From Ignavibacteria bacterium (GTDB taxonomy: Bacteria > Bacteroidota > Ignavibacteria > Ch128b), in contig JABLYA010000001.1 of assembly GCA_013177855.1 (NCBI GenBank), positions 62,001 to 126,000 on the forward strand: DNA of 64,000 nucleotides, given 5' to 3'. The notes below the pieces were generated by a model that did no database searches, had not been told where the DNA came from, and saw nothing but the letters and a program-made list of their open reading frames with translations. Numbering within the stretch: position 1 is the stretch's first letter; every line of letters begins with the position of its first letter. Shown one piece after another: positions 1 through 64,000 of the stretch. A program made the translations under genes and the position numbers.

Positions 1-2
1 TG

Positions 3-980
3 GATAGTGTCTATTTTTCTATTTGGGCTGATGCAGATATTGGTGACTATAATGATGATTTAGCTGGATGTGATACCCTATTACAATCTGGATATGCATA
101 TAACCAGGGGTCTGATTCATATTATGGATTTAATCCCCCTGCATTTTTTATTACACTTCTCCAAGGTCCAAAAAAATTTACTGGAAATTATTCTGATACA
201 GCATATAATAATCGTGGAATGCTACTTGGTAAACAAGTTTTTGTTGGTTATAAGAACCTGCGTCCTTCTTCTTTTATGCATTATTATCAATCTCAACCGG
301 TTGATTTAAGCGATCCACAATCTCGTTTTGAGGCTCGTAATTATATTTTAGCATTAACTAAATCTGGCAATTTAATTAATCCATGTAATTGGTCTTATGG
401 TATTGTAGTAGGTGGAGTAATTTGTAATTCAATTAATCCGAGATATCTTTATTCAGGTGATCCGGTATTAAATTTTGGGTGGATTAATTCGTTTGCCGGT
501 GATCAAAGAATAATGTTGAATACAGGTCCTTTTCAACTTAAAATCAACGAGCCAGTTGATTTAATAGTGAGTTATACTGTTGGAAGGGGAAATGACGATA
601 TGAATTCTATTACAATAGCTCGAGAATATGTAAATTCTGTTATTAACGAATATAATAGGAATTTTGGTACTATAACCTCGGTAGAAAATGACCAGTATGT
701 AAATAACCGTTTAGAATTTAAGTTAGAGCAAAATTTCCCCAATCCCTTTAATTCAAGTACTGTAATAAGATGGCAATCAGCTGAAAGAGGTCGGATGTCG
801 CTGGCTATTTACGATATTCTCGGTCGTCATCTAGCTACACTCGTAGATGAGGAAAGGAATCCCGGATCTTATTACGAAACTTTAGATGCTAATAAATATA
901 ATTTATCTTCAGGTGTCTATTTTTATACATTAACTATCAATAGACATAAAGCAACTAAAAAGCTTTTATTAATAAAATAA
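3..980 (+). CDS. T9SS-sorted secreted protein, 5' end outside window
   Basis: The frame is open from the first bases of the window without a start, so the gene begins upstream. The visible 325 residues are rich in Asp, Asn, Tyr and Gly, as in extracellular domains. The last ~85 residues are a type IX secretion (Por) C-terminal sorting domain: the signature LEQNFPNPFN, then a short beta-sandwich with YDILGR and SSGVYFYTL, ending in a basic KKLLLIK tail. In this family the domain directs export across the outer membrane and is then removed. The function of the passenger is not recognised. An internal ATG at 219 is not the true start, because protein-like sequence continues upstream in the same frame. 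Confidence 0.85.
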   Translation, partial: DSVYFSIWADADIGDYNDDLAGCDTLLQSGYAYNQGSDSYYGFNPPAFFITLLQGPKKFTGNYSDTAYNNRGMLLGKQVFVGYKNLRPSSFMHYYQSQPVDLSDPQSRFEARNYILALTKSGNLINPCNWSYGIVVGGVICNSINPRYLYSGDPVLNFGWINSFAGDQRIMLNTGPFQLKINEPVDLIVSYTVGRGNDDMNSITIAREYVNSVINEYNRNFGTITSVENDQYVNNRLEFKLEQNFPNPFNSSTVIRWQSAERGRMSLAIYDILGRHLATLVDEERNPGSYYETLDANKYNLSSGVYFYTLTINRHKATKKLLLIK

Positions 981-1042
981 GTGACAAGGTAATAGATATT
1001 AAATACTGTTTAGCTCTCTATTTGGATATTAATTTCTGAAAC

Positions 1043-1074
1043 AAAAAAAAGCCACCATGATGGTGGCTTTTTTA
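1043..1074. terminator. Bidirectional rho-independent terminator
   Basis: GCCACC (1051-1056) pairs with GGTGGC (1062-1067) around a 5-base loop. The stem is flanked by an A-run on the left and a T-run on the right, so it can work in both directions. It lies between the convergent T9SS gene and the E1 gene. Confidence 0.85.
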
Positions 1075-1097
1075 TACAAGTTTGATTATGATTTAAT

Positions 1098-3191
1098 TTA
1101 ATACTGTGCTAATTTCAACGCTGCATTATAGATATCATCAACCTGTGGTAAAATTGCGTTTTCCAGAATTTTTGAGAAAGCAACTGGTGTATCTTTGCCA
1201 CCAACTCTCATCACAGGTGCATCGAGATATTCGAATGCGTATTCAGCAATTAGAGCTGCAACTTCACCGCCAAATCCACCAGTTAATTTATCTTCGTGAA
1301 CGACCAAAGCTTTTCCAGTCTTTTTAACAGTCTGGAAAATTGCTGTTTTATCAAGCGGTGCTAAGCTTCTCAAATCAAGAACTTCGACATCAATATTATG
1401 CTCTTCTTTTAATCTCTTTGCAGCTCTTAATGACCAATGAACTGTTGTACCATAAGTGATAATTGATAAGTCGTTTCCGACTCTTCTAACTCGTGCACGA
1501 CCAAATGGGAAGCAATAATTTTTAGGTGGTCTTGGTGTGGCTGCAAATGGTTGATTGTATAAGAATTTTGGTTCAAGATATAAAGTAACTCCTCGATTTC
1601 GCATTGCGCATCTTAAAAGTCCAACAGCATCATCCGCAAACGAAGGAACAACCACCCTTAAACCTGGAAGGGAAGTAAAGACTGCTTCAAGATTTTGTGA
1701 GTGATAAAGTCCACCGCCAATATAACCACCTGATGCAAGTCTAATAACTACATTCGGGACAAATTTCCCATAACTTCTCCAATAGTCATGTGAGAGCTCA
1801 ATTAATTGTTCCATTGCTGGCCAGAAATAATCTGCGAATTGTGCACCTTCAACAACTACAACGATATCATCACGATATCTTGAGAAACCTTCTGCTGTTC
1901 CAACGATAAAATCTTCAGCCAGTGGTGCGTTAAATACTCTTTTTTCACCAAATTCTTGAAGCATTCCTTTTGTAACATTGAACACTCCGCCCTTATCCTT
2001 AGAAGCGACATCCTGTCCCCAAAGGAAAGTGTTTGGATTGTTTCTAAATTCTTCCTTCAATGTTTCGTTAATTGCTTCTCTTAATGTGATCTTTGGAAGT
2101 GAGTCATCGTACTGAATTTGTTCCATTTCCTGCAATTCATGGACAGGGCAGAATTCGATTTCTCTAGGAACTACAAAATCAAAAATTGTTTTTGGATCTG
2201 GATCTGGTGCAGCTTCAGCTCTTTTTGCTGCTTCTTCGACTTCAATTTCATTAGCTCTTTCGATTTCGAGAATTTCTTTTTCTGTAAGAATATTATTGAG
2301 AATTAAATAATTTCTGAATCTTGGTAGGGGATCGAGTTTTTTAGCTTCTTCCAATTCTTCTTTAGAACGATATAATTCGTGACGATCTGAATTGCTATGG
2401 GCATGAATTCGAACACAATCGGCTTCAACCATTGCAGGTCCACGACCACTCTGGACGTAGTCAATTGCTTCCTGCATTCCTCTCCAGGAATCGAATGGAT
2501 TGGTTCCATCAACAATAATTCGTTTAAGGTTTTTCATTCCTTCAAAATTTTCTGATACATATCTATTTGCGGTTTGAACAGTTAAAGGAACCGAAATTCC
2601 ATATCTGTTATTTTGAATTACAAAGATCACAGGGACCTGTTCACGATTTGCTCCGTTGACTGCTTCATAAAAATATCCTTCACTTGTTGAAGCTTCACCA
2701 GAGCTGAAGTAAGCGATTTCGTCACCGCCATAAGTTTTTATCGCTCTTGCGACTCCGACTGCGTGAAGTGCATGGTTGGCGACGCAGCTTGATACATTTT
2801 GAATTCTAATTTCAGGTTTGGCGAAATGGTTACTCATATGTCTGCCGCCGCTTGCAACATCCGTTGCTTTTGATAATCCATTAAGAATTATTTCTTCTGG
2901 AGTAATACCTGCAGCTAAAACTGTGAGCATATCACGATAGTATGGAAAAAGAAAATCTTTGTTCTGTCTAAAGCTTAACCCTAACATTAATTGAATACCA
3001 TCGTGACCTGCGAAAGGTGCATGGTAAGACCAGCCCTTGTTTTGTCTTAGGTAAACTGCTGCTTTTTCATCCAGGAGACGGCCAAGATGCATTAATTGGT
3101 ACCATTTACGAAGAGTATTTGGGTGAACATTTAAATCTAGATCATCTAAACCGACTAGCTCGAGTTGTAAGCTGTTTTTTAAGTCTTTCAT
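1098..3191 (-). CDS. Branched-chain 2-oxoacid dehydrogenase E1, fused alpha and beta subunits
   Basis: This is the thiamine-diphosphate E1 component that decarboxylates 2-oxo acids and passes the acyl group to the lipoyl arm of E2. The protein has 697 residues. Residues ~25-330 are the alpha domain, with the ThDP/Mg motif GEASTSEG (165-172) closing with NN (194-195). Residues ~365-697 are the beta domain (transketolase pyrimidine-binding fold, then a C-terminal domain). The fused layout is typical of branched-chain enzymes in Bacteroidota, but pyruvate cannot be excluded as substrate from sequence. No E2 or E3 gene is adjacent, so the complex is assembled from dispersed loci. Transcription ends at the shared terminator near 1060. 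Confidence 0.88.
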   Translation of the reverse strand: MKDLKNSLQLELVGLDDLDLNVHPNTLRKWYQLMHLGRLLDEKAAVYLRQNKGWSYHAPFAGHDGIQLMLGLSFRQNKDFLFPYYRDMLTVLAAGITPEEIILNGLSKATDVASGGRHMSNHFAKPEIRIQNVSSCVANHALHAVGVARAIKTYGGDEIAYFSSGEASTSEGYFYEAVNGANREQVPVIFVIQNNRYGISVPLTVQTANRYVSENFEGMKNLKRIIVDGTNPFDSWRGMQEAIDYVQSGRGPAMVEADCVRIHAHSNSDRHELYRSKEELEEAKKLDPLPRFRNYLILNNILTEKEILEIERANEIEVEEAAKRAEAAPDPDPKTIFDFVVPREIEFCPVHELQEMEQIQYDDSLPKITLREAINETLKEEFRNNPNTFLWGQDVASKDKGGVFNVTKGMLQEFGEKRVFNAPLAEDFIVGTAEGFSRYRDDIVVVVEGAQFADYFWPAMEQLIELSHDYWRSYGKFVPNVVIRLASGGYIGGGLYHSQNLEAVFTSLPGLRVVVPSFADDAVGLLRCAMRNRGVTLYLEPKFLYNQPFAATPRPPKNYCFPFGRARVRRVGNDLSIITYGTTVHWSLRAAKRLKEEHNIDVEVLDLRSLAPLDKTAIFQTVKKTGKALVVHEDKLTGGFGGEVAALIAEYAFEYLDAPVMRVGGKDTPVAFSKILENAILPQVDDIYNAALKLAQY

Positions 3192-3443
3192 TTTTTAACC
3201 TTAATTTGTTTCTGTTATTCTCATCTCTAATATATTTAATTATTCCTCCCTTATTCAATGTAATTTTTGTGGGAGAATTCGCTCAAATAACAATTGCGTA
3301 TTGAAAAAAGTTCTAAATTTTTACCCTAAAATCTGGAGTGAGTAATTTTTCGTTTTTATTTATAGCGATAAAGAAAAAGGCAAGGTTTAGAATTATTATG
3401 CAGAATTTATAAGAAGAATTGAGATTGGAGAATTTTAAAGATT

Positions 3444-3528
3444 CAACTCCTTCAGGGTTGGAATTTTTTTTGACGATATTACCCGAGTGCAACGCGGGGC
3501 TATTCAAATTCAACTCCTTCGGAGTTGA
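3444..3528 (-). repeat. Palindromic repeat cluster A: two TTC-loop hairpins and a GC-rich arm
   Basis: Hairpin 3444-3460 is an imperfect CAACTC/GGGTTG stem. Hairpin 3511-3527 is a perfect 7-bp stem (CAACTCC/GGAGTTG) with a TTC loop. On the minus strand the second one is followed by GAATTTGAATA and then a second GC-rich imperfect hairpin at 3482-3500. This gives a two-hairpin unit resembling REP/BIME-like elements. Confidence 0.65.
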
Positions 3529-3579
3529 GAAAATTCTCCAAAAAAGAGTTTGATTTAATTTCCGTTAATTGAAAATCAA

Positions 3580-3699
3580 ATCCAGAATGGATGAAATTAT
3601 GATAGATAAAATTGAAGGCACAAGAAAAAACAAAATCCTGAAGGGATGATATTGTGAATAACAAATGAACAGGGCAAAATTTCAACACGCTGGAATTTT
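3580..3699 (+). repeat. Two diverged direct copies of a 31-bp hairpin repeat plus a long hairpin
   Basis: Copies lie at 3580-3610 and 3635-3665. Each starts with a 5-bp palindrome around GAA (ATCCA/TGGAT and ATCCT/GGGAT) followed by a related tail of the form GATGAxATTxTGA. Arm bases differ between the copies, yet pairing is kept. Hairpin 3676-3699 (9-bp stem, 6-base loop) follows the second copy. The tail resembles the GAATTTGAATA spacer of cluster A in inverse orientation. Confidence 0.6.
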
Positions 3700-3719
3700 A
3701 CAATTGATTTGATAATGTC

Positions 3720-3788
3720 ACTCCTTCGGAGTTTTGATTTTTTAGTTTGTATGAATTTTATTCTATAAAAATTTCACCACTTCGTGGT
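3720..3788 (-). repeat. Two short TTC-loop palindromes
   Basis: ACTCC-TTC-GGAGT at 3720-3732 and ACCAC-TTC-GTGGT at 3776-3788. Both are perfect 5-bp stems with the same triloop as cluster A, in the same orientation. They look like truncated copies of the same element. Confidence 0.6.
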
Positions 3789-3793
3789 TGATT

Positions 3794-3877
3794 CTACAAA
3801 TAGGTCGCTCCGATGGAGCTTTGATTTTTTTTGTTCTTGTTTTCTCTACAAATAGGTCGCTTCTACGAAGCTTTTTT
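3794..3877 (+). repeat. Two direct copies of a palindromic repeat, 52 bases apart
   Basis: Copies start at 3794 and 3846. They share the first 15 bases, CTACAAATAGGTCGC, then carry palindromes with different arms (GCTCC-GAT-GGAGC and GCTTC-TAC-GAAGC), and end in CTTT followed by T-rich sequence. Conserved flank with changed but still complementary arms suggests that the structure, not the arm sequence, is maintained. Confidence 0.65.
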
Positions 3878-3984
3878 AAATTCAAAAAACACATCTTGAC
3901 CATTCGAAAATCAAAAAATCTTCAATCTGTTCACTCATTTACAATAAAAAGATTTTTGATTTTGTTCAATTAACTAAATGTTCC

Positions 3985-4015
3985 TTCAAAATCCTTTCAT
4001 CATTTCTTAAGTTTG
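3985..4015 (+). promoter_or_regulatory. Candidate promoter for the glcD-like operon
   Basis: A -7 element TAAGTTTG (4008-4015) matches TAnnTTTG exactly. The -33 position, 20 bases upstream, reads TTC instead of TTG. The predicted start of transcription lies shortly before the ATG at 4035. This is weaker than the perfect matches elsewhere in the window. Confidence 0.4.
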
Positions 4016-4034
4016 AAAAAAATTGAGTCTAAAA

Positions 4035-5483
4035 ATGAACAAAGAAATTGTCTTACGAAAAATTAAATCAATTGTCGGGAACGAAAACTTCTCAGATTCA
4101 CAAGAACACAGAATTGTTTATTCTTACGATGCAACTCCTATTTTTTATCATTTACCTGATGCGGTTGTTTTTCCTGAATCGGTAGATCAAATAATTGAGA
4201 TTTTAAAATTAGCTAACGAAGAAAAATTTGCAGTGATTCCAAGAGGTGCTGGTACAGGCTTGAGTGGTGGTAGCGTGCCTGTTGAAGATTCAATTGTTTT
4301 AGTGATGACTAAGTGGAGAAAAATTTTAGAAGTTGATGTAGATAACCAAACTATCCTTGTAGAACCCGGAGTAATTACCGAACAGATAGATCTTGAAGCA
4401 ATGAAATATAATCTCTTCTATCCACCAGATCCGGGAAGTATTAAAGTCTGCACAATTGGTGGTAATGTTGCTGAAAATGCGGGCGGCTTGCGAGGATTAA
4501 AGTATGGCGTCACTAAAAATTATGTAATGGGACTTGAATTTATCTCGCCGACTGGAGAATTAATCTGGATCGGTGGAAAAAATTATAAAGACGTTGCTGG
4601 TTATAATTTGCGTGATGTAATGATTGGGAGTGAAGGCACACTCGGTATCTTTACAAAAATTCTTTTGAGGATTATTCCTAGACCAAAACTTTCGAAAACT
4701 ATTCTTGCTGCATTCTCTTCTGTTATTGACAGCGGCAAAGCTGTTTCTGATATAACGGCTTCAGGTATCATTCCATCGATGCTTGAGTTTCTTGATAATA
4801 CAACAATCAAATGTGTGGAAGATTATGCAAGAGTTGGTTTAGACACAACAATAGAATCACTCTTAATAATTGAGGTTGATGGAAAGACTTCTGAGGTTGA
4901 ATATGATCAGAATAAAATAAAAGAAATTTGTCAGAAGAATAATGCTCTCTATGTCAAAATTGCACAAGATGAAAACGAAGCAAATAAATTAAAAGCAGCT
5001 CGAAGAAGTGCATTCTCAGCCTTAGCCCGAGTTAGTCCAACTACAATACTTGAAGATGCAACTGTTCCAAGATCTAAGTTGCCAAAAATGCTGGAAAAGA
5101 TAAAACAGATTGTTAACGAAGAAGGTGTATTGCTTGGAAATTTTGGACATGCTGGAGATGGTAACTTACATCCAACCTGTTTGACAGATGAACGAGACAG
5201 CGAAAAATTACATCGTGCGGAAAGAACTTTTGAAAGAATTTTTAATGAAGCAATCAAGCTTGGTGGAACAATAACAGGGGAGCATGGAACTGGTTTATCT
5301 AAGAAAAAATTTCTTGAGCTTCAATTTGGAAGTGCGGGAATAGAGTTTATGAAAAAATTAAAGACTGTTATTGATCCCAATAATATTTTAAATCCTGGAA
5401 AAATTTTTACTCTAAAACCAAAATGCGAAGGCAGACTGCCTAATTCTATAAACGAAATCAAAAAATTTGAGGAACATTTATGA
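4035..5483 (+). CDS. FAD-linked oxidase, glycolate/D-lactate dehydrogenase subunit D type
   Basis: This enzyme oxidises a 2-hydroxy acid (glycolate or D-lactate type) with FAD and hands electrons to an iron-sulfur partner. Residues ~40-215 are the FAD-binding PCMH domain with RGAGTGLSGGS (~70-80) and IGGNVAENAGG (~141-151). The remainder is the FAD-oxidase C-terminal domain, with GHAGDGNLHP (~370-379) and TGEHGTGLSKKKF. I prefer the ATG at 4035 to an in-frame TTG at 4023, because family members start near this point. The GlcF-like subunit lies one gene downstream, and the stop overlaps the next start by 4 bases. Glycolate and D-lactate cannot be told apart from sequence, so I give no symbol. 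Confidence 0.85.
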   Translation: MNKEIVLRKIKSIVGNENFSDSQEHRIVYSYDATPIFYHLPDAVVFPESVDQIIEILKLANEEKFAVIPRGAGTGLSGGSVPVEDSIVLVMTKWRKILEVDVDNQTILVEPGVITEQIDLEAMKYNLFYPPDPGSIKVCTIGGNVAENAGGLRGLKYGVTKNYVMGLEFISPTGELIWIGGKNYKDVAGYNLRDVMIGSEGTLGIFTKILLRIIPRPKLSKTILAAFSSVIDSGKAVSDITASGIIPSMLEFLDNTTIKCVEDYARVGLDTTIESLLIIEVDGKTSEVEYDQNKIKEICQKNNALYVKIAQDENEANKLKAARRSAFSALARVSPTTILEDATVPRSKLPKMLEKIKQIVNEEGVLLGNFGHAGDGNLHPTCLTDERDSEKLHRAERTFERIFNEAIKLGGTITGEHGTGLSKKKFLELQFGSAGIEFMKKLKTVIDPNNILNPGKIFTLKPKCEGRLPNSINEIKKFEEHL

Positions 5484-6379
5484 AAAGTAATTTTCGAAAA
5501 ATTTTTATAGTGATATTCTTTTCGAAGTTACTTTTCGCTCAAAGTGAATTTAATGTCCGACTTTATAACTCTGATAAAATTTTACAAAAGGATGAAGTAT
5601 TAAAATTTCTCCCTGTTGAAAGAGAACTAATTCAATCTGAAATTTTAGCAAATTACGGATACATATTCGATGACACTCTGCTTCAAAGATATTTTTTGAA
5701 ACAAATCTGGTATGAGCCGAAGACGAAAGAATTCCCGCAATTAAAAGAAATTGACTCAATCAATTTTTCTCTTCTTTACGAATTAAATAAGAACAACGAA
5801 AGAACATGCTGGGAAAATGTAAAAAAGTTTAGACCCATTCTTGATGATATTCAAAAATCTTACTTCAGCTATTGTTTTGAAAATTCAAATTACAAATCGA
5901 TTGCAAAACGAAGATTTAAATTAAAACCATTTAATTATTGCTTCAGACAGGTTTTTTATATTCCAAGATTAGAGTTGCCAGTTGGAGTTTGGGATTTTGA
6001 ACGATTCTTTGCTGAAGAAGATTTTGATGTTAAGGAATATGCATTCTTCAAGTGGGCAAACGATGTTCGTGGGATTCTCTTTCGTGGTTATTTTTCTAAG
6101 GATGGTAAGTTGCTTCAACTTGATGAAGTTGGAGTTGATCCTGGACTCAATCTCGGAAAAGTTGTGACGGAAAATTATCTCGACTCACTTGGAAGGATTT
6201 TTGTTCATTATAATCTTGATTGCCGTGACAGCGATATTAAAAAGATTGCCAGAATTCTGGATTATGACGATAAGTCAATTAAAAAGGAAGTATTACTTCT
6301 CGAAGATGATGAATATCTGTATGTTCAAATTTCAACAAAGGAATATTTCATTGAAACTGGATTGAGGAAGAAAAAATGA
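5480..6379 (+). CDS. Exported protein of unknown function between glcD- and glcF-like genes
   Basis: 299 residues. The N-terminus is a signal peptide (basic start, hydrophobic core, likely cleavage after LLFAQ). The mature part is rich in charged and aromatic residues, has no membrane segment, and I do not recognise a domain. The ATG overlaps the upstream stop, and its own stop overlaps the GlcF-like start, so it is translationally coupled on both sides. The coupling is odd because both neighbours are expected to act at the cytoplasmic face. Confidence 0.7.
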   Translation: MKSNFRKIFIVIFFSKLLFAQSEFNVRLYNSDKILQKDEVLKFLPVERELIQSEILANYGYIFDDTLLQRYFLKQIWYEPKTKEFPQLKEIDSINFSLLYELNKNNERTCWENVKKFRPILDDIQKSYFSYCFENSNYKSIAKRRFKLKPFNYCFRQVFYIPRLELPVGVWDFERFFAEEDFDVKEYAFFKWANDVRGILFRGYFSKDGKLLQLDEVGVDPGLNLGKVVTENYLDSLGRIFVHYNLDCRDSDIKKIARILDYDDKSIKKEVLLLEDDEYLYVQISTKEYFIETGLRKKK

Positions 6380-7662
6380 ATTCAGGTTTTTATTTTAATT
6401 TAGAACTGCCATCAGAAGAAATTTTATCAAGTTGTATTCATTGTGGAATGTGTTTACAAGCCTGTCCGACCTACAATTTGACATTTGATGAAGTTTCATC
6501 ACCAAGAGGCAGAATTAGATTAATTAAATATGTAGCTGAAGGTAAATTGTCGCTGACTGAAAAGTTTGCTTATGAGATGAATTTTTGTCTTGATTGTCAG
6601 GCGTGTGAAACTGCCTGTCCAGCTGGTGTGAAATATGGTTCACTTGTAGAAGCAGCTCGGGTTCATGTTGAGCAAAGTGAATTTACATCATCAACTTCAA
6701 GTTTAATTAAGAAAGTGGCGTTTCGAAAAATCTTGCCTAATTTTAAGTTGTTAAAATTTCTTTCCAGACTTTTAAGATTTTATCAAAAATCATCTTTAAG
6801 AAAATGGATTGAAGGCGTTTTGAAAATAATTTCGAAAAAGCTTTATGAAGTTAATCGACTTTCTCCAGAAATATCTGATTTCTTTTCAGATGAAATTTTC
6901 CCGGAAATAGTCCCGGCAAAAGGTGATAAAAAATTTGTTGTATTATTTCCTGTCGGTTGTTTGATGAATGTAATGTTTTCCGATATAAACAAAGATACAG
7001 TTGAATTACTTTCAAAACTTGGTTGTGAAGTTATAATTCCCAAAAAACAAACATGTTGTGGTTCACTGCCAGCACATAATGGTGATTTAGAACAAGCACG
7101 AAAATTGGCAAAGGCAACAATAGATAGTTTTTCAAATTATCATTACGATTTTATTATTTCTAATTCGGCAGGATGCGGTGCATTTATGAAAGAGTATGGA
7201 CATATCTTAAGCAATGATAAAGATTACTCAAAAAAAGCAAAAGAATTTTCTTCTAAGGTAAAAGATATTATGGAATTCATTTACCAAAATTTCGATTTAA
7301 ATCAGCTTGGGGTTAAAGCAGATATAGATGTGACTTATCATGAAGCATGTCATTTAGTTCACACTCAAAAAATTTCAGAGGAACCAAAACAAGTTTTGAA
7401 ACAGATCAAAGGTTTACGATTAATCCCACTCAATGAAGCAACCTGGTGTTGCGGCTCGGCTGGAATTTATAATATTGTTAATTATGATTCGTCAATGCAA
7501 ATTCTTGAAAGAAAAATGAACAATATAAAATCTACCAATGCAAAAGTTGTATTGACTGGCAACCCAGGTTGTCTTGGTCAAATTCGTTATGGAACTGAGA
7601 AGTTTAATGTATCTGCGGAAGTAATTCATCCAGTTACATTGCTGAATAGAATCATTAATTAA
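6376..7662 (+). CDS. Iron-sulfur oxidoreductase, GlcF-like subunit
   Basis: 428 residues. Two classical [4Fe-4S] motifs lie at C20-x2-C23-x2-C26-x3-C30 and C71-x2-C74-x2-C77-x3-C81. They are followed by two cysteine-rich CCG domains (CCGSLPAHNGD in the first, CCGSAGIYN in the second), as in heterodisulfide-reductase subunit B and GlcF. It is the expected electron-accepting partner of the FAD subunit at 4035-5483, passing electrons toward the quinone pool. It ends the tightly overlapping three-gene unit; the next gene starts 31 bases later. Confidence 0.85.
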   Translation: MNSGFYFNLELPSEEILSSCIHCGMCLQACPTYNLTFDEVSSPRGRIRLIKYVAEGKLSLTEKFAYEMNFCLDCQACETACPAGVKYGSLVEAARVHVEQSEFTSSTSSLIKKVAFRKILPNFKLLKFLSRLLRFYQKSSLRKWIEGVLKIISKKLYEVNRLSPEISDFFSDEIFPEIVPAKGDKKFVVLFPVGCLMNVMFSDINKDTVELLSKLGCEVIIPKKQTCCGSLPAHNGDLEQARKLAKATIDSFSNYHYDFIISNSAGCGAFMKEYGHILSNDKDYSKKAKEFSSKVKDIMEFIYQNFDLNQLGVKADIDVTYHEACHLVHTQKISEEPKQVLKQIKGLRLIPLNEATWCCGSAGIYNIVNYDSSMQILERKMNNIKSTNAKVVLTGNPGCLGQIRYGTEKFNVSAEVIHPVTLLNRIIN

Positions 7663-7693
7663 ATTAAAAACTTAAAAATTGAATGGTGTTTTT

Positions 7694-8584
7694 ATGAAAA
7701 GAAGTTTAATAATTATTTCTATCTCAATGATTTTAATTTTTGGCTGCGAAACTTACAAAGAAAAAGGTTTACCTGAATATATTAAGGAAATTAATGACTG
7801 GCATCAAAAGAGAATTGAGAATTTAAAGAAAGAAAATGGATGGTTAAATCTTGTAGGGTTGTTTTTCTTGAAAGAAGGAGAAAATACATTTGGTTCGGGG
7901 AAAGAAAACGATTTTGTAATAGATGATAAAGAATTGCCAGAAAAGATATGCACATTCATTCTGAAAGATACATTAGTTGAAATGATTTCAAATGATAATG
8001 TTAATTTAATGGTGGATAGCGCTTCAGTTAAGCGAACATTCCTGAATCACGATTTAACTGGAAAACCGACTATTGTTTCTTACAAAAGTTATAGATGGTT
8101 CATCATAAAAAGGGGAGACAAGTTTGCATTACGAGTAAGAAACTTAGACGCTCCTTTGGTGAAAGAATTTAAAGGTATTGAACGATTTCCGGTGAACGAG
8201 GATTGGAAAGTTACTGCTGAATTTATTCCTTACAATCCACCTAAAGAAGTAATGGTTCCATCAATAATTGGAATTCCGGAAAAGGAGATATCGCCGGGAA
8301 GAGTTAGATTTCAAATTAAAGATAAAACTTATGAGCTTGAAGCACTTGATAGCGGAGATAAATTGTTTTTTGTTTTTGCCGATGAAACAAATGGTAAAGA
8401 AACTTACGGTGCTGGAAGATTTCTATATGCAGATAAACCTGATTCGAATGGAAAAGTAATTTTGGATTTTAATAAAGCATACAATCCACCTTGTGCATTT
8501 ACTCATTATGCAACCTGTCCACTACCCACACCAGAAAATTTTCTCAAATTAAGAGTAACTGCTGGCGAAAAGAAATTTAAGTAA
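7694..8584 (+). CDS. DUF1684 family lipoprotein
   Basis: The protein begins MKRSLIIISISM and has a lipobox LIFGC, so it should be lipid-anchored. The remainder matches what I know of DUF1684: an N-terminal WH..R...L...NGWL(N/T)L(V/A)GL(F/Y)(F/W)L motif near residues 30-55, an FHA-like beta core, and a C-terminal DFN(K/R)AYNPPCAF..YATCPLP..EN signature. The biochemical function of the family is unknown. ATG 7694 is chosen over an upstream TTG (7679) because it gives a standard lipoprotein signal. It probably shares the upstream transcript; the next gene has its own promoter. Confidence 0.8.
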   Translation: MKRSLIIISISMILIFGCETYKEKGLPEYIKEINDWHQKRIENLKKENGWLNLVGLFFLKEGENTFGSGKENDFVIDDKELPEKICTFILKDTLVEMISNDNVNLMVDSASVKRTFLNHDLTGKPTIVSYKSYRWFIIKRGDKFALRVRNLDAPLVKEFKGIERFPVNEDWKVTAEFIPYNPPKEVMVPSIIGIPEKEISPGRVRFQIKDKTYELEALDSGDKLFFVFADETNGKETYGAGRFLYADKPDSNGKVILDFNKAYNPPCAFTHYATCPLPTPENFLKLRVTAGEKKFK

Positions 8585-8615
8585 TTGATTTTAGAGTATA
8601 TTATTTTTATTTTTG
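8585..8615 (+). promoter_or_regulatory. Promoter of rplU-rpmA, TTG-N20-TAnnTTTG
   Basis: TTG at 8585-8587, exactly 20 bases, then TATTTTTG at 8608-8615: a full match to the Bacteroidota primary-sigma consensus. It begins directly after the stop of the DUF1684 gene and leaves a leader of about 25-30 bases before rplU. Confidence 0.65.
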
Positions 8616-8647
8616 TTTGCTAATCATTAATGAAAGGATTATATCTA

Positions 8648-8956
8648 ATGGAAGCAGTAGTAAATATTGCTGGATTTCAATTTAAAGTAAAAGAGAACGA
8701 TAAAATTTATATCCCCAAATTGGATGTCGAGGTAGGGAAGAATATTGAATTAAAAAATGTTTTAATGTTAATAAATGGCGATAAAGTCCAGATTGGTCAA
8801 CCCTACATCGATGGTAAAACTATTACAGCAAAAGTTCTTGAACATACAAAAGACGATAAAGTCCTTGTTTTCAAAAAGAAAAGAAGAAAAGATTATAAAA
8901 AGTTGAGAGGACATCGTCAGCATTTAACAAGAATATTAATTGAAAAGATAAATTAG
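8648..8956 (+). CDS. rplU: 50S ribosomal protein L21
   Basis: Binds 23S rRNA in the large subunit. 102 residues from ATG 8648, the usual L21 length, beginning MEAVVNIAGFQFKV and ending with the conserved basic region KKKRRKDYKKLRGHRQ...T.I.I..I. An in-frame ATG at 8630 would add six residues, but an AAAGG ribosome-binding site at 8633-8637 sits between the two and fits ATG 8648. L27 follows after 9 bases, the near-universal rplU-rpmA pairing. Confidence 0.95.
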   Translation: MEAVVNIAGFQFKVKENDKIYIPKLDVEVGKNIELKNVLMLINGDKVQIGQPYIDGKTITAKVLEHTKDDKVLVFKKKRRKDYKKLRGHRQHLTRILIEKIN

Positions 8957-8965
8957 AGGTGAATT

Positions 8966-9220
8966 ATGGCTCATAAAAAAGGACAAGGTTCTACTAAAAA
9001 TGGTCGTGACTCTAATGCCCAGCGATTGGGTGTTAAGGCTTTCGGTGGTGAAATTGTTTCAGCTGGAAGCATAATAGTCAGACAGAGAGGGACAAAATTC
9101 CATCCAGGTTTAAATGTTGGAATTGGCGGTGACGATACCTTATTTGCAAAAGTTTCTGGTAGAGTTCAGTTTGTAACTAAAGCAAATAAGAAAGTTGTTA
9201 ATGTAATTCCTTTAAATTAA
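8966..9220 (+). CDS. rpmA: 50S ribosomal protein L27
   Basis: Large-subunit protein whose N-terminal tail reaches the peptidyl-transferase centre. 84 residues beginning [17 protein letters not shown], with the conserved [10 protein letters not shown] segment. There is no cleavable N-terminal extension of the Firmicutes type. An AGAGGTGA ribosome-binding site precedes the ATG. The transcript ends at a strong hairpin just downstream. Confidence 0.97.
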
Positions 9221-9244
9221 TTGTTGAATTAAAATAGGTTTAAA

Positions 9245-9276
9245 ATAAAAAACCGAGGCTATTGCCTCGGTTTTTG
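9245..9276. terminator. Bidirectional rho-independent terminator
   Basis: CCGAGGC (9253-9259) pairs with GCCTCGG (9264-9270) around TATT, flanked by an A-run and a T-run. It separates the convergent rpmA and malate dehydrogenase genes. Confidence 0.9.
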
Positions 9277-9296
9277 TTTTTCAGTCATGAGTCAAA

Positions 9297-10262
9297 TTAA
9301 TAACCAAGTCGTTTCATATCTTCTACAAGATTTTTAACAGCATTAACTGAGTTATCGAACAAAGCTTTCTCTTCTTCATTCAAATCGATTTCAATTACTT
9401 TTTCAATTCCATTTGCACCTAAGATTACAGGTACACCCACATAATATCCATTTACGCCATATTCACCTTGTAGATAAGCACAAACTGGAAGAACTCGTTT
9501 TTCATCATAAATAATTGATTCAACCATTGCAATAGTTGAACTTGCCGGTGAATAAAAAGCTGAACCAGTTTTAAGTAATTTTACAACCTCACCACCTGCC
9601 ATTTTTGTTCGTTCAATTATTGCGTTCATTACTTCGTTAGCTTTATCTTTATTGCCATATTTTTTCTCAAGCAATTCCATCACTGGAATACCATTAACAT
9701 TTGCATATCGTTTAAGTGGAACCATTGTATCACCATGACCACCTAAAACTAATGCGTTGATATCTTTAACGGAAACACCAAGTTCCCATGCAATAAATGT
9801 TGCAAATCTGGATGAGTCCAGAACACCTGATTGACCCATTACACGATTTGGTTCAAATCCGCTGATATTTTTGAATAGAGTAACCATTGCATCAAGTGGA
9901 TTTGATACAACAATCACAATTGCATTGGGGGAAGTGTTTTTAACATTTTCCGCAACGACTTTCATTATTTCTGCGTTTGTAGTGAGCAAGTCATCTCTGC
10001 TCATTCCAGGTTTTCTTGGCAGTCCAGCGGTGATGATAACTATGTCGGAATCTTTGGTGTCTTCATAAGAGTTTGTACCCGTTACTTTGACATCAAAGCC
10101 GTCAACTCTTGCAGCTTCAGCGATATCTAATGCTTTTCCCTGAGGCATATCCTGGACAATATCGTAAAGAACGACATCACCGAGCTGGCGTTTTGCAATT
10201 AATTGGGTAAGGACACCGCCAATTTGTCCACCGCCAATTAATGAGATTTTTTTCCTCGACAT
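9297..10262 (-). CDS. mdh: Malate dehydrogenase (NAD)
   Basis: Interconverts malate and oxaloacetate in the TCA cycle. 321 residues of the LDH-like MDH type: Rossmann motif GGGQIGG (9-15), acidic YD at the end of the second strand for NAD, substrate-loop [11 protein letters not shown] with the malate-binding arginines, VSNPLD, and the catalytic histidine in [10 protein letters not shown] very strong ribosome-binding site, GAGGAGG on the coding strand (10270-10276), precedes the ATG. It follows the RsbW-like gene by 22 bases and should be co-transcribed with it. Confidence 0.95.
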
Positions 10263-10284
10263 AATAATTCCTCCTCTATAATTT

Positions 10285-10701
10285 TTAGTTTTTGGTTAAT
10301 TTAATTTTTAAGATAAGGCTGCTTCCTTCCGGTGATTTTTCGACTGAGATTTCGTCGACGAAATGTTTCATTATAAAAATACCGCGTCCATGTTCACTTA
10401 ATAAATTTTCGGGAAGTGTGGGATCGGGGACTTTATCTAAGTCAAAACCTTGCCCCTCATCTGTCACTATGACTTTTAAGAATTCATCTGTTAAAATAAA
10501 TTCTAAGATGATCTTTTTGTTTATATCGTTTTTATTGCCGTGGATGATTGCATTATTTACAGCTTCAGTGATGGCAAGCAAAATATTATTGTATTTATCG
10601 TGAGGAATATTTATTCCATCTAATGCTTCATCGAGATAGTTTGAGATGTTTTCAATCTCGAAAATTGATGTCTTAAGATTGTATTTTAATTGTCGAAACA
10701 T
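10285..10701 (-). CDS. RsbW/SpoIIAB-like anti-sigma or regulatory serine kinase (HATPase_c)
   Basis: 138 residues forming one GHKL ATPase domain: N box [11 protein letters not shown] (~45-55), G1 box DEGQGFD, G2 box GRGIFIM. In this family such stand-alone domains phosphorylate anti-sigma-factor antagonists and bind sigma factors or other partners. No antagonist or sigma gene is next to it, so the target is unknown. It is expressed from its own promoter, which ends only a few bases before the ATG, and it leads into mdh. Confidence 0.8.
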
Positions 10702-10708
10702 TGCACTA

Positions 10709-10738
10709 CAAAATTATAAAAAATTCAAAGAGAGACAA
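10709..10738 (-). promoter_or_regulatory. Promoter of the RsbW-like-mdh operon, TTG-N19-TAnnTTTG
   Basis: On the minus strand, TTG (10738-10736), 19 bases, then TAATTTTG (10716-10709). The start codon lies at 10701, seven bases after the element, so transcripts would have almost no leader. The promoter fills the whole gap to the stop of the upstream gene. Confidence 0.6.
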
Positions 10739-12664
10739 TTAAAAAAGTAAGTATGAACTAAAACTCATATTAATATTTCTTCGTTTACTCATATTTGTCT
10801 GGGAAATGTATTCAATCCAGCTTTTCAATGTCAGATAAAAATCTTTTCGATAAAAAAGAAATATTTCAATTAAAGGTCCAATGCTCTTAATTTCATTTAC
10901 GATGTTTCTCTCTTTGCCTTTGTAATTAGATTCAGTCAGCGAAGTATATCTGACTCCTGCTGAGATAAAATTTTTTTCTGATAGTAAATGACCCACTTTA
11001 AACTCACCAAACTGTTCATTCAAAAGTCTCCCAGGCAATGAGGAAAATCTTTTCCAATTTAAAGTGCCCTGTTCAGATAATCTCAAATTGAAAATTATAT
11101 CAAAGAAATTTTTTGAAGAAAAGTAAAATTTTGTTGAGTCATAAAAAATGAATTGTCTAAAAGCAAAACTTTGAGAGCCTTGAAATAAATCTTCGAAATC
11201 ATAAATCGTGTAATTGGCGAGAACTTCAAATTGATTTTTAGTTGAAAATTCGGGAGCTGAGTATTGAGTAAATGTAGTTAACCTTAAGACTCTATTCCAA
11301 TTGTTGTTTGAACTTCTCTCTTTGTATAGATAGACCAGATGATTATTAAAAGATTCTATCGAAAAATGAGATTGAAGTCTTGTAGAGAAATACTTTAGAT
11401 ATTGAATTTTAATTATATAAAGCAATTCATCTCTATCATCTCTAATAATTAGAGCTGGATTAAGATAATTTTCAAGTGGAGGAGTATCGTATCGCAGTTT
11501 TGAAAAAGAACTTTCAATGAACAATGAATCTTTTCTGAAAAGATTGAGTTTGTTTTGTAAACTAAAAATAAATCTTGTTGAGAAATTATTCTTCTGAAGT
11601 TCTTCATCCAGCCTTTGATAATATAGATAATCTGGAATACTCTGAATGCGCTTAACAGAATGCTTTTCTGAACGTTCGCTGTAATTAATCTTAAGAGAAT
11701 TTCTAAAACTTCCAATCAAAAAATGAGTCTCAGTCTGTAGATTTAGACGAAATTCTGCAACTTTTGAATCAAAGATATTTTTCGTGGGTTCATTTAGATT
11801 TTTATAACGAATATTTTTATCAACCGTTCTGTAATAAAAATTTCCGGTTATGTTAAGATCGAAATTTGTAATATTAATCAAGTCGAATCGTTGTGTCAGG
11901 TCAAGAATGTTATCATCCCTATTTTCAATATTAAAATCTGTGTTGAATATCCTTGCAGAGTTCGAGTCAATCGAAGTGAAATAATCTCGACTAATTCGGT
12001 TGAAATAGAGTCTCGATTGTGAAATTAAGTAATCGGAAAGAAGATTTTCGATCAAAAGTTCAGAGTTAATGTATTTGTTTTTTCTAATTGTCAGATTATC
12101 ATTCTGTATTTTTAATCTGCCGTTAAATTTTGAAACAAGATATTTTTCATCGAGAGAGCTTTCAATGCCAAGTGTATTTCCGGTCTCTAACCTTTCAAAT
12201 TGTTCTTCGGTTTTATAACCTAAAAAAGGGGAAATGTTTATCGAAGAATATGGATTAATATTTAGACTGCCTTTGAATGAAAAATCTTTGAAACGGCTGA
12301 TTCCAATTTTCCTATTATCATTTATTCTGCGTGATTCAACAGCAAATGAAGGTTTTAGGTAATTTGTTAATGCATAACCTAATTGAGAAGTCAAATAGTT
12401 TTCATCTCTTATATTTTTAATCGAAGAAAAAATTATGGTTGAGTTGAATCTGTTCGATAATTTGAAATCGAATTTCCCGAAATTCCGATTAAAATTAATC
12501 GTTGAATTGAAACTGTGAACATTGAGCACTTTATTGTATGTGTTTAAAAAAGTCATTGCATTGGGGACATCAACTGAATCGGGATAATCAAGTCGAACTT
12601 GAGCATTTAATATGAAAACAAAAGCGAATAAGAGAAATATTAAGGAATTAAATCTCAAATTCAT
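10739..12664 (-). CDS. Predicted outer-membrane beta-barrel protein, family not recognised
   Basis: 641 residues with a signal peptide (hydrophobic core, likely cleavage after FILNAQ). The rest alternates polar and aromatic residues in strand-like stretches (many F/Y/R/N/S, few Cys or Gly), and the last residue is Phe in FSSYLLF, as in outer-membrane barrels. I do not recognise a named family. Its start overlaps the end of the metallo-hydrolase gene by 17 bases, so the two are coupled although their predicted locations differ. Confidence 0.65.
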   Translation of the reverse strand: MNLRFNSLIFLLFAFVFILNAQVRLDYPDSVDVPNAMTFLNTYNKVLNVHSFNSTINFNRNFGKFDFKLSNRFNSTIIFSSIKNIRDENYLTSQLGYALTNYLKPSFAVESRRINDNRKIGISRFKDFSFKGSLNINPYSSINISPFLGYKTEEQFERLETGNTLGIESSLDEKYLVSKFNGRLKIQNDNLTIRKNKYINSELLIENLLSDYLISQSRLYFNRISRDYFTSIDSNSARIFNTDFNIENRDDNILDLTQRFDLINITNFDLNITGNFYYRTVDKNIRYKNLNEPTKNIFDSKVAEFRLNLQTETHFLIGSFRNSLKINYSERSEKHSVKRIQSIPDYLYYQRLDEELQKNNFSTRFIFSLQNKLNLFRKDSLFIESSFSKLRYDTPPLENYLNPALIIRDDRDELLYIIKIQYLKYFSTRLQSHFSIESFNNHLVYLYKERSSNNNWNRVLRLTTFTQYSAPEFSTKNQFEVLANYTIYDFEDLFQGSQSFAFRQFIFYDSTKFYFSSKNFFDIIFNLRLSEQGTLNWKRFSSLPGRLLNEQFGEFKVGHLLSEKNFISAGVRYTSLTESNYKGKERNIVNEIKSIGPLIEIFLFYRKDFYLTLKSWIEYISQTNMSKRRNINMSFSSYLLF

Positions 12665-14042
12665 TTCCTCTTTCAGGAATAAAAATGTGATTGAAGCCTT
12701 TTTGTTTTAAGAGTGCTGCAAAAGTATTCAATTCATTTTCTTCACCATGAACTAAGAAAATTTTTCCCAATTTTTGTCTGTCAAAATTTTGATAAAACTC
12801 TAAAAGCTCTTTTTGATCGGCGTGGGCACTTAACGAATCTAAAACAGTAACTTTGGCTTTTACATTATATTCTTCGCCAAATATTTTAACAACTTTTTGT
12901 CCATCTGCGATTTTTCTTCCTAAGGTTTCGGCAGCGTTGTATCCAACGATTAAAATCTGGTTGTTTGGATTCTCAATATTATTGGCAAGATGATGAAGAA
13001 TTCTACCATTTTCACACATTCCTGATGCTGAGATAATTATTGCAGGTTCTCGTAAATCGTTCAATGCTTTTGATTCTTCAACAGACTCGGTGAAGTGAAC
13101 ACATTCAAATTGAAATGGATCTTTACCTTTTTCGATGTATCTATAAGTTTCTTCATCATATTCTTCAATATGCTTTTGATAAATTCTGGTTATAGCCGTT
13201 GCAAGGGGACTATCGATGTAAATTGGAATTTTGAAATTAAAAGTATCAAAAATTTCGTGAAACAGTAAAATTAATTGTTGAGTTCTACTTTCACTGAAGG
13301 CGGGTATTATAATTTTGCCATTTCTCTTTAATGAATAAAAAATTCTATCAACCAAAATGTTTTTTGTCTCATGAATTGGTTGATGCACTCTTGCACCATA
13401 AGTTGCTTCAGAAATTAAAATATCAGGTGTTTCAATTGTATCAGGATCTTTGATTATTGGTAAATTTGGTCTGCCCAGATCACCTGTGAAAGTTAGATTT
13501 ATTACTTTTCCAGTATTTTTAATTTTTAACTGAGTGATTGCTGACCCAAGAATATGACCAGCATTATAAAAGGTTAATTCAACATTATCATCGAGTTCAA
13601 AAGAATTATATAGTTTTATTCCTTTAAAGAGTGGTAATGATTTTTCAGCATCTTTTTGAGTGTATAATGGTTCGAGTGGTGGTTCGCCTTTCTTTTTCCT
13701 CTTTTTGTTTACGAATTCGATATCTTTTTCCTGAATGTGACCGCTATCCAAAAGCATTACTTTACCAAGATCACTTGTTGCATTTGTGCAGATTATTTTT
13801 CCTGAAAAACCCTGCTTGACCAGATTTGGGATATTTCCGATATGATCAATATGCGAATGTGAGACAATCAAGTAATCAATTTCTTCTGGATTGAAAAAAT
13901 CAAATCTCGAGTTCAGTTCGAAGTAATCTTTTCTTTTACCTTGATACAAGCCACAATCGAGTAAGATTTTTGTTTTATTGATTTCGAGATAGTGCATTGA
14001 CCCTGTTACTGTTTTGGTTGCACCGATAAATTTAATCCGCAT
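12648..14042 (-). CDS. Beta-CASP metallo-beta-lactamase family hydrolase (putative RNase)
   Basis: 464 residues. The N-terminal metallo-beta-lactamase fold carries the zinc motif HSHIDHIG (HxHxDH). A beta-CASP insert (~240-370) and a C-terminal RMMBL segment with SLSAHADQKELLEF and LVHGE follow. This is the layout of CPSF73/YsH1-like proteins, which act on RNA. Bacterial members of this subgroup are poorly characterised, so RNase activity is an inference. The ATG begins MRIKFIGATKTVTGSMH, the standard family start. It heads a two-gene unit with the outer-membrane protein. Confidence 0.85.
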   Translation of the reverse strand: MRIKFIGATKTVTGSMHYLEINKTKILLDCGLYQGKRKDYFELNSRFDFFNPEEIDYLIVSHSHIDHIGNIPNLVKQGFSGKIICTNATSDLGKVMLLDSGHIQEKDIEFVNKKRKKKGEPPLEPLYTQKDAEKSLPLFKGIKLYNSFELDDNVELTFYNAGHILGSAITQLKIKNTGKVINLTFTGDLGRPNLPIIKDPDTIETPDILISEATYGARVHQPIHETKNILVDRIFYSLKRNGKIIIPAFSESRTQQLILLFHEIFDTFNFKIPIYIDSPLATAITRIYQKHIEEYDEETYRYIEKGKDPFQFECVHFTESVEESKALNDLREPAIIISASGMCENGRILHHLANNIENPNNQILIVGYNAAETLGRKIADGQKVVKIFGEEYNVKAKVTVLDSLSAHADQKELLEFYQNFDRQKLGKIFLVHGEENELNTFAALLKQKGFNHIFIPERGNEFEI

Positions 14043-14414
14043 TTTTAACCTTTTTTAATTTGAAATTACAAAAATTATTTATGATGATTTGTTTAGTGAA
14101 CGCATGGTATGAAATCTTTGGATATGAATTTTACAAATTGTTTTATAAAAGTTGTACGAGAATTTAGAGCAATTTGAAATTTAGAAGTTAAAATTTTTAG
14201 TCTTTGAAATTAACTTAGTATTTCTAATAACTCGTAAAAGTTAAATGACTGCATTTAATGTTAATGCTCAATCTTGTCTTTAAAGTATTTTTTCGATACT
14301 TAAATTTTTTTTATAATTGCGAAACTTTTTAGAAAAGATGGAGAGGTAATACAGATAAGGAAAAAAATTCAATGCCTCCCATCAAAATAAATCTCAAATA
14401 AGAATAGGACACCG
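14043..14414 (+). promoter_or_regulatory. Upstream region of the respiratory operon; weak promoter candidate
   Basis: No gene is visible in this 372-base divergent gap. A near-consensus -7 element, TATAATTG (14312-14319, one mismatch to TAnnTTTG), has only TTT at the expected -33 position. A small AT-rich hairpin, AAGTAT/ATACTT (14283-14301), followed by a T-run lies just upstream. The ~95-base leader before actA is purine-rich (GGAGAGG). None of this is firm. Confidence 0.35.
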
Positions 14415-14984
14415 ATGAATCATTCGAAACTTGACTATATTTTAAAAGTTCGAGTGCCGGTAACAATTTTTGTTATCATACTTTCTTTCGCTATAACTTA
14501 TTATGTTTCCCGTCCAGAGAGAGATGGAATAGGATATAACCCTGAACAACCTATTCCATTTTCACATAAACTTCATGCTGGTGAAATGAAAATAGATTGT
14601 CAGTATTGCCATACTTCTGTTACTAAATCGAGATTTGCATCAATTCCATCGGTGCAAACCTGTATGAACTGTCACACAATTGCGAGAAAAAACAGACCGG
14701 CAATAATTCAACTAACAGAAATGTATCAAAAGAATATTCCATTAACATGGAAACGAGTTCATAAGTTAGCTGATTTCGCTTATTTCAATCACTCAGTCCA
14801 TGTTAATCGTGGGATTGATTGCGCTGAATGTCATGGTGATGTGAAGAATATGGATGTAATAAAACAAGTCTCTTCTTTTACCATGGCAAGTTGTCTTGAT
14901 TGTCATCGAAATGCTCAATTAAAATTGACTTACATTTCGAATGTTAAAAAAGGTCCTGAAAACTGCTTTGCCTGTCATAGATAA
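14415..14984 (+). CDS. actA: Alternative Complex III subunit A, pentaheme cytochrome c
   Basis: Periplasmic electron-exit subunit of the quinol:cytochrome c oxidoreductase ACIII. 189 residues: one N-terminal membrane anchor (~14-30) and five CxxCH heme sites (CQYCH, CMNCH, CAECH, CLDCH, CFACH), with spare histidines as second axial ligands (FSHKLH, FNHSVH). Five hemes are what is known for ActA. It is the first gene of a 14-gene run that continues to 29108 with overlaps or gaps of at most 15 bases. Confidence 0.92.
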   Translation: MNHSKLDYILKVRVPVTIFVIILSFAITYYVSRPERDGIGYNPEQPIPFSHKLHAGEMKIDCQYCHTSVTKSRFASIPSVQTCMNCHTIARKNRPAIIQLTEMYQKNIPLTWKRVHKLADFAYFNHSVHVNRGIDCAECHGDVKNMDVIKQVSSFTMASCLDCHRNAQLKLTYISNVKKGPENCFACHR

Positions 14985-14999
14985 AAAGGTATAAAGAAT

Positions 15000-15167
15000 A
15001 TGACTGAGAAGAAAAAAACAAGAAAAGAATTTTTATCTAATTTATTCAAAGGCTCAATATTGGGAACTTTACTCTTTGGATTTCAATTTGGTAAGATTTT
15101 CGGCATTACCAAGAATCCAAAAATTTATTTCAAAGAAAATCCTGATTCAGTAAAACGAATTAAATAG
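15000..15167 (+). CDS. Small membrane protein between actA and actB
   Basis: A 55-residue frame from ATG 15000 to TAG 15165-15167. It begins MTEKKKTRKEFLSNLFKG, continues through a Gly/Phe/Leu-rich hydrophobic segment (~18-37), and ends with a basic tail VKRIK. An AAAAAGGT ribosome-binding site lies 7 bases upstream. It sits in the only gap between actA and actB and keeps the operon's spacing, which supports it being real. The basic start with TRKEF before a hydrophobic stretch resembles a degenerate Tat signal or signal anchor. Its role is unknown; it may be an extra small subunit or assembly factor of Alternative Complex III. Confidence 0.6.
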   Translation: MTEKKKTRKEFLSNLFKGSILGTLLFGFQFGKIFGITKNPKIYFKENPDSVKRIK

Positions 15168-15181
15168 CAAGAAGGATAAAA

Positions 15182-18100
15182 ATGAGTCAAGATAATTTTA
15201 GAAGACACTGGAAAAGTCTTAGAGATTATTACAATCCAGAAGAATTAAAGAAAATTAAAGAAGATGAATTTTTAGAAGGTGCAATAGATAATGTTGATCT
15301 GGCAGGGATGCCTCCTATATCTCGAAGAAGATTTCTGGCTTTACTTTCGGTGTCGTCGGCTTTTGCATTTGCTGCTTGCTCAAACTTCAAAGACAAAGGC
15401 GAAATTGTTCCTTACAACAAAAAGCCCGAAGAAATTATCATAGGTAATGCTAATTTTTATGCGTCAAGTTTAAATTGCTGCCAGAATACCTGTTCAATTC
15501 TTGTAAAAACTCGAGAAGGCAGGCCAATTAAAATTGATGGAAATCCAGATCATCCAATTAATCAAGGTAAGGTTTGTATTAGAGGTCAAGCAGCAATTTT
15601 GAATTTGTATGATCCTGATAGATTAAAAAGTCCACTGCAGAAAGTTTCAAAACGACAATTTGCACCAATCAGCTGGAGAGAAGCAAATAAATCAATTACA
15701 GATGGATTAAACAAAGCAGTATTGCAGAATAAAGAAATTGCATTTATTTCAAATAAAACAAATTCTCCCACAACTCTTTCTGTATTGAAAGAATTTCAAC
15801 AAAAATATCCGACCACTAAATTCTATTTTTATTCTAACTTTTCTAACAAGACAAAATTTGAAGCATGGAAAGAAATTTATGGAACAAACAGTTTACCTTC
15901 TATAAAACTTCAACAGGCAAAAATCATTGTCGCACTTGAAAGTGATTTCTTGAATACAGACGGTGATGTAATTGAGCAAGTAAGACAATTTGCAGTTACC
16001 AGAAATGTTAATGATTTGAAAAATTTTAGTCGTCTTTATGTTGTTGAAGGAAATCTCACTTTAACAGGCGCAAATTCTGACTATCGTTTGAGATTAAGAC
16101 CAGACTTTCAGAAAGAATTTTTAGCAGGCTTATTAAATGAAATTCTTAACAGAGTAAATCCTAAAATTTCCTTACCGTCTGAATTAGTATCTCAGATTAA
16201 AAATTATTCATTAAGCTCTTTAGCGGCCAAATTAAATCTCTCAAAAGATGTGATCGATACATTGGTTAATGATTTGCTTAACAATCAAGGTAGATCGATC
16301 ATAATTTGTGGTGATAGATTAGGCAAAGAAGAACATTTACTTACATTAATCTTAAATGAAGTATTAGGAAATTCTCAACTTTATGATTTTAATTCAGCCT
16401 ATGTTAATCTGGTAGAAGAAAGTTCAATTCAAGATTTTGAAGAATTAATTTCAAAAATCAATCAAGGTCAGGTTGGTGCTGTAATAAATTTTGATTGCAA
16501 TCCTGTTTATGATTTTTCTTTCTTGAGAATTTCAGATGTGTTTGAAAAAGTCGGCCTTGTTGTAACTTTATCTGAACAAAAAACTGAGACGACATCATTA
16601 AGTAATTTTATTCTTCCAATTCATAATGAACTCGAAAGCTGGAATGATTTTCAGGTAAGAAGCAACATTATAAATCTTCAGCAACCTGTGATTTCACCAA
16701 TGTATGATACAAGGCAAAAAGAATCTATTTTAATTACCTGGACAACCGGTGAAGTTTATTATGATTCAATTTATCAAAGAAAATTGAAATCACGCTGGCA
16801 GAAAGAAGTCTTTCCACAATATTCTTCCATAAACAATTTCGATACATTCTGGTATGCTTGCCTTCACGATGGATTTCTAAAACTCCCAGGAAATAATGTT
16901 ACCAAACCAAATTTTGCTGTAAGATCATTTAATATTTCAAATACTACTAAATCAAATGAGATACTTTTAAGCATCTATCCACATCCATATCTTTTTGATG
17001 GAAAATTTGGAAATAATGGCTGGCTGCATGAAGTTCCTCATCCAGTCACAAAAATAGTCTGGGATAATTACGCAGCAGTCTCTCCAAACACTGCGAAAAA
17101 ATTAGACTTAAAGAATGGTGATTTGATTCAGGTTAGCAATGGAAAAAATAGTATAGAGCTGCCAGTCTTCGTTCAAGCAGGAGTTGCTGAAAATTTAATT
17201 TGTGTTGAAACTGGATATGGCAGAGAAGAGTGTGGTGAAATTGGAAAAGGAGTCGGGTTTAATGTTCAGTTTTTGATAAACAAAAATCAAAGCTCAATTT
17301 ATAATTCGTATGTAAGCATAAAGAAGACGGGTGAGAAATACAATTTAGTAACAGCTCAGGAACATCATTCGATTGACGATACATTCGTTAAAGATTTTCA
17401 TCGAAAGAGAAAAATAATTCAAGAAGGAACTATTCAGCAATATGAGAATGATCCTGATTTTATTCGTCGAGAAAGGGCAGAACTAATTAGTATTGTTCAC
17501 GAAGTGAAATATGAAGGCGTTAAGTGGGCAATGGCAATTGATATGAATAAATGTATTGGTTGTAATGCTTGTGTGGTAAGTTGTGTTGCTGAAAATAATA
17601 TTCCGATGGTTGGAAAAGATCAGGTTGAAAAAGGCAGAGAAATGCATTGGATGAGAATTGATACTTATTATTCAGGAAATCCAGAAGAAGTAATAGTAAG
17701 CAATCAGCCAATGTTATGTCAGCATTGTGATAATGCGCCTTGTGAAAATGTTTGTCCAGTCTCAGCTACGAATCATAGTCCAGATGGATTAAATCAAATG
17801 GCTTATAATCGTTGTGTTGGTACGAGATACTGTTCAAATAACTGTCCTTATAAAGTTCGAAGATTTAACTTTTTGGATTTCCGTTCTGAGTTCAATAATG
17901 AATATCAATATCAGGAGCCTTTGAATTTCTTAAATAATCCTGAAGTAACCGTTCGCTCTCGTGGTGTGATGGAAAAATGTACTTTCTGTGTGCAAAGAAT
18001 AATGGAAGCGAGACAAAAAGCAATTGAACAAGACAAAGTGTTTAACGGCAGCGGAGTTATGACTGCCTGTCAGCAAGCATGCCCTTCAGATGCAATTGAA

Positions 18101-18244
18101 TTCGGAAATATGCTTGATAAAAACTCAGAAGTTTCGAAGTTGAGAAATCATAAACTTGCATATTATGTTCTTGAAGAAACGAATGTAAAACCAAATGTAA
18201 CTTACATTGCAAAACTCAGAAACATCAATTCGGAGAGTGTGTAG
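15182..18244 (+). CDS. actB: Alternative Complex III subunit B, molybdopterin-oxidoreductase-like plus ferredoxin domains
   Basis: 1020 residues. A Tat-type signal SRRRFL (47-52) sits behind a ~45-residue extension, as is usual for ActB. The first ~720 residues resemble molybdopterin oxidoreductases and have a cysteine set near the start (NCCQNTCSI ... KVCIRG); in known ActB this domain binds no molybdenum cofactor. The last ~300 residues are a four-cluster ferredoxin unit ([41 protein letters not shown]...CQQACP), expected to carry three [4Fe-4S] and one [3Fe-4S] cluster. It forms the wire toward the heme subunits. Its stop overlaps the next GTG by one base. Confidence 0.93.
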
Positions 18245-19614
18245 TGAGAACAATTGATTATACAATTGAACCCCCAGTTGTAGAAGGTAATCCATCGTTA
18301 AAATCAATCAATGAAAGCATTGCTCGACCGTTAGAGTCAAAACCACCGAAAGGCTGGTACATTGCAATTTCGATTAGTTTGACAATGCTTTTGATCGGCG
18401 CAGTTAGTCTTGCAATTACTTTTATAAAAGGCGTTGGTGTATGGGGTGTTAATCAACCTGTTGGTTGGGGATTTGATATTGTAAATTTCGTCTTTTGGGT
18501 TGGTATTGGTCACGCCGGAACATTAATCTCTGCAATCCTTTTTCTTTTGAGGCAAAGATGGCGAACAGCGATCGCAAGATTTGCAGAAGCAATGACAATT
18601 TTCGCTGTTATGTGTGCGGGACTTTTTCCTTTAATTCACACTGGTCGTCCATGGCTTGATGGTTATTTACTTCCTTATCCTAATCAACATGCTCTCTGGG
18701 TAAACTTCACATCTCCATTGTTGTGGGATGTCTTTGCTGTATCAACATATTTTACTGTTTCACTTGTTTTCTGGTATATTGGTTTAATTCCCGATCTTGC
18801 TACTCTTCGAGATAGAACAACTAACAAGTTCAAGAAAATTATTTATTCGATTTTAAGTCTCGGTTGGCGTCATTCTGCAAAGCATTGGAATCATTATGAA
18901 ATGGCATACTTAATTCTTGCTGGATTTGCAACACCTCTTGTTTTATCAGTTCATACAATTGTTAGTTTCGATTTTGCAGTTTCAATTATGCCTGGCTGGC
19001 ATACAACAATCTTCCCACCATATTTCGTTGCTGGTGCTGTTTTCTCTGGTTTTGCAATGGTTCAGAATGTTTTGATTGTTATTAGAAAGGTCTTCAAGAT
19101 TGAACACATTATCACATTAGATACACTTGAAAAGATGAACAAGGTTATGCTTGCAACTGGAATGATGGTCGGTTATGCTTATGCTATGGAATTTTTCATT
19201 GCCTGGTATAGTGGTAATCCAATTGAACAATTTGTGTTTTTGAATCGTGCGCTTGGACCTTATGCTTGGGCATACTGGACAATGGTTTCTTGCAATGTTT
19301 TATTTACACAGCTTTTCTGGTTCAAAAAAATTCGAAGATCAATTCCAGTTATGTTCGTTATTGGTGTTCTTGTTAATGTTGGAATGTGGTTTGAAAGATT
19401 TGTGATTGTTGTAACGAGTCTTTCAAGAGATTATTTACCATCTAGCTGGGGAATGTATATTCCATCCATATTCGATATTGGAATTTTAATTGGAAGTTTT
19501 GGACTGTTCTTTACATTAATTTTCTTATTTATTCGAACACTGCCTGTAGTATCAATTGCTGAGGTTAAAGCTGTACTTCCAGAATCACAGCCATCTCACG
19601 GAGGAAGTCATTGA
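18244..19614 (+). CDS. actC: Alternative Complex III subunit C, NrfD/PsrC-like quinol-binding membrane protein
   Basis: 456 residues with about ten membrane helices, of the NrfD/PsrC family that holds the quinol site. Family features include [23 protein letters not shown] near helix 2 (given here as its key residues G, W, N, P and H) and the following GIGHAGT. The start is GTG at 18244, overlapping the actB stop (GTAGTG); no ATG gives a complete protein. It acts with ActF, a second NrfD-like subunit downstream. Confidence 0.92.
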
Positions 19615-20753
19615 TGGAAAATAAACCTTTATATTCTGTCGCTGCGATTTTTGACAATGTAAATAAAACAATTGAAGCAGTTGAGAAGATAAATCAGGCT
19701 GGTTATAAAAATTACGATGTTCACACTCCATATCCAGTTCATGGCTTACCTCAAGCGATGAAATTAAAGTCATCAAAGTTAGGATGGGTAACTCTGATTT
19801 TTGGATTATCAGGAGCAATATTCGCATTCTTATTTATGTACTGGGTGAATGTAATTGATTATCCACTAATTGTTGGTGGAAAGCCATTTTATCAATTGCC
19901 AGCTTATATTCCCGTAATGTTTGAAGTTACTGTTCTTTCAGCTGCGGTTTTTACAGTCGTATGGATGTTGTTTATTCTATTTAAGTTTCCAAATAACAGC
20001 CATCCTTTAATTGATACTGAATATATGAATAAAGTTAGTGTGGATAGATTTGGAATTTCAATTCAAGCAGATAATGAGGGATTTGATTTAGAAAAAGTTA
20101 AGGAGTTTTTCAAAAATCTTGGTGCTGAAGAAGTTTTTGAAATTTATTACAAGATTGATGAACTGAAAGATAAGCCCAAAATTTTTGATAAAAAGTTTAT
20201 TTCATTTCTTGTATTGACTTCAATTATCGTTTCTGGAATAACTTACTTTGTTCTAAATCAACTTCTATTTATGGCTCCATTCAACTGGATGCACGAACAA
20301 TTTCGAGTTGATCCTCAAACATCAATGACCGTTTTCAAAGATGGTTTTGGAATGAGAACTCCAGTTGAAGGCACTGTTTCAAGAGGTCATTTACCTTATC
20401 CATTTAAGGGAAATCCTGCAGAAGCTGAAAAGAATCTTATTAATCCACTTATCCCAACTGAAAAAGTTTTGAAACTTGGTAAATCAAAATATCTTACATT
20501 TTGTTCTCCCTGTCATGGTGATTATGGATTTGGTGATAGTCGATTAAGAGGGCAATTTCCCAATCCACCAACTCTACATTCAGACAGAATAAGAAATATG
20601 AAAGATGGTGGAATTTTCCACATAATAACCGAAGGTCAAAATGTTATGCCAAGTTATGCATCTCAATTAACTGAAGATGAAAGATGGGCAATAGTTCATT
20701 ATATAAGAGTTCTACAAAGAGCTGTTAATCCAAAGGAGAGTGATTTAAGATGA
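19614..20753 (+). CDS. Fused Alternative Complex III subunits D and E (DUF3341 plus monoheme cytochrome c)
   Basis: 379 residues. Residues 1-~175 are the ActD domain (DUF3341): a ferredoxin-like fold starting [14 protein letters not shown] with two membrane helices (~58-82 and ~95-122). A third helix (~195-220) then leads into a periplasmic class-I cytochrome c with CSPCH near residue 297 and a distal Met in NVMPSYA. In described systems ActD and ActE are separate proteins; here they are one continuous frame. The start is ATG 19614 in a TGATG overlap with actC; a TTG three bases earlier is the alternative. Confidence 0.88.
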   Translation: MENKPLYSVAAIFDNVNKTIEAVEKINQAGYKNYDVHTPYPVHGLPQAMKLKSSKLGWVTLIFGLSGAIFAFLFMYWVNVIDYPLIVGGKPFYQLPAYIPVMFEVTVLSAAVFTVVWMLFILFKFPNNSHPLIDTEYMNKVSVDRFGISIQADNEGFDLEKVKEFFKNLGAEEVFEIYYKIDELKDKPKIFDKKFISFLVLTSIIVSGITYFVLNQLLFMAPFNWMHEQFRVDPQTSMTVFKDGFGMRTPVEGTVSRGHLPYPFKGNPAEAEKNLINPLIPTEKVLKLGKSKYLTFCSPCHGDYGFGDSRLRGQFPNPPTLHSDRIRNMKDGGIFHIITEGQNVMPSYASQLTEDERWAIVHYIRVLQRAVNPKESDLR

Positions 20754-21934
20754 GTCACGAAAATCAATCTTTCGAAGCAAAACCACTTCCAATAAGATTT
20801 AAGCAGATTTCGTTTGGACTATTCATACTTGGATTAGTATTGAGTGTTTTAGCTTTCATTTCAGATAGTCACAGAGCGTTAGCGAATTATAATGTGATTT
20901 TTACTTTTCTTATTAGTGTAGCCGTTGGAAATATATTTTTATTTGCAATTGAATATTTGTCAGGAGCTGTGTGGTCAACAGTAATGCGTAGAGTGAATGA
21001 AATTTTTATAAATTTTATTCCAATGGTTTTCGTAGTCGGGCTTGTCATTTTGTTCAACACACACTCAATTTTTCACTGGTCTCATGAAGAAGCTGTTAAA
21101 AGTGATAAACTTCTTCAATGGAAATCTCCTTATCTTAACCAAACATTTTTTACAATCAGATACTTTGTTTATTTCCTGCTTTGGATTGCGTTCGGTTTTT
21201 TTATGACAAGAAATTCTTTGAAACAAGATGAAAATAAAGATCAAACTTTAACTTATAAGAATTCAAAACTTTCTGCTTTCTTTCTGCCTGTTTTTGCGAT
21301 TACATTGACTTTCTTTTCGATTGATTTCCTAATGAGCACTGAACCACATTGGTTCTCTACAATTTTTGGAGTTTATTATTTTTCGGGGACTGTTCTTGCT
21401 GCACTCTCTGTGGTTACAATTGCTGTTATCTTTTTATATGAGAAAGGATATTTTGGAAATATCCTGAAAAGAGATCATTTCTATAATCTAGGTGCATTGC
21501 TTTTTGCATTTGTAAATTTCTGGGCATACATAGCCTTCAGCCAGTTTTTGTTAATATGGTATGCAAATCTTCCCGAAGAAACTTTCTGGATGATTCATAG
21601 ATGGCAAAAAGGTTGGGAAATATTTTCTTTCATCTTAATATTCGGACATTTTTTGATAACTTACTTTTCTCTTCTTTCTCAGCAAGCAAAAAGTAATTTG
21701 AAGAGATTAAAGTTTATGGCAATATGGATCCTAGTGATGCATTATGTCGATCTTTTCTGGTTAGTGATGCCTTCACTTTACAAAGAGGTTGTTTTTGGCT
21801 GGATTGAAATTTCATTTATAATTTTAGCAGTTGGAATTTTACTTGTTCTATTTATCTGGAGATATAATAAAATCAAAAATATTGTCCCAGCAGGTGATCC
21901 GAAGCTTAAAAGAAGTCTGGAGTTTCATTTATGA
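20750..21934 (+). CDS. actF: Alternative Complex III subunit F, membrane protein
   Basis: 394 residues with about ten membrane helices, distantly NrfD-like. It is recognised from its place after ActD/E and from the sequence around TEPHWFSTIFGVYYFSG (His within helix 6). ActF pairs with ActC in the membrane and may hold a second quinone or proton path. It starts with an ATGA overlap on the preceding gene. Confidence 0.88.
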   Translation: MSHENQSFEAKPLPIRFKQISFGLFILGLVLSVLAFISDSHRALANYNVIFTFLISVAVGNIFLFAIEYLSGAVWSTVMRRVNEIFINFIPMVFVVGLVILFNTHSIFHWSHEEAVKSDKLLQWKSPYLNQTFFTIRYFVYFLLWIAFGFFMTRNSLKQDENKDQTLTYKNSKLSAFFLPVFAITLTFFSIDFLMSTEPHWFSTIFGVYYFSGTVLAALSVVTIAVIFLYEKGYFGNILKRDHFYNLGALLFAFVNFWAYIAFSQFLLIWYANLPEETFWMIHRWQKGWEIFSFILIFGHFLITYFSLLSQQAKSNLKRLKFMAIWILVMHYVDLFWLVMPSLYKEVVFGWIEISFIILAVGILLVLFIWRYNKIKNIVPAGDPKLKRSLEFHL

Positions 21935-22881
21935 AAGAAAGAATTCGAAGATTTTTTGAAATTCAAGAAGAAATTAACTTTAAAGAAATTTTTACCAATC
22001 CTGAAAGACTTTTTGGATATACATACTTTTATTTTCTAGTAGTTATTGTTGGACTTGGAATTTATTTCGTTCAAAATCTTACCTTAATAAATAAAAACAC
22101 CATTGTGCCTTTTGTTGCCGATAGTTCAAATGTACAGACTGATTTAAGTTTTGAACTTCCATCAAATTTACCTCCAGTCGATATTTTTAAATTAGCTGAA
22201 GCTACTCCTGCTTTGCTTGAAAAAGGAAAAGCATTTTATAATGCTAATTGCTCATCCTGTCATGGTGAAAATGGTAAAGGTGATGGTGTAGCTGGTGCTT
22301 CAATGAATCCAAAACCAAGGAATCTTACTTCTTCTGAAGGTTGGGTTAACGGTAGAAATTTTGCTGGAATGTATAAAACATTGCAGGTGGGTATTTTAAA
22401 AAGTGGAATGCCTGCATTTAATCATATTAATCCTGAAGAATTAATTGCTGTGATTCATTACATAAGAACATTTGCTAATGATTTTCCCTCAATTACAAAA
22501 GATGAACTTCAAAATCTCAACGATACTTACAAACTTTCTGAAGGTAAGAAAACTTCAGGGCAGATTCCTACATCAAAAGCTTTTAATGTCATTTTAATTG
22601 AGAAAAAGGATGAACAAAAACTTTATAATGAAATTTTACAAACAATTAATTCTAATTTTTCTAAATATGACGGATTGATCCTTTCAAAAGAAAAATTCGC
22701 CGGTCTTTTAACAACTACTTTTCAAAACAATTTTACTGAAACAGATTTTTGGAATATTGTCAAATCCAACCCGATTAATTATGGTCTAAGTCCCAAAATT
22801 TTACTTTTGGATGAAAATGGTAAAAAGAACTTTTATACGACTTCGATGAGTTTATTTAGCAAAAAGGATGGAAGACTATGA
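21931..22881 (+). CDS. Membrane-anchored monoheme cytochrome c with an extra C-terminal domain
   Basis: 316 residues: cytoplasmic start, one membrane helix (~32-50), then a cytochrome c domain with heme site CSSCH (C107-C110-H111) and distal Met in SGMPAF. The last ~110 residues form an unassigned alpha/beta region without cysteines. It lies between actF and the oxidase genes and is the obvious carrier between Alternative Complex III and the oxidase, whose subunit II lacks its own heme. The ATGA start overlaps actF. Confidence 0.82.
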   Translation: MKERIRRFFEIQEEINFKEIFTNPERLFGYTYFYFLVVIVGLGIYFVQNLTLINKNTIVPFVADSSNVQTDLSFELPSNLPPVDIFKLAEATPALLEKGKAFYNANCSSCHGENGKGDGVAGASMNPKPRNLTSSEGWVNGRNFAGMYKTLQVGILKSGMPAFNHINPEELIAVIHYIRTFANDFPSITKDELQNLNDTYKLSEGKKTSGQIPTSKAFNVILIEKKDEQKLYNEILQTINSNFSKYDGLILSKEKFAGLLTTTFQNNFTETDFWNIVKSNPINYGLSPKILLLDENGKKNFYTTSMSLFSKKDGRL

Positions 22882-23669
22882 TAAGCAAGATTTATAAAAA
22901 CATTTTACTTATATCTTTTTTAATTCTAATTAGCATTTTTAATTTAAGTGCTTCGACACAGCCTCAAAAGAAAGCTGCGCTTGAGGAACAACTCGGAAAA
23001 TATATTCCCCTTGATGCAGAATTTTATAATGAATTTGGGCAAAAGGTTAAATTAAGAGATGTGATTAAGAAACCTACGATACTTACTCTGGTTTTTTATG
23101 AATGCAAAGGTATATGCACACCTTTACTAACTGAATTGGCAAAAAACATAAATGAAATTGATCTTAAGTTAGGTAAGGATTATCAAATCGTTACTGTGAG
23201 TTTTGATCCTGAAGAAACATCATCTCTGGCAAGTTCAAAAAAAGCTAACTACATTAAATTACTTAATAATAAACCGCCCGATGATGCCTGGCAATTCTTA
23301 GTTGGAGATAGTTCGAATATTTATTCATTAACTAATTCAATTGGTTTTTATTTCTTTAAGGAAGAAGATCAATTTGTTCATCCTGGAGCCTTAATATTTA
23401 TCTCACCGGAAGGAAAGATTACCAGATATCTACTCGGCATTGAATATCTACCATTCAATGTTAAAATGGCAATTCTTGAGGCAGGGGAAGGGAAAGTTGG
23501 TCCTACAATAGCTAAGTTGATCAAGTTCTGCTATGTTTATGATGCCGAAGGGAAAAAATACGCATTGAGTGTAACTCGAATTGCAGGAATAATAACGCTT
23601 ATCGCTGCGGGGATTTTTATACTCTTTTTAATTGCAAAACCAAAGAAGAAAAATTTAGAGGTGAAGTAA
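22878..23669 (+). CDS. SCO1/SenC family copper chaperone for the CuA site
   Basis: 263 residues: signal peptide or anchor at the N-terminus and a thioredoxin-like fold with the copper-binding CKGIC (C76, C80) and a conserved His (~168, in VHPGALIF). Unusually, a second membrane helix (~235-255) follows near the C-terminus. SCO proteins deliver copper to, or reduce, the CuA site of oxidase subunit II, which is encoded four genes downstream. Confidence 0.9.
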
Positions 23670-23671
23670 TT

Positions 23672-25336
23672 ATGTCAGCTACGACTTTAAGTTATGGTGG
23701 AAATGGGAGCAATGGAAATCATTTAGATTATTTACACTCTCCAAAAAAATATAAAGGAATTTTCAATTGGATTTTTTCAACTGATCATAAGAAGATAGGG
23801 ATATTATATCTCATCTCAATGCTCACATTTTTTGCTGTTGGTGTAACTCTTGGATTTTTAATGAGGTTGGAGCTTATCGCACCGGGCAAGACGATAATGG
23901 ATCCGCAGACCTACAATCAAATTTTTACACTCCACGGTGTGATAATGATTTTTCTCTTTATCATTCCAGGTTTGCCAGCAGTTTTTGGTAATTTCTTTTT
24001 ACCAATTATGATCGGTGCAAAAGATGTGGCGTTCCCGAGATTAAATCTTTTTTCATGGTGGTTATTTGTGACTGGTGGTTTGGTTGCTCTTATTTCCTTG
24101 TTCTTGCCTGGTGGACCAGCTGATACTGGCTGGACATTTTATATTCCTTATTCTGTGAGAACATCAACTAATGTAATACCTGCACTAATTGGTGCTTTTA
24201 TTCTTGGCTTTTCATCAATTTTAACCGGTTTAAATTTCATCACCACAATTCATCGTTTAAGAGCTCCTGGAATGAGCTGGTTCAAAATGCCGCTCTTTGC
24301 TTGGTCACTTTATGCAACGGGCTGGGTACAGATTTTAGCAACTCCAATCGTTGGAATTACTTTGCTGCTTGTTGCAATTGAAAGATGGTTCGGTGTAGGA
24401 ATTTTCGATCCTGCACTTGGTGGTGATCCAATCCTTTATCAACATTTGTTCTGGATTTATTCACATCCTGCGGTTTATATAATGATATTACCAGCAATGG
24501 GAGTTATTTCAGAAATTATTCCTGTTTTCTCAAGACGAACAATTTTTGGATATAAGTTCATTGCATTCTCAAGTATGGCGATTGCTCTTTTTGGTTCGCT
24601 TGTCTGGGCGCATCATATGTTTACGGTCGGTATGAGTGGAACTGCAATGTGGCTTTTTTCACTTTTAACATTTTTGGTTGCAATTCCGAGTGCGATTAAA
24701 GTCTTTAATTGGGTTGCAACACTTTACAAAGGTTCGATTGAACTTGAACCACCGATGTTATTCGCATTAAGTTTCATCTTTAATTTCACCATTGGTGGTT
24801 TTACTGGATTAATGCAAGGCGCTTTAGCTTTGAATATTCACATTCACGATACTTACTTTATTGTTGGTCATTTTCATTATGTAATGTTTGGTGGAACAGG
24901 CTTTGGAATTTTTGCTGCTCTTCACCACTGGTTTCCAAAAATGTTTGGCAAAATGTATAACAAAAAAGTTGCAAAAATCAGCTGGCTCTTTTTATTCATT
25001 GGATTTCAACTGCTTTACTTTCCAATGTTCGTAATGGGTTATCTTGGTATGCCAAGAAGATATTATGATTACCTGCCAGATTTTCATATTTATCATTTTA
25101 TTTCCACGATTGGAAGCTGGATTTTAATTACGGGTCTCATTATAATGTTTACAAATTTGATCCTTGCTCTTAAAAAAGGTGAAAAAGCAGCTGCAAATCC
25201 CTGGGGTGGAGTTACTCTTGAATGGACAATACCTTCACCACCAATTCATGAGAATTTTGAAAAAATTCCGGTAGTAGAAAAAGAGCCCTATGATTATTCA
25301 CATTATGAACAAGTTATTGAGGAGGCTAAAAATTGA
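23672..25336 (+). CDS. ctaD: Cytochrome c oxidase subunit I, heme-copper oxidase of A2 type
   Basis: Catalytic subunit that reduces O2 and pumps protons. 554 residues, 12 helices. The heme a ligand lies in [10 protein letters not shown], CuB ligands are in SHPAVY and WAHHMF, and the last heme ligands are in HFHYVMFG. At the end of the D channel the sequence reads Y263-S264-H265-P266 where A1 enzymes have the glutamate of GHPEVY. This YSHP signature defines A2-type enzymes such as the caa3 oxidase of Rhodothermus. A GAGGTGAAG ribosome-binding site precedes the ATG. Confidence 0.95.
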
Positions 25337-25959
25337 ATCAAATGGCTGAAGCATCTGTAAATACTCATCTTCATCGTGATGATGTTGGTGCAAAGATTGG
25401 AATGTGGCTTTTTCTATTTACTGAGTTGATACTATTTGGTGGAATGTTTTTGGTGTATGCTGTTTACAGATTTACTTATAGAGACTTTTTTGCCCTTGCG
25501 TCAAAGGAGCTTGATGTTTTTATCGGATTAATTAACACATTAGTCCTTTTAACGAGTAGTTTAACAATGGCTATGTCCATTACTGCATTAAGAAAGGATA
25601 ATAAAAAATTATCTTTACTGTTTTTAGGTTCTACAATTTTCTTCGCTTTCCTGTTTTTGGTAAATAAATATTTTGAATGGTCAGCTAAATTTCAGCATGG
25701 TTTATTTCCTGGTTCCAATGAACTTCTTAGTTTACCCAAGGGAGAAATAATCTATTTTGGTCTGTATTATGTTATGACCGGTTTGCATGCAATACATGTG
25801 ATCATTGGATTAGTAATATTATTGTTTATGTTCGTTTATATTATGAAAGGAAAAGTAAACAAAGATTATTACATAATGCTGGAGAATTCCGGATTATATT
25901 GGCATCTGGTTGATATAATCTGGATATTTCTTTTCCCGCTATTTTATTTAATTCATTAA
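25333..25959 (+). CDS. ctaE: Cytochrome c oxidase subunit III
   Basis: 208 residues, five predicted helices, with the family pattern [17 protein letters not shown] near the start and [11 protein letters not shown] later. Start choice: a GAGGAGG ribosome-binding site (25319-25325) stands 7 bases from TTG 25333 but 16 from ATG 25342, so the TTG, which overlaps the subunit I stop, is more likely; the difference is three residues. Confidence 0.92.
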
Positions 25960-25968
25960 AGGTGAGAT

Positions 25969-26262
25969 ATGGATAAAAAAGATTCACATAATCACATTGT
26001 CGGATATGGTACATATATTTTCGTCTGGTTGACGCTTATTGCGTTAACTGCGTTGACTGTTACTGCTGCAAGTTTTGACTTGGGGAATTTCTCCATAGTT
26101 GTTGCACTTGTCATCGCATCGATTAAAGGATTATTAGTGTTGCTTGTTTTTATGCATTTAAGATTTGATGATAGGATGTTTAGGATTTTTGTGTTCGTTG
26201 CATTTCTAACTTTAACAATATTTTTAGTGCTAACATTTTCAGATTATTCATTTATAAGGTAA
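25969..26262 (+). CDS. Cytochrome c oxidase subunit IV (prokaryotic type)
   Basis: 97 residues with three membrane helices and the family motif KGLLVLLVFMHL. The small subunit stabilises the oxidase. It is separated from subunit III by 9 bases containing AAAGGTGAG. Confidence 0.88.
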   Translation: MDKKDSHNHIVGYGTYIFVWLTLIALTALTVTAASFDLGNFSIVVALVIASIKGLLVLLVFMHLRFDDRMFRIFVFVAFLTLTIFLVLTFSDYSFIR

Positions 26263-26268
26263 GGAAAT

Positions 26269-26892
26269 ATGCTGTCAAATGCATCTAATTTTATTAAAGA
26301 AGTAGATGGAGTATTTTTATTTATCTTAGGAGTTTCTGTTTTACTCCTTATCTTGATTACATTTTTAATGGTTTATTTTGTTATTAAATACAATAGGAAA
26401 AAAAATCTTACTCCTAAAAATATAAAAGGTAATACTACACTTGAGATAATCTGGACAGTAATCCCAACAATTCTTGTTGTAGGAATGTTTTATTATGGAT
26501 GGTATGGTTACAAGAAAATGACAGCGGCACCTAAGGATGCTTTTGAAATTAATGTAACAGGGAAAATGTGGGCGTGGGAATTTACTTATCCTAATGGTAT
26601 GAAAACAGATACACTTGTTGTCCCAATTAATAAACCGATCAAACTCAATCTTCAATCTATTGATGTTAATCATTCTTTTTTTATTCCAGCTTTCAGAATA
26701 AAGCGTGATGTAATTCCCAACAAGAATAATTACTTGTGGTTTATTGCCGAAGAAGTTGGTGTTTATGATATTGCGTGTGCTGAATATTGTGGACTTAGAC
26801 ATTCCTATATGTATTCAAAATTGTATGCAATTCATCAAAATGAATTTGATGAGTGGTATAAGGCTAAATTAGATACAACAGTTGTAAAGTGA
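26269..26892 (+). CDS. ctaC: Cytochrome c oxidase subunit II (CuA, no heme c)
   Basis: 207 residues: two membrane helices, then the cupredoxin domain that accepts electrons from cytochrome c. CuA ligands are in VNHSFF and in C170-A-E-Y-C174-G-L-R-H178-S-Y-M181. Unlike caa3 oxidases, no cytochrome c domain is fused at the C-terminus, so a separate cytochrome must donate electrons. Its position after subunits I, III and IV is unusual; in most operons subunit II comes first. Confidence 0.93.
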   Translation: MLSNASNFIKEVDGVFLFILGVSVLLLILITFLMVYFVIKYNRKKNLTPKNIKGNTTLEIIWTVIPTILVVGMFYYGWYGYKKMTAAPKDAFEINVTGKMWAWEFTYPNGMKTDTLVVPINKPIKLNLQSIDVNHSFFIPAFRIKRDVIPNKNNYLWFIAEEVGVYDIACAEYCGLRHSYMYSKLYAIHQNEFDEWYKAKLDTTVVK

Positions 26893-27761
26893 TGAAAAAG
26901 ATTTTTGATGCTTTTAAAATTTTACTCGAATTAACAAAGTTTAAGATAACTTCGTTTGTCACTGTCACAACCTTTCTTGGTTATGTTTTATACACAAAAG
27001 AATTGCGAATCGATCTTATTGGTGTGTTGATGGGAGTTTTGTTATTCTCTGGTGGTTCTGCAGTAATTAATCATTACCAGGAAAGAAATTTTGATGCGTT
27101 AATGAGAAGAACACGTAACAGACCAATTCCTTCTGGTAAAGTAAATTCAAAAATTGCTCTTGCACTTGGAATTTTATTCGCTTTAGGCGGATTTATTATT
27201 TTATACATTGGTTTTAATCTTACTTCAGCATTATTCGGATTATTAGCATTGGTTTGGTATAATTTAATTTATACACCACTTAAGAGAAAATTCGCACTTG
27301 CAGTTGTTCCTGGCTCTTTAATTGGTTCAATTCCACCCATAATTGGATGGACAGCAGCAGGGGGTTATCCATTTGACAATTCAATTTTGGTTATCGCATT
27401 TTTCCTGTTTATCTGGCAAATACCTCATTTCTGGTTACTAATGTTGTTTTTTGATGATGATTATAAAGCGGCTGGGTATCCAACTTTAACAAGCTATTTT
27501 TCTAAAGAACAAGTTTTTAGATTAACATTTATCTGGATGATTGCTCTTGGTGTTGCTTCTCTTGTAATGCCTTTGTTTAATTTAGTTAATCATCCTGTAG
27601 TTAACTACGGTTTGTTATTAACTGCAATATGGCTGATCTGGAATTCATCTAAGCTTATTAGAAAGAATGAAGAGAAATTAATATTAATTTCAGGTTTCAG
27701 GACAATTAATACATTTGTCCTTTTAATAGTTTTTCAACTTTCACTTGATAAACTTTTGTAA
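26892..27761 (+). CDS. ctaB: Protoheme IX farnesyltransferase (heme O synthase)
   Basis: 289 residues, a UbiA-superfamily membrane prenyltransferase that makes heme O for the oxidase. It contains NHYQERNFDALMRRTRNRP, with the two Asp/Arg-rich active-site segments typical of CtaB, and DDDYKAAGYP in the second Asp-rich loop. The start is ATG 26892 in a TGATG overlap with subunit II; a GTG three bases earlier is possible. No heme A synthase lies in this window. Confidence 0.93.
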   Translation: MKKIFDAFKILLELTKFKITSFVTVTTFLGYVLYTKELRIDLIGVLMGVLLFSGGSAVINHYQERNFDALMRRTRNRPIPSGKVNSKIALALGILFALGGFIILYIGFNLTSALFGLLALVWYNLIYTPLKRKFALAVVPGSLIGSIPPIIGWTAAGGYPFDNSILVIAFFLFIWQIPHFWLLMLFFDDDYKAAGYPTLTSYFSKEQVFRLTFIWMIALGVASLVMPLFNLVNHPVVNYGLLLTAIWLIWNSSKLIRKNEEKLILISGFRTINTFVLLIVFQLSLDKLL

Positions 27762-27773
27762 GAGGGAGAGAAA

Positions 27774-29108
27774 ATGTTTTTATCATATGAAATTACATTA
27801 CCTTTTAGTTATGATTACACAAGAGTCTTACAATTAGTTTCAGTGCTTGCTCATTCGTTACTATATTTTTACTTATTCTGGCTAAGCGGCTCAGCGTTAT
27901 TAAGTTATTATTATGAATTTATAAAAAGGAGTGATCCTTCTACTGTTTTCGCAAAAAGACTAATTGATTTAACTTTTAGAAAATTATCATTTCCACTTGT
28001 ACTTGGTATTTTACCATTTTTAGTAATTTTTTCTATCGATTTAATCTGGTTAAGAGATCCTGCATTTAAAGCACTTCACAATTGGTCAATTGTCAGTTTG
28101 GTGATTTTTCTTTGTTCAATTCCGGCTCTTTATTACTATAAATTTAGTTTCGCCTTGATCAATATTTTACCTAAGACTGTTATTGATAAAGAGTCCTCCG
28201 ATTTTCTGAACTTAATGGAAAATAGCCTGAAGAACCATAAAAGAAGTGCTTTATTCGGTACATTAGGTATTTTGATTACACTATACTTAGTTTCTGTATT
28301 GAATGTAGCCAGAATCAATTACAATCCAACCGATTACAATTTTGACTTTATTGCTTACACATTACGCCTGGATGTGAACTTTAGATTTTTGTTTAATTTA
28401 ATTTTATCATTTTCAGTAACCTATCTAATTAATCTATTTTTGAATTTTGTTTGGGACGATACGAAATTGAAGACTACCGAAGGTCTGTCTGAATTTATGA
28501 GAGAAAAATTGGTAAAAGGTGCATTTGTAACTGTTTTACTCCAACCTGTGTTTATATTGCTTGAAGTTTTGATTCTTCCAAGAAATAGTCTTTCATACTG
28601 GGTATTTATTTCCAGTGGGATCGTCTTGATTCTTCTTTTCTTAATCTCTAATCAATTGAAAGCATATAGAAAAGAATATTTGGATAGTTATTTGAGATAT
28701 TCTTTTTATCTAATTGTTTTAGCAGTTATTTTTATTTCTGTCAAAGATGTTGTTGTGTTTGCTAATGTAATTAAACCAGAAACGGTCAAAATATCTCAGA
28801 GTTTTTTAAGTTATGAAGAAAATTTGAAGACAAAGCTAAATATTAAAACAGTTACATTTAGTGGAGAAGAAATTTTTACAGCAAAATGCTCAGCCTGTCA
28901 CAGATTTGATCAAAAGCTAGTTGGACCACCATATAATGTTGTTTTACAAAAATATGAAAACAAAAAAGATCAACTTGTGAAATTTATTCTTAATCCTGTA
29001 AAAGTTGATCCAGCGTATCCGCCAATGCCCGCTCAGGGTTTAATTCCACCTGAGGCTGAGGCTGTAGCTGATTACATTATGAAAGTTTATCAGGAGAATA
29101 AGAAATAG
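27774..29108 (+). CDS. Polytopic membrane protein with C-terminal cytochrome c
   Basis: 444 residues. The first ~340 hold about nine predicted membrane helices, with an early His in VLAHSLLYFYLFWLSGSALL and another in KALHNWS. The final ~90 form a cytochrome c domain with heme site CSACH (C372-C375-H376) and distal Met in YPPMPAQG. I do not recognise the membrane part. It ends the respiratory operon behind a strong GAGGGAGAG ribosome-binding site, 12 bases after ctaB. An electron-transfer or assembly role next to the oxidase is an inference from position and heme site. Confidence 0.75.
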   Translation: MFLSYEITLPFSYDYTRVLQLVSVLAHSLLYFYLFWLSGSALLSYYYEFIKRSDPSTVFAKRLIDLTFRKLSFPLVLGILPFLVIFSIDLIWLRDPAFKALHNWSIVSLVIFLCSIPALYYYKFSFALINILPKTVIDKESSDFLNLMENSLKNHKRSALFGTLGILITLYLVSVLNVARINYNPTDYNFDFIAYTLRLDVNFRFLFNLILSFSVTYLINLFLNFVWDDTKLKTTEGLSEFMREKLVKGAFVTVLLQPVFILLEVLILPRNSLSYWVFISSGIVLILLFLISNQLKAYRKEYLDSYLRYSFYLIVLAVIFISVKDVVVFANVIKPETVKISQSFLSYEENLKTKLNIKTVTFSGEEIFTAKCSACHRFDQKLVGPPYNVVLQKYENKKDQLVKFILNPVKVDPAYPPMPAQGLIPPEAEAVADYIMKVYQENKK

Positions 29109-29128
29109 TTAAGTTAACGCAATAAAAA

Positions 29129-29159
29129 TTGATAAATAGTCTTTTTTTAAATAATTTTG
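29129..29159 (+). promoter_or_regulatory. Promoter of the yceD-rpmF-fab operon, TTG-N20-TAnnTTTG
   Basis: TTG 29129-29131, 20 bases, TAATTTTG 29152-29159. The start codon follows 22 bases later, so the leader is short. It lies in the 73-base gap after the respiratory operon, where no clear terminator hairpin is seen. Confidence 0.6.
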
Positions 29160-29181
29160 CAACTGTTTTAGTTAGGTTAAA

Positions 29182-29682
29182 ATGAAAATCAAGATAACCT
29201 CCCTATCAGAAGGGAGGCATTTTTATAATTTTGATGCGAGTGTAGAAGAGCTTGACCTTCCTTCAGAATTTTTTGGAAAAGCTAAGGTTCAAGTTCTTCT
29301 GGAAAAAACTAAGGAACATATTCTCATAAGAACATCATTAAGCGTTCATCGACATTGTGAATGTGATCGATGTCTGAGACAATATGATAGAGAGTTTTAT
29401 AACGAATATCATATGTTTTATATACACGATATTCGAAATAAAGATTTATATGATGAGGATGTAGTTACAGTGATCAGAAATGATCAGGATTATATTGATA
29501 TATCGAATGATGTTCGAGAGTATGCAATGTTAGCGATTCCGATGAAAAATCTTTGTAAAGATGATTGTAAAGGTCTTTGTCCTAGATGCGGAAAAGACTT
29601 AAACTTCGAAACCTGTACTTGCGAGCAAACAGAAATTGATCCAAGATGGTTATCATTAAAAGAATTATTAAAATCACAATGA
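29182..29682 (+). CDS. YceD/DUF177 family protein, linked to 23S rRNA accumulation
   Basis: 166 residues with the family layout: CDRCL in the middle, the acidic patch DYIDISNDVREYAMLAIPM, and a C-terminal zinc-ribbon-like set CKDDCKGLCPRCGKDLN..TC.C. In other bacteria and plants this family is needed for normal 23S rRNA levels. It precedes rpmF in most bacterial genomes, as here with an 18-base gap. Confidence 0.88.
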   Translation: MKIKITSLSEGRHFYNFDASVEELDLPSEFFGKAKVQVLLEKTKEHILIRTSLSVHRHCECDRCLRQYDREFYNEYHMFYIHDIRNKDLYDEDVVTVIRNDQDYIDISNDVREYAMLAIPMKNLCKDDCKGLCPRCGKDLNFETCTCEQTEIDPRWLSLKELLKSQ

Positions 29683-29700
29683 AAGGAAAGGGATTATAAA

Positions 29701-29883
29701 ATGCCAAATCCGAAGAGAAGACATTCAAAATCAAGAACAAGGAAAAGAAGAGCTCATTTCAAAGCAGCAGCTCCTGCACTTTCAACCTGCGCTAATTGTG
29801 GCGAACCAAAATTACAACATCGTGCCTGTCCAAATTGTGGATTTTACAAAGGCAGAACGATGTTTGTACCTAAGGCATCGTAA
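29701..29883 (+). CDS. rpmF: 50S ribosomal protein L32
   Basis: 60 residues beginning MPNPKRRHSKSRTRKRRAH. It keeps the zinc-binding CANC...CPNC set, so it is the zinc-containing form. An AAAGGAAAGGG ribosome-binding site precedes the ATG. It sits between yceD and plsX, the usual arrangement. Confidence 0.97.
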   Translation: MPNPKRRHSKSRTRKRRAHFKAAAPALSTCANCGEPKLQHRACPNCGFYKGRTMFVPKAS

Positions 29884-29901
29884 ACTAATTTTAGGTTAAT
29901 T

Positions 29902-30930
29902 TTGGAAAATACATCAGAAAATAAGTGTGTTATAGCCTTAGATGCAATGGGCGGTGATAATGCACCTCTGGTTACAACTAGAGGTGCTGCACTCGCCTAT
30001 AAAGAGAGTGCAAAAAAGTTTGAAATCTTACTTGTTGGTAAAAAGCCCGAAATTGAAAAAATCATTCAGGAAGAAAATCTAGAATTCCCTCCAGAAAATA
30101 TCATTGATGCACCTGAAGTTGTCGCTATGGATGATGTTCCAACAACTGCATTGAAGAATAAAAATACTTCAATGTCTGTTTGTATTGATTTGATTCAACA
30201 AGGTAAAGCAAATGCATTCGTAAGTGCTGGCAATACAGGTGCAGTTATGGCTCTTTCCACAATCCGACTCGGACGAATTGAAGGAATTAGCAGACCTGCT
30301 CTTGGTACAATTGTTCCAACATTAAAAAATAAATGTTTGGTTCTCGATGTAGGTGCCAATGTTGATACAAAAGCAAATAATCTCTTTGAATTTGCTGTTA
30401 TGGGCAGTGTTTTTATGCAGGAAATTTTTGGAGTTCAAAATCCTAAAATTGGTTTATTAAGCATAGGCGAAGAAGACTCAAAAGGTAATGAAGTTACTCT
30501 GAACGCTAACAAATTATTAAGAGAATCGAAATTAAATTTTTATGGAAATGTTGAAGGTCGAGATATTCTAAAAGGTGAGGTAGATGTAATTGTTTGTGAC
30601 GGATTTGTTGGAAATATTGTTCTAAAGTTTGCCGAAGGATTTTTACATTTTCTTATAAAAAAGCTTCGTGAGGCAGCCGAAGAAAATTTGATTAACAAAT
30701 TAAAGATTGGTATTTCAAAGGGGCTCTTAAAAGATATCTTAAAAGTTTTTGATTACCAGGAATACGGTGGTGTTCCTCTTTTTGGAGTAAATGGAATCAC
30801 AATTATTGGTCATGGATCAAGCTCTGAATTAGCAATAAAAAATATGATTTTCAGAGCTTATGAAACATACGAACATCGAATAGTTGAAAGAATAAGAGAG
30901 GCTATCAAGGGTTTTCACTTCAATTCATAA
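29902..30930 (+). CDS. plsX: Phosphate acyltransferase PlsX
   Basis: Converts acyl-ACP to acyl-phosphate for phospholipid synthesis. 342 residues with ALDAMGGDNAP at the start, SAGNTGA, and CDGFVGNI. The start must be TTG 29902: no ATG or GTG exists between the upstream stop and the conserved DAMGGD motif, and an AGG site lies 6 bases ahead. FabH follows after 15 bases. Confidence 0.95.
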   Translation: MENTSENKCVIALDAMGGDNAPLVTTRGAALAYKESAKKFEILLVGKKPEIEKIIQEENLEFPPENIIDAPEVVAMDDVPTTALKNKNTSMSVCIDLIQQGKANAFVSAGNTGAVMALSTIRLGRIEGISRPALGTIVPTLKNKCLVLDVGANVDTKANNLFEFAVMGSVFMQEIFGVQNPKIGLLSIGEEDSKGNEVTLNANKLLRESKLNFYGNVEGRDILKGEVDVIVCDGFVGNIVLKFAEGFLHFLIKKLREAAEENLINKLKIGISKGLLKDILKVFDYQEYGGVPLFGVNGITIIGHGSSSELAIKNMIFRAYETYEHRIVERIREAIKGFHFNS

Positions 30931-30945
30931 AAAAGGAGTGCAAAA

Positions 30946-31953
30946 ATGACTAATCGAGAATCAAAATATAACGCACGAATAGTTGCGTTTGGTAAGTATG
31001 TCCCAGAAAAGGTTTTGGATAATAAATATTTTGAAAAGATTGTCGATACAACTGATGAATGGATTACTACAAGGACAGGAATTAAAGAGCGAAGAATATT
31101 AGAAAATGGTGCAACATCCGATATGGCTGTTAAAGCTATCGAGGATATGGTGAGAAGATTTAATGTGGATCTCAGCACAATTGATGTAATGATTGTAGCA
31201 ACCGTTACCCCTGATATGTTTTTCCCATCAACTGCTTGTGTGATAATGGATAAACTTGAGATGGAAAATACCTGGGGATTTGATCTTTCTGCTGCTTGTT
31301 CCGGTTATGTGTTTGCTACTTCGACTGCACGAGCATTTATTGAAAGCGGTCTATATAAAAGAGTTCTTGTAGTTGGTGCTGATAAAATGTCTGCCATTAC
31401 TGATTATACAGATCGAAATACTTGCATATTGTTCGGTGATGCTGCAGCTTGTACACTATTTGAAAGAACAGAGGATAAAAACGATGGTATTCTTGATGAA
31501 CTTTTATATTGTGATGGAAGTGGCAGAAATCATCTTTATATGCTTGGAGGTGGAAGTCTAAATCCTGCTTCCCACGAAACTGTAGATAAAAGGATGCATT
31601 ACATTTATCAGGATGGTAAAGCTGTTTTCAAAGTTGCTGTGATTGGTATGGCTGAGGTTGCTTATGAAATTATGGTTAGAAATAATTTGAAACCAGAAGA
31701 TGTTGCTTACCTTGTACCTCATCAAGCTAATTTGAGAATTATTGAAGCAACAAGACAAAGAATGGGAATTGATCCAGAAAGGGTTATGGTAAATATCCAT
31801 AAATATGGAAATACAACCGCAGCAACAATTCCTTTGTGTCTTGTTGACTATTATGATGAAGGGAAACTTAAGAAAGGAGATAACTTAATCCTTGCTTCAT
31901 TTGGTGCAGGTTTTACCTGGGGTGGAATTTATCTAAAATGGAGTATTGATTAA
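30946..31953 (+). CDS. fabH: Beta-ketoacyl-ACP synthase III
   Basis: Starts fatty-acid synthesis by condensing acyl-CoA with malonyl-ACP. 335 residues with the KAS III triad C118 (ACSGY), H259 (HQANLRI) and N289 (GNTTAATIP), and the N-terminal segment TTDEWITTRTGIKER. An AAAGGAG ribosome-binding site is present. The stop overlaps the fabD start (TAATG). Confidence 0.96.
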   Translation: MTNRESKYNARIVAFGKYVPEKVLDNKYFEKIVDTTDEWITTRTGIKERRILENGATSDMAVKAIEDMVRRFNVDLSTIDVMIVATVTPDMFFPSTACVIMDKLEMENTWGFDLSAACSGYVFATSTARAFIESGLYKRVLVVGADKMSAITDYTDRNTCILFGDAAACTLFERTEDKNDGILDELLYCDGSGRNHLYMLGGGSLNPASHETVDKRMHYIYQDGKAVFKVAVIGMAEVAYEIMVRNNLKPEDVAYLVPHQANLRIIEATRQRMGIDPERVMVNIHKYGNTTAATIPLCLVDYYDEGKLKKGDNLILASFGAGFTWGGIYLKWSID

Positions 31954-32879
31954 TGATCGCTTTTGTTTTCCCTGGACAAGGTTCTCAATATGTTGGAATG
32001 GGAAAAGATATCTATAAAGATTTTCCCGAATGTAGGGAAGTCTTTGACCATGCAAATGAAATACTTGGTTATGATTTAAAATCAATTTGTTTTGAAGGAC
32101 CTGAAGATTTATTAAAACAAACTGAAAATACTCAACCAGCACTGTTTGTTCACAGCCTTGCAATTTTTGAATTACTTAAAGATTTTCAGATCAAAGCTGC
32201 GGCAGGTCACTCACTTGGAGAGTATTCTGCATTAACAGCTGCTGGTGTCTTTAAATTTGAAGATGGATTAAGATTGGTTCGAACTCGTGGTAAGTTAATG
32301 CAAGAATCTGGAATACGAAATCCAGGTACTATGGCAGCAATTGTTGGACTGACCATTGAAAAGGTTAATGAAATCTGTGAAAGTCTTAAAGATATTGGTA
32401 TTGTTCAAGCAGCTAATTTTAATTCACCCGGTCAAATTGTTATTTCAGGAGAAGTTAACGCTGTAAAAAAAGCAATTGAACTTGCAAAACAAAATGGAGC
32501 CAAGCTTGCAAAGGAATTAGTAGTAAGTGGTGCTTTTCACTCTCCATTGATGAATTATGCGTATGAAAATATCGCTTCAGAACTTGAAAAGGTTCAGTTT
32601 TTTGAACCCAAATTCCCGGTTTATTCAAATGTAACTTCAGAAAAATTTAATAACGTTGAGGAGATAAAATCTCTCCTGGTGAAACAAATAATCAGCCCTG
32701 TGAAATGGCAGCAAATTGTAGAAAATATGACAAGAGATGGAATTAAAACATTTGTAGAGATTGGCGCTGGAAAAGTTTTAACGGGTTTAATTAAAAGGAT
32801 CAATCCAGAAGCTGAAGTTATTAATGTCGGTACATCAGAGGAAATAAAAAAATTTTTGGAATATGGAAAAGTTCATTAA
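31953..32879 (+). CDS. fabD: Malonyl-CoA:ACP transacylase
   Basis: Loads malonyl groups onto acyl carrier protein. 308 residues with FPGQGSQYVGMG at the start, the nucleophile S87 in GHSLGEY, the arginine in RGKLMQ and the His in SGAFHSPLM. The C-terminus overlaps the next gene by 17 bases. Confidence 0.96.
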   Translation: MIAFVFPGQGSQYVGMGKDIYKDFPECREVFDHANEILGYDLKSICFEGPEDLLKQTENTQPALFVHSLAIFELLKDFQIKAAAGHSLGEYSALTAAGVFKFEDGLRLVRTRGKLMQESGIRNPGTMAAIVGLTIEKVNEICESLKDIGIVQAANFNSPGQIVISGEVNAVKKAIELAKQNGAKLAKELVVSGAFHSPLMNYAYENIASELEKVQFFEPKFPVYSNVTSEKFNNVEEIKSLLVKQIISPVKWQQIVENMTRDGIKTFVEIGAGKVLTGLIKRINPEAEVINVGTSEEIKKFLEYGKVH

Positions 32880-33453
32880 AGGCTTAAAAATTGATCCGTT
32901 AATTTTTACTTTTCCTTTTGTTCCAGGCTGCAATGTTGGATTGTGTTCTGGAGAGTGTTGCTGGTATGGTGTATATGTTGACTTGAAAGAAAGAGATTTT
33001 ATCATTGAGAATAAAGAGATTATAAAACAATATATGGATGAAACTCAAACAAAAGATGAAACCTTATGGTTCGAAGAAGTTGAAGAAGATTCAGATTTTG
33101 AATCAGGATTTTGTGCTGGAACACAAATTTATCAACATAAATGCGTATTCCTCGATAAAAATGGTTATTGTTCACTTCAAAAGGCTGCAATTGAAAGAGG
33201 TGAACATAAATGGAAATATAAACCTCTTTATTGTGTAATTTTCCCATTAACGATTTATAATGGAACATTAACTGTAGATGATGAACATATTGCGAGATTA
33301 CACTATTGCAGTAAACCACGTCATCAGACCTCAACTGTTTTTGATGCAACGAAAGATGAATTAATTTACTTACTCGGTGAAGATGGCTATCAAGAATTAT
33401 TAGAATATCGAAATCAATTAATTGGAGGTAAACAACTTGAGATTACAAAATAA
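32863..33453 (+). CDS. DUF3109 family cysteine-rich protein
   Basis: 196 residues with a cysteine-rich start (CNVGLCSGECCWYGVYVDL), then FCAGTQ, KCVFL, GYCSLQ, YCVIFPL and HYCSKP: about ten cysteines spread as in the DUF3109/YkgJ-like metal-binding families. The function is unknown; a zinc or iron-sulfur site is likely from the Cys pattern. It starts inside fabD and its end overlaps fabG by 17 bases, so it is fixed within the fatty-acid operon. The link to lipid synthesis is positional only. Confidence 0.82.
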   Translation: MEKFIKGLKIDPLIFTFPFVPGCNVGLCSGECCWYGVYVDLKERDFIIENKEIIKQYMDETQTKDETLWFEEVEEDSDFESGFCAGTQIYQHKCVFLDKNGYCSLQKAAIERGEHKWKYKPLYCVIFPLTIYNGTLTVDDEHIARLHYCSKPRHQTSTVFDATKDELIYLLGEDGYQELLEYRNQLIGGKQLEITK

Positions 33454-34180
33454 AGTAGCAATTGTAACTGGAGGTTCAAGAGGAATTGGTGCAGCAATTG
33501 CAAAAGAATTAGCCAGAGAAGGAGCTAAAGTTGTTTTAACATATAATTCATCTCCAGATAGAGCTCAATCAGTTCTTGAGGAAATTAAAAATTTTGGTGG
33601 GGAGGCAAGAATATTTCAAGCAAATGCAAGCAGTTTTGTTGATGCTCAAAATACAGTTGATTTTGCCTTAAAAGAATTTGGCGCACTGCACATTCTTGTC
33701 AACAATGCTGGAATTACAAAAGATAATCTTTTACTTAGAATGACTGAACAGGACTGGGACGATGTAATTAATACTAATTTGAAAAGTGTTTTTAATTACA
33801 CAAAAGCAGCGATCAAACCTATGATTAGTCAACGGGAAGGTAAAATTATCAATATAAGTTCAGTCGTAGGAATTATGGGTAATATTGGACAAGCAAATTA
33901 TGTTGCAGCAAAGGCCGGTGTCATAGGCTTAACCAAATCCCTTGCTAAAGAATTTGCAAGTCGAAATATAAATGTAAATGCAGTTGCACCTGGTTACATT
34001 GAAACCGATATGACCTCGAAATTAACAGATACACAAAAGCAGGCGATTCTAAATCTAATTCCACTTAAAAGAATTGGAAAACCTGAAGACATAGCTCGAG
34101 TAGTTGTATTCCTTGCATCCGAAGATGCAAACTATATTACAGGACAGGTATTCTGTGTCGATGGTGGAATGGTGATGTGA
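33437..34180 (+). CDS. fabG: 3-oxoacyl-ACP reductase
   Basis: NADPH-dependent reduction step of chain elongation. 247 residues: Rossmann motif GGSRGIG (9-15), NNAG, catalytic S142, Y155 and K159. Start: GGAGG (33424-33428) stands 8 bases before TTG 33437, and this gives the standard MRLQNKVAIVTGG start; a TTG at 33422 has no ribosome-binding site. The gene thus initiates at TTG within the tail of the DUF3109 gene. Confidence 0.94.
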   Translation: MRLQNKVAIVTGGSRGIGAAIAKELAREGAKVVLTYNSSPDRAQSVLEEIKNFGGEARIFQANASSFVDAQNTVDFALKEFGALHILVNNAGITKDNLLLRMTEQDWDDVINTNLKSVFNYTKAAIKPMISQREGKIINISSVVGIMGNIGQANYVAAKAGVIGLTKSLAKEFASRNINVNAVAPGYIETDMTSKLTDTQKQAILNLIPLKRIGKPEDIARVVVFLASEDANYITGQVFCVDGGMVM

Positions 34181-34248
34181 GTTTTGTTTATTTTTTCAAT
34201 TAAGATGATTAATATTGTTTTAATAACTAACAAAAAAAGGAGTTAAAA

Positions 34249-34485
34249 ATGGACGTACAAGCTAAAGTTAAAGAAATCATTATGGATAAACTTGGAGTAG
34301 AAGAATCACAAATTACTCCTGAAGCTTCTTTTATTAATGATTTAGGAGCCGACTCACTCGACATAGTAGAGTTAGTTATGGCTTTCGAGCAGGCATTCAA
34401 TATCCAAATTCCCGACGAAGATTCAGAGAAAATTCAAACCGTCGGCGATGTTTACAAATATTTAGAAGAAAAATTAAATCAATAA
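34249..34485 (+). CDS. acpP: Acyl carrier protein
   Basis: 78 residues, acidic, with the phosphopantetheine site S36 in [11 protein letters not shown] strong AAAAAAAGGAG ribosome-binding site lies 7 bases ahead. The 68-base gap after fabG is the longest in the operon and includes TAATATTG, one mismatch from a -7 element, so a separate weak promoter for this abundant protein is possible. Confidence 0.96.
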
Positions 34486-34509
34486 TTAACAACCAAGAAA
34501 AAAAATCTT

Positions 34510-35751
34510 ATGAAGAAAAGGGTTGTTGTGACCGGTATTGGGGCTGTGACCCCAATCGGTCTTAATATAAACGAATTCTGGTACAATTTGATCGAAGGAA
34601 AAAGTGGTGCAGCTTACATTACTCGTTTTGACGCGAGTAATTTCGATACAAAATTTGCATGTGAAGTTAAAAATTTTGATCCCTTAAAATACTTTGATAG
34701 AAAAAGTGTTCAAAGGTTGGATCTCTTTACTCAATTTGCGCTTGTCAGCACCGAAGAAGCGCTCCAGAATTCGCAATTAAAGCTTGACAACATCGATAAA
34801 AATAGAGTCGGAGTTGTCTTCGGTTCCGGAATTGGTGGAATGTGGACCTGGCATCATCAATCGGAAATTGTCTTTAAAGGTGGCGGTCCTCAAAGAATTT
34901 CACCTTTCTTCGTTCCAATGATGATTAGCGACATAGCAGCTGGTCATATTTCGATCAAGTATGGTTTTAAGGGATTAAATTACGCTACAACATCAGCCTG
35001 TGCAACTTCTGCTCACGCAATCGCTATTGGTGCAATGCATATTGAAAGAGGTGATGCGGATGTTGTTGTAGTTGGTGGAAGTGAAGCTTCGATTTGCCCG
35101 ATGGGTATCGGTGGTTTTAATGCAATGAAAGCTCTTTCAACAAGAAATGATGCACCTGAAAAAGCAAGTAGACCATTCGATAAAAATCGAGACGGCTTTG
35201 TGATGGGTGAAGGCTCAGCAACTCTAATCCTCGAAGATTATGATTTTGCAATGCGTCGAGGAGCTCCAATTTTGGCTGAATTGGTTGGAATTGGATTAAC
35301 TGCAGACGCATATCATATTACAGCACCTGCACCTGGCGGAGAAGGTGCAGTTCGTTCAATGAAACTCTGTATTGAGGATGCACAAATTAAACCCGAAGAA
35401 GTAGATTATATAAATGCTCACGGTACTTCCACACCATATAATGATAAAAACGAAACAGAGGCAATCAAAACTCTTTTTGGTGAGCATGCATATAAATTAA
35501 TAGTTTCTTCTACCAAGTCTATGACTGGTCACTTGCTTGGTGCAGCAGGAGCAATAGAAGCAGTTGTAACTGTTTTAACATTAATGAATGATATAATTCC
35601 ACCAACTATTAATCTTGAAGAACCAGATCCGGAATGTGACTTAAATTATGCACCTAACAAAGCAATCAAACAAAAAGTTAATTATGCAATAAGCAACGCC
35701 TTTGGTTTTGGCGGACATAATGTTTCACTATTGTTCAAAAAGTATCAGTAA
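34510..35751 (+). CDS. fabF: Beta-ketoacyl-ACP synthase II
   Basis: Elongation condensing enzyme. 413 residues with nucleophile C164 (TSACATSAH), HGTSTPYND and GHLLGAAGAIEA giving the two catalytic histidines, and the C-terminal NAFGFGGHN. It follows acpP by 24 bases, the common acpP-fabF-rnc order. Confidence 0.96.
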   Translation: MKKRVVVTGIGAVTPIGLNINEFWYNLIEGKSGAAYITRFDASNFDTKFACEVKNFDPLKYFDRKSVQRLDLFTQFALVSTEEALQNSQLKLDNIDKNRVGVVFGSGIGGMWTWHHQSEIVFKGGGPQRISPFFVPMMISDIAAGHISIKYGFKGLNYATTSACATSAHAIAIGAMHIERGDADVVVVGGSEASICPMGIGGFNAMKALSTRNDAPEKASRPFDKNRDGFVMGEGSATLILEDYDFAMRRGAPILAELVGIGLTADAYHITAPAPGGEGAVRSMKLCIEDAQIKPEEVDYINAHGTSTPYNDKNETEAIKTLFGEHAYKLIVSSTKSMTGHLLGAAGAIEAVVTVLTLMNDIIPPTINLEEPDPECDLNYAPNKAIKQKVNYAISNAFGFGGHNVSLLFKKYQ

Positions 35752-35753
35752 AA

Positions 35754-36527
35754 TTGTTTCGAAAAATTAAATCTTCTTTACTATTAGTTGTAAAAAGAAG
35801 AAGCAAAAAGAAATTTAGTAAAGATGTTGAGAACCGACTAAGGATTATTGAAAAGCTAGTCGGTTCTCCTTTAAATAATCCTGAATTGTTTATCGAAGCT
35901 TTAACTCACCGTTCTGCAATAAACATCACTCCTTTAAAGAAAAAAATTTCAAATGAACGACTTGAATTTCTCGGTGATTCAGTCCTGAATCTTGTTGTAA
36001 CTGAATACATATTTTCCAAGTTCACAAACCAAGACGAGGGTCAGTTAACAAAAATTAGATCACGATTTGTAAATAAAGAAATCTTACTAGCCGTTGCTAA
36101 TAAACTAAAGATGACTAAACTTCTTTTTATAAATGAGAATGCTGCTAATGCAATCGAATCAGGTGCAAAATCAATTTTAGCTGATTCAGTTGAGGCTTTT
36201 ATTGGTGCAATATATCTTGACCTGGGTTTTGAAAAAGCAAAACAATTCATCATTAAACATATTATCAAGCCAAATATTCGTCTTGTTAAACTTGGCGACG
36301 AAAATTTCAAAAGTCAATTACTGGAATATGTGCAGGCAAATAAGTTATCCATTCCAAAATATGAGGTCATAAAGGAAGAAGGACCTCAACATGCGAAAAT
36401 TTTTACAGTTCAAGTTTCTTTAGATGGAAAGATTTTAGGAACAGGCAAAGGTCAAACAAAGAAATCAGCTGAACAACTCGCAGCAAAAGAAGCCATTCGT
36501 AAAATCAAGAAAATCAATTCTGAGTAA
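35754..36527 (+). CDS. rnc: Ribonuclease III
   Basis: Double-strand-specific RNase for rRNA processing. 257 residues: signature NERLEFLGDSVLN (~65-77), second acidic site in DSVEAFIGA, and a C-terminal double-stranded RNA-binding domain (~180-250; KGQTKKSAEQLAAKEA). TTG 35754, two bases after the fabF stop, is the only start that keeps the basic N-terminus; no ATG occurs before the catalytic motif. Confidence 0.93.
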   Translation: MFRKIKSSLLLVVKRRSKKKFSKDVENRLRIIEKLVGSPLNNPELFIEALTHRSAINITPLKKKISNERLEFLGDSVLNLVVTEYIFSKFTNQDEGQLTKIRSRFVNKEILLAVANKLKMTKLLFINENAANAIESGAKSILADSVEAFIGAIYLDLGFEKAKQFIIKHIIKPNIRLVKLGDENFKSQLLEYVQANKLSIPKYEVIKEEGPQHAKIFTVQVSLDGKILGTGKGQTKKSAEQLAAKEAIRKIKKINSE

Positions 36528-36601
36528 AAATTAATATCAATTCTTTATTTTAATCCTTTACTATATTTGAAAAAAATGTTTTACACTTTGAAAGGCAAAC
36601 T

Positions 36602-39487
36602 ATGGAGATCCCAAAATTTTTTGAAGACTTTTCATATCGACACATCGGTCCAAACGACAAAGAAATTGACCAGTTATTAAAAGAAATTGGAATTGATTCC
36701 CTCGATAAACTTGTTGCTGAAACTATACCGGCAAACATACGAACGACAGAAAAGCTTAATCTTTCTGAACCTTTAACTGAATATGAACTGATTCAGCATA
36801 TAAAAGAATTAGCGTCAAAAAATAAAGTTTATCGTTCATATATTGGACTTGGTTATTATGGGACAATTACACCAACGGTCATAAAAAGAAATATTTTAGA
36901 AAATCCAGGTTGGTACACTCAATACACTCCTTATCAGGCTGAAATTTCTCAGGGCAGGCTCGAAGCTTTGATGAATTTTCAAACTATGATCGCTGATCTG
37001 ACGAAATTGCCAATTACTAATGCTTCGCTGCTTGACGAAGGTACTGCATGTGGTGAGGCAATGGGTATGATTTACTCAATAATGCAATCATCAAAACCTA
37101 ATGCTAAAGTTTTTCTTGTTGATTCAAAAGTTTTTCCGCACACGATAGATGTAGTGATAACAAGAGCAAATCCTCATGGAATAGAAGTAAAAGTAACAGA
37201 CAAAATTGAAGAAGAACTTAATGAGAATGTCTTTGGAATACTTGTGCAATATCCTGATGGAGATGGTGAGATAAGAGACTATTCTAAACTTTTCGAGAAA
37301 GCAAAAGAAAAAAATATAATGATTGTAACAGCTGCTGATATAATGTCCCTTGTTCTATTGAAATCACCTGCAGAATTCGGAGCTGATGTAGTAGTTGGTT
37401 CAACGCAAAGATTTGGTGTACCGATGGGTTTTGGAGGACCGCATGCAGCGTATTTTGCAACTAAAGAAGAGTTCAAAAGATATGTTCCAGGTAGAATTAT
37501 CGGCCTATCAATTGATCGTCATGGTGATCCTGCATATCGAATGGCTTTACAAACACGAGAACAACATATTAAAAGAGAGAAAGCAACTAGCAACATCTGT
37601 ACAGCTCAGGTTTTGTTAGCTATAATGGCAAGCATGTATGCTGTTTATCACGGACCTGAGGGCTTAAAGAGAATTGCTAATCGTATTAATCTATTCGCAA
37701 GAATTTTAAATCAGAAATTAAAAGAATTCAGATTTGTACAAACAAATAAAACTTTCTTCGATACTTTAAAAGTTGATTTACATTCAAGTCCCGAATTAGT
37801 TATTAAAATAAAAGCAATTGCGGAACAAAAAAGAATCAACTTCAATTATTTTTCCAAATGTTGTGTCGGAATTTCACTTGATGAAACAGTTACATTAAAG
37901 GATTTAAATGATATCATTGAAATTTTTGCTGAAGCTTCAGGAAATGATTTTACATCTATTAAAGATATTAATGAAGTTGAACCAAGCATTCCAGAAAATT
38001 TGCTCCGAGGTGATGAGATCCTTCCACAAAAAGTTTTCAATAGTTATCATACCGAAACCGAGATGATGCGTTATATCAGAATGCTTGAAAGCAGAGATTT
38101 GTCATTGAATTACGGAATGATCCCGCTTGGAAGTTGTACAATGAAATTAAACGCTGCAACCGAAATGCTCGCATTGTCAATGGATGAATTTGCTAACATT
38201 CATCCATTCGTTCCATCTGAACAAGCACAAGGTTACCTCGAACTAATTGATTCGCTTGGAAAAGATTTGCTGGAGATTACTGGTTTTGATGGAATTTCAT
38301 TTCAGCCAAATTCGGGAGCGCAAGGTGAGTTTACTGGATTAATGGTAATTAGAGCTTATCACCATTCAAGAGGTGAAGGTCATAGAAATGTTGTTTTAAT
38401 TCCTGCATCTGCTCATGGAACTAATCCAGCAAGTGCGGTAATGGCTGGAAATCAAGTTGTTGTCGTTAAATGTGATGAATATGGAGATATTGATTTAAAT
38501 GATTTGAAACAAAAAGCTGAACAATTCAAAGATAGACTTTCCGCCTTTATGGTCACTTATCCCTCTACTCACGGAGTTTTTGAAGAAGATATTAAAGAGA
38601 TGTGTGAGATCATACATCATTACGGTGGTCAAGTTTATATGGATGGTGCAAATCTAAATGCTCAGGTTGGTTTGACTAAACCCAAACTAATAGGTGCAGA
38701 TGTCTGCCATCTTAATCTTCATAAAACTTTTGCAATTCCTCACGGAGGCGGTGGTCCTGGAATGGGACCAATTGCTGTTGCAAAGCACTTAGTTCCATTT
38801 TTACCAAAACATTATTTTGTTTCTGTTGGCGGGGATAAAGGAATTAATGCTGTTGCTTCGGCACCCTTTGGCAGTGCAAGTATTTTAACAATTTCTTACG
38901 CCTACATTAAAATGATGGGACCAGAAGGATTAACCAAAGCTTCCAAAGTAGCTATCTTGAATGCTAACTACATTAAAGCACGATTGGAAAAATATTATAA
39001 AGTTCTTTACACTGGTAAACGAGGTAGAGTAGGACACGAATTAATTTTCGATATGAGAGAATTCAAAATGAGTGCAAATATTGAAGTGGAAGATATTGCG
39101 AAAAGATTAATGGATTATGGATTTCATGCACCAACTGTTTCATTCCCGGTTCCAGGAACATTAATGGTAGAACCTACTGAGAGCGAAAGCAAAAAAGAAT
39201 TAGACAGATTCTGCGATGCAATGATTCAAATCAGAGAAGAGATACGAGAAATTGAAATGGGCCTTGCAGATAAAGAAGATAATGTTTTGAAAAATGCTCC
39301 ACATACTCTTAAAGATATTGTAGGTGATGAATGGAAACATAAATACTCTAAGGAAAAAGCAGTTTTTCCGACTACTTTTACTAAAATTAATAAATTCTGG
39401 CCCTATGTTGCCCGAGTTAATAATGCGTATGGTGACAGAAACCTGGTTTGTACCTGTGATCCAATAGAACTTTATATGGAAAATTGA
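36602..39487 (+). CDS. gcvP: Glycine dehydrogenase (decarboxylating), single-chain P-protein
   Basis: The PLP enzyme of the glycine cleavage system. 961 residues in the long form that joins the two halves found separately (GcvPA and GcvPB) in many bacteria. The PLP lysine is K708 in LNLHKTF, followed by a glycine-rich loop and GPI. Start and end (FSYRHIGP; ARVNNAYGDRNLVCTC) match full-length members. No gcvT or gcvH is nearby. A possible -7 element TATATTTG (36562-36569) lies 33 bases upstream, without a clear -33 TTG. Confidence 0.95.
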   Translation: MEIPKFFEDFSYRHIGPNDKEIDQLLKEIGIDSLDKLVAETIPANIRTTEKLNLSEPLTEYELIQHIKELASKNKVYRSYIGLGYYGTITPTVIKRNILENPGWYTQYTPYQAEISQGRLEALMNFQTMIADLTKLPITNASLLDEGTACGEAMGMIYSIMQSSKPNAKVFLVDSKVFPHTIDVVITRANPHGIEVKVTDKIEEELNENVFGILVQYPDGDGEIRDYSKLFEKAKEKNIMIVTAADIMSLVLLKSPAEFGADVVVGSTQRFGVPMGFGGPHAAYFATKEEFKRYVPGRIIGLSIDRHGDPAYRMALQTREQHIKREKATSNICTAQVLLAIMASMYAVYHGPEGLKRIANRINLFARILNQKLKEFRFVQTNKTFFDTLKVDLHSSPELVIKIKAIAEQKRINFNYFSKCCVGISLDETVTLKDLNDIIEIFAEASGNDFTSIKDINEVEPSIPENLLRGDEILPQKVFNSYHTETEMMRYIRMLESRDLSLNYGMIPLGSCTMKLNAATEMLALSMDEFANIHPFVPSEQAQGYLELIDSLGKDLLEITGFDGISFQPNSGAQGEFTGLMVIRAYHHSRGEGHRNVVLIPASAHGTNPASAVMAGNQVVVVKCDEYGDIDLNDLKQKAEQFKDRLSAFMVTYPSTHGVFEEDIKEMCEIIHHYGGQVYMDGANLNAQVGLTKPKLIGADVCHLNLHKTFAIPHGGGGPGMGPIAVAKHLVPFLPKHYFVSVGGDKGINAVASAPFGSASILTISYAYIKMMGPEGLTKASKVAILNANYIKARLEKYYKVLYTGKRGRVGHELIFDMREFKMSANIEVEDIAKRLMDYGFHAPTVSFPVPGTLMVEPTESESKKELDRFCDAMIQIREEIREIEMGLADKEDNVLKNAPHTLKDIVGDEWKHKYSKEKAVFPTTFTKINKFWPYVARVNNAYGDRNLVCTCDPIELYMEN

Positions 39488-39496
39488 GGAAATAAG

Positions 39497-39892
39497 ATGG
39501 AAAATACTTGTGAAATTTTAAAGAACGCTAAAAATATTGCTGTCGTTGGAATTTCTAACAAACCCGGCAGAGATTCAGGTTGGATTGCAAGACTCTTGCG
39601 AGATAGAGGATATAATGTTTTTGGTGTAAATCCAACTTTAAAGGAATTCGATGGAATTCCTGTCTTTAAATCATTAAAAGATATTCCAGAACCAATTGAT
39701 ATCGTTGATATTTTTCGTCGATCAGAATTTGTAACTGAAGTTGTTAAAGATGCAATTGAAGTGAATGCGAAAGTAATCTGGATGCAGCTTGGTGTGATTA
39801 ACTATGAAGCAGAAAAAATTGCTAAAGAGGCTGGTTTAATTGTTATCATGAATAGATGCATTGCAGTTGAGTACCGAAGATGTTTTGGTTGA
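39497..39892 (+). CDS. CoA-binding domain protein (YccU-like)
   Basis: 131 residues forming one Rossmann-like CoA_binding domain: VVGISNKPGRDSG at the nucleotide loop, GVNP, VDIFRRSE, VIWMQLG, and NRCIAVE at the end. In this family the domain binds CoA or a related nucleotide; the physiological role is unknown. It starts 9 bases after gcvP and overlaps the next gene by 13 bases. Confidence 0.85.
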   Translation: MENTCEILKNAKNIAVVGISNKPGRDSGWIARLLRDRGYNVFGVNPTLKEFDGIPVFKSLKDIPEPIDIVDIFRRSEFVTEVVKDAIEVNAKVIWMQLGVINYEAEKIAKEAGLIVIMNRCIAVEYRRCFG

Positions 39893-41247
39893 AAATTTTT
39901 GTAGTGATTGTCTTTCTCTCTAAAGTTTCAACAGCTCAAACTATTTTTAATTTTTTATCAGTACAGGATACATTTAGTCTCCAAAAAAATTATGATATTG
40001 CTAATAACGACGAAAAAATTTTAATTGATGAAATACGCATAATTGGCAACAACAAAACTAAACCTGATATAATCCTTCGAGAGTTAACATTCTCTACAAA
40101 TTCCAGAGTAAGTTATGCAGATTTAAAGTTTAATGAGTCTCGTGTATTCAGCTTAGGAATTTTCAGTGATGTGGAGTTTGTTCTTTCTAAAGAAGAGAAT
40201 AAAAATGTGCTTTTAATTTTAGTCCAGGAATCCTGGTATATCTGGCCCCTTCCTTTTATTGATATCGCTGATAGAGATTGGAAAAAGTTGACTTATGGAT
40301 TACATCTCAATATTCAAAACTTAACTGGAAGAAATGAAAATCTGACAGCTGGATTTAGTCTTGGCTACGATCCGAAATTTTACCTACGTTACTTTAATCC
40401 AATTATCAACAAGCAGCATAACCTTCTTTTGCAGGTGCAAACTTTAATTCAAAGAAGACAAAATCGAAGCATTGAAGCAATAAAGGTTTTCAACAACCAA
40501 AATTATGATGAGAGATATTTTTTGTTCGATTTCCTAGTTGGAAAAAGATTTAATCAATTCAATACAGTTGCTGGTTCGTTCTCTTTTGAATATTTAGAAG
40601 CAGAAGAATATTTACCACTAAGAACAGTTTCTCCAACGGGAATTGATCGATTTCTTTCATTGCAGTTTAGTTATTCATTTGACACAAGGGACTTTACTGC
40701 ATATCCTAAAAAGGGGACGAACATCAATCTTGTCTATCGTAAAGTTGGATTAACTGAATCTGATGTTGATTTTAATATTTTCAATCTTCAGCTCAAGCAA
40801 ATTCAACAGGTGATTTGTCCAATAATTTATTATAGAAATTATACAAGAGTTTTGGCTGGTCCTATCTTGCCTTATTATGCTAATAGTTTTATAGGATACA
40901 GTGAAAGATTGCGAGGACATTTTAGTCAAACATATGAATCGAATTCAATTATCTTTAATACTTTTGAATTTAGATTTCCACTGCTGGAAAAATATTTCTT
41001 AAAACTTCAATTACCTGTAATTCCCGAAGAATTATTGACATATACTTTAAGTCTGGACATTCACACTTTTTATGATAATGTTTTGATGTTCAATAAAAAC
41101 GATAATCTCGCAAAGAAAAAATTAATGAATGGTTTTGGTTTCGGTTTTTCTTTTCTTGTTTTGCCGTATCGTTCAATTAATCTTGAACTTGCATGGAATG
41201 AGAAGTTTCAACCTGAAATAATTTTTGATCTTAATTTTCCTTTTTAA
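39880..41247 (+). CDS. Omp85/BamA-like outer membrane protein with one POTRA domain
   Basis: 455 residues: signal peptide ending STAQ, a single POTRA domain (~45-115: IDEIRIIGNNKTKPDIILREL..., LGIFSDVEF) and a C-terminal barrel (~130-455) ending in Phe (FDLNFPF). BamA has five POTRA domains and ~800 residues, so this is a short relative, similar in layout to other compact Omp85 proteins. Substrate unknown. It overlaps the CoA-binding gene and is followed by rsmE after one base. Confidence 0.8.
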   Translation: MFWLKIFVVIVFLSKVSTAQTIFNFLSVQDTFSLQKNYDIANNDEKILIDEIRIIGNNKTKPDIILRELTFSTNSRVSYADLKFNESRVFSLGIFSDVEFVLSKEENKNVLLILVQESWYIWPLPFIDIADRDWKKLTYGLHLNIQNLTGRNENLTAGFSLGYDPKFYLRYFNPIINKQHNLLLQVQTLIQRRQNRSIEAIKVFNNQNYDERYFLFDFLVGKRFNQFNTVAGSFSFEYLEAEEYLPLRTVSPTGIDRFLSLQFSYSFDTRDFTAYPKKGTNINLVYRKVGLTESDVDFNIFNLQLKQIQQVICPIIYYRNYTRVLAGPILPYYANSFIGYSERLRGHFSQTYESNSIIFNTFEFRFPLLEKYFLKLQLPVIPEELLTYTLSLDIHTFYDNVLMFNKNDNLAKKKLMNGFGFGFSFLVLPYRSINLELAWNEKFQPEIIFDLNFPF

Positions 41248-41248
41248 T

Positions 41249-41965
41249 ATGGAGTTATTTTATTTTCCTGAATTGACAGAAAATCAAAACTTCATCAGAC
41301 TAACTGGTGATGAGTTTCATCATCTAAGCAAAGTTCTTCGAATTAAATTAGGTGATGAAATTTTTTTTACCAATGGGAATGGCATTATTGCGAAAGCAAG
41401 ATTAATAAAAATTACTCGATATGATTGTGAAAGTGAGATTTTAGAATTTAAGCGTTATAATAGAAGTAAGTTGAAATTTGTTGCATTAGTACCAATCCTT
41501 AAACAAGAAGAAAGATTTGAATTTGCGCTGGAAAAATTAACGGAACTCGGGATTGATGAAATTCAACCTTTTATTAGTCAAAGGACGATTAAAAAAAATT
41601 TCCGTTTCGAAAGAGCACAAAAAATTTTAATTACTGCAATCAAACAATCCTTTAATCCTTTTTTACCTAAATTAAGTAATCCGATAGAATTCGCTGAATT
41701 TATTGATGAATTGAATTCTGATGATCTAGTTTTTTTCGGAGAAAGGGAAGGAAGACAATTTTTATCCTTAAGTAAGAATAATTTTGATTCAGATTTGAAA
41801 AGGATAATTTTAACTGTTGGTCCCGAAGGAGCTTTTACTGATGAAGAATTAAATTTACTGAAGCAAAAGAATTCAATTCCTTTGAAACTTGGTGAGAATA
41901 GATTACGAAGCGAGACAGCAATTATATGTCTCGCCTCGCTTTTAAAATCATTTTTTAATGATTAG
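41249..41965 (+). CDS. rsmE: 16S rRNA (uracil1498-N3)-methyltransferase
   Basis: SPOUT-class methyltransferase acting on 16S rRNA. 238 residues: an N-terminal PUA-like part with GDEFHHLSKVLR and the C-terminal knot with VGPEGAFTDEE and LGENRLRSETA, which bind AdoMet. ATG 41249 gives the family start MELFYFPEL; an upstream TTG/ATT extension would reach into the barrel gene. Its stop shares bases with the stop of the convergent punA gene (TTAG). Confidence 0.93.
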   Translation: MELFYFPELTENQNFIRLTGDEFHHLSKVLRIKLGDEIFFTNGNGIIAKARLIKITRYDCESEILEFKRYNRSKLKFVALVPILKQEERFEFALEKLTELGIDEIQPFISQRTIKKNFRFERAQKILITAIKQSFNPFLPKLSNPIEFAEFIDELNSDDLVFFGEREGRQFLSLSKNNFDSDLKRIILTVGPEGAFTDEELNLLKQKNSIPLKLGENRLRSETAIICLASLLKSFFND

Positions 41966-42789
41966 TTATCGATTGTTTTATTCCAGAAACGGGGGATTTC
42001 TTTAATTATTGTTTTAACCAGCTTTGAAAATTTTTCTTTTACAATATTTGCTGTTTCAGTTACTTCTTCATGACTTAATTTGTTTTCGGTTATTCCAGCA
42101 GCATAATTTGTAATGCAAGAAATTGCTATAACCGGTAACTCATTATTAGAAGCGTAAAGAATTTCGGGGATTGTTGACATACCAACTGCATCACAACCAG
42201 CTTTTCGTAAGAAACGAATTTCTGCGGGAGTTTCGTAACTTGGTCCGGATGAATAAGCATATACGCCACGCTTTAATTCAATTCCGATTTTCTTACTTAA
42301 TTCAAAAATAAAATCATTTAAGTCTTTTTTTATTGCAAATTTGTTTTTGGGATACCCTGCAAGCTGCTTGAATTTTGCTTTATAATGAAGAAAGAATAAA
42401 TCATCAATCAACATCAAATCGGCAGGATGTAAGTTTTCAGAAATTCCGCCAGCAGCATTTGTCACAATAAGATATTTCGCATTAAACATTTTTGAAATGA
42501 CAGATGGTAGGATTACTTCATCTGTTGAGTAACCTTCATAAAGATGAATTCTGCCTTTAAAAACAATGTGATAGGAGTTGCTATATTCACACAAAAAAAT
42601 TTTCCCAGAATGTCCTGGAATAGTTGAAACAGGATAACCCTCAATATCTGATGTATTTATTGATGTAACCAAATTAAGTTCATCCGCAAAATCGCCGAGT
42701 CCAGAACCAAGAATTATTGCGGTTTTGATTTTGACATCACCGAATTTTCTTTTAATTGGTTCGAAAATTTTTTGGTAATCTTTCTTCAT
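41962..42789 (-). CDS. punA: Purine nucleoside phosphorylase
   Basis: Phosphorolysis of purine nucleosides to base and ribose-1-phosphate. 275 residues of the trimeric PNP type: ILGSGLGDFAD (phosphate site), GHSGK, TNAAGGI, YETPAEI, GMSTIPE and the substrate Asn in ITNYAAG. The start is ATG 42789 in a TGATG overlap with nupC. It ends the salvage operon and overlaps rsmE tail to tail by 4 bases. Confidence 0.93.
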   Translation of the reverse strand: MKKDYQKIFEPIKRKFGDVKIKTAIILGSGLGDFADELNLVTSINTSDIEGYPVSTIPGHSGKIFLCEYSNSYHIVFKGRIHLYEGYSTDEVILPSVISKMFNAKYLIVTNAAGGISENLHPADLMLIDDLFFLHYKAKFKQLAGYPKNKFAIKKDLNDFIFELSKKIGIELKRGVYAYSSGPSYETPAEIRFLRKAGCDAVGMSTIPEILYASNNELPVIAISCITNYAAGITENKLSHEEVTETANIVKEKFSKLVKTIIKEIPRFWNKTIDN

Positions 42790-44141
42790 CACAGAATAAA
42801 TCCTGCAATTGTTGCCGTTAATAGATTTGCTAAGGTTCCGCCAGCTACTGCTCTCAAACCCAGAGCAGCAAGATCTTTTCTCCTTTCAGGAGCAAGAGGA
42901 GAAATTCCACCAATCTGAATTGCTATTGATGAAAAATTAGCAAATCCACACAAAGCAAATGTAGCCATTGTAATTGACTTTTCAGTTACAAACTTCCCTT
43001 GTTGAATTAATGATGACATATCAAGATATGCGACGAATTCATTAAGAACGATCTTTGTTCCAATCAAGCTTCCAAAATTAATTGCATCCTGCCATGGAAT
43101 TCCAATTGCAACGGCAAGAAATTGCAAAACTAATCCAAAGATTAGTTGAAGATTTAGAGGTTGTTTAAAATGTTCCATTGTTATTGAATTTAATCCAGTG
43201 AAACCACCGATCCATTCAAGTAAATAATTTATCAATGCAATTAGTGCAATGAATGCAATTAACATTGCACCAACATTTAGAGCGAGTTTCAATCCGTCTG
43301 ATGCACCACCAGCAGCTGCTTCGATTGCATTAGAAGCATTTTTTTCAATTTTAACTTTGACAGTTCCTTTTGTAACAGGATCACCTGTTTCGGGATAAAT
43401 TATTTTAGAAATTGCTAGTGATGCTGGTGCTGCCATTACACTTGCACCAAGCAGGTGAGTCGCAAATTTCAAAAGAGCTTGATCAGTTGGTAGGTTATGG
43501 GCCGCAGCGTAAGCTGCACCAAGCATTTGAATATAAGCTGCCATCACACCGCCGGCAATTGTAGCCATTCCACCAACCATAATAGTAAGTAGTTCTGAGT
43601 TTGTTAGATCTTTTATAAAAGGTCTAATCATCAAAGGTGCTTCAGTTTGACCAACAAAAATGTTTGCGCTATTTGATAAAGATTCAGCGCCACTTGTTCC
43701 CATCAACTTTGCCATAATCCATGCAAATGCTTGAACAATTCTTTGCATCACACCAAGATAATAAAGAAGGGACATTAAACTCGAAAAGAAAATGATTGTC
43801 GGTAAGACCTGAAACGCAAAAAAGACACCCATACTTTCAGGATTTCCTGGTCCCAATGCGAGCTTCCCAAAAACAAATTTTGCACCTTCCGTTGTGAATT
43901 GAAGAATAATTACAAAAAAGTTTGCAAGCCAGTTAAAAAATAATTTAGGCCAGAGCAGTGGCCCGAATATTTTTCCAAGATCATCACCACGAAGAATAAA
44001 GACTGCAAATACAAATTGAATTGCAAAACCAGATATAACAAGTCGCCAGTTTATTTTTCTTTTGTTGTTTGACATCAAGAATGCTAGAAAAATAATTACG
44101 AGCATTCCAAAAATTCCGTTTAGAATAGATAGAAAATTCAT
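42789..44141 (-). CDS. nupC: Concentrative nucleoside transporter (NupC/CNT family)
   Basis: Imports nucleosides with H+ or Na+. 450 residues, with the CNT Nucleos_tra2/gate helices: GQTEAPLMIRPF (substrate-binding GQTEAP), SNSANIFVG and CGFANFSSIAIQIGG. The ATG at 44141 is preceded by GGAGAG on the coding strand and gives a normal membrane start; an ATG 39 bases earlier would overlap tdk and add a polar stretch. Placed between tdk and punA, its substrates are probably the nucleosides these enzymes use. Confidence 0.92.
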   Translation of the reverse strand: MNFLSILNGIFGMLVIIFLAFLMSNNKRKINWRLVISGFAIQFVFAVFILRGDDLGKIFGPLLWPKLFFNWLANFFVIILQFTTEGAKFVFGKLALGPGNPESMGVFFAFQVLPTIIFFSSLMSLLYYLGVMQRIVQAFAWIMAKLMGTSGAESLSNSANIFVGQTEAPLMIRPFIKDLTNSELLTIMVGGMATIAGGVMAAYIQMLGAAYAAAHNLPTDQALLKFATHLLGASVMAAPASLAISKIIYPETGDPVTKGTVKVKIEKNASNAIEAAAGGASDGLKLALNVGAMLIAFIALIALINYLLEWIGGFTGLNSITMEHFKQPLNLQLIFGLVLQFLAVAIGIPWQDAINFGSLIGTKIVLNEFVAYLDMSSLIQQGKFVTEKSITMATFALCGFANFSSIAIQIGGISPLAPERRKDLAALGLRAVAGGTLANLLTATIAGFIL

Positions 44142-44146
44142 TTTAA

Positions 44147-44722
44147 TTACTCTCCGTAAATTGTATGACATTTTCTGCATCGTGCTTCATAAATATCTGA
44201 AGCACCAACAATTACTCGATCTTTTGATGGAGTTTTTCGCTGTGTTCTATTCGCTGGATTTCCGCAGACGACACAGATCGCTTGAGTTTTTGTGATATAC
44301 TCTGCAATAGCCAAAAGCTGAGGCATTGGTTCAAATGGTTGTCCACGATAATCTTGATCAAGTCCTGCAATTATTACTCTTTTACCTTCATCAGCAAGTT
44401 TATTGACAACATCCACTATATTCATTTTGAAAAATTGAGCTTCATCAATTCCCACAACCTGTGCATCTTTTGCAAGCTCTAAAATTTCAGAAGCATCTTC
44501 AACAATTTCGGAAGGAAGTGACTGCTCACTATGAGAAACTATCTCACGCTCAGAATAGCGATTATCAATCTTGGGTTTGAATACAATCACTTTCTGCTTT
44601 GCAATCATTGCTCGGCGTAATCTACGAATTAATTCTTCTGTTTTACCGCTGAACATACAACCAGCAATAACTTCGATCCAACCAGTTTTGGCAGGAGTTT
44701 GGTGAGGCATAAATTCATTCAT
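44147..44722 (-). CDS. tdk: Thymidine kinase
   Basis: Phosphorylates thymidine (and deoxyuridine). 191 residues of the tetrameric type II class: P-loop GCMFSGKT (21-28), DEAQFF catalytic segment, the lasso region, and zinc-binding cysteines CVVCG and CRKCH. It overlaps cdd by 4 bases (ATGA). Confidence 0.95.
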
Positions 44723-45123
44723 TGTGTAACTCCCTTTAAATTTTCGTCTCCAAATGGAAAAGGAAGAAAATCAGATGCTTTAAATGTTTTTGTATTTTTA
44801 TTTCCATCAATTAAGATTACATCAATATCACCGCACAATTCCCATATAATCTGACGACAGGCACCGCAGGGTGGACAAAAATTCTTATCATCTGACGAAA
44901 TAGCAATTGCTTTAAATCTCCTTTTGCCTTCACTGTATGCTTTGAAGATAGCTGTTCGTTCAGCACAAATTGTTAATCCATAAGATGCATTCTCAACATT
45001 GCAGCCAGTGATTATTTCGTTGTTATCAGTTAAGAGGGCGGCTCCTACTCTAAATTTCGAGTAAGGTGAATATGAAAAATTTTTTGCTTCAATAGCTTTT
45101 TCTATTAACTTATCTCTATCCAT
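44719..45123 (-). CDS. cdd: Cytidine deaminase
   Basis: Deaminates cytidine and deoxycytidine to uridine forms. 134 residues of the small tetrameric class: [18 protein letters not shown] (zinc Cys with catalytic Glu) and [12 protein letters not shown] 45123 is preferred to an in-frame TTG three codons upstream. First gene of the salvage operon, with a promoter candidate directly upstream. Confidence 0.94.
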
Positions 45124-45141
45124 AACGCTCAAAAATTTTTG

Positions 45142-45172
45142 TGAATATATTTATATGCTTACGATTTAACAA
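45142..45172 (-). promoter_or_regulatory. Candidate promoter of the nucleoside salvage operon
   Basis: On the minus strand, TTG (45172-45170), 20 bases, then TATATTCA (45149-45142), six of eight matches to TAnnTTTG allowing the free positions. The spacing equals the stronger promoters in this window. The ATG of cdd lies 19 bases downstream. Confidence 0.42.
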
Positions 45173-45244
45173 CTAAATGACAATAATTTGCTCCAACTCA
45201 AAAATTTTTTTTAACTTAACAACGAAGATAATACGGAAATTACT

Positions 45245-45639
45245 ATGGGGTAAATTTTAGAATTATTGTTTTCATTCTCCTTTTCATTCTAACAGGATGT
45301 CGAGAAGATAATCAACCTTTAGAAGAACTTGTTTATTTTCCTACATTTACAAAAAATGAATTTCAAATTCTTAAACCCCGAGGTGGAGATTTGTGGGTTA
45401 TTAATGAGACTTATGAAATAAAGTGGTTACCATCATCGAGAGCTAAATTTGTCGTTATCGAATTATATCGAAAAAATACTTTGAAAAAAGTAATTTCACC
45501 TAAAACAGATAATGACGGTTTGTTTTTATACAGAGTTGATTCAGATCTTCAATCATCAAATCTCTATAAGATTAAGTTGATTAATTATGACGATACAACT
45601 GAAATAGCAGAAAGTAATTATTTTTCGATTAGACAATGA
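45245..45639 (+). CDS. Small lipoprotein with Kre9/KNH-like domain; start unclear, possibly frameshifted
   Basis: The frame open from 45232 to 45639 encodes a lipoprotein signal (FRIIVFILLFILTGC, Cys codon 45298) and a ~95-residue beta domain with FQILKPRGGDLWVINETYEIKW features, as in Kre9/KNH-type domains of secreted proteins. No ATG, GTG or TTG exists in this frame before the signal. The ATG at 45245 is one frame off and meets TAA after one codon; one extra G in the GGGG run (45247-45250) would join it to the signal peptide. Otherwise an ATT at 45262 or 45265 would have to start translation. A TTG at 45391 would lose the signal. The stop overlaps the pcm start. Confidence 0.55.
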
Positions 45640-46322
45640 AAGTAAAAGTTATCACAGCAGTTATTTTATTCTTGCTCGGAATTTTTGATGACCCATTCAA
45701 AACGAATAGAGAAAGAATGGTTAATCTTCAAATCAGAGCTCGTGGAGTTAAGAACGAAGCTGTCCTCAATGCAATGCGGAAAGTTCCCCGACATCTCTTT
45801 GTACCAAAGTCGAGAATAAGCGAAGCGTATGATGATGGTCCAGTTCCAATTGGATATGGTCAGACAATCTCTCAACCTTTTATAGTTGCTTATATGACTG
45901 AAGTAATCGAACCGGAAAAGTGCAAGAAAGTTTTAGAAATTGGAACAGGTTCGGGATATCAAGCGGCAATTCTCGCAGAAATAGTGGATTCAGTTTTTAC
46001 AATTGAGATAATAACTGAACTTTATAAGGAAGCCAAAGATAGATTAGAGAAATTGGGATATAAAAACATTAAAGTGAAAAATGCAGATGGCTATTATGGA
46101 TGGAAAGAACACGCTCCATTTGATGCAATTGTAGTAACGGCTGCAGCAGAATTTGTCCCTCCGCCATTGATTGAACAGTTGAAGGAAGGTGGTAAAATGG
46201 TTATTCCAGTTGGATCTCCGTTTTATACTCAAAATTTAATTTTAGTTGAGAAGAAAGATGGAAAAGTTTTTTCAAAAAATTTGATACCAGTCAGATTTGT
46301 ACCTTTTGTTAGGGGAAAATGA
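45636..46322 (+). CDS. pcm: Protein-L-isoaspartate O-methyltransferase with N-terminal hydrophobic segment
   Basis: Repairs isoaspartyl residues using AdoMet. 228 residues: GYGQTISQPFIVAYM and the AdoMet site LEIGTGSGYQAAILAE, then DAIVVTAAAEFVPPPL. The ~20 residues before the usual family start (RERMVNLQIRARGV) form a hydrophobic stretch VITAVILFLLGIF, a signal peptide or anchor, so this copy is probably exported. It overlaps the genes on both sides by 4 bases. Confidence 0.9.
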   Translation: MKVKVITAVILFLLGIFDDPFKTNRERMVNLQIRARGVKNEAVLNAMRKVPRHLFVPKSRISEAYDDGPVPIGYGQTISQPFIVAYMTEVIEPEKCKKVLEIGTGSGYQAAILAEIVDSVFTIEIITELYKEAKDRLEKLGYKNIKVKNADGYYGWKEHAPFDAIVVTAAAEFVPPPLIEQLKEGGKMVIPVGSPFYTQNLILVEKKDGKVFSKNLIPVRFVPFVRGK

Positions 46323-48688
46323 AAACTTACCTTCAACAAATCATACTATTTGTTATCTCTGTAATCGTAATTTCTAATCAATTGGTTTTGATACAATATT
46401 TTTCATATCAACAATGGTATAATTTTGCTTCGGTTATCATTTCAATTGCATTGTTTGGATTTGGCTTTAGTGGATTAGTGATTCCAAAAATCAGGAAAGA
46501 AACTTCGGAGGAATTGAATAAAACCATTTCAAACATTTTAATTTTATCTGGTTTTTACATACCTATATCTCTTTTAATCGAAAGAAATTTAATAGGCTCT
46601 TTTGATTCATACTTAATCTTTTTCGATCTAAAGGAAACGATAAAATTTTTTTTGATCGTAATTAATTACTCAATTCCCTTTTGCATCCTCGCAACTTTAA
46701 TTGGATTAATTTTTACCACATCTTCTGAAAAGATTGGAAGTTTGTATTTCATCAATTTAATTGGTTCAGGGATTGGTGGATTTCTGGTTATAAACTTACT
46801 CTGGATTTTTGAGCCTCAAAGAATTTATCTAATAAATGGACTAATGATTTCGTTGATGGTTTTTTTAGTAAATGGGAATAGTATTAATAAAAAATTTTCT
46901 TATAGATTTATTGCAAATCTTTTTGTCATTGTTTTCAATCTTGTTTTTATTTTTACATCGGTTGAGACTAATGCATCACAATTTAAAACCCTTTCAAGAT
47001 TTAAAAATTTTCCTGATGCAAAAATTATTGAAAAACGAAATTCGCCTTATGGGAAAGTAGAAATTTTAAGATCTTCATTATTACGTTATTCACCAGGACT
47101 GAGCTTAAATTTTGATAAAGAAATTCCACAAGGCGAAGCAATATTCTTGAACGCTGAATTAGCTGGATTTAGAATTAATGACACAAAAAATATTGATTAT
47201 CACTTTCTCAAAAATTCAACTCTTTATCTACCTTTTATTTTTAAATCTCTTAACAAAATTTTAATACTCAACTCAGCAGGTGGAGTTGAAATAAATCGAG
47301 GACTTGCAAGTAATGCGAGGAATATAGTTGTAACTGAGAAGAATCCAATTCTTCTAAAAATTGTTTCCTCACAATTCAAAATATTCGATAAATCAAAAAT
47401 TCAATTAATTAATGAAGATGCCCGCATTTTCATTGAAAAATCAGATTCTAAGTTTGATCTAATTTTTCATCCAGTCATTGAACCAATCGGTTATTCTTCA
47501 GGATTGTATTCAGCTCAAGAAAAATTTTTGTTTACAAAAGAAGCATTTCAAAAAATTTATGACAGATTGAATGAAGGCGGATACCTTTCAATTTCCTGCT
47601 ATATAGATAATCCTCTAAAGACTTTTCCTAAACTATTAAACGTTTTAACTGAAATTAGAGATTCAAAAGGCGATAAAATCAATAATAAAAACTTTATGGC
47701 AATCAATAACTGGAATGTTATAACAATTGTAATAAAGAAAGGATCATTTGAGGAAGACGAAATTCAGAAAGCAGAAAATTTCTGCTTCGGAAATCAATTC
47801 GATATTTTAATACATCCATTTAGAAAGAGTTCAAATTATTTTAATGCAGTTATTGATCCACAAATTTTTGATTTAATCGAAAAAGCATTAATTGGGGAAA
47901 AAGATGTTTTTAATAATTACCTTTTCAATTTGAATCCTCCAACTGACGATAAACCTTATTTTTCAAATTTTATCAATCCGCAAAAATTGAATTTTTATCT
48001 TAAACAAATCACAATGTTGAATTTAGCATATTCAGAGGTCGGATATTTCCTTATTTGGCTGGCTCTATTAGTAGTTTTTATTCTCGCTTCTATGATTACC
48101 TTCGCAGCATTAAAGACAATCAAGATTAGTTCAAAAAGATTAAAGGTAAATGTGTCGATCTATTTTTCTTTAATTGGGCTTGCATTTATGTTTATTGAAA
48201 TTTCATTAATTCAAAAATTAACTCTGGTAATGTCAAACGATGTCTTTGCAATTTCCTTTGTAATCAGCCTGCTCTTGATTTCATCAGGAGCGGGTAGCTT
48301 TTGGTTTCAAAAACATTTTAATTTGGCTAAGAAGACCCAACTGTTTTTCTTCTATATTTTTCTTGCTCAGCTTTTATTTCTAATATTTTCAGATCAATTA
48401 GTGAGATTTTTAATTTGCCAGACAGATTTTCAAAAATATTTACTTGCTGGTTTAATCATTTTCTTTTTGGGTTTTTTTATGGGTATGCCTTTTCCGTATG
48501 GAATAAGAAAGTTTTCCTCTCGAGATAAAAACATCGTTCCCTTAGCCTGGGCAATAAACGGGAGTTTTTCGGTTTTTGGTAGTTCGGCAGCGGTAATTTT
48601 ATTAATAACTTTTGGATTTAAGGTAACTTTTTTGGTTGCTTCTCTTATTTATTTTTCACTTGGATTTTTAAGCTCAATTAATAAATAA
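46319..48688 (+). CDS. Polytopic membrane protein with a spermidine-synthase-like domain
   Basis: 789 residues in three parts: six to seven helices (1-~215), a soluble region (~220-560) resembling spermidine synthase/methyltransferase folds, and about seven more helices (~575-789). The soluble part has LNSAGGVEINRGL where synthases have the GGGDG loop, then NEDARIFIEKS and YSSGLYSAQEKFLFTKEAF. In place of the catalytic acidic pair it reads LIFHPVIEP, so polyamine synthesis is doubtful. Similar three-part proteins are annotated as spermidine synthase-like in several phyla, without known activity. It overlaps pcm by 4 bases. Confidence 0.7.
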   Translation: MKTYLQQIILFVISVIVISNQLVLIQYFSYQQWYNFASVIISIALFGFGFSGLVIPKIRKETSEELNKTISNILILSGFYIPISLLIERNLIGSFDSYLIFFDLKETIKFFLIVINYSIPFCILATLIGLIFTTSSEKIGSLYFINLIGSGIGGFLVINLLWIFEPQRIYLINGLMISLMVFLVNGNSINKKFSYRFIANLFVIVFNLVFIFTSVETNASQFKTLSRFKNFPDAKIIEKRNSPYGKVEILRSSLLRYSPGLSLNFDKEIPQGEAIFLNAELAGFRINDTKNIDYHFLKNSTLYLPFIFKSLNKILILNSAGGVEINRGLASNARNIVVTEKNPILLKIVSSQFKIFDKSKIQLINEDARIFIEKSDSKFDLIFHPVIEPIGYSSGLYSAQEKFLFTKEAFQKIYDRLNEGGYLSISCYIDNPLKTFPKLLNVLTEIRDSKGDKINNKNFMAINNWNVITIVIKKGSFEEDEIQKAENFCFGNQFDILIHPFRKSSNYFNAVIDPQIFDLIEKALIGEKDVFNNYLFNLNPPTDDKPYFSNFINPQKLNFYLKQITMLNLAYSEVGYFLIWLALLVVFILASMITFAALKTIKISSKRLKVNVSIYFSLIGLAFMFIEISLIQKLTLVMSNDVFAISFVISLLLISSGAGSFWFQKHFNLAKKTQLFFFYIFLAQLLFLIFSDQLVRFLICQTDFQKYLLAGLIIFFLGFFMGMPFPYGIRKFSSRDKNIVPLAWAINGSFSVFGSSAAVILLITFGFKVTFLVASLIYFSLGFLSSINK

Positions 48689-48818
48689 ATTCAATACTCC
48701 AAGAATTTTTCCAGAATTTGATTATTCATCTTTCCAAAAAATTTTTGAGTTTCTAAGTTTTAATGAATTGGGCTTTTGCTGAAAAAATATAAATTATGCG
48801 GAAAATATTTTGGTTTAA

Positions 48819-48849
48819 TTGACAAATTCAATCAACTTGTTTATTTTTG
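48819..48849 (+). promoter_or_regulatory. Promoter of the HU gene, TTG-N20-TAnnTTTG
   Basis: TTG 48819-48821, 20 bases, TATTTTTG 48842-48849. It lies inside an in-frame upstream extension of the HU frame (48776-48910), which argues that the extension is not translated. Confidence 0.65.
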
Positions 48850-48910
48850 TTTCCGTAACTTATTGAAAATCAATAATTTAAAGCAATCATTTATAAAAGG
48901 TGATAAAAAT

Positions 48911-49255
48911 ATGAGCCAGAATTCCACAAAACCCAAAAATATGACTAAAGCTGACATAGTTGATCGTGTGGCTCAAGGTACAGGTTTGACTAAAATTGAA
49001 ACAGAAGCAGTTATTGAAGGCTTTATAAGTACCGTAATTTCAATGCTTAAAGAAGGATACGGAATTGAAATTCGTGGATTTGGTTCATTCCGTGTTAAAA
49101 AGAAAAAACCTCGGGTTGCACGAAATCCAAAAACGGGTCAGCAAGTTTATGTCCCAGAACATTTTGTACCGACTTTCAAATTTTCTAAGGATTTCAAGCA
49201 AATTGTTGATAAAGGAATGAAATTAGGTAAACCAGCTGAGAAAAGTGTAGAATGA
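48911..49255 (+). CDS. HU/IHF family DNA-binding protein
   Basis: Histone-like dimeric DNA-bending protein. 114 residues: a ~12-residue polar N-terminal tail, then MTKADIVDRVAQGTGLTK, GFGSFRVKKKKPRVARNPKTGQ (the DNA-binding arm) and FKFSKDFKQIVD. The start is ATG 48911, with AAAGGTGAT upstream; the promoter within the longer frame excludes an earlier start. HU and IHF cannot be separated with certainty. The stop overlaps the next gene by 4 bases. Confidence 0.92.
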   Translation: MSQNSTKPKNMTKADIVDRVAQGTGLTKIETEAVIEGFISTVISMLKEGYGIEIRGFGSFRVKKKKPRVARNPKTGQQVYVPEHFVPTFKFSKDFKQIVDKGMKLGKPAEKSVE

Positions 49256-50169
49256 GAAATTGTAAAATTTGCGGAAATCAGGTAAAGGAAACGGATAAAT
49301 TCTGCTCTCAATGTGGGGCAAAATTACAATCCGACGAATTTAGAGAAAAATGGTTACCTAAAGAAATAAAGTATATTAAAATTAAAGTCTGTGATTTGTG
49401 TGGAGAAGAAAATGATTTTGAAGCTGATGAATGTCAACATTGCGGAGTGGGATTTACAGGAAAAGAAAAAATTTTAGAAAGAGAAATTAAATCTCCAATC
49501 TTTAATTCTGAAGAGGTATCAGCGAAAAAAATTACTGGTGAGAAAGAGAAGAGTAAGCGAGTTCCTCAGAAAAGTAAAAGAATATCAGAGGAAAAACATT
49601 CAAGTGCGAAAAAGTTAGAACTCAAACATTTGTTCATGATTGGTCTTGTTGTAATCGGATTGGGATTAATTCTAGTCTATTATGCTTTTGAAAGTTCTAA
49701 AGCTGGAGATAATCAAAATACATTTAATCAAACTCAGATTCAGAATCAACCTTCAGTAGATTTAAATGCAATCAATGAGATAAATAGACTTGAAGATGAA
49801 TTAAAAAATAATCCTGATGATCCAGAAAAATTATTAAGACTTGCACATTTGACACATGATTCGGGATTTTATGAAAAAGCAATTGGATATTATGAAAAGT
49901 ATCTAAGTTTTAATCCTGATGATAATGATGCGGAAGTTGATCTAGGAGTTTGTTATTTCGAACTTAAACAATACGATAAAGCTTCAAACATTTTTGAGTC
50001 TGTTATTCAAAAAAATCCCAAGCATCAAATTGCTTATTTAAATCTTGGAATAGTTAACTTAAATCAAGGAAAAGTTGTAGAAGCAAAAGAGTATTTTCAA
50101 AAATGTATTGCTCTGGGTGAACATACAGAAGCAGGACACAGAGCAGCAGAACTTTTAAAATCACATTAA
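49252..50169 (+). CDS. Zinc-ribbon, single-helix, TPR protein
   Basis: 305 residues. Two zinc ribbons stand at the start: CKICG..C.QCG (~4-22) and CDLCG...CQHCG (~48-65). A basic linker, one membrane helix (~128-147), and three TPR units (~180-300, with YEKAIGYYEKYLSFNPDD as key pattern) follow. The TPR part should face the periplasm if the ribbons are cytoplasmic. I do not know a named family; such proteins are usually scaffolds. It is coupled to HU. Confidence 0.75.
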   Translation: MRNCKICGNQVKETDKFCSQCGAKLQSDEFREKWLPKEIKYIKIKVCDLCGEENDFEADECQHCGVGFTGKEKILEREIKSPIFNSEEVSAKKITGEKEKSKRVPQKSKRISEEKHSSAKKLELKHLFMIGLVVIGLGLILVYYAFESSKAGDNQNTFNQTQIQNQPSVDLNAINEINRLEDELKNNPDDPEKLLRLAHLTHDSGFYEKAIGYYEKYLSFNPDDNDAEVDLGVCYFELKQYDKASNIFESVIQKNPKHQIAYLNLGIVNLNQGKVVEAKEYFQKCIALGEHTEAGHRAAELLKSH

Positions 50170-50187
50170 AAAAGAGAGGAGAAAAAG

Positions 50188-50283
50188 ATGCCCTGCGGAA
50201 GAAAGAGAAAACGTCATAAAATGGCAACGCACAAAAGGAAAAAAAGATTAAGAAAGAATCGTCATAAAAAGAAATTAAGATAG
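50188..50283 (+). CDS. AURKAIP1/COX24-type small basic protein, likely ribosomal
   Basis: A 31-residue frame from ATG 50188 to TAG 50281-50283, starting MPCGRKRKRHKMATHKRKKR; all but a few residues are Lys, Arg or His. This matches the tiny AURKAIP1/COX24 domain proteins annotated in Bacteroidota, related to the mitochondrial small-subunit protein mS38. A strong GAGAGGAG ribosome-binding site lies 9 bases ahead. The ribosomal role is inferred from the homologue. Confidence 0.88.
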   Translation: MPCGRKRKRHKMATHKRKKRLRKNRHKKKLR

Positions 50284-50295
50284 TGCGTTTCTAAA

Positions 50296-50368
50296 GCCAC
50301 CTTAGCTCAGTTGGTAGAGCAGCTCACTCGTAATGAGCAGGTCGAGGGTTCAAGTCCCTCAGGTGGCT
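50296..50368 (+). tRNA. tRNA-Thr (anticodon CGT)
   Basis: Full cloverleaf of 73 bases: acceptor GCCACCT/AGGTGGC, D arm GCTC..GAGC, anticodon stem GCTCA/TGAGC around loop CTCGTAA (anticodon CGT, reads ACG), T arm GAGGG TTCAAGT CCCTC. CCA is not encoded. It lies 12 bases after the COX24-like gene. Confidence 0.95.
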
Positions 50369-50435
50369 CTAAGTTCCCTCAAAAAATATCTCGCCTTTTG
50401 TCTAATTTTGTAAAAGATTTTAAAGATTTTGATTT

Positions 50436-51521
50436 ATGGATAAAAACAAGTTGATGAATCTAACCTTAAGTTTAGCGCAAAAAGGAGGAATAAAAACTTT
50501 CCCGAATCCTAATGTTGGTGCAATTATAGTTAAAGATGGAAAAATAATCGGCGAAGGCTATCATAGATTTTTTGGTGACTCACATGCTGAGATAAACGCA
50601 TTGAATGAAGCAGGTGAAGATGCAAAAGATGCAACAATGTTTGTGACTTTAGAACCGTGCAGTCATTATGGAAAAACTCCACCTTGCGTTGATGCAATTA
50701 TAAAAGCTGGGATAAAAAAAGTTTATATCGGAATGAAAGATCCTAATCCACTTGTGAGTGGAAATGGAATTAAAAAATTAAGAGAAGCCAAAATTGAAGT
50801 TGAAGTTGGAATTCTTCAATCTAAAATCAAAAAATTTTATGAAGATTACTCAAAAAGATTTCAGAAGAAAAATTCATACGTTGTTTTGAAATATGCAATG
50901 ACACTTGATGGAAAAATTGCGACTTCAACAGGTGATTCAAAATGGATTTCATCAGATAAATCGAGAGAATGGGTTCATAAGTTTAGAACTAACTTTGATG
51001 GAATTTTAGTTGGCGTTAAAACAATTATTAAAGATAATCCTGAACTTTCAAGTCATGGAAAAGGGAAAAATCCTGTAAGAGTAATTTTGGATCCTGATCT
51101 TGAAATTCCATTAAATAGTAGAGTAATTCAAGATGAGTTTGCGACAGTGATCATTTACTCAAATAAAGATAAAAAACAAAAGATTGAACAAATACAGAAA
51201 CACAAAAAATATTTACTTTATATTAATTCAAAGAAAGGTCTGATTGATTTCAAAAAAATCATTGAAGAGCTTAAGCGAATTTCTATTTATTCTGTTTTGA
51301 TAGAAGGTGGTGGATTAACTGCGTGGACTGCTTTATCGAGCGGAGTAGTTGATGAAATCGTTTCTTTTGTTTCACCGAAGATTATTGGTGGTGTAAAGGC
51401 TATATCACCAGTTGAAGGAGAAGGGATAAACAAAATTTCGCGAGCAATTAGAACTAAAATCATTCATTTTGAAAAATCAGGCGAGGATATTTTAATTAAA
51501 AGTAAAATAATCAAAAATTAA
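50436..51521 (+). CDS. ribD: Bifunctional riboflavin biosynthesis deaminase/reductase
   Basis: Deaminates and then reduces the pyrimidine intermediate of riboflavin synthesis. 361 residues: N-terminal deaminase with zinc/catalytic H50-A-E52 and EPCSHYGKTPPC (C75, C84), and C-terminal reductase (~147-361; YVVLKYAMTLDGKIAT, VLIEGGG). It heads the four-gene operon. A TAATTTTG element (50403-50410) without a -33 TTG may be its promoter; no FMN riboswitch is present in the 67-base gap after the tRNA. Confidence 0.95.
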   Translation: MDKNKLMNLTLSLAQKGGIKTFPNPNVGAIIVKDGKIIGEGYHRFFGDSHAEINALNEAGEDAKDATMFVTLEPCSHYGKTPPCVDAIIKAGIKKVYIGMKDPNPLVSGNGIKKLREAKIEVEVGILQSKIKKFYEDYSKRFQKKNSYVVLKYAMTLDGKIATSTGDSKWISSDKSREWVHKFRTNFDGILVGVKTIIKDNPELSSHGKGKNPVRVILDPDLEIPLNSRVIQDEFATVIIYSNKDKKQKIEQIQKHKKYLLYINSKKGLIDFKKIIEELKRISIYSVLIEGGGLTAWTALSSGVVDEIVSFVSPKIIGGVKAISPVEGEGINKISRAIRTKIIHFEKSGEDILIKSKIIKN

Positions 51522-51526
51522 TCTAT

Positions 51527-52153
51527 ATGTTTACAGGAATAATTGAAACTTTGGGTAAAGTAAAAAAAGTCACAAGTAATGAAATTGAAATTTCAGTTCC
51601 TTTAGACGATATAAAAACAGGTGATAGTATTTCAATAAATGGAGTTTGTTTAACAGTAAAAGATTTGAAAAAAGAAAATAAAGAACTTAGATGTTCGTTT
51701 AACATTTCGCCTGAAACAATTTCAAGAACTAATTTGAAGTTTTTAAGAAGAAATGAATTTGTAAATATAGAAAGAGCTTTAAAACTATCAGCAAGATTAG
51801 ATGGTCACATTGTAACTGGTCATATTGATAGTGTCTCCAGAATCTTGAGCATTAAAAAAGTTGCCGATAGTTATCTCTTTAAGTTTTCCATACCGGATGA
51901 ATTGGAAAAATTTATTGCCGAAAAAGGTTCAGTATCAATTGATGGAATTAGTTTGACTGTGGCTGAAAAGAATCACAAGAGTTTTAATGTTGCAATTATC
52001 CCTTTTACTTTTAATCACACAAACTTACGTTATCGAAAGGTTGGTGATTATGTTAATCTTGAAGTTGATATACTTGCTCGATATGTTAATTCAATATTAA
52101 AGAGTGAAAGTAATGAAAAGAGTTTAAAGAATTTATTAGGAACGAAGCAGTGA
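51527..52153 (+). CDS. ribE: Riboflavin synthase alpha chain
   Basis: Dismutates two lumazines to riboflavin. 208 residues built of two lumazine-binding repeats, each starting near (MFTGIIE...; [10 protein letters not shown]), with the second-domain [13 protein letters not shown] mirroring [12 protein letters not shown] of the first. It follows ribD by 5 bases and overlaps ribBA by 4. Confidence 0.95.
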
Positions 52154-53367
52154 AGAAAGAGAAGAAAATTTTTTCGGATATACCATCAGCAATAAAAGAT
52201 ATTAAAAAAGGGAAAGTAGTAATTGTCGTTGATGATCCATCACGAGAAAACGAGGGTGATTTTGTTTGTGCTGCCGAAAAAGTCACGCCCGATATCATAA
52301 ACTTTATGGCAAAATATGGACGTGGATTAATCTGTCTTCCAATAATTGGTGAAAGACTTGATGAATTAAAAATCGAACAAATGGTAGAAAATCCAACTGA
52401 GGTGAAAGAAGCAAATTTCACAGTTTCAATTGATGCAAAAAAAGGTATAACCACTGGTATTTCTGCTTACGATAGAGCTTTAACAATTAAGACTGTAATT
52501 AATCCAAAGACCAAACCTGAAGATCTTATTAAACCAGGTCATATTTTCCCTTTAAGATATAAGGAAGGTGGAGTTTTGGTTCGGGCAGGACATACGGAAG
52601 CAGCTGTTGATTTAGCGAAACTCGCCGGACTATATCCTGCTGGGGTTATTTGTGAGATTATGAATGAAGATGGAACAATGGCAAGACTGCCTCAGTTAAT
52701 TAAAATAGCCGAAAAGTTTAAGTTGAAAATAATCACAATTGCTGATTTAATTGAATACCGTAGAAAAAACGAAAAGCTTGTCAAAAAATTATTCTCTGTT
52801 GAATTGCCAACACGATACGGTGATTTTCAATTGCATCTTTATGAAGACACAATAACCGGTGAACATCATCTTGCTCTGGTCAAAGGTGAAGTGGCTGGTA
52901 AGAAAAATGTTTATGTAAGAGTTCATTCATCCTGTACAACAGGGGATATTTTTCATTCGTTAAGATGTGATTGTGGTGATCAGCTTGAAAAGGCTCTTCA
53001 GATGATCTCAGAAAAAGGTCGTGGAGTTCTATTATATATGCATCAAGAAGGTAGAGGCATAGGACTTAAAAATAAAATTCATGCTTATCATTTGCAGGAA
53101 AAAGGTCTTGATACTGTTGAAGCAAATTTGAAATTAGGCTTTCCAGCTGATCTAAGAGATTATGGTATTGGAGCTCAAATCTTATCTGATTTGGGTTTAA
53201 GCACGATTCAATTGCTGACAAATAATCCTAAGAAGATTATAGGTTTAAGCGGTTATGGCCTAAAAATTACAAAAAGGATTCCAATCGAAATCCCACCCAA
53301 CAAAAAGAATCAAAAATATCTTAAAACCAAAAAACAAAAGCTTGGACATTTATTAAGGATTTTATAA
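52150..53367 (+). CDS. ribBA: Bifunctional DHBP synthase/GTP cyclohydrolase II
   Basis: Supplies both precursors of riboflavin. 405 residues: residues 1-~205 form DHBP synthase ([27 protein letters not shown]) and ~206-405 GTP cyclohydrolase II ([18 protein letters not shown] giving the zinc cysteines, HQEGRGIGL). The GTG start at 52150 overlaps the ribE stop (GTGA); no ATG gives a full protein. Confidence 0.95.
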
Positions 53368-53377
53368 GGAGTTAATT

Positions 53378-53854
53378 ATGTATAAAAAATTTGAAGGCAA
53401 ATTAGATGGGAAAGGCTTAAAGATTTCAATAGTCGTTTCCCGTTTTAACAGTTTTATTACTGAAAAATTATTAGACGGTGCAATTGATTGTCTCACAAGA
53501 CATAATGTGGATCAAGAAAATGTTGAGGTCTTCTGGGTTCCTGGAGCTTATGAGATTCCTGCAATGGCTAAAAAGATTTCTTCTTTAAAAAAATCTGATG
53601 CAATAATTTGTCTTGGGTGCGTGATCAGAGGTGAAACTCCGCATTTTGATTATATAGCTGCAGAAGTTTCGAAAGGTGTTGCTCAAGTATCACTTGAATC
53701 TGGAGTACCGGTAATCTTCGGAGTTTTAACAACAGATACAATTGAACAAGCAATTGAGCGAGCTGGTACTAAAGCAGGTAATAAAGGTTTTGATGCTGCA
53801 TTGAGTGCAATTGAAATGGCAAATTTGTTTAAGTTGGTTGAGCAAAAAAATTAA
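53378..53854 (+). CDS. ribH: 6,7-dimethyl-8-ribityllumazine synthase
   Basis: Condenses the two riboflavin precursors. 158 residues with [21 protein letters not shown] and [18 protein letters not shown] (catalytic His), and GVLTTDT. An AAGGAG ribosome-binding site is present. Last gene of the rib operon. Confidence 0.96.
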
Positions 53855-53861
53855 TTTTAAT

Positions 53862-53892
53862 TTGATAAAGAAAATCTAATCGATTAAATTTG
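53862..53892 (+). promoter_or_regulatory. Promoter of the tRNA-Leu/tRNA-Val pair, TTG-N20-TAnnTTTG
   Basis: TTG 53862-53864, 20 bases, TAAATTTG 53885-53892, ending 23 bases before the tRNA-Leu. It is a perfect consensus match placed where a tRNA operon promoter should be. Confidence 0.68.
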
Positions 53893-53915
53893 TATCGCAA
53901 TTTCTTTGAAATGCT

Positions 53916-54001
53916 GCCGGGGTGGCGGAATTGGTAGACGCACAGGACTTAAAATCCTGTGGCCCCTCGGGGCCGTGCCGGTTCGAGTCCGGCCCTCGGT
54001 A
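53916..54001 (+). tRNA. tRNA-Leu (anticodon TAA)
   Basis: 86 bases with a long variable arm (TGGCCCCTCGGGGCCGT region), as expected for a class II tRNA. The anticodon stem CAGGA/TCCTG surrounds CTTAAAA (anticodon TAA). T arm GCCGG TTCGAGT CCGGC. Acceptor GCCGGGG/CCTCGGT contains G-T pairs at positions 1-72 and 5-68. CCA is not encoded. Confidence 0.95.
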
Positions 54002-54015
54002 CTTGAAATTCTGAT

Positions 54016-54089
54016 GGGCTCGTGGCGCAGTTGGTTAGCGCGCTTCCTTGACATGGAAGAGGTCACAAGTTCGAATCTTGTCGAGCCCA
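54016..54089 (+). tRNA. tRNA-Val (anticodon GAC)
   Basis: 74 bases: acceptor GGGCTCG/CGAGCCC, D arm GCGC..GCGC, anticodon stem CTTCC/GGAAG around TTGACAT (anticodon GAC), T arm ACAAG TTCGAAT CTTGT. Follows the tRNA-Leu by 14 bases, and a T-rich stretch after it may end the transcript. Confidence 0.95.
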
Positions 54090-54133
54090 CTCCTTTTATT
54101 TTTGAAAGTTGAAGCAATTATTTAATAAAAAAA

Positions 54134-54164
54134 TTGAATACCTCCCTTTAATTTTCTATTTTTG
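54134..54164 (+). promoter_or_regulatory. Promoter of the thrS-infC-rpmI-rplT operon, TTG-N20-TAnnTTTG
   Basis: TTG 54134-54136, 20 bases, TATTTTTG 54157-54164. The ATG of thrS follows 29 bases later. No leader long enough for a T-box or attenuator is present. Confidence 0.65.
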
Positions 54165-54193
54165 CAATGTTTTATAAGAATTAAAAATTTGAA

Positions 54194-56119
54194 ATGGATA
54201 AGTATATTAAAATAAAATTTCCTGATGGCTCAGAAAAAGAATTTCCTTCCGGAATTACTGGAGAGGAAATTGCTAAGTCAATCAGTCACAAATTAGCTGA
54301 TGAAGCACTTGCTATAAAAATTAACGGCAAAATTAAAGAATTATACACTCCAATTACCGAAGATGCCGAAATAAAAATTCTGACCTTTGATGATGAAGAA
54401 GGTAAAGAAGTTTACTGGCATTCTTCATCTCATTTAATGGCTCACGCAATTGAAAAATTATTTCCTGGGGCAAAGTTTGGTGTCGGTCCAGCAATTGAAA
54501 ACGGTTTTTATTACGATGTTGATGTTGATAGAAAAATTACCCCCGAAGATTTAATTGAAATTGAAAAGAAGATGGCTGAGCTTGCAAAAGAAGCTAAGCC
54601 ATTTCTCCGAAAAGAATGCTCAATTGATGAAGCTATTAGTTTCTTCAAGCAAAAAGGTGATGAATATAAACTTGAACTTCTTAACGATATTGATAGCCGT
54701 GATGAACAGGTAAGTATGTATGAGGAAGGTGATTTTGTTGATTTATGTCGAGGCCCTCATTTGCCTCATGCTGGTAAAATAAAATACTTTAAACTTCTAT
54801 CAGTTGCTGGTTCTTTTTGGAAGGGCGACCCTAAAAATAAACCGATGCAAAGAGTTTATGGAATTTCTTTTCCTAAGAAAAAACTATTGGATGATTACCT
54901 CGTTCAACTTGAAGAAGCAAAGAAAAGAGATCATAGAAAATTAGGGAAAGAACTTGAACTTTTCTTCTTCCATGAAATTGCGCCGGCTGCACCTTTCTGG
55001 CTTCCAAAAGGAATGATTATTTTCCGTGAGCTCGAGAAATTTTTAAGAGAAACACTCGATAAACAAGGATATCAAGAAATTTCCACACCTATTCTTGTTA
55101 AGAAAACTTTATGGGAAAGATCTGGACACTGGGACCATTACAAAGAAAATATGTTTATCCTTGAAGTTGATGATGAAATTTACAGCTTAAAGCCAATGAA
55201 TTGTCCTGAAAGTACCATTGTTTATAAGTCAAAGTTAAGAAGTTATAGAGATTTACCATTAAGACTTTCGGAAATTGGCAGGCTTCATCGGAATGAAATT
55301 TCTGGTGCCCTCGGTGGAATGTTAAGAGTTCGTCAAATTACAATGGACGATGCGCATCTTTTTGTTAGACCCGATCAGATTCTAGATGAAATTACGAAGT
55401 TATTAAAACTTATTAATGACTTTTACACTTTGTTTGGCTTCTCGCCAAGTTACAATCTTTCAACTCGTCCAGAGAAAGCAATGGGCAACTTAGAGTTATG
55501 GAATCAGGCTGAGAATTCTTTGAAACAAGCTCTGGAATCAAATGGAATTCAATATAAATTAAAAGAAGGCGAAGGTGCTTTCTACGGACCAAAGATTGAC
55601 ATTCAAATTAAAGATGCAATCGGTCGTTCCTGGCAAACAGCAACTATTCAATTAGATTTTCAAATGCCAGAAAGATTTGAGCTTGAGTATATCGATGAGA
55701 ATGATGAACGTAAAAGACCTGTAATGATTCACCGAGCAATCTTTGGAAGTTTTGAAAGATTTATTGGAATTTTAACAGAACATTTTGCAGGATATTTCCC
55801 AACCTGGCTTTCTCCAATTCAGGTAGTAATATTACCGATTTCAGAAAATTATCTTGACTATGCATCAAAGGTCTATCAAATTTTATTTGATAACAATATC
55901 AGAGTTGAATTAGACAAGCGGAACGAAAAAGTTGGTTATAAGATTCGTGAGTGGGAAAATCAAAAAGTCCCCTATATGCTTATCGTTGGCGAAAAAGAAA
56001 TGCAAAACAATTCAGTGAGTGTTCGAAAACATAAAAAAGGCGATCTGGGTTCATTTGATTTAAATCAATTCTTACAATTAATTTTAGACGAAATAACAAC
56101 TAAAAAATTACACAACTAA
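54194..56119 (+). CDS. thrS: Threonyl-tRNA synthetase
   Basis: 641 residues: TGS domain (1-~62), second additional/editing domain (~70-225, with HSSSHLMAHA), class II catalytic core (zinc Cys in MNCPES, zinc His in DDAHLF and MIHRAIF) and the anticodon-binding domain (~535-641). First gene of the translation operon; infC follows 14 bases after its stop. Confidence 0.96.
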   Translation: MDKYIKIKFPDGSEKEFPSGITGEEIAKSISHKLADEALAIKINGKIKELYTPITEDAEIKILTFDDEEGKEVYWHSSSHLMAHAIEKLFPGAKFGVGPAIENGFYYDVDVDRKITPEDLIEIEKKMAELAKEAKPFLRKECSIDEAISFFKQKGDEYKLELLNDIDSRDEQVSMYEEGDFVDLCRGPHLPHAGKIKYFKLLSVAGSFWKGDPKNKPMQRVYGISFPKKKLLDDYLVQLEEAKKRDHRKLGKELELFFFHEIAPAAPFWLPKGMIIFRELEKFLRETLDKQGYQEISTPILVKKTLWERSGHWDHYKENMFILEVDDEIYSLKPMNCPESTIVYKSKLRSYRDLPLRLSEIGRLHRNEISGALGGMLRVRQITMDDAHLFVRPDQILDEITKLLKLINDFYTLFGFSPSYNLSTRPEKAMGNLELWNQAENSLKQALESNGIQYKLKEGEGAFYGPKIDIQIKDAIGRSWQTATIQLDFQMPERFELEYIDENDERKRPVMIHRAIFGSFERFIGILTEHFAGYFPTWLSPIQVVILPISENYLDYASKVYQILFDNNIRVELDKRNEKVGYKIREWENQKVPYMLIVGEKEMQNNSVSVRKHKKGDLGSFDLNQFLQLILDEITTKKLHN

Positions 56120-56133
56120 ATAGGAGATAGGTT

Positions 56134-56679
56134 ATAAGCGCAAAAGATTCAAACCGTGAGTTAAGAATTAACGAGCAAATAAGAGTTCCCCAAATTAGAG
56201 TAATTGATACCGATGGAACTCAACTCGGAATTATGTCACCGAGAGAAGCTCTTAAAATTGCTGAGTCAAAAGGATTAGATTTAGTAGAAATAGTTCCACA
56301 AGCTAAGCCTCCAGTTTGTAAGATTATTGATTATGGTAAATATCGATACGAAGTACAAAAGAAAGAGAAAACTCAGAGAAAGAAACAGGCAGTTGTTGAA
56401 GTCAAAGAAATCAGGTTTCATCCAAATACTGATGAACATGATTTCGAATTTAAGGCAAGGCATTGTAGACAATTTCTACTTGATGGTTATAAGGTAAAAG
56501 CGACTGTGATTTATAAAGGACGTGAATTGATTTATCCTGAAAAAGGTGAAGAATTATTAAACAAATTAATTGAGAAAGTAAGCGACATTGCTCGAGTTGA
56601 AAGCCCTCCAAAATTCGAAGGGCGCTCAATGACGGCAATATTAATTCTTGATAAAAGTAAGGTTAAAAAATCAAATTGA
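56134..56679 (+). CDS. infC: Translation initiation factor IF-3, AUA start
   Basis: Keeps ribosomal subunits apart and checks start codons. From ATA 56134 the protein has 181 residues, the normal IF-3 length: SAKDSNRELRINEQIRVPQ leads the N domain and VKEIRFHPNTDEHDFEFK the C domain. An in-frame ATG at 56233 would remove the first 33 residues, including the conserved RINEQIRVP helix. Upstream of 56134 the frame is closed by TAG (56128), no ATG, GTG or TTG is available, and a GGAG site (56123-56126) stands 7 bases from the ATA. Rare start codons are known in infC (AUU in E. coli) and allow IF-3 to limit its own synthesis. Confidence 0.93.
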   Translation: MSAKDSNRELRINEQIRVPQIRVIDTDGTQLGIMSPREALKIAESKGLDLVEIVPQAKPPVCKIIDYGKYRYEVQKKEKTQRKKQAVVEVKEIRFHPNTDEHDFEFKARHCRQFLLDGYKVKATVIYKGRELIYPEKGEELLNKLIEKVSDIARVESPPKFEGRSMTAILILDKSKVKKSN

Positions 56680-56689
56680 GGTGATTTAA

Positions 56690-56884
56690 ATGCCCAAGAT
56701 GAAAACTAACAAAAGTGCAGCTAAATCATTTAGAAGAACTGCCACTGGTAAATTTAAAAGATCAAAAGCTTACAGAAGCCATATTCTAACAAAAAAATCT
56801 TCTAAGAGAAAAAGAAAACTTAGAAAACCGACATTGGTCTCAAAAGCTGATCAAAAACGTATCAAAGTTATGATCCAACAATAA
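56690..56884 (+). CDS. rpmI: 50S ribosomal protein L35
   Basis: 64 residues, very basic, beginning [20 protein letters not shown] and containing the conserved RSHILTKKS segment. Follows infC by 10 bases, in the universal infC-rpmI-rplT order. Confidence 0.97.
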
Positions 56885-56902
56885 TTGATGAGGAAATAGA
56901 CT

Positions 56903-57250
56903 ATGCCAAGATCAAAAAATAAAGTTGCTTCGCATCGAAGAAGAAAGAAAATTTTAGAGCAAGCGAAAGGATATTGGGGAAGAAGAAGCAAAGTTTATAC
57001 AATTGCAAAAAATTCAGTCGAAAAAGCTTTGCTTCATTCGTATGTTGGTCGAAAATTAAAGAAACGACAATTTCGTTCTCTCTGGATTACGAGAATTAAT
57101 GCAGCTGCTCGGATGAATGGAACGACTTATTCAAAGTTAATTTCAGCCTTGAAAAAGAAACAGGTTGGAATAGATCGTAAACTCCTCGCAAGCATTGCAT
57201 ACGAAAATCCTCAAGCATTCTCTGAAATTGTAAAATTTGCAATGAATTAA
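56903..57250 (+). CDS. rplT: 50S ribosomal protein L20
   Basis: 115 residues beginning MPRSKNKVASHRRRKKIL, with AKGYWGRRSKVYTIAKNSVEKA and LWITRINAAARMNG as the conserved globular part (key residues only). In other bacteria L20 represses its own operon through the rpmI leader; nothing specific is visible here. Ends at a hairpin terminator. Confidence 0.97.
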   Translation: MPRSKNKVASHRRRKKILEQAKGYWGRRSKVYTIAKNSVEKALLHSYVGRKLKKRQFRSLWITRINAAARMNGTTYSKLISALKKKQVGIDRKLLASIAYENPQAFSEIVKFAMN

Positions 57251-57255
57251 TTGGA

Positions 57256-57284
57256 TTCCCTACCTATTGGTAGGGAATTTCATT
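57256..57284 (+). terminator. Hairpin terminator after rplT
   Basis: TTCCCTACC (57256-57264) pairs perfectly with GGTAGGGAA (57269-57277) around TATT, followed by TTTCATTTT. The T-tract is interrupted, so read-through into pheS is possible. Confidence 0.65.
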
Positions 57285-57294
57285 TTAAAAAACT

Positions 57295-58317
57295 ATGGAA
57301 AATCTGGAATCAATTAAATCGGTAGCAGAAGAAGCTCAAAAAGATTTTGAAAAAGTTTCTTCTTATCAGGATGTTGAAAATTTTAGAATTAAATATTTAG
57401 CCCGCAAAGGGTTAATTGCTAATCTATTTGATAAACTAAAAGAGATACCAAAAGAATTAAAACCACAATTTGGAAAAGAACTTAATCTTCTTAAAAAAGA
57501 TCTGGAAGAAAAATACGAGCTTCTTCTTCAAAAATTTCCAAAGAAAAAAGAAGTCGAACTGAAAGAAGATCTTACCTTACCCGGTATTAAACCGAGAATT
57601 GGTGCAAAGCATATTATTACAAAAACTCTGGACGAGATTAAAGAAATTTTTAAATCGTTTGGCTTTGTAATTGCGGAAGGACCGGAGTTAGAAACTGACT
57701 ACTACAATTTTTCTGCTCTTAATTTCCCTGAAGACCATCCCGCACGCGACATGCAGGATACATTTTTCATCTCTAAAGATTTACTCCTAAGAACTCATAC
57801 TTCTCCAGTACAAATCAGGTATATGGAAAGTCATAAGCCACCAATTAGAATAATTGCACCTGGAAGAGTTTTTAGGAATGAAGCAATCTCAGCTCGAAGT
57901 CATTGTATCTTCCATCAGGTAGAAGGACTTTATGTTGATAAGAATGTAACATTTGCAGAGCTAAAAGGGACTTTGATCAATTTTGCAAAATTGTTTTATG
58001 GTTCTGATGTGGCAATTCGTTTCCGTCCAAGTTTTTTCCCTTTTACTGAACCAAGTGCAGAAATGGATGTAAGTTGTATTATTTGTAAAGGGAAAGGATG
58101 CAGATTATGTAAGTATACAGGTTGGCTTGAAATCCTCGGTTGTGGAATGGTCGATCCGAATGTTTTTAAGTCTGTGAATTATGATTCAGAACTCTACACC
58201 GGTTATGCTTTCGGAATGGGTATTGAACGAATTGCAATGTTAAAATATGGAATTGATGATATCCGAATTTTATTCGAAAATGATTTAAGATTTTTAAAAC
58301 AGTTTAGAAGCTTATGA
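57295..58317 (+). CDS. pheS: Phenylalanyl-tRNA synthetase alpha chain
   Basis: 340 residues: N-terminal coiled coil (~1-90), class II core with [12 protein letters not shown] (motif 1 region), [19 protein letters not shown] (motif 2) and [15 protein letters not shown]-type motif 3 (here [16 protein letters not shown]). An extra [17 protein letters not shown] stretch (~255-272) may bind zinc. The start lies 17 bases after the hairpin; the stop overlaps pheT by 4 bases. Confidence 0.95.
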
Positions 58318-60719
58318 GAGTATCACTTAATTGGTTAAAAAATTACATCGATATTTCAAATTACTCGCCGATTGATTTAAAAAACATTCTTACAAACTCA
58401 GGCCTTGAAGTAGAGGCAATTGAGGAAATTGGTAAATCTTTGGAAGGTTTTGTTGTTGGTGAAGTCATTTCGAAAGAAAAACATCCCAATGCTGATAAAC
58501 TTTCCGTTTGTAAGGTAAATGACGGAAAAGAAATTTATCAAGTAATTTGTGGTGCACCAAATGTTGAAGCTGGACAAAAAATTGTTTTTGCTCCTCTCGG
58601 TGTAATTATTCCAGGCACTGGTGAGAAGTTGAAGAAAGCAAAAATTCGAGGTGTCGAATCATTTGGAATGATTTGCAGCGAAATGGAACTCGGGCTCGGC
58701 GATGATCACACTGGTATTGTGGTTCTTGATAATAATGCCCCGATTGGTATGCCAATAAACGAATATCTAGGATTAAATGATTATGTCTTAGAAATTGGTA
58801 TTACACCTAATAGACCTGATGCATTAAGTCATGTTGGTATTGCACGTGAGCTTTCTGCATTAACTAAAAAGAAATTTGTCTTTCCAAAAATTGATTTTGA
58901 CGAAGTTGAGGATAGAATTGAAAAGTATTTGAAAGTCGAAATTGAAAATGAAATCGATTGTCCTCGATATTGTGCAAGGATGGTTAGAAATGTTAAAGTA
59001 AAAGAATCACCACAATGGTTAAAAAATTATCTAACCAATGTCGGTATAAGACCAATTAACAACATAGTTGATGTGTCCAATTTCGTTATGCTTGAACTTG
59101 GTCAACCGCTTCACACATTTGATGCTCGATTAATTGAAGGTGGTAAGATAATTGTTAAGAATGCAGATGAAAATGAAAAGTTTGTTACGCTTGATGGTAA
59201 AGAGCGTATTCTCGATTCTTCAATGCTGATGATTTGCGATGCTGTCAAAAAAATTGCAATCGCGGGTGTAATGGGTGGTGCAAATTCTGAAATTTCTGAA
59301 AATACTAAAGATGTAATAATTGAAAGTGCATATTTTAATCCTAAAAGCATTCGAAGAACGAGCAAAAAACTTGGATTGTCAACTGAATCATCATATAGAT
59401 TTGAAAGAGGAGTAGATTATAAAAATACTTTAGTTGCTGCTAATCGAGCAGCACAATTGATTGCAGAACTGGCAGGAGGCGAAATAATTGGCGGATATAT
59501 CGATGAAAATCCAGTTAAGTTTGATGATGTCGAAGTTGAGCTTCGTGTTTCTAGAACTAATAAGATTTTAGGTATAGAATTAACACGCGATGAAATAGTT
59601 GATATCCTTCAGAGATTAAATATTCAGGTGCAAAAATCAAATGGAGATATTTTAATTTGCACAATTCCATCCTTCAGACCAGATTTAACGAGGGAAATTG
59701 ATTTAATTGAAGAAGTTGCACGGATTTACGGTTATGATAAAATCCCGGGCGACTCAAGAATAAATTTTGAGATATCAATTGAGAAGATTCAGCCTAGACT
59801 GGAAGATAAAATTAGAGAAATTTTAACTGGCTATGGGTTGTACGAAGTAATGAATAATACTTTATTAAGCGAAGATGAAGCTCATTTTGATAATTTAAAG
59901 AGTGTAAAAATTCTTAATCCAATCAGTCAGGAACTTTCTCATTTAAGAACAAGCTTAATTCCCGGTTTGTTGAAGACAGTTTCGTTGAATCATCGTTTTA
60001 GTGAATTTGACCTTCAACTTTATGAGATTGGCAGAGTAATGATTGCAAAAAAAGAAAATGTAGTTGGTGTTGATGATTATGTAGAGCTTGAAAAACTTGG
60101 AATTTGTTTAACTGGTAAATTAATCGATAAGAATTGGAAAGAAAACGCGATAGTTAGTGATATATTTTACTTGAAAGGAATAGTCGAAGCATTGCTGGAA
60201 AAACTTTCGCTTGACAATATTAATTTCACTTCTTATTATGCTTCCGAAAATGCGTTCTATTCTATTGAAATTAAAGTGTTTATTGGAAAAACTTATATTG
60301 GTTCTTTATATAAAATGACAGAAGATTATTTGAAAAAATTTGATATCGAAAAACCCGTTTACATCGCCGAGTTTGATCTTGGATTATTAAAGACTTTACC
60401 GAAATCTTCTATTGTATTCAAAAAGCTTTCAAATTACCCGAAGGTTGAAAGAGATATAAGTTTCTTTGTAGATAATGATATTGCTTACGAGAAAATTGAA
60501 AAAGTTATCTGGAGTGCTGCAGATAGACTTTTGGTGAATGTTTATTTGTTTGATTTATATTTTGACCCTAAAAAATCAGATAAGAAAAGTCTTGCCATAA
60601 GATTAGAATTTCAATCTTATGAAAAGACTTTGACAGCAGAAGAAGTTGAAGCAAGAGTTAACAAAATAACCTCATCTCTTGAAAAAGAATTAAACATTCA
60701 ACTCAGGAAATTGAATTAA
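58314..60719 (+). CDS. pheT: Phenylalanyl-tRNA synthetase beta chain
   Basis: 801 residues in the full-length layout: EMAP/tRNA-binding domain (~40-150), B3/B4 editing domain (~210-385), B5 (~400-475), catalytic-like core, and the FDX-ACB anticodon domain (~705-801, ending [12 protein letters not shown]). Pairs with PheS as (alpha-beta)2. Its stop shares a base with the next ATG. Confidence 0.96.
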
Positions 60720-61030
60720 TGAGCAACGAAAATCGGACAAAATTTTTTGAGGCACTTTCAAAACTTGAAGAAAATCTGCAAAAATTTATTGTCCGATTTA
60801 ATGAGGTAAAAAAAGAGAATTCAGAATTAAAACTTGAATTGTTAAATTTGAAAGGACAGCTGGAAGAATTAAATAACGCTTTGGTTGAAAAAGATAAAGA
60901 AATTGAAAATTTGAAAATTCAGCTGGAAAAAGCCAGAAATACGGTAATTATTTCTGAAAAAGAAAGACAAAACCTGAAAAACCGTATTTCTGAAATTCTG
61001 GAGAGGATAGAAGTATACTTAAATAATTAA
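60719..61030 (+). CDS. Small coiled-coil protein, ZapB-like
   Basis: 103 residues, almost wholly heptad-repeat coiled coil (~20-95; NSELKLELLNLKGQLEELNN), rich in Glu, Lys, Leu and Asn. The size, coiled coil and position directly before zapA suggest a ZapB-like division protein, but such sequences are too simple for a firm family call. It starts one base into the pheT stop. Confidence 0.65.
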   Translation: MSNENRTKFFEALSKLEENLQKFIVRFNEVKKENSELKLELLNLKGQLEELNNALVEKDKEIENLKIQLEKARNTVIISEKERQNLKNRISEILERIEVYLNN

Positions 61031-61053
61031 CTTAATTAACTAAAGTTCTGGAA

Positions 61054-61338
61054 ATGTCTTCAAACAAGAAATTGAAAATTAAAATATTTGACCGTGAATA
61101 TTCATTAGTGGTGGATAACGAAGAGCGTGCACGGAATGTAAGTGAATATGTAAACTCGCTAATGAATGATCTGAATGTGGATATGAATGGTCAACCTCCA
61201 CATACAATCGCAATAGTTGCAGCTCTGAATATCGCAAATGATTATTTTATTGAGAAAGAAAACTCGGCTAAAGATTTAAAGGAAGCAACTGATCGATTGA
61301 ATAAGTTAAACCTCCTTCTTGAAGACATTTCCAGCTAA
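61054..61338 (+). CDS. zapA: Cell division protein ZapA
   Basis: 94 residues. The FtsZ-bundling factor ZapA family is recognised from KIKIFDREYSLVVDNEE at the start, YVNSLMNDL, and the C-terminal coiled coil (~55-94; IVAALNIANDYFIEKE). Its place directly before the 6S RNA gene is a common bacterial arrangement. It follows the coiled-coil gene by 23 bases. Confidence 0.88.
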   Translation: MSSNKKLKIKIFDREYSLVVDNEERARNVSEYVNSLMNDLNVDMNGQPPHTIAIVAALNIANDYFIEKENSAKDLKEATDRLNKLNLLLEDISS

Positions 61339-61350
61339 GTTTCACTTCTA

Positions 61351-61570
61351 ACCGCTCCAGACTTCTAAAGAAAAAAATTGAGGACTAACACCCAAAACAA
61401 AGGGAGTTAGACTTCAAAAGCGTATTACAGGCCTCACTCGCTTTTAGCGAGATGCTAAGTGAAATTGTTGTGAAAACAATCACTTAGCACGGTGGAAGTA
61501 AAAAGCTTTTGAGCTAACACCCACTGTGCATAGATAGGTTCTCAATCCTATCTTGAAGTTCTGGAGCGGT
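61351..61570 (+). ncRNA. ssrS: 6S RNA
   Basis: About 220 bases between zapA and rny. The ends pair: ACCGCTCCAGA (61351-61361) with TCTGGAGCGGT (61560-61570), continued after a bulge by 4 more pairs to 61365/61555. Inside is an open central region; GGGAGTTAG (61402-61410) and TCAAAAGC (61414-61421) pair with GCTTTTGA (61505-61512) and CTAACACCC (61514-61522) to form the next arm. Apical hairpins are CTCGCT/AGCGAG (61437-61451) and TGCTAAGTG/CACTTAGCA (61453-61489). The 3' side of the bubble has its own hairpin AGATAGG/CCTATCT (61532-61553). Closing stem, bubble, 3'-bubble hairpin and zapA context match 6S RNA, which traps sigma-70-type RNA polymerase. No clear promoter; TAAGTTTC (61336-61343) overlapping the zapA stop is the nearest -7 match. 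Confidence 0.82.
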
Positions 61571-61600
61571 AATTATTTATAACTAAAGAGAGATGATACT

Positions 61601-63163
61601 ATGGAACTTTATATTTTAATACCTTTGATTGTGATTTTCAGCGTTGCGTTGTTTTTTATTGGATGGACTTTAAACTCGCAAGTCGGAAAACAAAGCATTG
61701 CATCTGCTGAAAAACAAGCTAAAAAAATTATTGAAGAAGCCGAACGAGAAGCAAACAACATAAAAAGAGAAAAGCTTCTTGAAGTTAAAGATGAGTGGTT
61801 CAAGAAAAAACAGGCTTTCGAACAGGAAGTCACCAACAAGAAAAATAATCTCCAAAATTATGAACGTCAGCTTAAAATTCGTGAAGAAGCAATTGATAAA
61901 AAGACCGAACTTTTAGAAAAGAAAGAAAAACAAATTCAGGATCTTGAGGCAAAATTAAATGAAAAGATTTCTGAATATGAGCAGAAAACTCAACAATTAA
62001 ATGCGCTCATTGAAGAACAAACTCATCGCCTTGAAAAGATTGCAGGACTCACTCAAGATGAAGCTAAGAAAATGTTGGTTGAAAATTTAATTAATGAAGC
62101 CAAAACTGAAGCTGCTCAAATGATCAAGCAAATTCGTGATGAAGCAAAAGCAGAAGCGAAGAAAGAAGCTCGAAATATTATTGTTCAAGCAATTCAAAGA
62201 TCTGCTGCTGATCATTCTGTTGAGACAACTGTTAGCGTCATTCAGATTCAAAATGAAGAGATGAAGGGTAGAATAATAGGCAAGGAAGGAAGAAACATCA
62301 GAGCATTTGAAGCCGCAACTGGTGTAGATGTGATAGTTGATGACACACCTGAAGCAGTCATCTTATCAGCATTTGATCCATTTAGAAGAGAAGTTGCGAA
62401 AGTAGCTCTTGAAAGATTAATTGCCGATGGAAGAATTCATCCAGCAAGAATTGAAGAAGTTGTTGAAAAAGTGAAAATAGATCTCGAAGATCAGATTATC
62501 GAAGATGGTGAAAATACATTAATCGAACTTGGGATTCATGGGATGCATCCTGAACTCGTTCGTTTAATTGGTAAAATGAAATATCGTCAAAGCTATGGAC
62601 AGAATCTTTTGGTGCATAGTAAAGAAACAGCAATACTGGCTGGAATTATGGCAGCAGAACTTGGTTTAGATCCAGTATTAGCAAAGCGTGGTGCAATACT
62701 TCATGACATTGGAAAAGTTTTGGATAGAAACACCGAAGGTCCTCATGCGCTTATTGGTGCCGAAATTGCAAAAAAATATAATGAACATCCAATTGTTGTA
62801 AACGCTATTGCATCTCACCATGAGGATGTTGAAATGGAACATCCAATTGCAGCTATTGTCCAGGCTGCAGATGCAATAAGTGGAGCAAGACCAGGTGCCA
62901 GAAGAGAACCGCTTGAAACTTATATAAAGAGACTAGAAAAATTAGAAGCACTTGCAAAGTCTTTCGAAGGTGTTGCTAAAACTTACGCAATTCAAGCTGG
63001 ACGAGAGGTTAGAGTTGTTGTTGAACATGAAAAAATTGATGATTTAAATGCTGAAAAATTAGCGCAAGAAATTGCTGCAAGAATTCAGGAAGAAATGGAA
63101 TTTCCAGGACAAATCAAAGTTGTAGTTATTCGAGAAGTTCGCAAAATTGCATTTGCGAAATAA
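61601..63163 (+). CDS. rny: Ribonuclease Y
   Basis: Membrane-anchored endoribonuclease that starts mRNA decay. 520 residues: N-terminal helix (~3-22), long coiled coil (~30-175), KH domain (~210-270; GRIIGKEGRNIRAFE), and HD domain with H368-D369 in LHDIGK. A GAGAG ribosome-binding site lies ahead. It directly follows the 6S gene. Confidence 0.96.
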   Translation: MELYILIPLIVIFSVALFFIGWTLNSQVGKQSIASAEKQAKKIIEEAEREANNIKREKLLEVKDEWFKKKQAFEQEVTNKKNNLQNYERQLKIREEAIDKKTELLEKKEKQIQDLEAKLNEKISEYEQKTQQLNALIEEQTHRLEKIAGLTQDEAKKMLVENLINEAKTEAAQMIKQIRDEAKAEAKKEARNIIVQAIQRSAADHSVETTVSVIQIQNEEMKGRIIGKEGRNIRAFEAATGVDVIVDDTPEAVILSAFDPFRREVAKVALERLIADGRIHPARIEEVVEKVKIDLEDQIIEDGENTLIELGIHGMHPELVRLIGKMKYRQSYGQNLLVHSKETAILAGIMAAELGLDPVLAKRGAILHDIGKVLDRNTEGPHALIGAEIAKKYNEHPIVVNAIASHHEDVEMEHPIAAIVQAADAISGARPGARREPLETYIKRLEKLEALAKSFEGVAKTYAIQAGREVRVVVEHEKIDDLNAEKLAQEIAARIQEEMEFPGQIKVVVIREVRKIAFAK

Positions 63164-63175
63164 CATTTTGATTTA

Positions 63176-63805
63176 ATGCCGAAAAATAAATTTTTGATTG
63201 CTATAACTGGCGGACTTGGAACAGGTAAATCACTCTTTGCTAAATACCTGTTAGATAAAAATGAAGTCGTCATTAATTCTGATGCAATTGCAAAAAAATT
63301 AATGACGACTAAACCTTTAATTATTGATCAAATCAAAAAACTTCTTGGGAACGAAGCCTACCTTTCTGAAAATGAGCTGAATACTAAATTTATTGCCAAT
63401 CAAATTTTCTCAAATCCTGATTTACACAAAAAGCTTACTAAGATAGTTCATCCACCAACAATTGTTGAAATTCAGAGGCTGGCTCAAAAAGAGTTTAATA
63501 AAAGAAATCGTAAAAGAGTTTTTGTTGAATCTGCACTTGTTTTTGAAGCAGGTATTGAAAAGAAATTTGATTACATAGTTTTGATTAAATCGGATTTGAA
63601 TTTACGTCTCCAAAGAACAATCGAAAGAGATAAAATAACTCCTGATGAATTTTTTCAGAGGATTCAATACCAAATTGATCCCGATGAAGCAGAAGAACAT
63701 TCTCATTTTGTAATTTATAATAATGGTTCGCTTGAAGAACTTTACTCAAAATTTGATTTCGTCTACAATTTGATAAAAACACTTACAGAACCAAAAAAGA
63801 AATAA
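63176..63805 (+). CDS. coaE: Dephospho-CoA kinase
   Basis: Last step of coenzyme A synthesis. 209 residues with P-loop GGLGTGKS (12-19), the substrate segment NSDAIAKKLM, HPP, and the lid region QRTIERDKIT. It follows rny by 12 bases. Confidence 0.93.
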   Translation: MPKNKFLIAITGGLGTGKSLFAKYLLDKNEVVINSDAIAKKLMTTKPLIIDQIKKLLGNEAYLSENELNTKFIANQIFSNPDLHKKLTKIVHPPTIVEIQRLAQKEFNKRNRKRVFVESALVFEAGIEKKFDYIVLIKSDLNLRLQRTIERDKITPDEFFQRIQYQIDPDEAEEHSHFVIYNNGSLEELYSKFDFVYNLIKTLTEPKKK

Positions 63806-63819
63806 GTTGGAGAGAACTT

Positions 63820-64000
63820 GTGAGATTTCTAAATTCAGCAATCATTAAATTAGTTGAGCTCTTCCCAAAATCTTTTATTTATCTTTTCGCATCTCGATAC
63901 ATTGCTGGTGAGCGCCTCGAAGATGCAGTAAAGTTAGTTCGAGAATTAAACTCTAAAAATATTTTAGCCACAATGGATGTGCTTGGTGAAGATACGACAA
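63820..64000 (+). CDS. Proline dehydrogenase, 3' end outside window
   Basis: Open from GTG 63820 to the window end, 60 residues visible. A GGAGAG site lies 6 bases upstream. The segment YIAGERLEDAVKLVREL followed by SKNILATMDVLGED is the N-terminal signature I associate with monofunctional proline dehydrogenases, which oxidise proline to pyrroline-5-carboxylate with FAD and pass electrons to quinone. The catalytic part lies beyond the window, so the call rests on the first strand and helix only. Confidence 0.75.
   Translation, partial: MRFLNSAIIKLVELFPKSFIYLFASRYIAGERLEDAVKLVRELNSKNILATMDVLGEDTT

Follow-up and report, generated by a model that had tools for sequence, protein, structure and literature searches.

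The element between zapA and rny in the window (the whole 64-kb stretch of DNA that we analyzed) is, judging from its sequence, a genuine 6S RNA of Ignavibacteria, which are a poorly studied class. 6S RNAs are small RNAs that turn off RNA polymerase. Most probably, this is a canonical 6S RNA with a conserved 3'-bubble release hairpin, and a duplicated segment, CTAACACCC, adds a lineage-specific 5' hairpin. Homology, synteny, an excess of hairpins over chance, and predicted folding lead us to this reading. The original prediction had instead proposed that the duplication itself is the conformational switch, but the conserved mechanism of release is probably a different one.

From these data, we infer the following series of events. 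The RNA would mimic an open promoter and hold RNA polymerase, and the 5' strand of P2 would template a short pRNA, which is predicted to read about 5'-GUCCUCAA..., with its start placed by position beside P2. Unwinding of P2 would release the polymerase, and the freed 3' strand of P2 would, like its counterpart in Escherichia coli, fold into the 3'-bubble hairpin (AGATAGG/CCTATCT). The sequence CYAACA, which follows P2 and is conserved across the class, is in the window's family also complementary to the base of the apical arm. The resulting second 5' hairpin, which is predicted to be strong in the window's genus, would compete with the arm and with P2 but would not be the conserved switch.

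The 6S RNA and its locus

The covariance model for 6S RNA (RF00013) matched positions 61378-61545 with a score of 32.7 bits (E = 6e-4), short of the gathering score (46.4). Two syntenic homologs exceed that cutoff: L041, from the same family (48.7 bits), and L120, from another family (47.1 bits). Together with the conserved synteny, these matches bear out the original prediction of a 6S RNA, which had also named 6S-Flavo (RF01685), the 6S-like RNA of Bacteroidetes (PMC2864571), as a family to search for. Although both are 6S-like, the model for 6S-Flavo had no match in the window (E up to 10) or in the 20 relatives scanned (E up to 0.5); these match RF00013 instead, and we rejected the 6S-Flavo identity. 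The folding energy of the region (61340-61580) is far below that of shuffled sequences (z = -10.1). The predicted structure (-89.3 kcal/mol) is a rod with a closing stem, a large central bubble, and an apical arm (Table 1); the arm and P2 are backed by exchanging strands among 17 families (see below).

Table 1. Features of the 6S RNA locus, with positions in the window
Feature	Positions	Strand	Basis
6S RNA	61350..61572	+	Ends approximate, set by closing stem; RF00013 match, MFE z, conserved zapA-6S-rny position
Closing stem P1, 5' strand	61351..61365	+	MFE structure
Closing stem P1, 3' strand	61555..61570	+	MFE structure
P2 5' strand TTGAGGAC, putative pRNA template	61378..61385	+	Pairs with 61538-61545, P = 0.60 in free RNA; swap test across families
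5' copy CTAACACCC, 5' strand of central bubble	61385..61393	+	Exact-match search
Shared partner GGGAGTTAG, base of apical arm, 5' strand	61402..61410	+	Sequence and pairing check
3' copy CTAACACCC, base of apical arm, 3' strand	61514..61522	+	Exact-match search; swap test supports arm helix across the class
P2 3' strand GTTCTCAA	61538..61545	+	Predicted pairing and swap test
3'-bubble hairpin AGATAGG/CCTATCT, putative release hairpin	61532..61553	+	z = -4.08, p = 0.0017 in window; class z; pRNA-block folding
Competing extended 5' hairpin, 14 bp, three A·A mismatches	61378..61417	+	-15.8 kcal/mol, z = -5.5, 0 of 3000 shuffles
zapA, upstream neighbor	61054..61338	+	Pfam ZapA, E = 9.6e-15
rny (RNase Y), downstream neighbor	61601..63163	+	Pfam RNase_Y_N, E = 2e-57

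We compared the interval upstream of rny in the window with its counterpart in 100 further genomes from the class; those that carry names are Ignavibacteria, Melioribacteraceae, and other Bacteroidota MAGs. The motif ATTACAGGCCTC is present at the zapA-6S-rny position in 85 of these 101 genomes (counting the window), and nearly all of the 85 also have GTGGAAGTAA, the P2 strand AGAAC followed by CYAACA, and ACCCAC...GTTCT. The motif search was negative in the other 16 genomes, yet at least two of these (L086 and L113) have a 6S RNA according to Rfam, so part of this gap is due to the motif itself. None of the 13 genomes sampled from family f11 had a match to Rny at E = 1e-40.

The E. coli 6S gene (ssrS) also lies directly after zapA, but it is followed by fau/ygfA rather than rny. 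Directly 5' of zapA, the window contains a 103-amino-acid coiled-coil open reading frame (60719-61030) with a weak, ZapB-like match that is below the cutoff. The order of a zapB-like gene, zapA, and 6S resembles the zapB-zapA-ssrS array known from beta- and gamma-proteobacteria (PMC7641849). At the 3' end of the 6S RNA of many relatives from several families (such as L062, L064, and L079), the closing stem has the sequence GCGG and is followed by a run of T's, much like an intrinsic terminator; in contrast, no such run follows the closing stem in the window's family.

The duplicated segment and the 5' hairpin

CTAACACCC occurs exactly twice in the window (0.08 occurrences are expected per 64 kb), and both copies and the single GGGAGTTAG are where the original prediction had located them. 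Either copy can indeed pair with GGGAGTTAG, but with just eight of nine pairs, as there is an A·A mismatch that had gone unmentioned. The 3' copy closes the apical arm, as had been proposed. If a 2-nucleotide gap is allowed, then the repeat is longer: TTGAG-GA-CTAACACCCA at 61378-61394 and TTGAG--CTAACACCCA at 61509-61523 (ungapped, TTGAGCTAACACCCA) share 15 identical letters. C61385 belongs to both the P2 5' strand and the 5' copy.

By itself, the repeat is just mildly unusual: exact repeats in the RNA extend to at most 10 nucleotides, a length that is also reached in 2.1% of dinucleotide-shuffled versions of these 223 nucleotides. Chance accounts far less readily for the local 5' hairpin: its core has an energy of -8.2 kcal/mol (z = -4.35, p = 0.001 from shuffles), and the extended form, in which the P2 5' strand is sequestered as well, is more extreme (Table 1).

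The window's family is represented by six genomes from three genera. The 5' copy, partner, and 3' copy are CTAACACCC/GGGAGTTAG/CTAACACCC in the window and in L039. L038 has CTAACACCT as the 5' copy and is otherwise the same; L040 has CTAACACCA/GGTAGTTAG/CTAACATCC; and L041 and L042 have CTAACACTT/GGGAGTTAG/CTGACACCC. The copies thus differ in four of the six genomes, and we rejected the idea that exact duplication is conserved. The original prediction held that the alternative state appeared to be encoded by an exact duplication, and that loss of a copy in relatives would argue against this; such loss is what we found. The five-pair core of the 5' pairing is retained in all six genomes, with the remainder partly maintained by G·U pairs. 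In L040, the partner changed from GGG to GGT. This change costs the arm a pair, but ACC in the 5' copy complements it if one bulge is allowed; from its sequence, the 5' hairpin of L040 may re-pair around this bulge. The z score of the extended hairpin declines from -5.5 in the window to -4.8 in L039, -3.9 in L038, -2.3 in L040, and about -1 in L041 and L042. The hairpin is beyond all 3000 shuffles in two species, has p = 0.0007 in a third, and is the strongest among 51 genera. It is weak in the sister genus g2 (p of about 0.16) and strong in the window's genus alone.

Across the class, we compared folding energies to those of shuffled sequences for 80 sequences from 51 genera. For the 5' strand of the bubble with its partner region, the mean z score was 0.00 ± 0.18, and without the window's family (48 genera) it was +0.20 ± 0.15, so there was no excess over shuffled sequence. 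We also exchanged strands between 17 families and compared the pairing energies of own and swapped strands. Own strands were better for the apical arm (-2.37 ± 0.58 kcal/mol) and for P2 (-2.46 ± 0.39 kcal/mol). For the 5' strand and its partner, own strands were no better than swapped ones (-0.15 ± 0.34), except in the window's family (-8.2 versus -3.2). With both tests at chance level, we rejected the 5' hairpin as a class-wide feature; neither both copies nor both pairings are conserved in relatives, as the duplication is exact in two of six genomes and the 5' pairing is at chance in the other 48 genera. Hairpins in another register of the 5' bubble are present in other single genera (CCGAAT/ATTCGG in L136, CTAATAG/CTATTAG in L043, and CCTATA/TATAGG in L082), as if 5'-bubble hairpins arise repeatedly in the class.

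The duplication is real, but as far as these sequences indicate, it is limited to close relatives and local to a genus. We consider the repeated CTAACACCC to be a lineage-specific double complementarity that forms a 5' hairpin at the level of the genus, with a putative, unproven function. The double complementarity might also be neutral, if CYAACA is kept for another reason and the base of the arm drifted to match it in one lineage. CYAACA is retained where the partner is not complementary (in family f2, CCAACAC is accompanied by GGGAATCTG), and the modest rarity of the repeat and the presence of the exact duplication in just two of the six genomes also fit this explanation, which we find plausible, if somewhat short of an even chance. 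However, the extended hairpin of the window's genus is one that shuffling would be very unlikely to produce, so a selected role is conceivable.

Another possibility is a role in cotranscriptional folding: the 5' hairpin might form transiently, be displaced as the identical 3' copy emerges about 120 nucleotides later, and so aid the ordered folding of the rod. The minimum-energy structure of the 5' prefix is the extended hairpin in the window, L038, and L039, and the core hairpin in L040; the prefix of E. coli 6S likewise forms its 5' stem-loop. However, the prefix from g2 prefers another fold, and the hairpin was not found class-wide. We view this role as rather doubtful.

The 3'-bubble hairpin and predicted refolding

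Unlike the 5' hairpin, the 3'-bubble hairpin is conserved. It encloses and overlaps the 3' strand of P2 and excludes P2; a hairpin that combines the 3' bubble with the P2 3' strand is what defines the E. coli type of release hairpin. The mean z score of the 3'-bubble region was -1.21 ± 0.18 across the 51 genera and -1.17 ± 0.19 without the window's family, and own strands outperformed swapped strands by 2.15 ± 0.50 kcal/mol (17 families). These 3' elements were placed automatically in the relatives, and a second placement corrected most of the misplacements (such as in L062 and L077). The part of the refolding that is kept across the class, and in E. coli as well, is this hairpin, which the original prediction had overlooked.

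All of our folding calculations were thermodynamic, with the polymerase left out. In the free window RNA, the rod is nearly balanced by a fold that combines the extended 5' hairpin with the 3'-bubble hairpin (-88.5 kcal/mol, or at most 0.8 kcal/mol from the minimum), at about 60:39. To represent bound pRNA, we kept 8-20 nucleotides of the P2 5' strand (a 14-nucleotide site) from forming other pairs. In the window, the 5' hairpin then fell from about 0.35-0.39 to 0.01, the 3'-bubble hairpin rose from 0.39 to 0.97, and the apical arm reached 0.87. The class average for the 3'-bubble hairpin rose from 0.36 to 0.78. As a control, the 3' hairpin of E. coli 6S (with the sequence checked against annotated ssrS) rose from 0.14 to about 1.0, which is the known behavior. 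Since any alternative gains free bases once P2 is blocked, the higher level of the 3' hairpin says little more than the shuffle and swap tests already do. The 5' hairpin falls because its extended form itself uses the pRNA template.

These results bear on the switch as originally conceived, in which pRNA synthesis leads the 5' copy to capture GGGAGTTAG, the bubble collapses, and the polymerase is released. It was correct that a local hairpin made with the 5' copy can compete: in the free RNA of the window, its predicted probability is 0.39 per pair, and it is beyond chance in the window's genus. Both pairings are real, the alternative fold is close in energy, the five-pair core is present throughout the family, and L040 answers the change in its partner. 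However, occupying the template shifts the predicted folding away from the 5' hairpin, not toward it; the 5' pairing is conserved no further than the family and is weak in g2; and the near-equal balance is peculiar to the window, as local 5' pairing is predicted at just 1-2% in free L038 and L039. The same calculation also gives 0.00 for the 5' stem-loop of E. coli 6S near nucleotide 60, which was modeled at about 30% from SAXS data (PMC10406553), so a zero in such folding is not proof of absence, and the calculation may fail here too. Overall, we consider this switch to be quite improbable.

A related possibility is that the 6S RNA of the window's genus is bistable even without pRNA: the 14-bp 5' hairpin would hide the pRNA template and dissolve the apical arm, and the 3'-bubble hairpin would form. 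We think that this is very improbable. If it were true, there would be a reservoir of inactive 6S RNA whose energy is near that of the rod that binds polymerase, and a near-copy of the arm's 3' strand would have supplied the means to build it.

Directly downstream of the putative pRNA template are seven A's (61371-61377), so a pRNA of more than 8 nucleotides would include a U7 tract, and its hybrid would be weak. The pRNA of E. coli would not run into a U tract in this way. The seven A's are retained in the window's genus and in L040 and are absent from L041 and L042.

Comparison with other 6S RNAs

In E. coli, the 3'-bubble hairpin is the known release hairpin (PMC8876501). By our calculation, free E. 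coli 6S RNA pairs P2, and when the template is occupied, the 3' strand of P2 moves into the 3'-bubble hairpin, as in the window; this hairpin has 9 bp in E. coli and 7 bp with an 8-nucleotide loop in the window. Both 3' and 5' stem-loops are discussed for the E. coli 6S:pRNA complex in PMC10406553, which cites papers from 2012. Nucleotides 53-66 of E. coli 6S can form CCACA-AGAA-UGUGG, and UGUGG otherwise pairs with the 3' strand of the apical arm, which is the same competition as in the window. From its position, fold V of that study would be this hairpin. The E. coli hairpin has 5 bp (-4.4 kcal/mol), compared to 8 pairs for the window's (14 if extended; -8.2 to -15.8 kcal/mol), and its competing strands, unlike the window's, are not exact duplicates. 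Because both stem-loops were already described in E. coli, the principle of the duplication switch is not new.

In Bacillus subtilis 6S-1, the 5' strand of the bubble re-pairs during pRNA synthesis, forming the central bubble collapse helix that is summarized in PMC8876501; this resembles the fold proposed for the window, but the B. subtilis strand pairs with the 3' strand of P2, whereas the window's 5' copy pairs with the apical arm. The mechanism that was proposed for the window is thus a variant of described behavior, and its conserved part here is the 3' hairpin.

These results place a 6S RNA at a fixed position between zapA and rny across most of Ignavibacteria, where it is mostly missed by the Rfam cutoff. 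They also indicate that the mutual exclusion of P2 and the 3'-bubble hairpin, which is known from gamma-proteobacteria, holds in Ignavibacteria as well. Because this exclusion has been kept despite large sequence turnover, our results support the view that the 3' hairpin is the more widely shared element of the release switch and that the 5' stem-loop is a lineage-variable addition.
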